Origin: a virus
IMG/VR virus record: IMGVR_UViG_3300006038_000006
Span: 1 to 33,593 of that record
DNA: 33,593 bases
Strand: one strand, 5' to 3'
Shown here: positions 1 to 33,593 of the stretch, piece after piece
Numbering within the stretch: the stretch's first letter is position 1
Layout of the letters: the number at the start of each line of letters is the position of its first letter
Translations under genes and position numbers: made by a program
Notes under the pieces: generated by a model
What the model saw: only the letters and a program-made list of their open reading frames with translations
Databases searched by the model: none
What the model was told of the DNA's origin: nothing

Positions 1-26
1 TCACATGGCTGTCACGTTTTCCCTGT

Positions 27-103
27 GGCGGGGTAGCTCAGGTGGTTAGAGCAGCGGAATCATAATCCGCGTGTCGGGGGTTCAAGTCCCTCTCCCGCTA
101 CCA
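27..103 (+). tRNA. tRNA-Met (anticodon CAU), elongator type
   Basis: The 77-nt sequence folds as a full cloverleaf. It has a 7-bp acceptor stem (GGCGGGG with TCCCGCT, two G-U pairs), a D arm GTAGCTCAGGTGGTTAGAGC, a 5-bp anticodon stem GCGGA/TCCGC around the loop ATCATAA, a T arm with loop TTCAAGT, and an encoded CCA end. The anticodon is CAT. The Watson-Crick-type first pair and the D arm fit elongator Met rather than initiator. A tRNA-Ile with lysidine-modified CAU cannot be fully excluded. It is probably a host gene, lying just outside the prophage end proposed at about 121. Confidence 0.95.
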
Positions 104-120
104 TTCATCTTCAATGAGAA

Positions 121-175
121 TGTACCCTGTAGCGCGATTTCGGAATTTTGACAGGAGAAATCGGAATTTCGCCAG
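121..175. repeat. Candidate prophage right end with tandem 21-bp repeat (transposase-site-like)
   Basis: Two adjacent 21-bp units, 134-154 and 155-175, match at 16 of 21 positions and share the core TCGGAATTT. A TG dinucleotide begins at 121. In phage Mu, each end carries MuA sites at about 22-bp spacing and the DNA ends in TG...CA. The position fits, because this is where the end opposite the MuA/MuB genes should lie. I infer that this is the right end. The exact terminal base is uncertain, since a TG at 115 is also possible. The other end is outside the window, so the target duplication cannot be tested here. Confidence 0.5.
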
Positions 176-258
176 TTTCTGATCAGTGTGTCAAAGTCGC
201 TATCGCAGGCGTATCGGCCACTGGCAAAATAGCTTGACCGCGTCCTATACTGTCTTCC

Positions 259-555
259 ATGTCCGACGACCCATACCGACCCAAATATAAGTGGCGGCGC
301 ACGCAGCTGGACCAGAATGACCCGCCTACCGACTTTGACTGGATCGGCTATGACGGCGATGGAGCTGTAGGCAGAGTTAGAAAAGAAGCGCACGGCCCGA
401 CCAAAGGTAAATGGCATTGGGCGGGCTGGTATCCTCGAACGTTCAAGGGGACGCCGCCGACGCCCAACGCTGGATACTCTGATTCATGTCGCCTTGCGAT
501 GCAAAAATGCGAAGAGTATTGGGACCTCTCAAAACACGTTATGACAAAGCGTTGA
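259..555 (+). CDS. Hypothetical protein, 98 aa
   Basis: I do not recognise this protein. It is small and polar, rich in Trp, Lys, Asp and Pro, with aromatic clusters such as KGKWHWAGWYP near residues 50-60. It has no signal peptide or membrane segment. A TATACT hexamer at 246-251 sits only about 7 bases before the ATG and no Shine-Dalgarno is visible, so the transcript may be leaderless. It lies between the candidate prophage end and the tail genes, where Mu carries its com and mom accessory genes. If the proposed end is right, this is phage cargo. If not, it is a host gene beside the tRNA. GC looks lower than in the structural genes. Confidence 0.55.
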   Translation: MSDDPYRPKYKWRRTQLDQNDPPTDFDWIGYDGDGAVGRVRKEAHGPTKGKWHWAGWYPRTFKGTPPTPNAGYSDSCRLAMQKCEEYWDLSKHVMTKR

Positions 556-569
556 GCTGCTTTGGCCGC

Positions 570-1037
570 TCAAGGGGACTTCTCGGGGAAAGTGCCGAAT
601 GCCCGAAGGCAGACCGTTTTCACCTCTTCAAGCGTGCCTGCCGCAATGAATGTCTTTCCCTTCCCCTTGGTTGTTATGGCGGGGTCAATTCGCCACTCTT
701 CAGCTATCCCACTTAACGCAGCAACTATGCTGTTCTTTTCGTCGAGATAAACAAAATCGACTGAAAGTCTTACGGGTTGATTGCTGCGGTTTGCGATTGA
801 ATAGGAAGTTTCCAGCTGCATCATATCTGACTGTATGTCCTTCACCTCCCTTGCAGAGAAGTTATTGAGGATAAAGCCAGCTTCATCGATCGAGAACTTC
901 TGAAAATCGGCAAGAGACATGCATATCGCAGCCGCTGGAGTGTTCTGCGTGGCCGCGACCGCGTGATCAGACGCGAATGCGACGTTTGGGTACCAGGCAA
1001 TTACAAACAGAAAAAATAAGGCTCGCTTCAAAATCAT
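570..1037 (-). CDS. Hypothetical exported protein, 155 aa
   Basis: The N-terminus is a Sec signal peptide: a positive start (MILKR), a hydrophobic stretch ALFFLFVIAWYPNVAFA, and a likely cut after AFA near residue 22. The mature part is soluble, with no membrane segment, and probably periplasmic. I recognise no family. The ATG at 1037 is chosen over a GTG three bases upstream because AAGGAG lies just before it, although the spacing is short. The gene converges on the one at 259-555. Both sit outside the tail module and look lower in GC, which suggests a right-end cargo pair, or host genes if the prophage ends near 1100-1240. Confidence 0.65.
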   Translation of the reverse strand: MILKRALFFLFVIAWYPNVAFASDHAVAATQNTPAAAICMSLADFQKFSIDEAGFILNNFSAREVKDIQSDMMQLETSYSIANRSNQPVRLSVDFVYLDEKNSIVAALSGIAEEWRIDPAITTKGKGKTFIAAGTLEEVKTVCLRAFGTFPEKSP

Positions 1038-1242
1038 CACTCCTTCAGCAGGCTACGGACTGAGTGACCTTAATTGCATTTCGTGACCGCAAGCTCAACG
1101 CAGTTTTGAAGCCGCTTTGAGCGTGGTTCAAGGTGCCCTTAAGGACCCCCTCAAATCAGTATTGTTGAGAGCGCCTCGCGTTTTCCGCAGCTTGGCTGCC
1201 ACTCGATTGCCCTGGCCTTTACCGGACGGACATTTAAAGGTC

Positions 1243-2667
1243 CTACGGCCTCACAAGACCGAGGCGAGGTACGAGGCCCTCAGTGATCACGCACCGCTGA
1301 AGCCAAGCGACATCAGCGGTGGGTGGTGCCGAAGCGCCGAATGCCGGCACAAACTTGTAGCTTGAATTGGCATCGGTATTGCCCGCATCGCAGGGTATTC
1401 CGCCATAGACGATAGGCATCCACCCACCCAAGCCAGAAGCGCCAGATTGCGGGCTCCACATCAAGCCACCGCCGCTATAGGTTCGAAGCCCGTTGTTCGC
1501 CCGCGTCACAAAGCTGGTGAATGGATGACGCTGCAAGGGATTGGCTTTCGCGAGCATAATGGCAGTGACGGTTTTACCGGACATCGAGGCCCGCTCCGTC
1601 GCATCGAACGAATTCGATATGGACGAAAAATGCCCGTTAGCGTCTGCCGGCTTGACCTTGGCCGAGTATGCCGCACCTGTGCCAGGGTGGATATTTGCCG
1701 GGTCGGTATCCTTGGTTGCCGAACCGGCCGACACGGCAGAAAAGTTAACCGGAAGCGCGCCAGACCAGTTTGAAAGATCGCCGTTGACGAACAGGTTCGT
1801 TCCGATCGGCAACTCCATCCAGCTGACGGTTGCAAACGCCGCCTTCTTTGCTTTCCTGAAGGACGCCATAAGCGCACCGGCAGCGAGACGCGCACCCTCA
1901 TCGTTACCTTGGGTATCGGACGGGTGGTACACGGGCGAGACATCGTTTGTCCGGTAAAGGATCGGTGCCTTGCCTGCGTCGATATAAAGCTTGTGGGTAT
2001 CGACAATGGTAAGGCTCGGGAAAACCGATGCCACGCCGAGGATGGCGTTATAAACCTTGTCGTATCCGGCGTTGTCGCGCCACGGGTTTTGGGTGGTGAT
2101 GACCTGCGGCACGTCCTTCCATTGCCAACTGATCAAGCCGATGACCGACCAGAACAGCCCGCGCCCGATCGCCAGATCATTTCCCGGCGTTTCGAATGAC
2201 GACATGTTGTGGCCGTGATGGGTGATGGCCACATCAGGCTTCGGGATAGCGTCGATAGCGGTCGGTTTGCGGGACGCTTCAAACATGCAGCCGGCGACTT
2301 GAGCGGGAAGAGCAGCCAGCCAGAAGTCAATCGTCTGAGACGTTCCATTTCGGATGACAACCGGTGCGGCATAGTCCTTTGGACCATTGGGAGAGGAGCC
2401 GCCCCATTCAGCCCAGCGGTGCATGATGACGGTGGCGTTGTAGAGATCGCCGAGAGCGAGGGCGAATTTGTAGTACGGCCCGTATTCGGAATAACCGGTG
2501 CTGTCGGTGTTTGCGAAAATATTGACGTTCTGGCCAGCTCCTAGCTTGGTCTTCAGCGGTCCAAAGCCAGAGCTGATCTCCTTGACCGAGAAAACGTCTG
2601 CCTCATTCGCTGACTGCGCCAGTGGGCCATTCTGCGGCAGGATAAGAGGCAGGGTCGCAAACTGCAT
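1243..2667 (-). CDS. SGNH-hydrolase-like tail-associated protein, 474 aa
   Basis: This is the last gene of the tail operon, probably a virion protein acting on host surface polysaccharide. Blocks of the SGNH/GDSL esterase fold are visible: a D-S-T triad near residues 55-57 at the nucleophile position, a GHN block near 152-154 with the expected oxyanion-hole Asn, and a D-x5-H near 242-248 (DVSPVYH) that could supply the catalytic Asp and His. The remaining 220 residues look like a beta-rich carbohydrate-binding module. The ATG at 2667 overlaps the TGA of the previous gene as TGATG, so I prefer it to the in-frame start five codons upstream. De-acetylation of capsule or O-antigen is an inference from family and position. 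Confidence 0.7.
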   Translation of the reverse strand: MQFATLPLILPQNGPLAQSANEADVFSVKEISSGFGPLKTKLGAGQNVNIFANTDSTGYSEYGPYYKFALALGDLYNATVIMHRWAEWGGSSPNGPKDYAAPVVIRNGTSQTIDFWLAALPAQVAGCMFEASRKPTAIDAIPKPDVAITHHGHNMSSFETPGNDLAIGRGLFWSVIGLISWQWKDVPQVITTQNPWRDNAGYDKVYNAILGVASVFPSLTIVDTHKLYIDAGKAPILYRTNDVSPVYHPSDTQGNDEGARLAAGALMASFRKAKKAAFATVSWMELPIGTNLFVNGDLSNWSGALPVNFSAVSAGSATKDTDPANIHPGTGAAYSAKVKPADANGHFSSISNSFDATERASMSGKTVTAIMLAKANPLQRHPFTSFVTRANNGLRTYSGGGLMWSPQSGASGLGGWMPIVYGGIPCDAGNTDANSSYKFVPAFGASAPPTADVAWLQRCVITEGLVPRLGLVRP

Positions 2668-2933
2668 CAGGTGTTGTCCCAAACGGTCAGCGTTTTACTG
2701 GCCGGATTATTGCGTGCGACCAGGCGCAAGCTCGGAAGCTTGGCTATGCGGACGATAGGCGTGGACGTGCGATGAAGTGTGGCGACGGTTGCCCAATCTG
2801 CATCGACGGAAACGCGCGCCTGAACGTCCACCGTGGTCAGGTCGCTGGTCGCAGCGAGCTGAAGGAATGTTTCGTCCGCTGGCGTCCAGGCGTTGCTTTC
2901 GAAGGTTTCGGCGATGGTGGTGAGCCTGATCAT
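2667..2933 (-). CDS. Hypothetical phage tail-region protein, 88 aa
   Basis: This small protein has no recognised family. It has mixed beta-like sequence with no signal, membrane segment or Cys motifs, and Trp residues near positions 16, 47 and 85. It overlaps the preceding gene (2930-3508) by four bases as ATGA and the next by TGATG, so it is translated as part of the tail-fibre operon. The position between a DUF4376 protein and an SGNH-type protein suggests a small fibre-associated or assembly protein. That is inference from location only. Confidence 0.65.
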   Translation of the reverse strand: MIRLTTIAETFESNAWTPADETFLQLAATSDLTTVDVQARVSVDADWATVATLHRTSTPIVRIAKLPSLRLVARNNPASKTLTVWDNT

Positions 2934-3508
2934 GGGTTGCCTCCTTCAGGCCAGACGATGGATGTGACGGCCTCGGCCGTTGTGGCGGCCAAAACGCTCA
3001 CGGTCAGTTCACCGAGCAGCGTCTGGCACCTGACGACATGGGCCTTTCCATCGCGCCCGGCCTGCTGAATTTGTGCCGCGTTGTGCATCTTCCACGCCCA
3101 CACTCCGGCTGCGTCGCAGACCCAAAATGGCGTTGTCCAGTTCGCCGGCAGGTCTGGCATGATGCTGTCGGTCACAGAACCCATCAGGTTGATTTGCGCC
3201 TTGATGTCGCTTGGATAGGCATGCGGAGAACCAAGGGCGTTTGACTTGAAGCCGCCTGTGATCGTCGCCTCGCAAGCTGCCCTCAAAACTTCAACGCGTT
3301 CGGCTTTGAGCGCGTCGAGTGTCGGGGCCACAACGGCAGGCGCTTCGAACTTGTTGCCGTTCAGCACCCAGCCCAGCTGGACCTGCTGGCCGCAAGCCTT
3401 CAGCGTTGCGGCAATGTCCGGGTGAAATGCATCGGCCGGAGACAGTGCATCTTCCAACTCGATGATTTCGACGACAGTGCCTTCACTGACACGAGCGTAG
3501 GTTTTCAT
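2930..3508 (-). CDS. DUF4376-type tail fibre-associated protein, 192 aa
   Basis: The N-terminus (MKTYARVSEGTVVEIIE) and the C-terminal half match the pattern I associate with DUF4376 phage proteins: an LKAERVEVLRAACEATI helix near residue 80, GGFKSNALGSPHAYPSD, then PFWVCDAAGVWAWKMHNAAQ near 140-160. These proteins accompany tail fibres; their exact role is not known to me. The ATG at 3508 is chosen because GGGAGAAAAGAA precedes it. Upstream in-frame codons would run into the previous gene with Arg-rich nonsense sequence. An 11-base gap separates it from the glycine-rich fibre gene. Confidence 0.8.
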   Translation of the reverse strand: MKTYARVSEGTVVEIIELEDALSPADAFHPDIAATLKACGQQVQLGWVLNGNKFEAPAVVAPTLDALKAERVEVLRAACEATITGGFKSNALGSPHAYPSDIKAQINLMGSVTDSIMPDLPANWTTPFWVCDAAGVWAWKMHNAAQIQQAGRDGKAHVVRCQTLLGELTVSVLAATTAEAVTSIVWPEGGNP

Positions 3509-3519
3509 TTCTTTTCTCC

Positions 3520-4887
3520 CTACCAACTGACGATTACAAGGCCATCCGCGCCAAATGCACCGAACGCCTGCGTGTTGCCCCATGCGCCGCCGCCACCCGA
3601 TCCGGGTGCGCAACCATTCCCGCCGCCGCCATCGGCAGTCTGACCGCCGCCACCAAAGAATGACGCTCCGCCATGGCCGCCCTGAACATTCGAATTCTTA
3701 TCCTGACCGTCGCCACCGCCGCCGCCGAGAATATTCAGGTGGCCGCCGACGCCAATTCCGCCAGTTCCTCCAGCGCAACTGCCCAATTGACCACGGCCAC
3801 CGGTTCCGCCCGTGGCTGAAACCTCGGAACCAAAAGAACTTGTGCCGCCTGTTCCACCGAGTACATCGCCTCTTGCACCTTTTGTTCCCACGGTGACGGC
3901 ATAGGAGGTGCCGGGGGTGGTGGTCACGTACTTCTCGGCATATCCGCCAGCCGCGCCGCCGCCGCCGGAAAGGTTATAGGCCGCACCGCCTCGACCGCCG
4001 CCGCCGCCAGCGCCAACAACGCGCACGAAAAGTTTGGTAACACCGGCAGGGACGACAAAGGTCCCGTTAGCGGTGAAGAACTGCTGATAACCAGCGGAAG
4101 CTGCCTGCACGTCAGAACGCGTCGGCACAGTGAAAGCCCAGGAGTAACCGGTGCATACCAAAGTCACGAAAGAGCCGCCCGGAAGGTCCCCGGCCGCAAC
4201 AGGGCTGCCATCCATTTTCTGAATTTGCGCGCCACCAGCGCCATTGACGTTGAGTGTAGCCGGGCCTGTGTTTGTCGCGGTGACCTTAATAAGGATTGTC
4301 ATACCCACAGCGAAACCCTGGGGCATGGGAGATAAATTCGCCACCAAAGCGTTTTCATTCACCGGGTTGGACGCAACCGCAAAGATCCACTTGCCTGACT
4401 GCACGTCGAGTGCAGGTTTCTCGATGAGGCCGAGGCCAAAACAATTGACGAAAATTCGGCCGTCCGGAAGGCACAATCCCTGACCATTCTGATTGACGGC
4501 ATACGCCCATGAAGTGCCAGTCCACTGCGCAATCTGGCCGTATTTTCCCGCCCAGATGCCGGTGGCATTTGCGGGAATATAGTAAGTATCCCCGATCGCT
4601 GGATTGCCTGGCGCACTCGAAAGCGTAATTGAATTCACCGCGAGCCAGCGGCGGCTACGATCAGGCGCGAGGCCGAGAATTTGAAGGGCCTGCCAGAGTT
4701 GCGACCAGTCGCCGCTGTTAGGGGCTAGGCCCGCTTCGGTGACAACCTTCAGGATTTCTTCCTGCGTGCTGTTGAGCCAAAGCGCAGTTACCTCGGTTCC
4801 GGCGACACCGGTTTGAAGGTTTTCGTCGCGGAAGCCACGTCGGCCGCCGCCTATGTCGATGTAATCCGCACCGTTGACGCGATCCAT
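3520..4887 (-). CDS. Tail fibre protein with DUF2793 segment and glycine-rich C-terminus, 455 aa
   Basis: This is the likely receptor-binding fibre. Residues 1-60 resemble a phage fibre base (ADYIDIGGGRRGFRDENL). A DUF2793-like stretch follows, with RRWLAVNSITLSSAPGNP and then GIWAGKYGQIAQWTGTSWAY. The last 170 residues are dominated by Gly-rich runs (GAGGGGG, LSGGGGAAGG, GGTGGTSS), like the polyglycine sandwich domains of adhesion tips. Those are known from T-even gp38-type adhesins, and similarity here is inferred from composition. The true start is the ATG at 4887, overlapping the previous TGA as TGATG. Upstream in-frame sequence is Arg/Pro-rich shadow. Gly-rich repeats of this kind often vary between related phages. 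Confidence 0.85.
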   Translation of the reverse strand: MDRVNGADYIDIGGGRRGFRDENLQTGVAGTEVTALWLNSTQEEILKVVTEAGLAPNSGDWSQLWQALQILGLAPDRSRRWLAVNSITLSSAPGNPAIGDTYYIPANATGIWAGKYGQIAQWTGTSWAYAVNQNGQGLCLPDGRIFVNCFGLGLIEKPALDVQSGKWIFAVASNPVNENALVANLSPMPQGFAVGMTILIKVTATNTGPATLNVNGAGGAQIQKMDGSPVAAGDLPGGSFVTLVCTGYSWAFTVPTRSDVQAASAGYQQFFTANGTFVVPAGVTKLFVRVVGAGGGGGRGGAAYNLSGGGGAAGGYAEKYVTTTPGTSYAVTVGTKGARGDVLGGTGGTSSFGSEVSATGGTGGRGQLGSCAGGTGGIGVGGHLNILGGGGGDGQDKNSNVQGGHGGASFFGGGGQTADGGGGNGCAPGSGGGGAWGNTQAFGAFGADGLVIVSW

Positions 4888-5483
4888 CAGGCTTCTCCGT
4901 ACTTGAAAACAAGGGTTGTGTGGGCTGGCTTGTAGCGCCGCAGGACGCATTCGATTGCCGAGACCTCGAATGACCCGAGGCGATGGCCTGCACGGCTTGC
5001 ACCTGCCCGGAAATTCGTGACCGTGACGAGGCCGGGAATGTTGACGCGCCAGACGAACTGCGATCCTTCCGGCCGCAACCGCTGGCCCGCCCGCAACACG
5101 CCCGCCCGCGACGGCCAGAATTCCTCGACGGTTATGGTGACGCCGAGGGAGGCGGCAACCGACACGAAATAGGGGATCGACTGGCCGCCTCGGGCCGTCC
5201 AGCGCTGGAAGGCGAGCTGGCGGCGCTGCTGGACGGACAGGCCGTCCTTGTCTCGGCCGCACGGATCAGGGCCTAGGCACCGCTCGAAGTCCGCAAGCAG
5301 CTTGTCGGCCAGGCGCGGGTCCGTTTCGTTCATCATCGCTTCGGCCGCTGCCTCCGCGTCGGCAATAGCTTCGGCTATCGCGCCAAGGATGACACTCATA
5401 ACGCCACCGCGATAACGGAAAGCCCAGCCGATCGGCAGCTTCGAAAACAGGCTTTGAAGGATCGTTGAAGAGGTCCTGGACAT
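4887..5483 (-). CDS. Mu gp48-like tail/baseplate protein (YmfQ, DUF2313 family), 198 aa
   Basis: The size, N-terminal LFSKLPIGWAFRY and a central segment that runs from MMNETDPRLADKLLADFERC to LGPDP, followed by the QQRRQLAFQRWTARGGQS region, are typical of the YmfQ/gp48 family. These proteins sit at the outer baseplate and link to the fibres. It lies directly after the gp47 homologue, as in Mu, and its stop overlaps the fibre start (TGATG). A short gap of 14 bases separates it from gp47. The role comes from family and synteny. Confidence 0.88.
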   Translation of the reverse strand: MSRTSSTILQSLFSKLPIGWAFRYRGGVMSVILGAIAEAIADAEAAAEAMMNETDPRLADKLLADFERCLGPDPCGRDKDGLSVQQRRQLAFQRWTARGGQSIPYFVSVAASLGVTITVEEFWPSRAGVLRAGQRLRPEGSQFVWRVNIPGLVTVTNFRAGASRAGHRLGSFEVSAIECVLRRYKPAHTTLVFKYGEA

Positions 5484-5497
5484 GCTTCAAGGCCTCC

Positions 5498-6637
5498 TTA
5501 ATTCAGCCAGGTGATGGCGGTGGCGACGGGGCAGGCCTTAACGCCGAGCGTGTAACGGGCGGCCGGAATGTTCAGATCGTGGGAATATTCGCTGTCTGCG
5601 GCCGAGATGGCTTCCGAGATCCGCGACGGCTCGATCGTTGCGCCGATCGGGCTTTCGTTCTGCATATCGTCTTCGTCACCAATGGTGGCAATGAAGCGAT
5701 CGAATGCAGCCTGAACCGCCGCCCTGGTCAAAGCGCCGTCCGGGCGCAGGCGCACGCTCAGCGGAACATTGACCAGCTCGGCCGCAAGCGGAATGACCCG
5801 TGCGGTTACGGGACGAACGCCAGTCTGACTGCCCTGTGCGCCGAGATAGCTGCCGATTGCGGTGAGTTCCAGTTCGGTCGGGACGCGCGGGGTTCCGTCA
5901 TCGTTCTTCAGGGCGATGACGAGACCCACCGAGCCGCGACCGATCCAGTCTTCCACGACCTTTACGGCGTAGACGTTGGCGACCTTGCCGACCCACGCCC
6001 GATAGTCCGGGGCAGAGCCGCCCATCGGCGGCTCACGGATACGCTGAAGGTAACGTTCCTGTACGCTCTCTGGCTCCTCGTCATCAGTACCGCCAGCGAA
6101 GGCGGTTGCGACCGTGACCTTGGAAATCTCGGGAAAGGCTGCGACAGTCGAGAGCTGGACGCCGGTTTCGAGGTTACTAGCGGTTCCGCCAGTGACGGCC
6201 TCGGCGGTGACGGTAACCGTTCCACCGGCCGCGATCGTCCCGCCTGCGGTCGTTACGTAGGTGCTCGACGCTGTAGACGAAAGGACAATGCCCGAGGCGA
6301 GCACCGTGCCTACAACACCCTCAATTGTCACAGAGCCGATGGCTTTCGTCGCGCCCCGAGGATCAGTGCCCCAGATCGAAGCATGTCGCATGATCATCGC
6401 TTCGTCATCGGCACTGTCCGGCATCCACTGCCGTGCCCACCACGCTATATGGTCATGAGTTTGGCGGACCTCAGGGGCAACAGTACTCCAGATCACTGCG
6501 AACATTCCGTGTGCCGAGCGCACCGCGCGGGAAATCTTCTTCACATCCCCCTGTGGGTAGATGCTCAGCAGGAGCACTTCAGAAGCGGCAGCGAGGCGGG
6601 AGAAGATCGATTTAGCGGCAGGGATTGGCCAGACCAT
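5498..6637 (-). CDS. Mu gp47-like baseplate J protein, 379 aa
   Basis: This is a baseplate wedge component of the Baseplate_J family. Visible features are an N-terminal helical part, the DDEAMIMRHASIWGTDP segment near residue 70, and Ala/Thr/Gly-rich beta sequence (GTIAAGGTVTVTAEAVTGG). The core YLQRIREPPMGGSAPDYRAW, near 210-230, is characteristic of the family. The ATG at 6637 overlaps the stop of the gp46 homologue as TAATG. Sequence upstream in the same frame is a Cys/Arg-rich shadow. The order gp46-gp47-gp48 matches Mu. Confidence 0.92.
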   Translation of the reverse strand: MVWPIPAAKSIFSRLAAASEVLLLSIYPQGDVKKISRAVRSAHGMFAVIWSTVAPEVRQTHDHIAWWARQWMPDSADDEAMIMRHASIWGTDPRGATKAIGSVTIEGVVGTVLASGIVLSSTASSTYVTTAGGTIAAGGTVTVTAEAVTGGTASNLETGVQLSTVAAFPEISKVTVATAFAGGTDDEEPESVQERYLQRIREPPMGGSAPDYRAWVGKVANVYAVKVVEDWIGRGSVGLVIALKNDDGTPRVPTELELTAIGSYLGAQGSQTGVRPVTARVIPLAAELVNVPLSVRLRPDGALTRAAVQAAFDRFIATIGDEDDMQNESPIGATIEPSRISEAISAADSEYSHDLNIPAARYTLGVKACPVATAITWLN

Positions 6638-7101
6638 TACGCCACCTTCCGCGTCAATTCGAGGGTGGCATCCTCGACCAGGACACGATAGGCAAGCACG
6701 CCGTCGCGCAGCCACCAGACTTCGATTTCCGCTGGCGTGCCGGTTTCGGCTTCCGCCCAGGCAAGCCCCTCGGCAAGGTAATATTCGGCGAGCTGGCGCG
6801 TGATCTCGGTTTCCTTGGCACGTTCCAGCAGCCAAAGCTTGCAGCCGGACATGTCGCTAGTATGGTTGAGGCCGTCGAGCAGCGCGCCACGGCGCTCGGA
6901 AAAGGAAACGGGCGCAAGGAACTGTGAACGCCCTTCCGGCAACTCATCATCCGGAGAGGCACGGCGATCGACGCCGACCGAAAGCAGGATCGGGGTGATC
7001 GGGGTTTCATCGACCACGAGATTGAAGTCGTCATCGAGCGCCAGATCGCAGCAGCGCCGCGTGGCGTCGTAGGTCAGGGCAAGGTCGAAAAATCCGGTCA
7101 T
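6637..7101 (-). CDS. Mu gp46-like baseplate protein, 154 aa
   Basis: This belongs to the phage GP46 family, related to gpW/gp25 baseplate wedge proteins. The N-terminal DLALTYDATRRCCDLALDDD, a Gly/Asp-poor middle and the conserved RRGALLDGL...GCKLWLLERAKETE segment near residues 70-98 support this. The latter is where the gp46 family places its G-S-(R/K)-LW-L motif. It lies between spike and baseplate J, as in Mu. The start follows a 54-base gap that contains alternating CGCG sequence and a hairpin, so a separate promoter or leader may act here. Confidence 0.9.
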   Translation of the reverse strand: MTGFFDLALTYDATRRCCDLALDDDFNLVVDETPITPILLSVGVDRRASPDDELPEGRSQFLAPVSFSERRGALLDGLNHTSDMSGCKLWLLERAKETEITRQLAEYYLAEGLAWAEAETGTPAEIEVWWLRDGVLAYRVLVEDATLELTRKVA

Positions 7102-7102
7102 G

Positions 7103-7155
7103 GCGCGAAATTATCGCGCGCGCGCGAGCCTGATCAGGCCCGCCGTGGTGGGCGG
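7103..7155 (-). promoter_or_regulatory. Intergenic hairpin plus alternating CG tract (candidate leader or terminator)
   Basis: The 54-base gap holds a short hairpin (CCGCC, 6-base loop, GGCGG), a palindrome GCCTGATCAGGC and the tract CGCGCGCGCG followed by an AATTTCG motif. The hairpin end GGCGGGCCTGAT also occurs at 12606-12633 and 28388-28411. The CG tract with AATTTCG recurs at 12576-12600. No T tract follows, so termination is doubtful. A regulatory or mRNA-structure role is an inference from the repetition. Confidence 0.35.
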
Positions 7156-7671
7156 TCAACCACCGACAGGTACGCTGGAATTGCCAGTGCCTGGCACAAC
7201 ACCCGTGTGCTTGTGCGTCTTATCGATCACCACGCCGTCATGTTTGATGCTGCCGCCATTGACATTCAACCCCGAGGCGTCAAGCGTCATCGTTACGCCG
7301 CCTACCTTCTGCGTGATGGACGTGGCGGCCTGAACCTCTATCCCGCCGCCCGCCCGAATGATGATGCGATCACCGAACTTGTTCGAGAGACCGACATCGC
7401 CCTTGCCGAGACCGCCCATGCGCTGCGACGGATTGGCGAGCGGCAGGAGGACCATGTCGCCTTCGTCGCCTCCAATTGCCATCGCCACGCCGACCGCGCC
7501 GTCATCGTCAGGAACAGACAAGAAACCGTAGGGCTGCATGATTTCTAGGTCATTGCGCCAGACGCCTTCGGCCACCTCGGCCGAGGCCGTCTGCATCTGG
7601 CCGTCGTCCTTGATGTCTTTTACGGTGACGCGGCGGATGAGGCCGCGCATCTTGTTGACGATCTCGCTCAT
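7156..7671 (-). CDS. Mu gp45-like baseplate spike / assembly protein V, 171 aa
   Basis: This is the central membrane-piercing spike. The N-terminal OB-like part (GLIRRVTVKDIKDDGQMQ) is followed by a beta-helix-like region (GGDEGDMVLLPLANPSQR, DRIIIRAGGGIEVQAAT). The C-terminus holds an H-K-H at 153-155 and GTGNSSVP. In Mu gp45 and P2 gpV, an HxH at the trimer apex binds iron. The same residues here predict a metal-capped tip. The start overlaps the gp44 stop as ATGA. The size is slightly smaller than Mu gp45. Confidence 0.92.
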   Translation of the reverse strand: MSEIVNKMRGLIRRVTVKDIKDDGQMQTASAEVAEGVWRNDLEIMQPYGFLSVPDDDGAVGVAMAIGGDEGDMVLLPLANPSQRMGGLGKGDVGLSNKFGDRIIIRAGGGIEVQAATSITQKVGGVTMTLDASGLNVNGGSIKHDGVVIDKTHKHTGVVPGTGNSSVPVGG

Positions 7672-8867
7672 AGTGCCTCGGCCTTTCCATCGAGCGGCCC
7701 GGTATTTTTCGTGGCCTTGCCCTTTCCGGACTTGTTCGTCCGGCGCTTGCCGACCGGCTCCTTATCAAAAGCCTCGGCCGAGCAAACGGAGATATCCGTT
7801 GTGATCTCGTCAGCCTCGGCATAACGCACGGCCGAGATCAGCAGATCGCGTTCGATGCCGAGGAAAGCATCTGACACGGGAACGACCTGATTGACTGTCC
7901 AGAGCTGCCCGTTCGCCTCGTGGCCCTTGACGGTGTAGGTCTGTTCGTCGCCTTCAGCGCGTGACGTGCGATTGCGCCAGTCGGCTTCGTCCTGGGCGCT
8001 GACCGCACCGGCCTTGCTTCTGGCCAGATGGACCTTGGGACGATAACGCTTGATCTCGCCGTCCTCGGCCCGGCCGGTTGCGACGGTTCCCTTGCGCTCC
8101 CGATCGCGAGCTGAGCCGTCGCCATCATTGCGGCTGTCCGCGCCGATCGGCTCGGCCGTGGCGTCCAGGGCGGCAGCGCTGCGGAACTTGCCCGAGCGTT
8201 CCGACTGGCCACGAACAACGGTTTTGCTGTAGCGGTTTGCCGTGCTGAAGGATGCGCTTACCGCCATGACGTTACCCGGCAGGCTAATTCCATCGGGTGC
8301 GCGGGTCTTGCCCGTTCGGGTGATGACGATATTGCCGACACCATCCGAAAGTATGAGAACGCTACGTTGCCGTGATCCTTTCTCGATCGCCGAAAAGGCG
8401 GTCTCGCCAAGGTCGATTGAATACCGGTCAAAAACCTCGCCGGTGTCCACCTCGGTCCGGACCTTCAGACCGAAAGGCTCCGCGATCTTTGCGGCCGCCG
8501 CCTCCAGCTTGACGCCTTTCAGCTCGGCCGGACCTTCCGCCAGTGCCGAGCAGTCGATCAGATCGCCGGTCTTGTCACGGCCGGAGATCGTCACCGATGC
8601 ATTGCCGTCGCTGACATCATAGGCCACATCTTCGACGTGCCCCAAAAGGACCGTGCGGTTACCGATCATGATTTTAGCCTGCATCTGGGAGCGCAGACGC
8701 GGCAGAATCGGCATCGAGGCGAAGGTGAAAGTTTGCTTTGAAGCCTCGCCATCGCGAAACGTAAAGCTGAAGCTGCCGGAAAAGTCCTTCAGGTCGCGGG
8801 TGACTTCGCCCGATGTCCACTGGTCATAGACCTTGCCATCGAGAAAGAGCTTGATGCTTTTGGCCAT
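7668..8867 (-). CDS. Mu gp44-like (gpP) baseplate hub protein, 399 aa
   Basis: This corresponds to the baseplate hub gpP. The N-terminal beta-rich region (DFSGSFSFTFRDG, ITISGRDKTGDLIDCSAL near residues 90-110) is typical: hub proteins carry an S-GRD-TxDLIDCS motif. Later segments (AFSAIEKGSRQRSVLILSD, GNIVITRTG) also fit the P2 gpD/Mu gp44 type. The C-terminus is Lys/Thr-rich and probably flexible. The ATG overlaps the previous gene as TAATG. The hub anchors spike and tube. Confidence 0.9.
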   Translation of the reverse strand: MAKSIKLFLDGKVYDQWTSGEVTRDLKDFSGSFSFTFRDGEASKQTFTFASMPILPRLRSQMQAKIMIGNRTVLLGHVEDVAYDVSDGNASVTISGRDKTGDLIDCSALAEGPAELKGVKLEAAAAKIAEPFGLKVRTEVDTGEVFDRYSIDLGETAFSAIEKGSRQRSVLILSDGVGNIVITRTGKTRAPDGISLPGNVMAVSASFSTANRYSKTVVRGQSERSGKFRSAAALDATAEPIGADSRNDGDGSARDRERKGTVATGRAEDGEIKRYRPKVHLARSKAGAVSAQDEADWRNRTSRAEGDEQTYTVKGHEANGQLWTVNQVVPVSDAFLGIERDLLISAVRYAEADEITTDISVCSAEAFDKEPVGKRRTNKSGKGKATKNTGPLDGKAEAL

Positions 8868-10111
8868 TAGTTGCGCTCCAGAAACTCGATATCGCCGGCA
8901 GGCAGTTGCGCCGGATGCGATGGATCATTGCGGGCAACAAGGTCGGCATAGACCGCTTCCAGTCGCGCCGGCGTGTCGCCCGACAGGTGCTGTGCGATTA
9001 GCCAAGCGTCGGTATCGCGGCTGACGGAGATGCGTCGGACTGATGGCAGGCGGCCGATGACCTCGTTAAGATCGGAGACGATCGCAGCTGTCAGAGATCG
9101 CGCGGCCGAGGACAGCGCCGAACTGGCGGCCTGCATCGTATTGGGTGCTTGCTGCTCGACCTGGTCAACAAGGGAGGCGAGCGCCGAGGTCATGGAAGAT
9201 CGGTAGCGGAGCGCCTCCTGTCGGGACACGAAATCTGCATACGACGACTGCTCCGCCGACGCGGCTATGAACTGGCCGGCAGCACCTGCCAGCAACAGGG
9301 CGTCAATCGCGGACGGCGCTTTTCCCGCTTCTGTTAGCAAGCCCGTTGCGATGGAAAGGCCGGCGCTCATCAGCGCCTGGGCGCTTGGCGTCGAGGGGAG
9401 AAACGTGGTCGCAGGGGCGACAGCCGGAATCTCAATCGTCTGCGCAATGACCGACGCGGCCGAACTGACCCACGTATCGAATGCTACGGGTGAGGACGGC
9501 GACGATGCCGCGAGCGCCAAGCGTATCTGGCTGACGGCCGAGCGGGCATCCGGACGCGCGGTAATGGCATCTGCCACCGATGCTACGACGCGCCGACTGC
9601 GGATCGTCGCAGACGTGCGGGCGCTGGAAATAACGGTCAGCGTGATCGAGGCGGCAAGCGAAGTCAGGGCGCTTGTGAAGCGTGAGAGGGCCGAAGGCAA
9701 CAGTCCACCGGCGAAACCAGATATCGACGACGACGGCGCGCGCTTGAACCGGGCTGAAACCCGGAATACCCGCAGTTCCCGTTCCGAGAAGCGGATTTGA
9801 GCCGGTTCCTCCATGATGACCTGCATCGGGCCGAGCCATGGATGAATGAGAAGCGCCGGCCCCGGTGTCTCAAAGGCCTTGGACAGTAGCTTCGCCCGGA
9901 CACGATAGTCGTCACCGACATAAAGCGCTTCGATACTGATACCGGATGGACCAACGCCGAAATCGTCATAGGCAGCTGGATCGACACCCGGAAACAGATA
10001 TTCGAGCACCCGCCGTCCGTGGTCGCTCGACACATCGACGATGGAAATCGGAATGCCACGGAAAACACCCGGCAATAGTCCTTCAGCGGAATTGAGACTG
10101 TCGAGCAGCAT
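8867..10111 (-). CDS. Mu gp43-like (gpN) DNA circularisation N-terminal domain protein, 414 aa
   Basis: The N-terminal 120 residues match the family historically called DNA circularisation protein N: RGIPISIVDVSSDHGRRVLE, YLFPGVDPAAYDDFG and PGPALLIHPWLGPMQVIM. In contractile phages this is actually a baseplate component near the hub. The remainder is Ala/Ser/Arg-rich helical sequence. It is coupled to the tape measure gene by TGATG at 10111 and to gp44 by TAATG. I take the structural role from synteny, because the family name is misleading. Confidence 0.9.
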   Translation of the reverse strand: MLLDSLNSAEGLLPGVFRGIPISIVDVSSDHGRRVLEYLFPGVDPAAYDDFGVGPSGISIEALYVGDDYRVRAKLLSKAFETPGPALLIHPWLGPMQVIMEEPAQIRFSERELRVFRVSARFKRAPSSSISGFAGGLLPSALSRFTSALTSLAASITLTVISSARTSATIRSRRVVASVADAITARPDARSAVSQIRLALAASSPSSPVAFDTWVSSAASVIAQTIEIPAVAPATTFLPSTPSAQALMSAGLSIATGLLTEAGKAPSAIDALLLAGAAGQFIAASAEQSSYADFVSRQEALRYRSSMTSALASLVDQVEQQAPNTMQAASSALSSAARSLTAAIVSDLNEVIGRLPSVRRISVSRDTDAWLIAQHLSGDTPARLEAVYADLVARNDPSHPAQLPAGDIEFLERN

Positions 10112-12552
10112 CAGTCCCTCCCGACAGCACGGCCGGTGTTGACGGTCGGCGACGGCGACGTGACGGTGGTTGTCTGGCCGACAACCTTGCCGGGGCCTTC
10201 GACAACAACCTTAGCTTCGGTGTTTACATTGAGCTGCTGCGGCGCGGCCGGTGCAGTCGGCGAAGCCTGTGCCGGGAGGACACCATTCTGGTTGGCTGGC
10301 AGTACGCTATTGCGCCCGATCGTGGTCATATTGCGCTGGCCGGTGACACCGAGCGCGTTGGAAACGCTTTCGATGCTAAGGGCTGCTTTCACGCGCTCAA
10401 GCGCCGACGCAACACTGTTCCAGGCCTCCGCGACGCCATCCGGCATCAACGCGCCCCAATTGATACCACGGTTGATGGCTTCGACTAGGGACGCAATCCC
10501 TTTCACGACCCACTCGATGGCCTTCGCGAGATCTTCAAGGATCATAACAGCCGCTAGAACCGTTTGGCCGCCAAGGTCGCCGAGAAGTTTCATGACACCG
10601 GTAAACATGCCGGACATCTTGCCGCCTTCGCCCAGGCCGACGAGTTCCCGGATGGCAGCTCCGAGCCGCATGAAGCCGGTCGCAATGCCTGCAATCGATC
10701 TGACTGCGCCACCGGCCGCCTTGCCGATCGGCTCCAGCCATGGTGCAAATCCCGAGCCGAATTCCTTCATGCCCTGCCATGCCCTGGCAATGCCGCTCAA
10801 TGCGATATCGAGACCACGGAAAGCGACAAGCTTGGCATCATCGATCGTCAGGCCGGAGAGATCGATTTTGAGATCGAGGCCTTCGGCAAAACCGGACAAC
10901 AGCTTCTTTAGGTTCTGCCACCCTGCCGCCACGTCGTCGAGCGCAGCCCCGAGACCGGCGCGAATAATGGGACCGTAACGCCCCGCCAAGTCGCGGGCAA
11001 CGCCCATGACCTGGTTACCTATATTGCGCAGGTGTGGAACCGCTGCGGCCGCTTTCTGGCGGATCGTTCCCCAAGCATCGCCAAGCCGGTCCCACATGCG
11101 AGACAGACGAGGAGCGTAACTTGACCAGTTACGATAGATGTAGACGCCCGCCGCAGCGATGCCCGCCAGCGCAATACCCACGGGGCTGAAAAGAGCCGCC
11201 AGAACCGACAGGCCCGCGCCGATCGCAGGCAACACCACGCCCAGGACACCGAGACCGGCTGCGGCAAGGACAGCCACACCTGCAAAGGCGAGGCCCTGCT
11301 TAACCATGCCGCCTGTCGCAGTGTCCAGCTCGCGCAACCATTTGAGGGCATCCATCAGGTAGCCGTTGATCGCAGGCATCCAGGTGCCGAAAGCGAGGCC
11401 GACCTCACGCGACGCCTGCGTGCCGATTTCGCGGAAGGTTGTGAGCTGGCGATTGAGGCCCATCATCTGGGTTTCGAAGTCGGCATCGATCGCGCTGCCC
11501 GTCGCCTTGGCGACTTCATCCTTTATCGACTTGTATTCGTCGATGTTGCCGAGCATGGGGATCAGGAAATCCATCACCTGCATGTCGGAGAACAGTTCGC
11601 CGAGCTTGCCTGCGCCATAAATCTTTTCGAGCTGCTCGCGCACGGTTGCCAGCGCATCCGCGTCCGACATGCCGGCAGCTTTCGCCTTGCCCATCAGCCC
11701 CTGAATTTCCTTGCTCGAAACGCCGGTCAGCTTGGTGATCTTCTGGACAACGGTTTCAATCGGGTTGATGCCCTTCGTCACGGCGTCCTGCATCACGCCT
11801 TGGATATCGACGCCCATGTCGGCGAAGTTCTTGACCGTGGTCGGGGCAAGCACTTTCGACAGGAAGTTTTTCAGGTTGTTGGCAGCTTCGGCCGGATCGG
11901 ATGTTCCCTTGCGGGCGATCTGGAGGGCCGCGCCGAGGAAGTTAACGGCCTCACGGCCGGTCACGCCGAACTTCGCCATCTGCCCGGTGAGTGTCGGGAA
12001 ATAGCGTGACATGTCCTTCAGCTCAAAGGAACCGAGCTTACCGGCTGTGACCAGCGCGCCCATGGCATCGTCCAGTTGATCGGCCGGCAGCTTCAGCGTG
12101 GTGAGCAGCGACGTGGCGACTGATGCCATGTCATTCATCTCGGCATTGGCGGCGGTTGCGGCGCGGCTGATCGAACCGATCGAGCGGTCCACCAGGTCGT
12201 TATTAACGCCGGCCGCGATCATCTGTCCCGCGCCTCGGGCGACGGTATCGGAGAGCTGGCCGACATCGAGAGCGAGTTGCTCGAATTTTGCCTTGGACTG
12301 ATCGACGAACGCAAAGGCCGCCTGTCCCGTCAGGTTTGACGTTCCGGCTATGTCGATCAGTTGCTGCTGGAAGGCTGCGGCCTCCTGCATTGGGCCGAGG
12401 AAGGAAATGCCGGCAACCGCCGCGCCGACGAGACCGATCTTGCGGGCGGTATTGGCTATGCCATCAAGCGCACCTTTAACGCCACGCAAAGGCCCGCTTA
12501 AAAGGTCCCTGAGACGGACGATGACATCAAGGTTCATGTTCCGGCTGGCCAT
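10111..12552 (-). CDS. Tail tape measure protein (Mu gp42-like), 813 aa
   Basis: This sets tail length and is carried inside the tube. It starts with a DVIVRLRDLLSGPLRGVKGA region. Helices rich in Ala/Gly then include the tape-measure core with ISRAATAANAEMNDMASVAT and GQMAKFGVTGREAVNFLGAA near residues 130-210. Residues about 415-475 form a long hydrophobic stretch (VAVLAAAGLGVLGVVLPAIG and following), probably two or three membrane-inserting helices used in DNA entry. The C-terminus is Pro/Gln/Thr-rich. The gene follows the strongest hairpin terminator of the window and starts with a GGGGCGGATC sequence near the ATG. Confidence 0.93.
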   Translation of the reverse strand: MASRNMNLDVIVRLRDLLSGPLRGVKGALDGIANTARKIGLVGAAVAGISFLGPMQEAAAFQQQLIDIAGTSNLTGQAAFAFVDQSKAKFEQLALDVGQLSDTVARGAGQMIAAGVNNDLVDRSIGSISRAATAANAEMNDMASVATSLLTTLKLPADQLDDAMGALVTAGKLGSFELKDMSRYFPTLTGQMAKFGVTGREAVNFLGAALQIARKGTSDPAEAANNLKNFLSKVLAPTTVKNFADMGVDIQGVMQDAVTKGINPIETVVQKITKLTGVSSKEIQGLMGKAKAAGMSDADALATVREQLEKIYGAGKLGELFSDMQVMDFLIPMLGNIDEYKSIKDEVAKATGSAIDADFETQMMGLNRQLTTFREIGTQASREVGLAFGTWMPAINGYLMDALKWLRELDTATGGMVKQGLAFAGVAVLAAAGLGVLGVVLPAIGAGLSVLAALFSPVGIALAGIAAAGVYIYRNWSSYAPRLSRMWDRLGDAWGTIRQKAAAAVPHLRNIGNQVMGVARDLAGRYGPIIRAGLGAALDDVAAGWQNLKKLLSGFAEGLDLKIDLSGLTIDDAKLVAFRGLDIALSGIARAWQGMKEFGSGFAPWLEPIGKAAGGAVRSIAGIATGFMRLGAAIRELVGLGEGGKMSGMFTGVMKLLGDLGGQTVLAAVMILEDLAKAIEWVVKGIASLVEAINRGINWGALMPDGVAEAWNSVASALERVKAALSIESVSNALGVTGQRNMTTIGRNSVLPANQNGVLPAQASPTAPAAPQQLNVNTEAKVVVEGPGKVVGQTTTVTSPSPTVNTGRAVGRD

Positions 12553-12599
12553 GATCCGCCCCGCTTGAGAATAAAGCCGAAATTCTCACGCGCGCGCAA

Positions 12600-12633
12600 A
12601 AAAGGTCAGGCCCGCCGTTACGGGCGGGCCTGA
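12600..12633 (-). terminator. Rho-independent terminator after chaperone gene
   Basis: On the minus strand an 11-bp perfect stem (TCAGGCCCGCC and GGCGGGCCTGA) with loop CGTAAC is followed by CCTTTTTT. It begins at the base after the stop of the frameshifted chaperone frame and lies 48 bases before the tape measure start. It probably lowers read-through between these genes. The stem belongs to the hairpin family seen also at 28388-28411 and partly at 7128-7155. Confidence 0.75.
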
Positions 12634-12795
12634 TTAAATCTTCGAGATATCGTTTACGTGCTTACGATAGGCCATGATGCAGTTCCACCAGAAGAGAACC
12701 GTGTCGATCGTCATGGTCTCAATCTCGGTGGCGGCGAAGCTGGAGCCGTCAGCGAGGCCGCCGAGTTTTATCGGCCAGTCTTCGGGCCACTCGTC
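12634..12795 (-). CDS. Minus-1 frame extension of the tail assembly chaperone (gp41' equivalent), 53 aa
   Basis: This frame has no start codon of its own but stays open from the slippery site at 12801-12795 to a TAA at 12636-12634. It encodes DEWPEDWPIKLGGLADGSSF and later TIDTVLFWWNCIMAYRK. A Trp-rich amphipathic C-terminus of this kind is usual for the long form of tail assembly chaperones (gpGT of lambda, gpE+E' of P2). Joined by a -1 shift to the first 147 codons of 13235-12768, it would give a protein of 200 residues. No part is covered by another gene, and it fills what would otherwise be an unexplained gap of over 200 bases. Confidence 0.85.
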   Translation of the reverse strand, partial: DEWPEDWPIKLGGLADGSSFAATEIETMTIDTVLFWWNCIMAYRKHVNDISKI

Positions 12796-13235
12796 AAAAA
12801 AGTTTCGATAATCCGGCCGCCGTCCGCGATATCAACACCGTCCATCTTATCGAAAAGCTTGTCCATCACCATTTCGGAAATCCGGGTCGAGCGCGAAAAC
12901 GTCACGATCGATGCCTTCGCGTCGCTGGTCGCCTGGATGGCGCGCAGATCAGCTCCGTTGAAGCGATGGAAGACCAGCTCCGTGAAAACCCGCTCCCGGA
13001 CATTGCCGTCCTTCTTGGTGGTGAGCGTGACTTTCTCAAAGAGCGGAAGCGTCACCGAGCCGTTAGCGTTCGGACGCGCACGTTTCGGCAGCTTGGAATC
13101 GGCCTTCGCATCTTCATCAATGATGTCGTCGGTAGCGTCTGCGCCGGCGTCTTCGTTGATTACGGTTTCGGCGCTTGAAACGACTTCGTCGTTCGGCGCG
13201 TCTTCGTCGATATCGACCCTCAGTGTAGTACCCAT
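12768..13235 (-). CDS. Tail assembly chaperone, short form (Mu gp41-like), 155 aa
   Basis: This occupies the Mu gp41 position between tail tube and tape measure. The N-terminal 55 residues are very acidic (NDEVVSSAETVINEDAGADA). They are followed by a VTLPLFEKVTLTTKKDG strand region and helices with FHRFNGADLRAIQAT, as in gp41-type chaperones. These bind the tape measure protein before tube assembly. The ATG at 13235 overlaps the tube stop as TGATG and is preferred to the Arg-rich upstream extension. The last eight codons lie beyond a slippery heptamer, so this is the non-shifted product. Confidence 0.88.
   Translation of the reverse strand: MGTTLRVDIDEDAPNDEVVSSAETVINEDAGADATDDIIDEDAKADSKLPKRARPNANGSVTLPLFEKVTLTTKKDGNVRERVFTELVFHRFNGADLRAIQATSDAKASIVTFSRSTRISEMVMDKLFDKMDGVDIADGGRIIETFLTSGPKTGR
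12795..12801 (-). promoter_or_regulatory. Programmed -1 frameshift site T_TTT_TTG
   Basis: In the chaperone frame, the codons ACT TTT TTG contain the heptamer T TTT TTG in the exact phase X XXY YYZ needed for dual tRNA slippage. After a -1 shift the next codon is GAC at 12795, opening the 53-codon frame. It lies nine codons before the zero-frame TAA. Conserved frameshifts at this gene are established for tailed phages. The efficiency is unknown, and no strong downstream hairpin was obvious to me. Confidence 0.85.
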
Positions 13236-13597
13236 CAGAGAATTTCCTCGGGCGATCCGCCAGCCCACTTGAGTTCGATTTTTCCGCCTTCGCCGCCCGT
13301 CACGTCGGGAATGTCGCCCTCAAGGAAGGCGTCATTCAAGACGTATGTCTGGCCGGTGTCGCAGACGATCTGCAACTCTCCCTCACCGGGATCGAGCAGG
13401 TTGCCCAGGCGCTGCCCCCTTTCGAGGTGGGTTGTCGCCGTGACCTGTGACCCCTGATACTCCTGGGCGCGGCCGACGCCTCGGCCATAGGTCACGGCGT
13501 TGTTCTTGATACCGCCCTTGCGGAATTTCGCCCCCTTCTCGACGGGGATGTTACGCCCCCTCCAGACGATATCGACGATGCCCAATACCTGTGTCAT
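13235..13597 (-). CDS. Tail tube protein (Mu gpM, gp40-like), 120 aa
   Basis: This forms the inner tail tube. The size and the GIVDIVWRGRNIPVEKGAKF start, followed by GRGVGRAQEYQGSQVTATT, fit the Mu/P2-like FII-type tube subunit. It follows the sheath with a 15-base gap holding AGGAG (TTTAACAGGAGCTTTAAGCG before the ATG). The gene order sheath, tube, chaperone, tape measure is the standard contractile-tail order. Confidence 0.9.
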   Translation of the reverse strand: MTQVLGIVDIVWRGRNIPVEKGAKFRKGGIKNNAVTYGRGVGRAQEYQGSQVTATTHLERGQRLGNLLDPGEGELQIVCDTGQTYVLNDAFLEGDIPDVTGGEGGKIELKWAGGSPEEIL

Positions 13598-13612
13598 CGC
13601 TTAAAGCTCCTG

Positions 13613-15100
13613 TTAAACCTGAAATTCGAGACGGCCGGCAAAGACCATGAGATTGCCGACGATGACCACCTGCTGGCGGCTTTCGAGCCTGTTGCGATCG
13701 TCCGTCGAGCGCTGGAAGACGCTTTCCCGGAGCGTGCGCTGCACGTTCTCGATCCAGACCTTTTCGCCGTAGAGCTTGCATCGTGCAGCCCAGGAGCCGG
13801 CCATGCGCTTCGGCGTCACCACGGCCGTGCCGGCGTCCTGGTCATTGTCCTGGCGGGTGGCGAAGGACGCGTCACTGTCGTCATCCACGAGCTTTGAACG
13901 CGGGTACATCAGGTTGATGTAGACCGACCAGTCGTAGCGGATGCGGCTCATGGTGACCGGCACCATGATATCGAGCCATGCACGATCGGCGATGTCGAGC
14001 GTCGTCTTCTTGTAGGTCGTGATCATGCGCGAGATCGTGACCGCACCATCCGACAGGCAGTCGAAGGTGGAAATGCCGTTGCGCAGCAGTAGATCGTTTT
14101 CCTCGTCAAGGAACTGATCCACCTCGGCCGGCGCTTCGACACCCGGCAGAACAAGCGACTTCAACTGGCGGGCCGGGTCGTCGGTCAGGTGGAACGAGGC
14201 GATACCCATTGCCGAGGCGGCCATCGCCCAGGACGGCGTCGGGCTTTTCTTCAGCCCGGCCATGGTGAGGAAAGGCGAGTTGGTCAGATTGCCGAACGTG
14301 GTGAGCTGGCCATAGGTGCCGCCCATGAATACGAAGCCATGGCAATCGAGTTTCGAGGTCGCGAGATAACGCACCCGCAGCCACTCGGCCGTCTTGGCAA
14401 GGTTGGTCGCATCCGACCAGGGGTGCGTGAGCTTGGTTGCCCAGGTGCTGACAAGAAGATCAAGCGCCGGCTGCACGTCCGGGTTTCCCGAACCGCCTGC
14501 CATGGCAACGACAGTGCAGGTCAAACCGGCTGGAAGCGGCTGGGCCTTGGTATCAACGCGCAGATCGATCTCGTTGCCGACTTCACCGCCATGGCGAGAC
14601 GTGACGGTCACGACGCCCGCTGCTGCCGTCGCGGTTACGACCATGTCGAGATCGGCATTGATAGCGGCGGCAAGCTTGGTCGCCAGTGCGGCGACGGCAT
14701 CGCTGGACAGCGCCGTCATCCTCACCTGCCGGCCGCCAATTTTGAAGCGCAAGACAACGGAGCTGGTGGGCGAACCCGCGAAGGTGAAGGTGCCAGTCGC
14801 CTTCAGCGCGCCGCCGGCATCGGGGAGTGCGATCACGTAAAGCGGCGTGTTGCGATTGGCCTTCTTGAAATATGCCACCTGTTCCGCGCCGATCGAGCCA
14901 CGACCAAAGAGCGCAATCGCCTGGTCGGCGCGGGTGATTTCCTGTATCGCGCCGGCCGCAAGCGTGCCGGTGGCAAGCTTCTGGCCAACGATGAAGGCCT
15001 TTTCGGGCCACGGCAGAATGCCGACGTTGCGATAGTTCGGCCCGATCTCGATCAGGGTCGCAGGTTCAAGGCGATCTACGGGGATTTCGTTGAAATCCAT
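13613..15100 (-). CDS. Contractile tail sheath protein (Mu gpL, gp39-like), 495 aa
   Basis: Its size equals Mu gpL (495 aa). The N-terminus IPVDRLEPATLIEIGPNYRN, the AGAIQEITRADQAIALFGRGS region near residues 50-70 and the C-terminal MTTYKKTTLDIADRAWLDIM part are typical of sheath proteins. It contracts around the tube on injection. The ATG at 15100 overlaps the gp38 stop as TAATG. No irregularity is visible. Confidence 0.95.
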   Translation of the reverse strand: MDFNEIPVDRLEPATLIEIGPNYRNVGILPWPEKAFIVGQKLATGTLAAGAIQEITRADQAIALFGRGSIGAEQVAYFKKANRNTPLYVIALPDAGGALKATGTFTFAGSPTSSVVLRFKIGGRQVRMTALSSDAVAALATKLAAAINADLDMVVTATAAAGVVTVTSRHGGEVGNEIDLRVDTKAQPLPAGLTCTVVAMAGGSGNPDVQPALDLLVSTWATKLTHPWSDATNLAKTAEWLRVRYLATSKLDCHGFVFMGGTYGQLTTFGNLTNSPFLTMAGLKKSPTPSWAMAASAMGIASFHLTDDPARQLKSLVLPGVEAPAEVDQFLDEENDLLLRNGISTFDCLSDGAVTISRMITTYKKTTLDIADRAWLDIMVPVTMSRIRYDWSVYINLMYPRSKLVDDDSDASFATRQDNDQDAGTAVVTPKRMAGSWAARCKLYGEKVWIENVQRTLRESVFQRSTDDRNRLESRQQVVIVGNLMVFAGRLEFQV

Positions 15101-15282
15101 TATTTGTCTCCTTCATGCTTCTTGGCCGGCTCACGCGGCTTTTCGATCAGATCGCCGTCAGCGATGCGCCGGCGCGTGAAATGCGTGTCCGGATCGGGCA
15201 AGCCTTCCTTAGGCCATTCGGAGCCGTCCGGAAGGTGGACCGTGCGGCCCTCGGCCGCGAAGAGTGTTTTCTGAGTGGCCAT
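15100..15282 (-). CDS. Mu gp38-like protein (DUF2635), 60 aa
   Basis: The short protein has the DUF2635 pattern: an AAEGRTVHLPDGSEWPKEG segment, then DTHFTRRRIADGDLIE with adjacent Arg residues and DGD. It sits directly before the sheath, as Mu gp38 does. Its function is not established; sheath-related assembly is inferred from position. The C-terminus is Lys/Glu/Pro-rich. It is separated from gp37 by eight bases. Confidence 0.88.
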   Translation of the reverse strand: MATQKTLFAAEGRTVHLPDGSEWPKEGLPDPDTHFTRRRIADGDLIEKPREPAKKHEGDK

Positions 15283-15290
15283 GGCCGGGG

Positions 15291-15869
15291 TTACTCCTGG
15301 GGCGGTTGAATTTCGTCAGTGACGGTTTCTGTCGAACCGTCCACAGACCAGGTGATGCCAAGCGCCCTGAAATCGTCGGGCTGCATTTTCCCGGTCGCAG
15401 CGGCACGGCATGCGAAGCTGAAGGTGAAGTCGATCTGGGCGATCGCGATGTTGTCGTCGCTCCAGCCATCGGCAATCACGCTGTTGGAAAGGGTGATGTT
15501 GGTGACGCCCTGGTCATCGAAGTTGACGCCCTGGAGAAGCACCGAGGCGACATCGACCATGGCGTCCATTCCGATATCTTTCACGTCGCCTTTAAAGCGG
15601 GCTTCAAGACCACTCGAAACGCTGTTTATGAGGATCAGCCGCCAGAGCATGTTGCCCTTCAGCACGCGGCCATTATCGGCGTCCGGCTTCATGCCCGTCC
15701 AGGCAAGGCCGATGAACGGCGTGGAACGAGCGATGCGAGTGAACTCCTTGATACTCAAGGACTGTGGAACACGCTCGATCGTGAACAGCTTCTTGGGAAA
15801 TGCGATCCGGAGCCGCTCGACGATAAGCGGCTCCTGGTTGCGGATCGGCATCAAGGGAAACTCGTCCAT
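15291..15869 (-). CDS. Mu gp37-like tail terminator candidate (DUF1834-type), 192 aa
   Basis: It lies between gp36 and gp38 homologues, as gp37 does in Mu. Visible segments are EPLIVERLRIAFPKKLFTIE near residues 13-32, a central VASVLLQGVNFDDQGVTN and an AIAQIDFTFSFACRAAA strand near the C-terminus. This arrangement is consistent with a tail terminator or tail-completion fold. Sequence recognition is only moderate; the assignment rests mainly on synteny. The start overlaps the gp36 stop as TGATG. Confidence 0.75.
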   Translation of the reverse strand: MDEFPLMPIRNQEPLIVERLRIAFPKKLFTIERVPQSLSIKEFTRIARSTPFIGLAWTGMKPDADNGRVLKGNMLWRLILINSVSSGLEARFKGDVKDIGMDAMVDVASVLLQGVNFDDQGVTNITLSNSVIADGWSDDNIAIAQIDFTFSFACRAAATGKMQPDDFRALGITWSVDGSTETVTDEIQPPQE

Positions 15870-16306
15870 CAGAAGCCCCTCAACGTTTCGAAGGTGACGA
15901 TGCGCTCACGATCGGAGATGCGCGGGCCGGAGCCGACCGCATTGCCGCCTGTCGGCGATGCCAGCTGAATGTCCAGGTGCACGATTTCTTTTGCGATGTT
16001 CTCCAGCCACTTGATTACTTCGGCGCGGTCCTTCGTCATGCCTTCCGATGGGCTGGAGCGCTCGGTATTGGCAAGATCGTAAAGCGCGAGAATGCAGGTG
16101 GCGCGCACCATGTCTTTTGGCGGGTTGGCGATCGGCGTCAGGTATCGGCCCCGAATGTAGCCGTTGATCAACTCGGTGGCGTCGATCAGCGCCGTGTTGA
16201 CCTTTTCAACGTTCGGCGTCTCAGCCTCGCGATCTTCCGTATTGGACAGGCGCACGATCTGCACCTCTCCAAAGCGGGCGATCATGTCGGTGACGGTGGC
16301 GTACAT
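15869..16306 (-). CDS. Mu gp36-like head-tail connector protein (DUF1320), 145 aa
   Basis: The N-terminus MYATVTDMIARFGEVQIVRL and the middle LIDATELINGYIRGRYLTPI, followed by IANPPKDMVRATCILALYDL, are diagnostic of DUF1320. These proteins join the neck to the head. The ATG at 16306 has GGAGACTTTGCC before it, and a terminator lies just upstream, so this gene probably begins a new translational unit. Upstream in-frame sequence is shadow. Confidence 0.92.
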   Translation of the reverse strand: MYATVTDMIARFGEVQIVRLSNTEDREAETPNVEKVNTALIDATELINGYIRGRYLTPIANPPKDMVRATCILALYDLANTERSSPSEGMTKDRAEVIKWLENIAKEIVHLDIQLASPTGGNAVGSGPRISDRERIVTFETLRGF

Positions 16307-16325
16307 GGCAAAGTCTCCAGTGAGG

Positions 16326-16351
16326 AAAAGGGCTGACCCGAAGGCCAGCCC
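16326..16351 (-). terminator. Rho-independent terminator with TTCG loop
   Basis: On the minus strand a 9-bp stem (GGGCTGGCC with GGTCAGCCC, one G-U pair) closes a TTCG tetraloop and is followed by TTTTCC. It lies between the small membrane-protein gene and gp36. UUCG loops are common in strong intrinsic terminators. It should reduce transcription from the head module into the neck and tail module. Confidence 0.72.
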
Positions 16352-16368
16352 CGGAAAAGTCAGTTCGA

Positions 16369-16638
16369 TCAGCAGTAAATCCAGCGGCGGTAGTGCAGAG
16401 ACTGCCCGCTGGTCAGCCAGCTTTCGCGGTAGATGTCCTTCAGCTTGCCAATGACCTTGAAACCGGAGACCTTCGGCAGGGGCAGACGTGCCCAGAGGAA
16501 GGCGGCGGGCTTGGCCACGGTGTGCACCACGAAGCGCGCGATGTTGATGGCGAAGACAACGGTGCGCCCGGCAAACGTCGAAAACGCTGTGAGGCAGGCG
16601 AAGAAAGCGAGGCTGAAATAGCCGTAACGTCGTGTCAT
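16369..16638 (-). CDS. Small membrane protein of unknown function, 89 aa
   Basis: The N-terminus is MTRRYGYFSLAFFACLTAF, and a second hydrophobic part is TVVFAINIARFVVHTVAKPA. This gives one or two membrane segments and a basic C-terminus (ESWLTSGQSLHYRRWIYC). The ATG at 16638 has GAGGAAATCTGC before it. No counterpart comes to mind at this place in Mu, between gp35 and gp36. It has its own Shine-Dalgarno and a terminator after it, so it may be an insertion in the head module. A role in lysis or exclusion is possible but unsupported. Confidence 0.7.
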   Translation of the reverse strand: MTRRYGYFSLAFFACLTAFSTFAGRTVVFAINIARFVVHTVAKPAAFLWARLPLPKVSGFKVIGKLKDIYRESWLTSGQSLHYRRWIYC

Positions 16639-16682
16639 GCAGATTTCCTCTTTGGGTTGGCTTCGGGGTTTTGCCGCTGTTG

Positions 16683-16714
16683 CCGATGGCCTCTTGCGAG
16701 CCTCGTGCCATCGG
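16683..16714. repeat. Inverted repeat between gp35 and small membrane gene
   Basis: An 8-bp perfect inverted repeat, CCGATGGC and GCCATCGG, encloses 16 bases. It has no T tract on either side, so I do not call it a terminator. It lies in a 146-base gap (16639-16784) where nothing else convincing is visible. Confidence 0.35.
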
Positions 16715-16784
16715 AGGGCTTCGGGGCGATTGGTCCGGCGACCTGATCCGGTCCGCAAGCCCCTCGCGGCGCTCCCGTCAGAAA

Positions 16785-17252
16785 TTACTTTTTGGGCTTG
16801 GCCTTGCCGTCGCTGCCGTTGGCCTCGCCAGCGCCGCCCGCATCGGTGCCGGACTGCTGGCTTTCGGAGCCGTTCGCCTGGGCGGATTTCAGCGCGGCGA
16901 TTTCGGTTTCAGCGGCCAGCAGCTTCTTGCCAAGTTCATCGATCGCGTTGTCGTGGGCCGCTTTCGTGTCGGCGAGCTTGTCCGCGACGGCGTCAGCAAC
17001 GGCCTGGTTGAATTTGTCCTCAAGCTTCTTGCGCTCGATCTCGACGCGGGCCTTCACGGCCTGCTCGATGTCGGCGCTGGAGACTTCGGCGGCCTTGCCA
17101 TGAACTTCCTGCACGATGAATGCGGGATCGGCCTGGAAGGACTTAAGCTGATCTTCCGTCCAGTGGCCGGGTTCGTAGGTTTCCTGGGCGGGATGCACGA
17201 CACCGTTGCGGCGAAGGCCCGGTATCGAGCAAATGATCTGGATTTTCGACAT
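16785..17252 (-). CDS. Mu gp35-like protein with FluMu N-terminal domain, 155 aa
   Basis: Residues 1-50 (KIQIICSIPGLRRNGVVHPA, then WTEDQLKSFQADPAFIVQEV) fit the FluMu_N domain of HI1506-related Mu gp35 proteins. The remainder is a coiled coil rich in Ala, Lys and Glu (residues 60-125), with a Gly/Ser/Lys tail ending in KAKPKK. It probably associates with the capsid. The ATG at 17252 with AGGAACC upstream is preferred over an extension. It follows the major head gene, as in Mu. Confidence 0.85.
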   Translation of the reverse strand: MSKIQIICSIPGLRRNGVVHPAQETYEPGHWTEDQLKSFQADPAFIVQEVHGKAAEVSSADIEQAVKARVEIERKKLEDKFNQAVADAVADKLADTKAAHDNAIDELGKKLLAAETEIAALKSAQANGSESQQSGTDAGGAGEANGSDGKAKPKK

Positions 17253-17311
17253 GTGTGGTTCCTTGGGCTTCGGGGTTCGGGAAAGCGGCTGCATGGCCGT
17301 TTTCCGGAAAC

Positions 17312-17343
17312 CCGCCAGCAATCGGGAGGATGATTGCTGGCGG
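17312..17343 (-). terminator. Hairpin after major head gene
   Basis: A perfect 11-bp inverted repeat (CCGCCAGCAAT and ATTGCTGGCGG) with a 10-base loop lies 32 bases after the head-protein stop. On the minus strand it is followed by GTTTCC, a weak T tract. It may be a partial terminator or an mRNA-stabilising 3' structure for the highly expressed capsid gene. Confidence 0.5.
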
Positions 17344-17374
17344 AGCGGTCAGGCGATGTGGAACGCCTGGCCGG

Positions 17375-18268
17375 TTACGCGAGGTGCGGGATGACTTCGA
17401 CGCGGGCCGTCTTCGCCCAGACGTTGGTTTCACCGCCGTTGATCAATGCGGCTTCGACAACCTGACGGGCCTGCGCTTCGAGGGTCGGCGGAACCAGCAG
17501 AACGGTCGGACGGATGGCCTTGATCTGGCCGTCACGCTGGCGAATGGTCTGCATCGACGTGCGAGCCGCCGTGTAGTTTGCAACGTTCAGTGTCGCTTTC
17601 GACTTGTAGGCAAGCTGCCAGAGACCGAAACCGGCATTGCCGCGCGTGTCGGCACCCCAGACATATTCGGCCTTCCAGAAGACGTTCGGGTCTTTTTCGT
17701 CGAACATCTGCGTCAGCTTGATCGGCTTGCGGCTCTGCCAGACCATGGGCTTCAGAATTTGCGTATCGTCGATCAGATACCAGGCGGGGCTGGCGCCATC
17801 GGTGAAGTTCGAAACCGAGATCACATTGCCCTGCTCGTTATAGCCGGGATGGTCGCCATCGAAATAATACTGGCCGTCATAGCAGAGCGTGGTTTCGCCC
17901 TTCTTGAACAGCGGCCACACAAGGCTGTCAGGGAACGCGCCGCCGTCCTGGCCGAACTGTGCCGCGACCGGCGTAAAGATGCCGACCTGATCGTCCTCGA
18001 TCTGCTTGCGCTTGATCTTGAGTGTCTTTTCAAAATCGCGGTTTGCGATCTGATAGAGCGTAGCGCCGACGTCATGGGCGACGCGGTCACCGATCCATTC
18101 GCGGAAACCGGGCAGATCGTCCAGGCGCGGATACTGGTTGGCGAAGGTGGTGGATGTCACCGTCATCGCGATCTTCTGATAAAACGGCGTAACCGTTGCC
18201 ATCGACTGGTTGAAGATGGTGGAAAGCGAGGTGTAGATGCCCCGCAAATTGGCGACGTTAATATCCAT
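17375..18268 (-). CDS. Major head protein (Mu gpT-like), 297 aa
   Basis: This is the main capsid subunit. The N-terminus (NVANLRGIYTSLSTIFNQSM), GFREWIGDRVAHDVGATLYQ near residues 53-75 and the C-terminal IRPTVLLVPPTLEAQARQVV match gpT of Mu and related phages. The 297-aa length is close to Mu gpT. It lies after the decoration protein and before gp35. Presumably it is expressed at high level, and a stable hairpin follows. Confidence 0.95.
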   Translation of the reverse strand: MDINVANLRGIYTSLSTIFNQSMATVTPFYQKIAMTVTSTTFANQYPRLDDLPGFREWIGDRVAHDVGATLYQIANRDFEKTLKIKRKQIEDDQVGIFTPVAAQFGQDGGAFPDSLVWPLFKKGETTLCYDGQYYFDGDHPGYNEQGNVISVSNFTDGASPAWYLIDDTQILKPMVWQSRKPIKLTQMFDEKDPNVFWKAEYVWGADTRGNAGFGLWQLAYKSKATLNVANYTAARTSMQTIRQRDGQIKAIRPTVLLVPPTLEAQARQVVEAALINGGETNVWAKTARVEVIPHLA

Positions 18269-18277
18269 CGTGGTTCC

Positions 18278-18667
18278 TTAGAGGGGCTTCAGCCAGACGC
18301 CGTCAGCGTCAATGGCATCTATTTTTCCGGCCGGCAGCAAAGCGCCGGCGACGAGCGTGTAAGTGTCGTCGGCCGAGGCGTAGACCGTCTTGCCGATATC
18401 GGCCGGGGTTGCACCGGCCAGCGGAATGTTCCGGATTTCCTTTTTCAGGTTGATCAGGCGATCACCGGTCGCGCCATCGCGGTTATCGACAGCTTCCTCG
18501 GCGAACCCGATCAGGGCGACGCAAGACGCGTGGCCAGCCGGCACGGCGGCAAGAGCAGCCGTCACGCCGCACATCGTGCCACCAAAGATGCGGACGCCAG
18601 CAAGAACGGAATAACCGTAAGCATTGCCAGAGCGGGTTTTAGGGCGAATGTCAGCCGTAGCCGTCAT
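18278..18667 (-). CDS. Head decoration / capsid cement-like protein, 129 aa
   Basis: The beta-rich sequence (SVLAGVRIFGGTMCGVTAAL, FAEEAVDNRDGATGDRLINL, ADIGKTVYASADD) resembles capsid cement proteins of the DUF2190-like type. It stands between protease/scaffold and major head, where phages place decoration genes (Mu gp33 position). A nine-base gap separates it from the head gene. No Cys-rich or membrane features are present. Confidence 0.82.
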   Translation of the reverse strand: MTATADIRPKTRSGNAYGYSVLAGVRIFGGTMCGVTAALAAVPAGHASCVALIGFAEEAVDNRDGATGDRLINLKKEIRNIPLAGATPADIGKTVYASADDTYTLVAGALLPAGKIDAIDADGVWLKPL

Positions 18668-18668
18668 G

Positions 18669-19241
18669 TCACATGTCCTTTCCGAAGAGCGACTTGTGCT
18701 CTTTCTTGAAGGCTTCCGGATCGACGCCCATCATGGCGGCGACGGAAAGCTCTTCGCTGGTTGCGGTCTCGCCTTCCTTGGGCGGTTGACGACTACCGAG
18801 GCCGCCAGCGTTGAGCGACGGCATGACCTTCAGCTCCGCCTCAACCTCGGTGGGGTTCTTCATGTGGCGGGCAATCATGTGCTCGCGCAGGGAAGGAACG
18901 ACCTGAAGCTTTGCGATCGCGGCGTCGATGACGGTGACGGCCTTGTCCTTCGCCGTGTCGGTGACGAGCGTTTCGACCTTCGCATTCAGCGCCCTGACTT
19001 CATTCTTCAGGCTAGCGTTTTCGCGCTCGACGTCGGTGGCGGGCGTCGTCTTCGCCTGAAGGGCGGTGACCAGGGCGTCAGGACCAACTGAGACTTCGAC
19101 GCCGGCGACTTCCGCCAGTTTCGACATCAGGGCCGCATGCGCGGTCTGGGCAGAGTGAGCCGCAGTCAGCGCCGCAAGGATCGCGGCCTCGTCTGCGGTT
19201 TCCGGCAGGCCAAGCGCCTTCCGGAGAGCTTCCAAATCCAT
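18669..19241 (-). CDS. Nested scaffold protein (Mu gpZ-like), 190 aa, in frame inside protease gene
   Basis: An internal ATG at 19241 (MDLEALRKALGLPETADEAA) has GGAG eight bases upstream, stronger than the sites before the full-length start. The encoded part is Ala/Glu/Leu-rich and coiled-coil, typical of scaffolds. It shares the stop with the protease. In Mu, gene Z is the 3' portion of gene I and encodes the scaffold. The same arrangement is inferred here. Confidence 0.75.
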   Translation of the reverse strand: MDLEALRKALGLPETADEAAILAALTAAHSAQTAHAALMSKLAEVAGVEVSVGPDALVTALQAKTTPATDVERENASLKNEVRALNAKVETLVTDTAKDKAVTVIDAAIAKLQVVPSLREHMIARHMKNPTEVEAELKVMPSLNAGGLGSRQPPKEGETATSEELSVAAMMGVDPEAFKKEHKSLFGKDM

Positions 19242-19751
19242 GGTGGTCTCCAAATTTTGAGAGTGAAGCGATTTCAGGTTGAGGTTGGGATCGTTGGTCA
19301 GCGCCACGCGCAGCAGCTTGTGAACCGCAAAGGGGGCCTTGGCGCTATGGGTGAAAACCGGGGAAATGTAGCCGTAGTCCTTGCCCTGCATCATCGCGAG
19401 GCCGACGGGCGTCCACTCGACTTTCGCCCAGACGCCATCGTCGCGGCGCTCAAGTGCTGTGAGCCAGCCACGGGCGGGCGCGGAAAAACCCTGCTTTGCC
19501 GCAAGGTCAGTCGAATGGTTTTCATCGACCGGCAGCTTCTTGCCCTCGGCATTGAAAGCCGAGATCAGGGCGTCTGCGTTGTCGAGCACGTAAGGGCCGC
19601 GACCATCGACGCCGGAAAAACGCCCGGTCGGAAGGACATGCAGCCATTCCGGCACTGTGGCGGACGATTGCAAGGCAACGACATGAGTCGAGACCGGCAC
19701 AGCCGAGGCCGAATGAAGTGCAACAACAGTGGTCGAGATCAGGTTTCGCAT
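18669..19751 (-). CDS. Prohead protease (Mu gpI-like) with C-terminal scaffold part, 360 aa
   Basis: The first 170 residues include LPTGRFSGVDGRGPYVLDNA and KLPVDENHSTDLAAKQGFSA, a hallmark of Mu gpI proteases, followed by APARGWLTALE and GYISPVFTHS. The rest is the coiled-coil scaffold segment described separately. The protease matures the prohead and removes scaffold. I prefer the ATG at 19751 over a TTG at 19775, although neither has a clear Shine-Dalgarno. A 73-base gap separates it from gpG, with the partial repeat at 19799-19811. Confidence 0.9.
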   Translation of the reverse strand: MRNLISTTVVALHSASAVPVSTHVVALQSSATVPEWLHVLPTGRFSGVDGRGPYVLDNADALISAFNAEGKKLPVDENHSTDLAAKQGFSAPARGWLTALERRDDGVWAKVEWTPVGLAMMQGKDYGYISPVFTHSAKAPFAVHKLLRVALTNDPNLNLKSLHSQNLETTMDLEALRKALGLPETADEAAILAALTAAHSAQTAHAALMSKLAEVAGVEVSVGPDALVTALQAKTTPATDVERENASLKNEVRALNAKVETLVTDTAKDKAVTVIDAAIAKLQVVPSLREHMIARHMKNPTEVEAELKVMPSLNAGGLGSRQPPKEGETATSEELSVAAMMGVDPEAFKKEHKSLFGKDM

Positions 19752-19824
19752 GGTCCGGATATGCCATGCGGGCAAAATTCAATTCATGCCTGCGCCTGCG
19801 GGCGGGCCTGAAGAAGAGAGAATT

Positions 19825-20334
19825 TCAGCGGGAGGAATAGCGTTGCACGAAACCGAAGACGGTCTCGGCGATCATCGCTTCGTCATCCGACGATATACCG
19901 AGGAAGGGGCGTGCGGGCAAGGTAACACTGTCGGCTTTGATAAGGTTCCCGCCGATCCGGAACCAGAGATGCGTTGCCCGAACCGGTACGATCGTCGCGC
20001 CGAACTGGTGAGCGGCCGCGTAAATCACATCGGTGCCCACCTGCACCTCGTCATTACCAGCCTTGGCGTTGATGCTGTTTCGAAGCCGACCACTTTCCGT
20101 CAGGATGCGGGAATTGCGCTTGTCCTCGGCATATCCCTCATTCAGGGTTTTCCACGCTTGGCCTTCCGGATCGGTTTGCGTGACGAAGCGCATATGCGTC
20201 GAACCGACAAGGCCGACGCCGATCGCGCGCATGACGGGCGTCGTGTTCGTCATCAGGCCTTCGAGCTGGCGGAAGCCGCGCCGGACTTCCGAATCGAGAA
20301 CCTGTGCCGTGATCGAGATAGAAGCGCCGCTCAT
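19825..20334 (-). CDS. Virion morphogenesis protein (Mu gpG-like), 169 aa
   Basis: This fits the phage virion morphogenesis family (Mu gpG, P2 gpS): ISITAQVLDSEVRRGFRQLE at the start, GQAWKTLNEGYAEDKRNSRI with the usual L-E-SG-L-NSI pattern after it (LTESGRLRNSINAKAG), and YAAAHQFGA near residues 105-115. It acts in tail completion or head-tail joining. The ATG at 20334 has only a weak AAAGG before it. An upstream GGG-containing extension of six codons is possible. A 106-base gap lies before it, with a 5-bp hairpin at 20393-20406. Confidence 0.92.
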   Translation of the reverse strand: MSGASISITAQVLDSEVRRGFRQLEGLMTNTTPVMRAIGVGLVGSTHMRFVTQTDPEGQAWKTLNEGYAEDKRNSRILTESGRLRNSINAKAGNDEVQVGTDVIYAAAHQFGATIVPVRATHLWFRIGGNLIKADSVTLPARPFLGISSDDEAMIAETVFGFVQRYSSR

Positions 20335-20392
20335 ATTTGCCTTTCGGCCCAAACGGCCTTATGTTCATATCTGACGCGCCGAGCAGGAAGCG

Positions 20393-20406
20393 CCGCCTTC
20401 AGGCGG
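20393..20406. repeat. Short hairpin between F-like and G-like genes
   Basis: CCGCC and GGCGG enclose a four-base loop TTCA. No T tract follows on either strand. It is the only structure I see in the 106-base gap between the head morphogenesis gene and gpG. Confidence 0.3.
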
Positions 20407-20440
20407 ATTGGGACCAGGCGATTTCCGGCCCCCCGGCGTG

Positions 20441-21658
20441 TCATTTCCATTCCACCCCGAAATTCCGCAGGATGTTGCGCCGCTCGGTACGCCGCAGCGA
20501 TGTCAGCCACACTTCCTGACGGTTGTCCTTCTTCACGACCTTGACGGCGGCGTGATACAGTTTGCCTTCATATTCCCCGACGAACGCGGGACGCCCGTTC
20601 CTGTCGCGCAGCAACTTTCCGCCCTTGACGAGTTGCCCTGGTAAAACGCCGTAGCCGTCCGGCGTGATCGTGTCGTGATGCATGTGGCTTCGGATTGTGT
20701 CTGCCGACAGGCGGATTTCCGTGCCCGCCGCGACATCGAGGGCAGCGCTTACCGTCTTGTTTGTCGTCGCGACTGGCGTCCAGCTGCCGTCCGGCCACTT
20801 TCCCTTTAGAGCCGATTGAACGAAGGCGGCAACTTGTGCCTGGTCGGCACTGACCGCCTTCGGACCAGGTGCTGTTTGCGATAGCCAGGCAGCACCCGGA
20901 TTGTAGGCGAAGGACGGATCGATACCCCGTGGCTGATCCGTTCCGAGCTGGTCAAGGTTCGGGGGCGTATCCGGTCCCGACTTGCCGAGGCGTCGAAGAC
21001 CAGGACGAGACACCGGCGTCACGAAGCAACCGCACCGGTAGCCGTTCGGCGGGTACATTTTCGCCCAGACCGGATCGGTGGCCTCGTAGCATTTACCGTT
21101 CCAGGCCTTGTGCTCCAGACGCGGATGCAATGCCCCGGAATGATTGTACATCCAGTACGGAAACGCTTCGAGCGTCTCCGGGGCTGACATCTGGGCGTAA
21201 CGGCCGGCCGCGTAGGCGGTGCTGAGATTGGTTTCGAAGATGATGCGGGAGCGCCAGCCGCGTGAACCATTATACTGCCAGCCGTGGCGCGCGACGATCG
21301 CATCGAAGTCGGCGCGGAAATCTTCAAGCGTCAGGCCCTGTTCGGCGGCCTTGACGATGGCCGCCTGGAAGTCTTCGACCAGCGCCTTTTTGTTTGCGCC
21401 GGCCACCATGAACATCTTCGAATGCGCGGCGTCCCAAACATCGCGATGGCTTGTCGTGGGGATGGCAGTTTTCTGGCGAAGAAAGTCGATCGCCTCATCA
21501 AACGGCAGATTGATCGCGCCCACTGTCGTCGCCATCATAGCAACGACCAAAGGCTTAAAAATTGAAGGCGGTTTAAAGGCCGTGGAAGCGTTTTTCGGGC
21601 CTGAAGCTACGGATGCCGCAAAAAGCCCCCTGAAGCGCGCCAGCGGGCCTCCTCTCAT
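20441..21658 (-). CDS. Mu gpF-like head protein with C-terminal PBECR-type nuclease domain, 405 aa
   Basis: Residues about 45-220 form the MuF head-morphogenesis domain, with INLPFDEAIDFLRQKTAIPT, NLSTAYAAGRYAQM and the late NGYRCGC motif at 205-211. The C-terminal 90 residues (EIRLSADTIRSHMHHDTITP, FVGEYEGKLYHAAVKVV, WLTSLRRTE) resemble phage-Barnase-EndoU-ColicinE5-RelE-like domains. His325, His327 or His328 and Thr386/Ser387 are candidate catalytic positions. Such MuF fusions are known as phage-borne polymorphic toxins. The ATG overlaps the portal stop (ATGA), with AAGAGG before it. A later start at Met41 or Met42 is possible. No immunity gene is obvious next to it. Confidence 0.85.
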   Translation of the reverse strand: MRGGPLARFRGLFAASVASGPKNASTAFKPPSIFKPLVVAMMATTVGAINLPFDEAIDFLRQKTAIPTTSHRDVWDAAHSKMFMVAGANKKALVEDFQAAIVKAAEQGLTLEDFRADFDAIVARHGWQYNGSRGWRSRIIFETNLSTAYAAGRYAQMSAPETLEAFPYWMYNHSGALHPRLEHKAWNGKCYEATDPVWAKMYPPNGYRCGCFVTPVSRPGLRRLGKSGPDTPPNLDQLGTDQPRGIDPSFAYNPGAAWLSQTAPGPKAVSADQAQVAAFVQSALKGKWPDGSWTPVATTNKTVSAALDVAAGTEIRLSADTIRSHMHHDTITPDGYGVLPGQLVKGGKLLRDRNGRPAFVGEYEGKLYHAAVKVVKKDNRQEVWLTSLRRTERRNILRNFGVEWK

Positions 21659-23265
21659 GACTGCCTCTTGAGGTCATCAATGAGCGCGGCCTGCCCGATC
21701 AGGTGCGCCATCGTCATGCCGCGCGCCATGGCTTCCGCGAGATCCTCGGCCGACAATTTGAGATCCGCGAGTTTGTGCGCCGCCTCCCGAAGGTCCGTGG
21801 CCGAAAACAGGATATCGCGGACTTCATCAATCATGCCGTCCATGGCGGCGGCCGCGTCCTTCTCCAGCCGGTCGGTCAGCTTTTCGAGCAGGTCCGGTTC
21901 CTCGCGGGAATGCGCCGAGGCGAACAGTCGATCGAGGCTTTGCTTCGCGGTCAGCGGTTTTGGCTTGTCCTCGGGCGGAACGACCGTCTCACGTCCGCCG
22001 ACCAAATCGGCCCCGGCCGCAGGTGTCGGAATGCCGAGGCGGTCACGGAGAAAGCTGGCCTCGGCCGTCAGGCCATGCTTGGCGAGCTTGTCGAAAGCTT
22101 CCGAAAATTCCTTCAGTGGGACTTCGTCCGGGCGACCGACATGGATGGTCGGGTATTCGTCCTGGGGGCCGAAGTTGAAGGCGATGATATTGGGGGCGAG
22201 CTGCGCATTGAGCGTGTCGGAAGCGTCGAGCGCATCGGAACGCTCGATATCTTCCTGGACAAGGCGATGTTCCTTGGCAACGGCATGGCCGCCGGAAACA
22301 GCGTCCGTCGTTGTGGTCTGGCCAAGGATCAGCTTGGAAATCTCGCGATTGTGCCAGTCGGCCCGGCTCTCATACATGTCCGTCGAGCTGCTCTTGGAAC
22401 CAACCTCGTGGAACTCGATCAGCATCTCGCGCGGTATGATCGCGGCGCAGTCACCAGCGATGCCCGATACGGCTCGCCACAACACATCCTTTTCCGGTTC
22501 GGTCGCGCCACGGCCGTATTTGCCGATGCGGATCGGCTGGCCGTAATTCTGAAGGAAGATCGCCCAATCCTTGACCGTGAAGCTCTTGAACATCCAAAGC
22601 CAGACGGCAACGCGGGCAATGCCCGACCGGATCGTCAGGCCGGACTTTGCCTTCGAACGATGGACAACGAACTTGTGCGGAATGAGCGGCTCACCGGCAA
22701 CGCCCTCGCGCAGCAGCAAGGTTTCGCCATCTGTGCGGTCGAACGTGAACCAGCGCTGGGTCCGCCAGACCAAAGCGCGTGGGAGCACCTTGCCGTTCTT
22801 GTGATGCCAATCCACCTCCATGACGGAAATGCCCTTGCCGATCGCATCGAGCATGTCGAAGAGGCCGGAGCGCAACACGCCTGTCTTGATCCACTCGCGC
22901 AAGAATTCGGCATGCTTCTGGTGCTCTGGACTATCCGACGCGGGGTTAACGGTGATTGGCAACTGCGAAACCGATCGGCGGCGCGTGGCGAGCTGCGCGA
23001 GATAATGGCTATCGCGCTCCTCGATGTCTTCCGCCAGTTCAAAATAGGCTTCCACTTCGCCCTGGTCAGCAGCGCGCAGAATTGAGGCAAGCTTGATCGG
23101 CGTCATGCCATCGGCCGGATGCCCGGAAATCCACTGACGGACACCGCCTACATGCGCGCCGGCGACCTCTTCCTCCAACTCGGCCGCACTAACGACCTTG
23201 CCGTCCTGATCCTTCATGGAGCTGGCGAGGTGACGAGAAATCTTCTGCTTCTTCTTTTTCGCCAT
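21655..23265 (-). CDS. Portal protein (Mu gp29-like, DUF935), 536 aa
   Basis: This forms the DNA entry ring of the head. After a basic N-terminus (MAKKKKQKISRH), characteristic segments are RAADQGEVEAYFELAEDIEE and DSHYLAQLATRRRSVSQLPI, near residues 70-105. VMEVDWHHKNGKVLPRALVW follows, then the C-terminal SEAFDKLAKHGLTAEASFL and RDRLGIPTP part. This is the DUF935 portal pattern. The start overlaps the terminase stop as TGATG. Order and length match Mu. Confidence 0.95.
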   Translation of the reverse strand: MAKKKKQKISRHLASSMKDQDGKVVSAAELEEEVAGAHVGGVRQWISGHPADGMTPIKLASILRAADQGEVEAYFELAEDIEERDSHYLAQLATRRRSVSQLPITVNPASDSPEHQKHAEFLREWIKTGVLRSGLFDMLDAIGKGISVMEVDWHHKNGKVLPRALVWRTQRWFTFDRTDGETLLLREGVAGEPLIPHKFVVHRSKAKSGLTIRSGIARVAVWLWMFKSFTVKDWAIFLQNYGQPIRIGKYGRGATEPEKDVLWRAVSGIAGDCAAIIPREMLIEFHEVGSKSSSTDMYESRADWHNREISKLILGQTTTTDAVSGGHAVAKEHRLVQEDIERSDALDASDTLNAQLAPNIIAFNFGPQDEYPTIHVGRPDEVPLKEFSEAFDKLAKHGLTAEASFLRDRLGIPTPAAGADLVGGRETVVPPEDKPKPLTAKQSLDRLFASAHSREEPDLLEKLTDRLEKDAAAAMDGMIDEVRDILFSATDLREAAHKLADLKLSAEDLAEAMARGMTMAHLIGQAALIDDLKRQS

Positions 23266-24947
23266 CAGAGCGATCCTCTCAGGTAGACATTGATGGTCCC
23301 GCCACGGCGGTCATCGTCATGCATCGGCGGGCCACCGTTGTGGCCCTGCATCGGATTGTTGGGCTTGCGGTTGGTCTCGTACTCGTAGGCGATTGCCTCC
23401 TGGTTGGAGGCAAACCACGCCAGCGCGCCGGCGGGCGCGGTATCGCCGTGGCGATCGTAACCGTCTGCGCCCTTGGTTGAATGTTCGTCCGGAACCTTGA
23501 TGATGCCGTTGACATAGGCGAGTGCCTGGTGATCGGCGAGAACATCTGCATCCTTTGGCAGCAAGAGGCTCTTGTCGCCAAATGCCTCAATGTAGCCGGG
23601 CATGTTGGCGGCGTACCACTTCGCAGATGTCATCACCTCGTGGATGCACTCGCCCCAGCGCTGGCGGGCCTTTTCGGCAAGGTACTGACCATTGCCTCGC
23701 GCATCGAGCGCGCCACCGATCAGACGCGGCAAGGCATCACCAATGCAGAAGAGGATATCCCGCTGCTGGTCGAACGGAATGTTCTTCAGCTCGACGATCA
23801 GGCGGGCGCGGCGGATGAGATCGGCACCGATCTCGAAAACCACGATTGCCGTCTTGTCGCCAGAGCGGGCAAAGTCTTCGCCAAAACTATGTTCGCGGTC
23901 CTTGTCGAGCCGGTCTAAAAGTGGCTTCAAGAGGCCTTCACAGAACTCGTCAGCCTGCTCGGCGCGCTCGAAGTCGTCGAGGTTCTTGAACTCGTCTGGC
24001 CGGTCCCATCGCACGACGGCCGGCAGATCGGCGCTCATGCAGCGCTCGATCAGGACGCGCGTCAACGCGGCCCCTTCCGATTCTGCCGGGATCGCGTCAA
24101 GCTCCTGTTTCATCTTGGAGGTGCGCGTGCCATAGGCCGAACGGATTTTCGCTTCCCAGGCGTCTTCCTTTTCCTGCGACCATTCCTCGCCCTTGATCAG
24201 GCAGACGCGTTTGAACAGGCCGTTCTTGACAGCATCGCCGAAGGTGAAGGTGTGGAAGTTAAAGCCGTTCTTTCCCGCCTCGGCTTCCTTGATCAATTCG
24301 TTGAATGGGTTGCTGACGCCGTTGTGTGAGGAAATGACACGGACCTTGCCGCCCCAGATCAGAAGTGCGGCGACGGAATCAATGACCGCTCGAACGTCAC
24401 GGTGGAAAGCCGCTTCGTCGATGCAGACCGTGCCCTGAAGGCCGCGAATGTTTTCCGGCCGGGATGACAGCGCTTCTATGCGGAAGCCGGACTTGAAGCG
24501 AATGATGTAGCTGGAGATCGCATTCGTGGTGCCGTCGTCACGCTGATCGAAGAAAATGCCGTCCTCGATCGTCAACAGTTCCTTGGCGACGGTCTTTGCG
24601 AAATGCGCGGCATAGCCGATGAACTCGCGGCCCTTCGGCTTGGTGTCCGGAATATAGAAATAGTTCTGGCCGCCTGCCGATCGCTGGGCGGCGGCGATCA
24701 GCGTTGCATCCAGCGCCTCGGCAAAAGTGATACCTGTTCGGCGACCCTTGGCGCAGCCCTTCAGCAGACTATCGTCCGCGATCCACTCGGCCTGGTGCTC
24801 CATAAGGACGCCTTCAGCCAACGGGTCGAGATCAGCCGGAATATCGGCACCACGAGGCAATTCGTCCGGCAACTTGGCCGGATCGACTGGAAGCACTGGC
24901 GGGTCTGTCCATTTGCCTTGCGGCAAACCGGGCAAGGCTTCAGCCAC
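23265..24947 (-). CDS. Terminase large subunit (Mu gp28-like), 560 aa
   Basis: This is the ATP-driven packaging motor and nuclease. A Walker A-type P loop is near residues 64-72 (CAKGRRTGIT), Walker B near 173-178 (TVCIDEAAF), and a coupling motif KVRVISSHNG near 198-207. A C-terminal nuclease half has Asp/Glu residues in ARSGDKTAIVVFEIGADL near 375-393. The start is GTG at 24947 after GGAGG, overlapping the zinc-finger gene by eight bases. In Mu, packaging proceeds by headful from host-embedded ends, and the same is expected here. Confidence 0.95.
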   Translation of the reverse strand: MAEALPGLPQGKWTDPPVLPVDPAKLPDELPRGADIPADLDPLAEGVLMEHQAEWIADDSLLKGCAKGRRTGITFAEALDATLIAAAQRSAGGQNYFYIPDTKPKGREFIGYAAHFAKTVAKELLTIEDGIFFDQRDDGTTNAISSYIIRFKSGFRIEALSSRPENIRGLQGTVCIDEAAFHRDVRAVIDSVAALLIWGGKVRVISSHNGVSNPFNELIKEAEAGKNGFNFHTFTFGDAVKNGLFKRVCLIKGEEWSQEKEDAWEAKIRSAYGTRTSKMKQELDAIPAESEGAALTRVLIERCMSADLPAVVRWDRPDEFKNLDDFERAEQADEFCEGLLKPLLDRLDKDREHSFGEDFARSGDKTAIVVFEIGADLIRRARLIVELKNIPFDQQRDILFCIGDALPRLIGGALDARGNGQYLAEKARQRWGECIHEVMTSAKWYAANMPGYIEAFGDKSLLLPKDADVLADHQALAYVNGIIKVPDEHSTKGADGYDRHGDTAPAGALAWFASNQEAIAYEYETNRKPNNPMQGHNGGPPMHDDDRRGGTINVYLRGSL

Positions 24948-25113
24948 GCTGTACCTCCAAACATGCTAGACCGGTCCCTTCGCAGGACCGGCAGTCTTTC
25001 TTGAGGTCATAGACGACGCTCGAAATCGTGCCATCGCGCCGGCGGTTTATCCGCCTGATGGCGCGGCCTGTGCCATCGCACCTGGTGCAGTCGTTCTTCG
25101 GTGTGACGGTCAT
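24940..25113 (-). CDS. Small CxxC zinc-finger-like protein, 57 aa
   Basis: It carries two CxxCxGxG motifs: CTRCDGTG at residues 9-16 and CRSCEGTG at 41-48, with a basic linker (RAIRRINRRRDG). The spacing resembles one DnaJ-type zinc cluster. It overlaps the small terminase stop as ATGA and the large terminase start by eight bases. Both overlaps argue strongly that it is translated. The function is unknown; nucleic acid or terminase binding is inferred from place and charge. Confidence 0.8.
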   Translation of the reverse strand: MTVTPKNDCTRCDGTGRAIRRINRRRDGTISSVVYDLKKDCRSCEGTGLACLEVQRG

Positions 25114-25775
25114 TCTTCGTCACTCTTCTTTTCGGCGTCCGGGGAGAATTCAGGAACGGATTTCGCCTTCGGCCGCACGCCGAGGAACTCGCGACGGGCG
25201 CGGGCAATAGCCTCTTTCGAAATACCGGGTTCGTTGGACAGCACGTCCAGGGCCTTTTCCGCCTTGGCATTCATGTCGGCCTCGATGCGGCGGGCCTTCT
25301 CTTCGGCTTCTAGCTTCAGGCGGCGGTTGGACGATGTTACCTGGGCAGCTGAAGCAGCGCGCAGCGCGTTCGCCAGCTCCATGGCTCCCTTCGGGGAAAT
25401 GCCCGCATCACCTGCTGATTGCAGCAGCTCGAAAATTAGCGTCTTGATAGCCTCGGCCGCGATCAGGGTCAGATCGTCGGAACCGGCCGCGTCCATGCGC
25501 TCGGAAATGGTGGCGGCGATTTCGCGCGTCTGCTCAAGCCGGCGCGTCATCTGCGACAGGCGGATCGCAAAGCGGTTGAAAGCAGAAAATGAAGGGATGT
25601 CGAAATCAAGACCGATCTCGCCCTGGAGCGCGATCAGCTTGGTTTTCCACTCGGCATATATGTCGAGCTGGCTGCGATCACGGTCGGCAAGTTCCTGCGA
25701 TGCCCAGGAAATCGCGTCGCTGCATTCCTCGGGCAGAAGATCGATTGCTGAAAGTCGGCCGCGTGCTTTTGCCAT
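25110..25775 (-). CDS. Small terminase subunit candidate (Mu gp27-like, DUF3486), 221 aa
   Basis: The N-terminus ARGRLSAIDLLPEECSDAIS begins with the DUF3486 signature, followed by SQLDIYAEWKTKLIALQGE and long helices. The C-terminus is charged and probably flexible (EFSPDAEKKSDEE). It presumably recognises phage DNA for packaging. ATG at 25775 is preferred to a GTG at 25784, but neither has a clear ribosome site. The upstream gene ends two bases before it, so coupling is likely. Confidence 0.9.
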   Translation of the reverse strand: MAKARGRLSAIDLLPEECSDAISWASQELADRDRSQLDIYAEWKTKLIALQGEIGLDFDIPSFSAFNRFAIRLSQMTRRLEQTREIAATISERMDAAGSDDLTLIAAEAIKTLIFELLQSAGDAGISPKGAMELANALRAASAAQVTSSNRRLKLEAEEKARRIEADMNAKAEKALDVLSNEPGISKEAIARARREFLGVRPKAKSVPEFSPDAEKKSDEE

Positions 25776-25776
25776 G

Positions 25777-26088
25777 TCAGGCACCCACGCGCGACGGACG
25801 CTTCACGCCCTCGATGGCGGACTGGCGATCGACATGGCGACGGCCGAGATCGGTCAAGGAAGCAATCTTGATGCTGCCAGCGCTGACGACGACAACAGCG
25901 CCCATGGTCTCCAGATACTCGATCTGCTGATGCACCCACGGCCGTTCCTGGTTGATTCCAAAATTGGCAAGAACCGGTTCAAGCATGGAGCTGCTCAGGC
26001 TCTCATTCACCTGTTCCGCCAAAGCCCTCAAGATGATGAGCCGCGCTTCTTCGCGCATGATTTTCATGTAGTCGATGCCGATGCTCAT
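25777..26088 (-). CDS. Mu gp26-like protein (VpaChn25_0724 type), 103 aa
   Basis: The protein starts MSIGIDYMKIMREEARLIIL and has a winged-helix-like layout, with VHQQIEYLETMGAVVVV near residues 52-68 and KIASLTDLGRRHVDRQS near 74-90. This fits the VpaChn25_0724 family seen next to DUF3486 genes in Mu-like phages. A DNA-binding or packaging role is inferred. It overlaps the DUF2730 gene as ATGA. Confidence 0.8.
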   Translation of the reverse strand: MSIGIDYMKIMREEARLIILRALAEQVNESLSSSMLEPVLANFGINQERPWVHQQIEYLETMGAVVVVSAGSIKIASLTDLGRRHVDRQSAIEGVKRPSRVGA

Positions 26089-26459
26089 TGTTTGCCTGCC
26101 GTTTCCACCAGTAGCTGGTTCATTCTTTCGTTCGTGGCTTTGATGGGCTTGAGGGTTTCGTTCAGCGTGTCGAGGCGGCCATTCACCTTTTCCAGGGCAA
26201 GTTCCAGACGGTGCTGGCTTTCCCGATCGGGCAGGTGGCGCATTTCCCCTTCGATCGCTTGGATGCGGCGATCGTGGCTTATCAGCTTGGTTTCATGCGC
26301 TTCGATGTCTTTGCCCAACAGCGCGATCTCATCGCGACCACTCTTGATGTCAGCCTCAAGCTTCTTTTCGCCACTGGAGAAAAACCCTTTGAGGTGGCCA
26401 AGGAGAGCCACACTGGAAAGAACCAGTGTCAGCCAGGGAATGATTTCGGTCGGGGTCAT
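26085..26459 (-). CDS. Mu gp25-like DUF2730 membrane/coiled-coil protein, 124 aa
   Basis: Residues 7-24 are one hydrophobic helix (IIPWLTLVLSSVALLGHLKG). The remainder is a heptad-rich coiled coil with Glu, Lys and Leu. This N-terminal anchor plus coiled coil is the DUF2730 pattern. It may act in lysis or as an i-spanin-like element, given that lysis-type genes follow. That role is inference. It overlaps neighbours at both ends by four bases. Confidence 0.82.
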   Translation of the reverse strand: MTPTEIIPWLTLVLSSVALLGHLKGFFSSGEKKLEADIKSGRDEIALLGKDIEAHETKLISHDRRIQAIEGEMRHLPDRESQHRLELALEKVNGRLDTLNETLKPIKATNERMNQLLVETAGKQ

Positions 26460-26674
26460 CGGCGGGCCTTCTCGAACTTCGTCTGACAGACGATGCAGCG
26501 GGTGGCGGAGGGCAATGCGATGCGACGCTCTCGGGCGATGTTGTTTCCGCAGTCTTCACATTCCATCGTTCCCGGCGTGCGCAATGCCCGTGAGGCAGCG
26601 GCGATCGCTGCCTCACGTTCTTCTTCGGTGCGCTTCTCGGCCAGATCGAGCGCGGCGTTTCCACCAAAGTTCAT
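26456..26674 (-). CDS. DksA/TraR-type C4 zinc finger protein, 72 aa
   Basis: A four-cysteine finger is visible as CEDCG near residues 39-43 and CIVCQ near 60-64, with IARERRIALPSATRC between. This is the TraR/DksA finger. Its short N-terminal helix lacks the longer DksA coiled coil. TraR-like phage proteins can bind RNA polymerase in the secondary channel. Here it may modulate host transcription. Its start overlaps the holin-candidate stop as ATGA. Confidence 0.88.
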   Translation of the reverse strand: MNFGGNAALDLAEKRTEEEREAAIAAASRALRTPGTMECEDCGNNIARERRIALPSATRCIVCQTKFEKARR

Positions 26675-27189
26675 CTAAGGGTCTCCACCGACTGGCGGAC
26701 GCTGACACCTTGGATCATATCCGGTAGCTTCGACATGATGATTTCGTTCAAAGCCTTGGCGTTGACGCCGAGCTTCGCGATCGCGTCCGGGTTCTTCTCG
26801 ATGACGTATTTTGCCGCGTCTGCGATGATTGTGTCACTGACATGCCCGCCGATGTGGATCACGCCGGCCTTCGCCAGGGCAAACCGAACGGCGTTCGCAG
26901 CCGACTGATGCAGGGCATCGCGCAGCTTGCTTTCGATATCGATGCGCTGCTTTTCGTCCGTGATCTTCAGGAGCGAAATGACGCGGGCACTGATCCAGGC
27001 GACAAGCACCGGCCCCACGGTCGAAAAGAGCAGAACGACAACCGGCTGCACGATCGTCCAAATGTCATACCAGAAGGAAGATGGCGCGATGACAGCGCCA
27101 GCCTCCTGGGCGAAGGCCGGTGTCAGGTTGAACCAGCTGATGCAGACGAACGCCACGAGGCCGGCAAGATAATAAAACAGCCTGGTCAT
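26671..27189 (-). CDS. Holin candidate (LLH-like membrane protein), 172 aa
   Basis: A signal-like hydrophobic N-terminus (FYYLAGLVAFVCISWFNLTP) is followed by a second long hydrophobic helix near residues 42-72 (WTIVQPVVVLLFSTVGPVLV). The C-terminus is soluble helical with ADAAKYVIEKNPDAIAKLG, resembling LLH-type phage holins. It sits with the endolysin and lipoprotein genes. Topology and context support holin; the family match is moderate. GAGGACTGACC precedes the ATG. Confidence 0.68.
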   Translation of the reverse strand: MTRLFYYLAGLVAFVCISWFNLTPAFAQEAGAVIAPSSFWYDIWTIVQPVVVLLFSTVGPVLVAWISARVISLLKITDEKQRIDIESKLRDALHQSAANAVRFALAKAGVIHIGGHVSDTIIADAAKYVIEKNPDAIAKLGVNAKALNEIIMSKLPDMIQGVSVRQSVETLR

Positions 27190-27191
27190 GG

Positions 27192-27521
27192 TCAGTCCTC
27201 AACCTTCTTAGCTTCGCGCAGTGCGAGCGTAATGGCGGCATAGGCCTCGGCGGCCTTCACCAGGGCGTTCGCAGCGGTAACGGAAGACGGGTCACGGCAG
27301 ACCACGTATGCCGCGTTCCATGCGGCTTGTTCCTTGGTCACGATGGATGACTTGATGTTGCCGGTGCTGGCGACAACGACGAAAGCGCTATGCGCAGTCG
27401 CAGCGGCCGAGCAGACCTGCGGCAAATTTTTCTGGATCGCACTATCGATCGATCCGGTGGACTGGCAGGCCGACAACGCAAGCGTTGCAGCGACCGCGAC
27501 AAAGACAGACTTGAACATCAT
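27192..27521 (-). CDS. Small lipoprotein, 109 aa, lysis region
   Basis: The N-terminus MMFKSVFVAVAATLALSAC carries a clear lipobox LSAC with Cys near residue 19, so it is probably anchored to a membrane. The mature part is Ala/Ser/Thr-rich and helical. AAAGGACC precedes the start at 27521. The place between endolysin and holin candidate suggests an o-spanin-like or lysis accessory role. It lacks the Pro-rich Rz1 pattern and is larger, so the function is open. Confidence 0.75.
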   Translation of the reverse strand: MMFKSVFVAVAATLALSACQSTGSIDSAIQKNLPQVCSAAATAHSAFVVVASTGNIKSSIVTKEQAAWNAAYVVCRDPSSVTAANALVKAAEAYAAITLALREAKKVED

Positions 27522-27559
27522 GGTCCTTTTGATGACGGGAGGTTGGAGGGGCATTTCCG

Positions 27560-28303
27560 TCAGGCCTCGCTTTTCGAGACCGGCGCGCCGGCGCTGGAAA
27601 GCTCGACCTTGCCGCCGATCGGCGCGTCGGCCGTCTTTGGCCAGCGGATACCGCCAGTGACGAGGCGGCCTTTTTCGATACGGGTGATCGAAACCGAATT
27701 GTTCTGGTTGCCGCCCAGGACGTGGTAGTGCGTCCGGTCCTCGCCGACATAAATCCCGACATGGCCGCCGCCCTTGCGTTCGAAGACGAGGATCGCGCCG
27801 CGCGCAATCCGGCTTTCGACGCCGAACTTCTTCCAGTTCAAAGCGCCAAGAGGATTTGCAGGAAGCGCCTCTTTGGGCAGAGTGGTGGCGATAAGATTGC
27901 CGATGAACAGACCGCACCAGGGAATATCGTCATCGGTGAAAAAGCTTGCGACCCAGCCGCCGAGCTTCTTGGCCCAGCCCATGATGGTTGGATTGGATTT
28001 TGAGCCGGCGATTTCCTTCAGGCCCATGAAGCGGCGGGCCTCGCGCATCCAGACCGGCTCAGCGGGAACCACGACCTTGTCGTGAACGACAAGCGTGCTG
28101 CTCGGGTTTTTGCTCTTTACGCCACGAAGGAGGTTGACGGTCGCAGTATCGGCGCGGCCGGTCTCGTTTAGTCCTGACGCATGCTGGAAACGCAGGAGCG
28201 CTGCGATAACCTCGCGACCATGAACGCCGTCCGCAATGCCGCCATAAGCGCCGGCGACACGCAGGCGGTCGATCAGCCATTCATCAAAAGTCTGGGTGGT
28301 CAA
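27560..28303 (-). CDS. Endolysin: peptidoglycan-binding plus TIGR02594/NlpC-like peptidase, 247 aa
   Basis: Residues 1-65 form a peptidoglycan-binding helical domain (VIAALLRFQHASGLNETGRA). The catalytic half has Cys130 in IPWCGLF, His181 in GGGHVGIYVG and the GGNQ segment at 197-200, all typical of TIGR02594 cell-wall hydrolases. It cleaves peptide bonds in murein at lysis. The first available start is TTG at 28303 because a TGA lies just upstream. No strong Shine-Dalgarno is visible, so expression may be weak or timed. A terminator lies 76 bases upstream. Confidence 0.88.
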   Translation of the reverse strand: MTTQTFDEWLIDRLRVAGAYGGIADGVHGREVIAALLRFQHASGLNETGRADTATVNLLRGVKSKNPSSTLVVHDKVVVPAEPVWMREARRFMGLKEIAGSKSNPTIMGWAKKLGGWVASFFTDDDIPWCGLFIGNLIATTLPKEALPANPLGALNWKKFGVESRIARGAILVFERKGGGHVGIYVGEDRTHYHVLGGNQNNSVSITRIEKGRLVTGGIRWPKTADAPIGGKVELSSAGAPVSKSEA

Positions 28304-28378
28304 AGGAAAGCCCCGTCATGGTGGCAACTGGCGGAGATCGCGCGGGCCGATATGGGGGCAAATTAGAGTTTGGGCCTG

Positions 28379-28411
28379 AAACAAATCAGGCCCGCCGTGG
28401 CGGGCGGGCCT
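28379..28411 (-). terminator. Hairpin terminator after Mor-like gene
   Basis: On the minus strand AGGCCCGCC and GGCGGGCCT form a 9-bp stem with loop CGCCAC, followed by GATTTGTTT. It starts directly after the stop of the Mor-like gene. The stem sequence is almost the same as at 12606-12633. It separates regulatory genes from the lysis and structural operon, where Mu uses an activator to start late transcription. The T tract is moderate. Confidence 0.62.
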
Positions 28412-28783
28412 TTAGAACATTTCAATCTGGCGGGGGTCTGTCTTTCGCCTGGACTTAAGCGGCTCCCGTTTTCGGGCGCGCTTCAAAAGTCTTTCAACAC
28501 CGCTTTCCGTCAAACCGAGACGTTTGGCAATATCGCGGTTGCTCATTTCGGCATCGACATAACGACGGGCGCGAAACTCGCGTGCCAGAGGCACTCTTAT
28601 ATATCCGCCCGGATAGGCTTTGGCTAGACGGTATGCAGCATCAACGCCGATCGTCGAAGGAAGTTCACTTCGCTCGGGATCGGCAGGGACATAGAGCCTG
28701 ACGCCGGCATGTGCTTCGACCAGGGAGAAGAAGCCGTCTTCGCCAAGCGTCGATAGCAGATCAAGGGTGAGATCATCGGCCAC
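28412..28783 (-). CDS. Mor-like transcription activator candidate, 123 aa
   Basis: The layout resembles Mor/C activators of Mu: an N-terminal dimer region with HAGVRLYVPADP (a G-x-x-x-Y-x-P pattern) near residues 25-36. A C-terminal helix-turn-helix, NRDIAKRLGLTESGVERLLK near 82-101, is followed by basic RARKREPLKSRRK. It lies just before the lysis and packaging genes, where Mor or C sits in Mu. It probably activates middle or late transcription. Similarity is partial, so a different HTH regulator is possible. Confidence 0.68.
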   Translation of the reverse strand: MADDLTLDLLSTLGEDGFFSLVEAHAGVRLYVPADPERSELPSTIGVDAAYRLAKAYPGGYIRVPLAREFRARRYVDAEMSNRDIAKRLGLTESGVERLLKRARKREPLKSRRKTDPRQIEMF

Positions 28784-28988
28784 GGGTAATCCTGTTCGAA
28801 ATGATGAGCTGCTCTTCGGTCAGCGCCCGCAGGCGTGCTTCCAGCTCGATACGTCGGTGTGAAAAGCGCGGCAGCTTGGCGATCCTTTCCGCCAGCTGGT
28901 CACGCCGGTTTTGAAGAACATCGATCTCCCGCTGGTCCGGCCAGCCAAAGAGCGGCATGCCATTCTGGGGAGCGATGTTCCCGGTCAT
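28773..28988 (-). CDS. Hypothetical coiled-coil protein, 71 aa
   Basis: The start MTGNIAPQNGMPLFGWPDQR is followed by a helical, charged stretch (LQNRRDQLAERIAKLPRFSH, RRIELEARLRALTEEQLI). No family is recognised. It overlaps the GemA stop as TGATG at 28988 and the Mor-like gene by 11 bases at the other end, so both couplings support expression. The start is taken at 28988 and not at the Arg-rich upstream extension. Confidence 0.75.
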   Translation of the reverse strand: MTGNIAPQNGMPLFGWPDQREIDVLQNRRDQLAERIAKLPRFSHRRIELEARLRALTEEQLIISNRITRGR

Positions 28989-29638
28989 CACTTTTGAGCC
29001 TTCTTCAGCCGGCGAACCTGCGGCCCGAAATGGTTCATCACCGTGATCCACTCGGCATCGCTCAAATTCCGGTAGCTGATGCTTTCGGTGACGACGTGGG
29101 TGACGGCCTGCCAGAAAGCGTTCGGCTCGGCCGGATGCAGGATCGCCCACTGTGCGCGGGCGATCTTGTAACCGGGGCTTTTCTCGTAAGGCTCACAAGG
29201 CATCCGATCAGCCCAGGCGACGCCGACGCGCGCAAGCATGCCCTTCAGCGCCTCAACGACGCTGGCGCCGTCGCTCGCTGTATGGACAAAACGCATGTCG
29301 GAAATATCAGGCAGCTGCCTGCCCATGGCGAAGGCTTCCAAGGCACTGTCACGGCGATCGTCGATAACGCCGAGATTGTAGCAGGCGATCCAGAGCGCCC
29401 GCATCTTCGGCAGGTACTTGCCGGAAAGCTTGCGCTTGCCGTCGCGGCCGTCCTGGCGAACCGGGGCGGGTCGCGTCACAGTGCCGCGAAAGTTGACAAG
29501 GACCTTCTGACGCTCGACTTCCGTCATGTCCTTGATGGAAGTTTTGCCGGTCAGAATGTGCAGCTTGGCGCGATAGGTGTCATCGTCCAGGCCGAGTTTT
29601 TTCTGCTCGATCTTGATGGCGGCGATGGTCTTGCTCAT
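28988..29638 (-). CDS. gemA: GemA family regulatory protein (Mu gp16-like, DUF1018), 216 aa
   Basis: The N-terminus KTIAAIKIEQKKLGLDDDTY and the segment LHILTGKTSIKDMTEVERQK near residues 26-45 are the GemA/DUF1018 signature, followed by KYLPKMRALWIACYNLGVID near 74-93. In Mu, GemA changes host gene expression and DNA supercoiling. It sits in the early region here as in Mu. The start overlaps the previous stop as ATGA. Confidence 0.9.
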   Translation of the reverse strand: MSKTIAAIKIEQKKLGLDDDTYRAKLHILTGKTSIKDMTEVERQKVLVNFRGTVTRPAPVRQDGRDGKRKLSGKYLPKMRALWIACYNLGVIDDRRDSALEAFAMGRQLPDISDMRFVHTASDGASVVEALKGMLARVGVAWADRMPCEPYEKSPGYKIARAQWAILHPAEPNAFWQAVTHVVTESISYRNLSDAEWITVMNHFGPQVRRLKKAQK

Positions 29639-29832
29639 TTCGACATCCTCTGCGCCGCGTGGGCTGCAATGTCGGTAAGGCAGAATTCGGAAGACTTGTC
29701 TTCGCCGCCTTCCTCGGTCACGACCAGGACGTACATCTTGCCGCCTTTGGCGTGAACGAAATGGCCGTCCTTTAGAAATGCATCGATCAGCGCCGTCAGA
29801 AACTGATCAGATTCAAATGTCCTCGGCATCAT
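29635..29832 (-). CDS. Hypothetical early protein, 65 aa
   Basis: A small acidic protein with MMPRTFESDQFLTALIDAFL at the start and YVLVVTEEGGEDKSSEFCL in the middle. No family is recognised. GCGAGGCCT lies before the ATG at 29832, and another ATG follows directly. It overlaps the upstream gene by 20 bases and GemA by four, so it belongs to the early operon. The longer upstream extension is a shadow. Confidence 0.65.
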   Translation of the reverse strand: MMPRTFESDQFLTALIDAFLKDGHFVHAKGGKMYVLVVTEEGGEDKSSEFCLTDIAAHAAQRMSK

Positions 29833-30076
29833 AGGCCTCGCTGATTTCCTTGGTGGTAAAGGTGGCTTTGAAGACCGGAACGAAAAAGCGCACGTAGACC
29901 AACTGGACGGACCAGCCGCGCGATTGTGCCTTTTCCCATGTCTCGCGTTTGCGGTACTTGGATGCGATTGCCTTGGCGGCGGTCTCGCCCCATGTTTTCG
30001 GCTGAAGCTTTCCGGTAGGAGAGCAAAGCACATGGCCTTTGGTGAAGGCCGCAGGGATTTGGCGCTTACTCGTCAT
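29813..30076 (-). CDS. Hypothetical early protein, 87 aa
   Basis: A basic protein beginning MTSKRQIPAAFTKGHVLCSP, with AAKAIASKYRKRETWEKAQS in the middle and a C-terminal VFKATFTTKEISEAYDAEDI. No family is recognised. Its start at 30076 overlaps the previous gene by 11 bases, and GGAG lies about 12 bases upstream. It overlaps the next gene by 20 bases. Early operon position suggests a host takeover or transposition accessory role, which is not testable here. Confidence 0.65.
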   Translation of the reverse strand: MTSKRQIPAAFTKGHVLCSPTGKLQPKTWGETAAKAIASKYRKRETWEKAQSRGWSVQLVYVRFFVPVFKATFTTKEISEAYDAEDI

Positions 30077-30269
30077 GGGCGACAAACTCCAACTCGCGGG
30101 GATGGCAGTTGCTGTAATGGTCATCACCGTGAAAATGCACTTTGACGTAGTGCTGATGCGATCGGCCTTCCGGCTTGATCTTGCCGTATCGGGCGGTCAC
30201 CGTGTGCCGGACGAGCCGGTTCACGGTGATCTCGATGCCATAATAGTTGCGGATATAGTCGTAGCTCAC
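30066..30269 (-). CDS. Hypothetical early protein, 67 aa, GTG start
   Basis: The sequence MSYDYIRNYYGIEITVNRLV is followed by a His-rich part (HQHYVKVHFHGDDHYSNCHP) that could bind metal. No family is recognised. The first codon is GTG with GCAGG directly before it. A terminator-like hairpin lies just upstream at 30306-30335, so a new promoter may be needed for this gene and those after it. Confidence 0.6.
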   Translation of the reverse strand: MSYDYIRNYYGIEITVNRLVRHTVTARYGKIKPEGRSHQHYVKVHFHGDDHYSNCHPRELEFVAHDE

Positions 30270-30305
30270 CCTGCAAACCTCACCGGGTTGCTTTCCATAG
30301 ACTGG

Positions 30306-30335
30306 AAAAAGTGCGACCTGTTTTGCCGGGTCGCA
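30306..30335 (-). terminator. Minus-strand terminator in front of the inverted cargo gene
   Basis: On the minus strand TGCGACC and GGTCGCA form a 7-bp stem with a 10-base loop, followed by CTTTTT. It sits in the 5' leader of the plus-strand gene at 30353 and would stop minus-strand transcription crossing that gene. It is a moderate prediction; a role as plus-strand leader structure is also possible. Confidence 0.5.
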
Positions 30336-30352
30336 GGTCTCAGGGGGAAGCG

Positions 30353-31093
30353 GTGTCTGAACTTCACAAGCGACGTTTGTTCGCCTTGATTTTCATTACA
30401 GTTGGAGCGGCAATCATTCTGCCGGTGGTTTTCGGTCTGCCTCGCGGCATCGCTGGTCAGGACGGCGACGGCTGGCGAAACTTCATATATGATTTTCAAA
30501 CTCTCATAGGTGGCGGCGCGGCGGTTGTTGCGGCGTGGCTGACCGTTCGCCAGATGCGCATCACCGACGAGAGAAGCGAGTTTCGTCATCGAGAACTTGT
30601 GTCGCTTCAGTTGCGAGCTGATCGGCTCCGCGTCGAGCGTCTTCTGTATCCGTCGCTGAACGAATTGAAGGCAAAGCGAGAATCCCTGTCCGCTTGGCAA
30701 GTCGGTATGCTCTCTGACCTTGTTCGCTTCGAAAAGAGAGCTGCGGTCTTTGCTCTCCACGATCTTTACAACGACGTAGAAAATGTGAGGGCTATCCTGA
30801 ACAATAGCACTACGCAAAGTACGCTTGATCTGCTCGACGGCAGGATGACGCACACCTACGCTCGTGTTGTCACCCGCTTCATTGAGTTGCAGGAACTTGC
30901 TCACAGGAGCTTCGAAGCTGTGAAAGAACTTGAGCAGCTCGATACGTTGCAACTCTTGAGAAACCACCAGCTGACGAATAGCGCTCTTTCGCGATTGGGG
31001 CCGCTTTTGAAAGCACGAGATTTGGCAATTGGAGAGTTGGCGGATTACTGTAACGGCCTTGAATCGATGAGGAAACAGTATGCAATTCATTGA
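30353..31093 (+). CDS. Membrane-anchored coiled-coil protein, 246 aa, probable moron
   Basis: The protein has two hydrophobic helices, LFALIFITVGAAIILPVVFG near residues 9-28 and FQTLIGGGAAVVAAWLTVRQ near 48-68. The remaining 170 residues are charged and helical (ITDERSEFRHRELVSLQLRA), probably cytoplasmic. I recall similar sequences in rhizobial genomes but know no function. The start is GTG at 30353 with GGGGGA six bases upstream. It is the only plus-strand gene inside a long minus-strand operon, it looks lower in GC, and it has its own leader. That points to cargo, perhaps for exclusion or defence. Confidence 0.82.
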   Translation: MSELHKRRLFALIFITVGAAIILPVVFGLPRGIAGQDGDGWRNFIYDFQTLIGGGAAVVAAWLTVRQMRITDERSEFRHRELVSLQLRADRLRVERLLYPSLNELKAKRESLSAWQVGMLSDLVRFEKRAAVFALHDLYNDVENVRAILNNSTTQSTLDLLDGRMTHTYARVVTRFIELQELAHRSFEAVKELEQLDTLQLLRNHQLTNSALSRLGPLLKARDLAIGELADYCNGLESMRKQYAIH

Positions 31094-31100
31094 ATCGCCC

Positions 31101-31760
31101 TCACGCGTCAGCAATGTTGAGAGAAATGCGGATCCACTCCGCATCGTGCGATTCCCGGAAGCTGAAATGCAGGTACTCTTTTGAGCCGATTACCCGCACG
31201 GCCGCGTTGATCGCTTCCATCGCATTGATCCAGCGCGGATCATCGCTTTCGATCTTGAACAGTTCGAACACGGCGTCCTTGCTGATCTTGCCAGCCTGAT
31301 CGACATTGAAGGCACGAGTGACGAGGCCACGGATTTCAGCGCGCCCGTCTTCCGTCCATTCGTTCAGGCATTCGTCGATCAGACCTTTCGCGACCTGTAG
31401 CTGCGGCCCGAACTCGATCAACTTGTTCACGCGGGTCTCGACGGACATCAGCCCGTCGATGGTGCGGTATTTCTGGTTACCGGCTCCGGCGCGGCCACGT
31501 TTGACGAGGCTATACTGGGCTTCAAGATTGCGATCGAACTCGGCAATATCGGCGCGGGTGTGCTTCTTAAACCGGGCCAGCTCGGCGGAAAGCGGCTTGG
31601 CGAACGCGATAATCTTGCGGACCATCTGGTCCTCAAGAAAGTCTGCGGCCTTCACCAGGGCGAGCGGCGTCAGGCCGCCGTCTGCGTTGGTGACATATTG
31701 CTTGCCGTTCACGATGGTGATGCCGGCTGCGGCCTTTTCTTCCAGAATTACAGCTTCCAT
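31101..31760 (-). CDS. DUF3164 family early protein, 219 aa
   Basis: The sequence contains GKQYVTNADGGLTPLALVKA near residues 19-38, FKKHTRADIAEFDRNLEAQY near 64-83, and GLIDECLNEWTEDGRAEIRG near 126-145. These fit DUF3164 proteins of the early region of Mu-like phages, whose function is unknown. GAGGTTTAACCC lies before the ATG. The gene ends just before the inverted cargo gene, which separates it from the rest of the early operon. Confidence 0.9.
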   Translation of the reverse strand: MEAVILEEKAAAGITIVNGKQYVTNADGGLTPLALVKAADFLEDQMVRKIIAFAKPLSAELARFKKHTRADIAEFDRNLEAQYSLVKRGRAGAGNQKYRTIDGLMSVETRVNKLIEFGPQLQVAKGLIDECLNEWTEDGRAEIRGLVTRAFNVDQAGKISKDAVFELFKIESDDPRWINAMEAINAAVRVIGSKEYLHFSFRESHDAEWIRISLNIADA

Positions 31761-31793
31761 GGGTTTAACCTCATAATTTAATGTGAAAGGGGA

Positions 31794-32156
31794 TCAGGCC
31801 GCGTCGCCACCAGACGGCGCGGAAGGTGCAGGGGCATTGGAGGGTTTGGGGCGGAACTGGACGACGTTGCCGCCGTCCTCGGTGTCGGGCCGCATCAGCT
31901 GAAGAACCTCGGCCGTGATCGCGTTCATGCTGGAAATCAGCTTCAGGCGATCCTCGAAGGCGCGGCGGTTCCACTCCGCGCACGACCAGGCGTTTTCGAG
32001 ATTGCGAGCATGATCGGCAATCTTGCCAACGCTCATCACCAGCCTCGACGACATGGCGCGGTCGAGATGAATGTGGCCCTTCTCGGCCAGCTCCGCATTG
32101 AGGCCTCGATAAAGCTCACGCAAGAGATCGGAAACGCATTCAGGCTTCGCCGTCAT
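31794..32156 (-). CDS. Hypothetical early protein, 120 aa
   Basis: A helical protein beginning MTAKPECVSDLLRELYRGLN, followed by AELAEKGHIHLDRAMSSRLV and later AEVLQLMRPDTEDGGNVVQF. The C-terminus is Pro/Ala/Ser-rich. No family is recognised. The ATG at 32156 has GGAGGAAAGA before it, so I prefer it to the TTG upstream. The gene overlaps the previous one by 17 bases. Confidence 0.72.
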   Translation of the reverse strand: MTAKPECVSDLLRELYRGLNAELAEKGHIHLDRAMSSRLVMSVGKIADHARNLENAWSCAEWNRRAFEDRLKLISSMNAITAEVLQLMRPDTEDGGNVVQFRPKPSNAPAPSAPSGGDAA

Positions 32157-32466
32157 TCTTCTTTCCTCCAAAGTTCGGGCGGATGATGTTGCCTTCGGCC
32201 TTTTTCAGAAGGCCTGTAAGTTCGCCTGTCGCGAGCTGCTCCGCCGTCTTGGCGAGCAGCTTCCCGGCCTCGCTGTCGCGAAGAATGGAAAGCTCCAGCT
32301 CAAGGTGGCCGGCCTGCTGTGACAGGGCGCGAAGGGTTTTCAGGACGGTTTGGGCGGACTGTGCATCCAGCTCCAGCTTTTCGTCCGCCTTCATCTTTCT
32401 GGCTTCCGCGAAGATGCTGGCGAGATACTCCAGATGAGTTTTCAGGGAGGGAGCCGCCGATGTCAT
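32140..32466 (-). CDS. Hypothetical early coiled-coil protein, 108 aa
   Basis: The sequence MTSAAPSLKTHLEYLASIFA is followed by helical, charged stretches (EARKMKADEKLELDAQSAQT, LKTLRALSQQAGHLELELSI). No family is recognised. Its ATG at 32466 overlaps the MuB-like stop (ATGA). It ends in a KKNDGEA tail, and its 3' end overlaps the next gene. A role in transposition is possible by context. Confidence 0.72.
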   Translation of the reverse strand: MTSAAPSLKTHLEYLASIFAEARKMKADEKLELDAQSAQTVLKTLRALSQQAGHLELELSILRDSEAGKLLAKTAEQLATGELTGLLKKAEGNIIRPNFGGKKNDGEA

Positions 32467-33494
32467 AGGCTGTCTCCCATGTCGCGGTTCTTCCAGGCGG
32501 CCTGAAGATGCTCCAGACGCACACCTTCCTCGCCATCTCCGATGGCAAGCATGGAGGCGGCTTTCATGGTGCGATCGATCTGGCGCAGCGCGCCGGGCTT
32601 GCTGGCAATGCCTTTCAGGAAGGTGGCGCAATCGGTGCCGTCCTCAACGCCCCACGCCTTGATGAGGATTGCAGCGTCCGCAGCCGGGTTGCGCGCCGTC
32701 CTGACCTGTCGGTCAAACCGGGAAAGCACCTGCGCGCGGCTTGCGACTGAACGCCCGACGTCCTTTATGAAGGCCGTGGCGGTATCCTCATTGCCGAGCA
32801 GGGCAACACCGCACTGGTCGTTATCGACGAAGTGGCGCAACTGGTTGATGGCTTCCGGTACGGCGTTCTGCGCCTCGTCGATGATCAACAGCGAGCCTTC
32901 ACCGACACGTTTCAGCTTGGCGCCGATCGAGCGGACGAACCGCGCGGGGTTATGCTCATGCACTTCCAGTGCCGCGCAAAGTTCAACGAGCATGCCGTGA
33001 ACGGTTTTGGTGCTCGGGCTAAGTGTCGCCATGAAGACGTGCGGCCGCGTGTTCAGGAAGTGCTTTGCAGCGGTGGTTTTACCGGAGCCTGCGGGCAGCG
33101 TGACGCGGATGAAACCCGATGTCACCTGGGCAAACAGCAAGGCGTTGTAAACGTCCATCCCCACCGCCGTGCGCTGGAATGGGGGCGACACCGGCATCGT
33201 GGCCGCCATGTTCTGGCTCGCGTCGAGCGCATCGAGCCAGTTGGCAACCTTCTGGTTGATGTTCGACAGGACGCCGAGATATTTGCCGCCAAACCACGGC
33301 GACAACGTGCCGTCAGGTACGTCGGTGCGGCGGGACACTTCGGCTTTCGTCCAGCCAAATTCTGTCGCAGCGTCAACCATGCGCGATGTCAGCTTGCGCC
33401 ACTCGTCTACATCAGGAGCAGGGTGCTTCGCGATAAACTCGATTGTCGGTTGAGACTGGTCCCACACGCTGTTTGTGTTGGTCGTCTTTTTCAT
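32463..33494 (-). CDS. MuB-like AAA+ transposition ATPase, 343 aa
   Basis: This is the target-capture ATPase of Mu transposition. An N-terminal helix-turn-helix (residues 42-75, WTKAEVSRRTDVPDGTLSPW) resembles the Mu B N-terminal DNA-binding domain. Walker A is GSGKTT at 136-141 in VTLPAGSGKTTAA. Walker B is LLIIDEAQN near 202-210, and a following GVALLGNED segment near 230-240 lies at the sensor position. MuB forms ATP-dependent filaments on DNA and activates the transposase. The start overlaps the stop of the upstream gene as ATGA. Confidence 0.95.
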   Translation of the reverse strand: MKKTTNTNSVWDQSQPTIEFIAKHPAPDVDEWRKLTSRMVDAATEFGWTKAEVSRRTDVPDGTLSPWFGGKYLGVLSNINQKVANWLDALDASQNMAATMPVSPPFQRTAVGMDVYNALLFAQVTSGFIRVTLPAGSGKTTAAKHFLNTRPHVFMATLSPSTKTVHGMLVELCAALEVHEHNPARFVRSIGAKLKRVGEGSLLIIDEAQNAVPEAINQLRHFVDNDQCGVALLGNEDTATAFIKDVGRSVASRAQVLSRFDRQVRTARNPAADAAILIKAWGVEDGTDCATFLKGIASKPGALRQIDRTMKAASMLAIGDGEEGVRLEHLQAAWKNRDMGDSL

Positions 33495-33593
33495 GCTAAG
33501 GTTCCTTTGTTCAATTGCGGGGCGGCCTTCGGGTCGCTCATTTTTTTTCGCCCTGTTGGACTGGAACCGTACTCAGTACTTTTCGGCTCTTCT
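33491..33593 (-). CDS. Partial CDS: C-terminus of presumed MuA-like transposase
   Basis: An open frame enters from the right edge and ends with TGA at 33493-33491, overlapping the MuB-like start by four bases. The visible end reads KSTEYGSSPTGRKKMSDPK and then AAPQLNKGTLA. The basic and Pro-rich tail fits an unstructured C-terminus. In Mu, gene A lies just before gene B and encodes the transposase whose C-terminal part contacts MuB. The assignment is by position; only 33 residues are visible. Confidence 0.68.
   Translation of the reverse strand, partial: EEPKSTEYGSSPTGRKKMSDPKAAPQLNKGTLA
33541..33548 (-). promoter_or_regulatory. A8 run, possible slippage site between transposase and MuB frames
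   Basis: In the upstream frame, codons CGA AAA AAA ATG contain the heptamer A AAA AAA in slippery phase. A -1 shift enters the MuB frame with no stop before the MuB ATG, so an A-B fusion is possible. On the mRNA strand the following GC-rich hairpin has a mismatch and is weak. Lysine runs occur by chance too. Confidence 0.35.

Follow-up and report, generated by a model that had tools for sequence, protein, structure and literature searches.

A predicted -1 frameshift at the tail assembly chaperone gene of a Mu-like prophage of rhizobia-type bacteria

Programmed -1 frameshifting, conserved and functional, very probably takes place at the tail assembly chaperone gene of a Mu-like phage represented by a 33.6-kb virus record (IMG/VR IMGVR_UViG_3300006038_000006; 33,593 nucleotides, analysed over its whole length and denoted the window below). 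Judging from comparisons with related tail modules, it is highly probable that this gene of a contractile-tailed phage encodes a chaperone of the P2 E/lambda G kind, the long form of which is made by -1 slippage. Open reading frame lists show the gene in its short form only; here, the reading is corrected to a short form and a predicted long form.

The window contains genes for MuB, GemA, Portal_Mu, Mu F, Mu protease and gpT. MuA was found in five of the six close relatives, and the window contig stops short of this gene. Transposition genes (MuA/MuB) together with head and tail genes of the Mu type mark a Mu-like transposable myophage, and the whole element is a Mu-like prophage of rhizobia-type bacteria. 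The tail genes, all on the minus strand, follow Mu's order, a synteny found in both Mu and P2: sheath (13613..15100; phrog_165 tail sheath, E = 6.7e-137), tube (13235..13597; Tail_tube, E = 1.2e-21), chaperone (12768..13235) and tape measure (10111..12552; PhageMin_Tail, E = 4.9e-21; phrog_794 tape measure, E = 1.9e-59). The sheath, used below for the tail-module tree, is 28.8% identical to that of Mu across its whole length. The tube protein is the presumed partner of the extension and the tape measure protein the presumed client of the chaperone, which occupies the slot between their genes that is typical of the G/GT kind. The short form of the chaperone, 155 amino acids in the zero frame, was assigned by its position and by a weak match to Phage_TAC_7 that is clear in relatives; it also matches phrog_25559 (E = 2.8e-35), which has no assigned function. 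Elsewhere in the window (28412-28783, minus strand), a small protein with matches to sigma-70 region 4 and helix-turn-helix profiles (E = 5e-7) is possibly a late-gene regulator.

The slippery heptamer T_TTT_TTG (12801-12795, minus strand) is in the X_XXY_YYZ phase of the ATG-initiated reading frame starting at 13235. The zero-frame stop (12770-12768), which yields the 155-amino acid product, lies 31 nt after the heptamer. After the slip, the -1 frame reads DEWPEDWP...NDISKI through 53 codons and a stop at 12636-12634 (extension 12634..12794, minus strand), giving a fusion of 147 + 53 = 200 amino acids. On recheck, the heptamer in slip phase, the 53 open codons and the 200 versus 155 residues of the original prediction all proved exact. 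Within the 215 nt between the zero-frame stop and the tape measure start (12552), the extension occupies 12634-12767, and the remainder contains a terminator-like hairpin (12633-12606).

As a check on chance, in-phase XXXYYYZ heptamers were counted in 17 large open reading frames of the window; because 13 occur there, the motif alone proves little. The chaperone heptamer is the sole T6 heptamer among the 13, and no other combines a stop within 50 nt with a long -1 frame. This phage makes little use of the heptamer's codons: TTT occurs 63 times versus 147 for TTC, TTG accounts for 62 of the 517 Leu codons, and 18% of all codons end in T. The site rises above chance because it is conserved in relatives fetched without regard to the motif and because the -1 frame is under selection.

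Conservation in close relatives, proposed as a check when the frameshift was predicted, was observed throughout: the heptamer, the 31-nt spacing and the open 53-codon extension are identical in all nine complete close viral relatives, one of which (L004) is near-identical to the window at the chaperone locus. A wider search, with the fused protein rather than the slip site as the query, identified prophages in Agrobacterium, Rhizobium, Shinella, Brucella, Ancylobacter and an Ahrensia MAG, along with one further viral contig. The 11 intact copies carry T_TTT_TTG (seven), T_TTT_TTC (three) or A_AAT_TTT (one, L029) and extensions of 51-56 codons; L020 is 81% identical and the remaining ones 42-50%. 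The L029 heptamer, although different, is of the same class, keeping tandem tRNA re-pairing with a T run reduced to five. Thus, an in-phase X_XXY_YYZ heptamer near the 3' end of the gene, a mark of the G/GT kind, is conserved in relatives. The chaperone copy in a Brucella prophage (L021:4989-5600) is decayed, with a premature stop and the extension split across frames; its heptamer is apparently altered, the frames implying C_TTT_TTG, so that frame and heptamer were lost together. In INPHARED, no relative of the chaperone was found by tblastn.

Purifying selection acts on the extension in the -1 frame alone. Past the zero-frame stop, pooling over close relatives gives a pN/pS of 0.34 for the -1 frame versus 1.30 and 1.56 for the remaining frames, compared with 0.17 for the zero-frame part upstream. 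An open -1 frame under protein-coding selection, another mark of the G/GT kind, is therefore present, and conservation of residues in relatives starts immediately past the heptamer. AF2 confidently models the extension as a three-helix fold (pLDDT 94), and its profile matches the extensions of other -1 chaperones. In the model of the short form (pLDDT 73), four helices come after a beta hairpin, and the N terminus, which is acidic and probably disordered, is of low confidence. Structure searches with these models (both against BFVD, the short form also against PDB) returned nothing below E = 0.001. The conserved site and the selection on the -1 frame strongly support the original claim of a -1 frameshift that would produce a long chaperone.

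The gene had also been described as gp41-like, which holds by position and fails by sequence. The Gp41_Mu family (PF23746), which matches Mu-type chaperones at E of about 1e-35 to 1e-40 (Mu, B23 and martha at 1e-34 or better), gave no match to the window protein at E up to 1. Nor was GGGGGCGA found at the window chaperone, the extension of which is in the -1 frame; the window thus lacks both marks of the Mu gp41 family, the Pfam match and the GGGGGCGA site with a -2-frame extension. Relationship to gp41 by sequence was accordingly rejected, the protein grouping instead on the side of Phage_TAC_7 and P2 E. The window protein itself scores 15.9 bits against Phage_TAC_7 (PF10109), below the cut-off of 25, and 11 of the 21 members of an alignment that includes three broader -1 chaperones match this family at E <= 0.01 (best 3.3e-10). 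In profile comparisons, the window group matched the broad -1 group (98%, E = 7e-15; extensions, 98%, E = 8e-15), and the broad -1 group matched P2 E (96%) and P2 E' (97%); P2 E compared directly with the narrow window profile gave no significant match. The T_TTT_TTG -1 site characteristic of the P2 E/E+E' group is present in both the window and P2. By way of these intermediates, the window chaperone would be a member of the P2 E/E+E' (Phage_TAC_7) group.

To survey slip direction, 80 viral contigs fetched by sheath similarity, without regard to the slip site, were pooled with annotated phages and prophages, and a single rule set, demanding phase and an open extension, was applied to all modules. 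The 107 modules with Mu-type sheaths comprised 44 with T_TTT_TTN and a -1 extension, 26 with GGGGGCG and a -2 extension, 16 with other heptamers and 21 without a call, the latter including some truncated contigs; these numbers are indicative, given that the rules themselves presuppose phase and an open extension, that near-copies occur among the contigs and that a few T6 calls are 88-109 nt upstream of the stop. No module combined the T_TTT_TTN -1 and GGGGGCG -2 sites (0 of 107). The -2 set includes Mu, D108, SfMu, martha 12B12, MuM16-2, B23, Vibrio 1.028.O, Pmp9 and Kp4866-3. As an indication, then, -1 is the commoner state among modules with Mu-type sheaths. MuA is carried by records of both directions, -1 (YPCBV-1, L058, L059, L060 and L063) and -2 (B23, martha, L109 and L119). 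A MuA match is absent in five -1 contigs (L083, L100, L114, L116 and L127), and therefore not all -1 modules belong to transposable phages. Heptamers of the G_GGT_TTT type replace T6 in other modules with Mu-type sheaths (L093, L099 and Komagataeibacter phage phiKM1, L052:4920-4926), and a predicted site resembling these has been described in Burkholderia phage PhiE067 (PMC7266877). For KS10, reported to lack a frameshift (PMC2628397), the survey found no frameshift site.

In the sheath tree, all -2 rows except L086 fall in one clade (SH-aLRT 99), which also includes four -1 rows (L083, L110, YPCBV-1 and L116); the tree requires no fewer than five changes of direction. The hypothesis that all -2 rows form a single group was rejected (AU p = 2e-6; thinned set of 58 rows). 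The window lies far from the -2 clade, among -1 relatives, and the -2 state is likely derived, on a tree without a known root. In an all-against-all comparison, the short forms of the chaperones form two sequence groups that coincide with slip direction: there were 899 hits within -1, 650 within -2 (every ordered pair) and two between. Pfam searches with six examples assigned the three -2 chaperones to Gp41_Mu and the three -1 chaperones to Phage_TAC_7 alone, and the sheath sisters L083 (-1) and L089 (-2) have chaperones from different groups. By these sequence comparisons, site type tracks the family of the chaperone and departs from the sheath tree, and so direction seems to have changed by swapping of the chaperone gene together with its extension, which is the simplest reading. 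On balance, we lean towards the view that, in modules with Mu-type sheaths, direction is a property of the chaperone family, switched by exchange of the gene and its extension, with -2 slippage confined to the Gp41_Mu family. The original prediction held that a plain -1 site in a Mu relative would prove that the mechanism had changed within Mu-like phages; the occurrence of both directions among MuA carriers agrees with this, but the -1 state is the more frequent one, and direction changes with the gene family, not through mutation of a slip site.

It is unlikely that the window site and the Mu -2 site instead belong to a single orthologous gene whose slip site was converted by point mutation. 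Distant kinship of the two chaperone groups is possible, given that the broad -1 and the -2 profiles compare at 79% for the short form and 54% for the extension, and that Mu gp41 also matches Phage_TAC_7, slightly under the cut-off. However, the near lack of hits between the groups against the hundreds within each, the chaperones of different groups in sister sheath lineages and the lack of any module with both site types argue against a single mutated gene. If direction does travel with the chaperone gene, pairs with related sheaths and opposite slip, such as L083/L089 or YPCBV-1/B23, become natural experiments on whether tail assembly depends on direction or just on how much long form is made per short form. 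Mu's two-base slip looks like the special case, and the pattern suggests that it is a property of one exchanged gene version among related phages.

In the proposed mechanism, the majority of ribosomes would end at 12768, producing the 155-amino acid short form. In a minority of ribosomes, tRNA-Phe and tRNA-Leu paired with TTT TTG would shift one base backwards to TTT TTT, and translation would continue for another 53 codons, producing the 200-amino acid long form with its added small three-helix domain. The analogy with lambda G/GT would have both forms associate with the tape measure protein and the added domain recruit tube subunits. The comparisons show the site, the open frame, the conservation of both, the selection on the -1 frame and the profile link to the P2 E/E' group through intermediates; the slipping itself, its efficiency and its role in assembly are inferred. 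No conserved stimulatory RNA structure was found 3' of the site, the consensus having four pairs (-3.45 kcal/mol), and single-sequence z-scores in this region are uneven (+0.9 to -3.4). Inspection of the alignment by eye revealed no consistent Shine-Dalgarno-like stimulator upstream.

The long form could also arise through RNA polymerase slippage on the six-T run, from transcripts with one extra base. The site does contain a six-T homopolymer, and bacterial polymerases are known to slip on A/T runs, but the runs tied to it are longer, over 7 for A and over 8 for T (PMC3711429); moreover, the A_AAT_TTT heptamer of L029 cuts the run to five T yet preserves tandem tRNA re-pairing, so we regard this route as very improbable. 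Less probable still is a separate, unfused small gene with its own start, as the extension domains are annotated in D108 (41.5) and YPCBV-1 (YPCBV1_00042): such a gene does not explain the extension because conservation starts right at the heptamer, which a separate gene would not need, and because no usual start codon is nearby (no ATG, GTG or TTG in the -1 frame of the window from the upstream stop at 12834 to Met29 of the extension, a start at which, the earliest, would drop the conserved WPxDW part). In public records, these domains appear as separate hypothetical genes (L045:4731-4916, YPCBV1_00042; L040:4773-4919, D108 gp41.5), probably due to unrecognised frameshifts.

The terminator-like hairpin between the extension stop and the tape measure gene (TCAGGCCCGCC...GGCGGGCCTGA; 12606-12633, minus strand) has an 11-pair stem followed by a T run, and similar copies are present in the window at 7124-7155 and 28384-28411. 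It is kept in close relatives, and L022, L027 and L058 have a hairpin of altered sequence; a GC-rich stem of this kind is absent in most other relatives, many of which have almost no gap there. After the hairpin, a GCGCGCGCGTGAGAATTTC-like element (12579-12597, minus strand) recurs with two mismatches at 7107-7125 (minus strand), beside the hairpin copy near 7124; the chance expectation for this recurrence is 0.04 matches.

The premise of the original prediction, that frameshifts at this gene are well established and that Mu uses a -2 shift, is borne out by the literature: frameshifts in the tail chaperone gene are described as general, with Mu as the -2 case (PMC5009743). The closest parallel is P2 E/E+E', for which TTTTTTG at the chaperone gene, products of 91 and 142 amino acids and no downstream hairpin are reported (PMC3091744). 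As in P2, the window gene occupies the slot before the tape measure gene, with T_TTT_TTG in the same phase and an extension of similar size, and, as reported for P2 (PMC3091744), without a conserved RNA structure found after the site. Unlike the window phage, P2 is not transposable, its short form has 91 rather than 155 amino acids, and the stop of its extension lies across the start of the tape measure gene, where the window has an 80-nt gap with a hairpin. Mu gp41 shares with the window chaperone its gene order and position, homologous sheath and tube, and a frameshift extension of about 50 codons, but Mu uses GGGGGCGA and the other frame, and gp41 belongs to Pfam Gp41_Mu. Lambda G/GT is the established model for a short and a long chaperone made by -1 slipping (PMC5009743); lambda has a siphophage tail, unlike the window phage, and the likeness drawn here is one of described mechanism. 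For Mu-like siphophages of Pseudomonas, a 2014 paper described a putative -1 site, T TTT TTC, and set it against the case of Mu (PMC4378225). These phages, the D3112 group, resemble the window phage in being transposable and in carrying this putative site at the tail assembly genes (PMC4378225), but differ in having flexible siphophage tails and no modules with Mu-type sheaths. In the literature covered, which was incomplete, we found no description of a link between slip direction and chaperone family. The frameshift in the window is thus of a known kind, and the comparative pattern of direction is the useful addition.

What the first reader, a model, noticed from the sequence alone, without database searches (positions are those of the whole stretch)
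20441..21658. Head protein F fused to a toxin-like nuclease domain
The MuF domain is followed by about 90 residues with the pattern of phage-Barnase-EndoU-ColicinE5-RelE-like domains, including a His-rich SHMHHD motif. MuF polymorphic toxins are a known class. This would be a virion-carried RNase or a capsid-linked effector in a rhizobial phage. There is no obvious immunity gene next to it, which raises the question of how the producing cell is protected.
Basis: partly seen in the sequence, partly recalled or inferred. Interest (0 to 1): 0.7.

Follow-up and report, generated by a model that had tools for sequence, protein, structure and literature searches.

The report
Phage head protein with nuclease-like tail
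A minor head protein of a Mu-like phage carries a tail predicted to fold like bacterial RNA-cutting toxins, and in its relatives the putative cutting residues come and go together with a small hairpin-forming DNA/RNA element right behind the gene, which may be the nuclease's partner or antidote.

Summary
In detail: window 20441-21658 (minus strand) encodes F, a MuF domain plus a C-terminal ~135-residue domain (271-405) containing SHMHHD. No Pfam/NCBIfam model hits that domain, but its AlphaFold model (pLDDT 93) matches RelE/BrnT/CdiA-CT toxins (BECR fold). His in the first BECR helix and Ser in the last strand fit the published PBECR active site; Mu F itself is a published MuF-PBECR fusion, so the fusion is a known kind.

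New here: among 54 distinct homologous F proteins, H325, H328 and K373 are all present in 31, all absent in 21, mixed in 2. The domain moves as a cassette (14 state changes on the MuF-domain tree, 13 on the downstream G tree, 3 on its own tree). In 29 of 29 non-Helicobacter carriers of the triad a covarying ~70-nt hairpin element starts at the F stop codon; 0 of 23 others have it. It is not in Rfam. No immunity ORF lies there.

What the element does is unresolved: antidote RNA, cognate site of the domain, or independent central DNA site. It also occurs, inverted, in four mini-Mu elements without F, and pair statistics show no sense-RNA bias. The reading is partly supported.

The parts
20441..21658 (-). 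gene F (405 aa): MuF minor head protein with C-terminal nuclease-like domain
21020..21373 (-). Phage_Mu_F domain (residues 96-213)
   Evidence: Pfam PF04233, E 4.1e-11
20444..20848 (-). C-terminal BECR/PBECR-like domain (residues 271-405)
   Evidence: AlphaFold model pLDDT 93.4, pTM 0.87; BECR-toxin neighbours in PDB
20675..20686 (-). H325-x-x-H328, end of first BECR helix and the loop after it
   Evidence: triad with K373 present in 31 of 54 relatives, absent in 21, mixed in 2
20540..20542 (-). K373, in the second-last strand; covaries with H325/H328
   Evidence: strand 96-107 of the model
20498..20500 (-). S387, in the last strand (the Ser/Thr position of PBECR)
   Evidence: S in 45 and T in 2 of 54; strand 110-120 of the model
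20373..20442 (-). hairpin/pseudoknot element; its first two bases are the GA of the F stop codon TGA
   Evidence: covariance model R1 85.6 bits; covariation test; no Rfam match at gathering threshold
19825..20352 (-). gene G (virion morphogenesis, Phage_tail_S); likely ATG at 20334
   Evidence: Pfam E 1.2e-33; alignment of starts
21655..23265 (-). portal (Portal_Mu), overlaps the F start
   Evidence: Pfam E 8.2e-101

Best explanation
The C-terminus of F is a PBECR-like domain (BECR/RelE-type fold) that behaves as a swappable virion-borne effector cassette. The MuF part places it in the head and presumably sends it into the next cell with the DNA (inferred from Mu and published MuF proteins). 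In the version carried here, H325, H328, K373 and S387 probably form a metal-independent RNase active site (inferred). The cassette includes the ~70-nt hairpin/pseudoknot element that starts at the F stop codon. I propose that this element is the nucleic-acid partner of the domain: most simply an RNA made with F on the same message, which keeps the nuclease in check until it is packaged, in place of the immunity protein of other MuF toxins. When the catalytic residues are lost the element is lost too. Shown: the predicted fold, residue covariation, cassette exchange, base-pair covariation, and coupling of triad and element. Not shown: RNase activity, packaging, ejection, binding, antidote function.
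For: Fold: pLDDT 93.4; leading PDB matches are BECR toxins: BrnT Z 6.9, 7vd7 Z 6.6, CdiA-CT 7m5f Z 5.1, then RelE and other CDI toxins; Foldseek probability 0.96-0.97 for 7m5f and 7vd7. Active-site layout matches the published PBECR description, His in the first helix and Ser/Thr near the C-terminus (PMC5512222 passages). Triad all-or-none in 52 of 54 relatives. Cassette exchange: DNA identity between window and L004/L006-L008 is about 80-98% in portal and F N-terminus, falls to 57-74% in codons 301-390 and 10-50% across the end of F and the F-G gap, and returns to 94-97% in early G; state changes 14/13/3 on N-domain/G/C-domain trees. Element: 29 of 29 non-Helicobacter triad carriers, 0 of 23 others; at least two independent joint losses on the C-domain tree, with different F-G junctions; covariation 40 double-change cells against 10.8 +/- 2.6 shuffled, 0 of 500; element divergence follows the C-domain better (rho 0.60) than G (0.44) or MuF (0.32).
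Against: No Pfam/NCBIfam match to the domain; Foldseek finds no PDB match at E <= 0.001 and VIA Z stays below 8. The fold persists in relatives without the triad, so a structural role is possible. The element also lies, inverted, in four mini-Mu elements without F (L206, L207, L208, L223) and one remnant (L169), and once after a HipA-like gene: it is not tied to F alone. Outside one fixed pair, G-U cells (10) are fewer than A-C cells (23), which does not suggest a sense-strand RNA. Two Helicobacter triad carriers lack the element. Triad and element adjoin, so linkage in one cassette could give the coupling without interaction; on the N-domain tree only 4 independent pairs lie on well-supported branches, 3 going the same way and 1 not differing.
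Confidence: 0.42

Rival explanations
1. The domain is a PBECR-like nuclease or its relic, but the element is an independent central DNA site of Mu-like transposing genomes, comparable to the strong gyrase site of Mu near genes G and I, and it is coupled to the triad only because both sit in one exchanged segment.
For: Mu's gyrase site is annotated between G and I at 0.487 of the genome (PMC10052514 passages). The element lies at a mean 0.50 in 10 contigs. In the mini-Mu elements it lies between the early genes and I, in the other orientation. Pair statistics show no sense-RNA bias.
Against: F-G is central in Mu-like genomes anyway (Mu 0.474), so position alone tells little. The 17 virus records without the triad that were searched whole, 12 of them 38.8-44.8 kb, lack the element everywhere. 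A gyrase site would not explain covarying hairpins and a loop-loop pairing. The Mu G-I region gives no R1 match (L109).
Confidence: 0.22
2. The element is a cis-acting mRNA structure that sets G translation or mRNA stability; phages without it couple F and G translation by overlapping stop and start codons.
For: 16 of the 22 rhizobial-type F genes lacking the element have an F stop codon that overlaps the G start; carriers have a separate G leader after the element.
Against: In L104 the element stays behind F although another ORF follows. It occurs inverted and away from G in mini-Mu elements. It follows the C-domain rather than G.
Confidence: 0.16
3. The C-domain is a plain structural or DNA-pilot domain on a BECR scaffold, and the triad is a binding rather than a catalytic site.
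For: A relative without the triad keeps the predicted fold (pLDDT 93). F is annotated as a DNA pilot in Mu.
Against: A stand-alone relative (L134) and the Helicobacter versions keep His, Lys and Ser at these places. Some Mu-like F proteins lack any such extension (YPCBV-1, 263 aa), so it is not needed for head building in general.
Confidence: 0.2

Closest known systems
MuF-PBECR fusions, including phage Mu F (gp30) with its MuF_C domain (Iyer et al. 2017, PMC5512222)
   Same: MuF head protein with a C-terminal BECR-type domain; His in the first helix and Ser/Thr near the end
   Different: No curated PBECR/MuF_C model matches the window domain; best weak profile match is PBECR3; a second His and a Lys covary with the first; linked hairpin element
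MuF polymorphic toxins (Jamet et al. 2017 PMC5576092; Apk2 PMC12226406; Bxa PMC11699363)
   Same: Variable C-terminal effector module behind a MuF domain in temperate phages, exchanged between relatives
   Different: No small immunity ORF follows; a structured nucleic-acid element lies there instead; activity untested
Type III toxin-antitoxin systems (ToxIN, CptIN; abstracts in the listing)
   Same: An RNase-type toxin gene next to a structured, pseudoknotted RNA
   Different: A single element behind the gene, not repeats; different predicted toxin fold (recalled for ToxN); inhibition untested
Mu strong gyrase site
   Same: A nucleic-acid element at the centre of a Mu-like genome, next to genes F, G and I
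   Different: Covarying hairpins; absent from sister phages of the same size; no R1 match in Mu

Membership tests
[quoted passage not shown]
   Predicted model: helices, then strands 78-81, 87-93, 96-107, 110-120; leading PDB neighbours are BECR toxins. A prediction, Z below 8
[quoted passage not shown]
   H325 ends helix 49-55 of the model, H328 lies just after it; S387 in strand 110-120
PBECR (phage BECR nucleases) | Match to a curated PBECR or MuF_C model | tested here: inconclusive
   None for the window domain; Helicobacter relative weakly PBECR3, E 0.021, below cut-off; pairwise hhalign PBECR3 E 0.0013 (probability 18%), MuF_C 0.022, PBECR2 0.46, unrelated G control 0.076
MuF proteins | Phage_Mu_F domain in the head gene cluster | tested here: met
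MuF polymorphic toxins | Small immunity ORF directly downstream | tested here: not met
   F is followed by the element and G; no conserved ORF in the gap
MuF polymorphic toxins | Exchange of C-terminal modules | tested here: met
MuF polymorphic toxins | Toxic activity of the C-terminal domain | not testable with these tools
   needs expression
Type III toxin-antitoxin | RNA antitoxin in repeats | tested here: not met
   one element per phage in 9 of 9 triad-carrying virus records searched whole
Type III toxin-antitoxin | RNA inhibits the toxin | not testable with these tools
   needs biochemistry
Mu strong gyrase site | Gyrase binding and cleavage at the genome centre | not testable with these tools
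   only the central position was checked

The most novel reading that the evidence does not exclude
A virion-borne PBECR-type RNase of a MuF head protein is kept harmless in the producing cell by a structured nucleic acid encoded at its own stop codon, an RNA in place of the protein immunity of known MuF toxins. The same element, carried by F-less mini-Mu satellites, would then serve as orphan immunity or as a stolen recognition tag. A close variant is that the element is the specific recognition site of the F C-domain.
Probability: 0.28. Interest if true: 0.88.

Novelty: new variant of a known kind. Interest (0 to 1): 0.62.

Why it matters
MuF-linked effectors are known mostly by prediction, and in the cases read here their protection means an immunity protein. 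Here the putative catalytic residues of the effector and a structured nucleic-acid element are gained and lost together across cassette swaps, which makes 'how is the producing cell protected' directly testable with one domain and one 70-nt element. If the element is an antidote or a cognate site it would be a new way for a phage to control a packaged nuclease, and the mini-Mu elements that carry it would be a natural test of phage-satellite exploitation.

Tried and rejected
A coding explanation for the F-G gap was rejected: ATG ORFs of 30 aa or more in or near the gap vary in length and strand and are missing in several relatives. A known RNA family was sought: Rfam gives nothing at gathering threshold except a tRNA at the window end; HgcE at 24.7 bits (gathering 50) on the opposite strand is below cut-off. 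A similar structured region behind F in the Helicobacter phages: L106 folds somewhat better than shuffles (z -2.58), L105 does not (z -0.17), and the Azospirillum locus does not (z -0.02), so no claim is made. An intrinsic terminator seems unlikely because no T-run follows the element. A REP-like genomic repeat was rejected: 10 places in 9 of 394 Rhizobiaceae genomes and 1 of 397 genomes of the order, the centre genome itself. A sequence search of solved structures with the domain profile gave one chance-level hit (E 0.51). A search for the domain in 289 genomes of the class found 2. A match in Rhodobacter phage RcWaterboi (L107) was dropped as spurious: the frame lies opposite to the annotated F gene. 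The R1 match L149 (32.4 bits, inside other ORFs) is treated as chance.

Literature: I read search listings and passages of PMC5512222, PMC5576092, PMC10052514, PMC11699363 and PMC12226406, no whole paper. Searches for MuF with RNA antitoxin, Mu-like with gpT and RNA motif, Mu-like prophage with Agrobacterium, Rhizobium and hairpin, and structured RNA with Mu-like phage or Rhizobiales showed no title describing this element; nothing wider is claimed.

Full report
What is there. The window is a Mu-like virus record. F (20441-21658, minus strand, 405 aa) lies between a Mu-type portal gene and G, followed by I and T. Residues 96-213 are a Phage_Mu_F domain. Residues 271-405 match no Pfam or NCBIfam model.

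What the C-terminal domain is. I collected relatives with F and then with the domain. After collapsing identical C-terminal 380 residues and dropping one spurious frame (L107), 54 distinct proteins remain: 2 from Helicobacter phages, 1 from an Azospirillum plasmid, 51 from Rhizobiaceae genomes or from IMG/VR contigs of unstated host. Every one also matches the N-terminal part of F (residues 1-265). An AlphaFold model from 47 aligned domains has pLDDT 93.4 and pTM 0.87. The leading PDB neighbours are RNase toxins of the BECR/RelE type: BrnT Z 6.9 (2.7 A over 76 residues), 7vd7 Z 6.6 (3.5 A, 86), CdiA-CT 7m5f Z 5.1 (3.4 A, 89), then RelE and CDI toxins. Z stays under 8 and Foldseek gives no PDB match at E <= 0.001, so the fold rests on consistency rather than on one strong hit. 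Among viral models a 410-residue protein without a name aligns at TM 0.72 and 2.4 A, and other matches are labelled nuclease, minor capsid or polyvalent proteins. Iyer et al. describe PBECR domains with a His in the first helix and a C-terminal Thr/Ser, and place one at the end of Mu F (passages); the window domain has H325 at the end of that helix and S387 in the last strand. The nearest family by profile is PBECR3, weakly.

The triad. At H325, H328 and K373, 31 of 54 proteins have all three, 21 have none and 2 are mixed (L098: N, D, K; L108: Q, H, K). A model of a triad-less version (L069) has nearly the same secondary structure with pLDDT 93.1 and the same leading PDB neighbours.

The domain is exchanged. 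Between the window and L004, L006, L007 and L008, DNA identity is about 80-98% in portal and the F N-terminus, falls to 57-74% in codons 301-390, is 10-50% across the end of F and the F-G gap, and is 94-97% again early in G. The triad state needs 14 changes on a tree of the MuF part (53 proteins; shuffled mean 17.5; at least 4 forced by starred branches) and 13 on a tree of G (50 proteins; at least 8 forced), but 3 on a tree of the C-domain itself with the triad columns left out (54 proteins; shuffled mean 17.8, 0 of 500 as low). On the C-domain tree the six proteins L069, L070, L071, L073, L078 and L089 (Q at position 325) group with the window's clade with high support, so their loss is separate from the others: at least two losses. 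Other Mu-like F proteins carry other C-termini: PBECR2 in RR1-B and JBD25, a weak MuF_C match in Mu, none in the 263-aa F of YPCBV-1.

The element behind F. In the 29 triad carriers outside Helicobacter, F and G are separated, and a ~70-nt element begins at or near the F stop codon, or overlaps it (L104); in the 22 rhizobial-type proteins that do not carry the whole triad, F and G overlap or nearly touch. A structure with four helices and a loop-loop pairing fits 93.3% of cells in 25 distinct sequences. There are 40 double-change cells against 10.8 +/- 2.6 in shuffles (0 of 500), and slid versions pair only 40-46%. The covariance model R1 finds one strong match in the window (85.6 bits; the next three are 21.3 bits or less, on the other strand). 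It finds it in none of the triad-less loci given to it, in none of the 17 triad-less virus records searched whole, and exactly once in each of 9 triad-carrying records. The two Helicobacter records and the Azospirillum locus have none. It is not an Rfam family at gathering threshold.

Searching with the element first. In 394 Rhizobiaceae genomes R1 matches 10 places in 9 genomes. Five lie behind triad-carrying F genes, three in small Mu-like elements, one behind a HipA-like gene with no Mu-like gene found near it, and one is weak. A pattern scan of virus contigs gave 54 stretches, of which 20 pass R1: 18 are on contigs already in the set, one is a new triad-carrying F (L159), one a second place in a known contig, next to G and T without I (L169). 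A further small Mu-like element turned up in the genome behind L057-L059. The small elements (L206, L207, L208, L223) carry I- and T-like genes, a gene like window 28412-28783 (Mor-like) and, where seen, A-, B- and GemA-like genes (the names Mor, A, B and GemA are recalled, not from a database hit). No terminase, portal or F homologue was found in the stretches examined, and the element is inverted relative to I.

How it may work. The coupling of triad and element, their joint loss, and the element following the C-domain better than its neighbours (rho 0.60 against 0.44 and 0.32) suggest that the element belongs to the domain. The simplest version is an RNA antidote made with F, because no immunity ORF exists. 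Evidence against this version is told plainly: inverted copies in F-less elements, no sense-RNA bias in pair changes (10 G-U against 23 A-C cells outside one fixed pair), and central position as for the Mu gyrase site. I therefore keep three readings open (antidote RNA, cognate site, independent central DNA site) and put about even odds on a direct functional link.

Verdict. The new part is the all-or-none triad and its linked structured element.

Noticed in passing
L206, L207, L208, L223 (unnamed Rhizobiaceae genomes): Small Mu-like elements with similar gene order: early genes, inverted hairpin element, I- and T-like head genes, Mor-like gene, no terminase/portal/F seen; they look like mini-Mu satellites carrying their own capsid gene.
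   Followed up: partly
L146 / L205 (element at L205 5001-5071): A copy of the element begins a few bases after the stop codon of a HipA-like gene (HipA_C E 3.9e-45), with no Mu-like gene found nearby.
   Followed up: partly
L169 1652-1721: Second copy of the element on the contig that also holds L066/L187, inverted, between G and T with I missing and a ParB-like gene upstream.
   Followed up: partly
L134 1525-1857: Stand-alone 110-aa relative of the F C-domain with His, Lys and Ser kept, placed just before a G-like gene.
   Followed up: partly
L105, L106 (Helicobacter prophage records): F proteins with the full triad and long stretches before G, without the rhizobial element.
   Followed up: partly
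window 27-100 (+): A tRNA gene (Rfam tRNA, 59.3 bits) at the very end of the window, next to the phage genes.
   Followed up: no
window 20335-20372 (-) and relatives: A conserved AATATA(A/G)G-like stretch and a small GC hairpin between the element and the G start codon, seen in the F-G context of most carriers and not behind the inverted copies.
   Followed up: no
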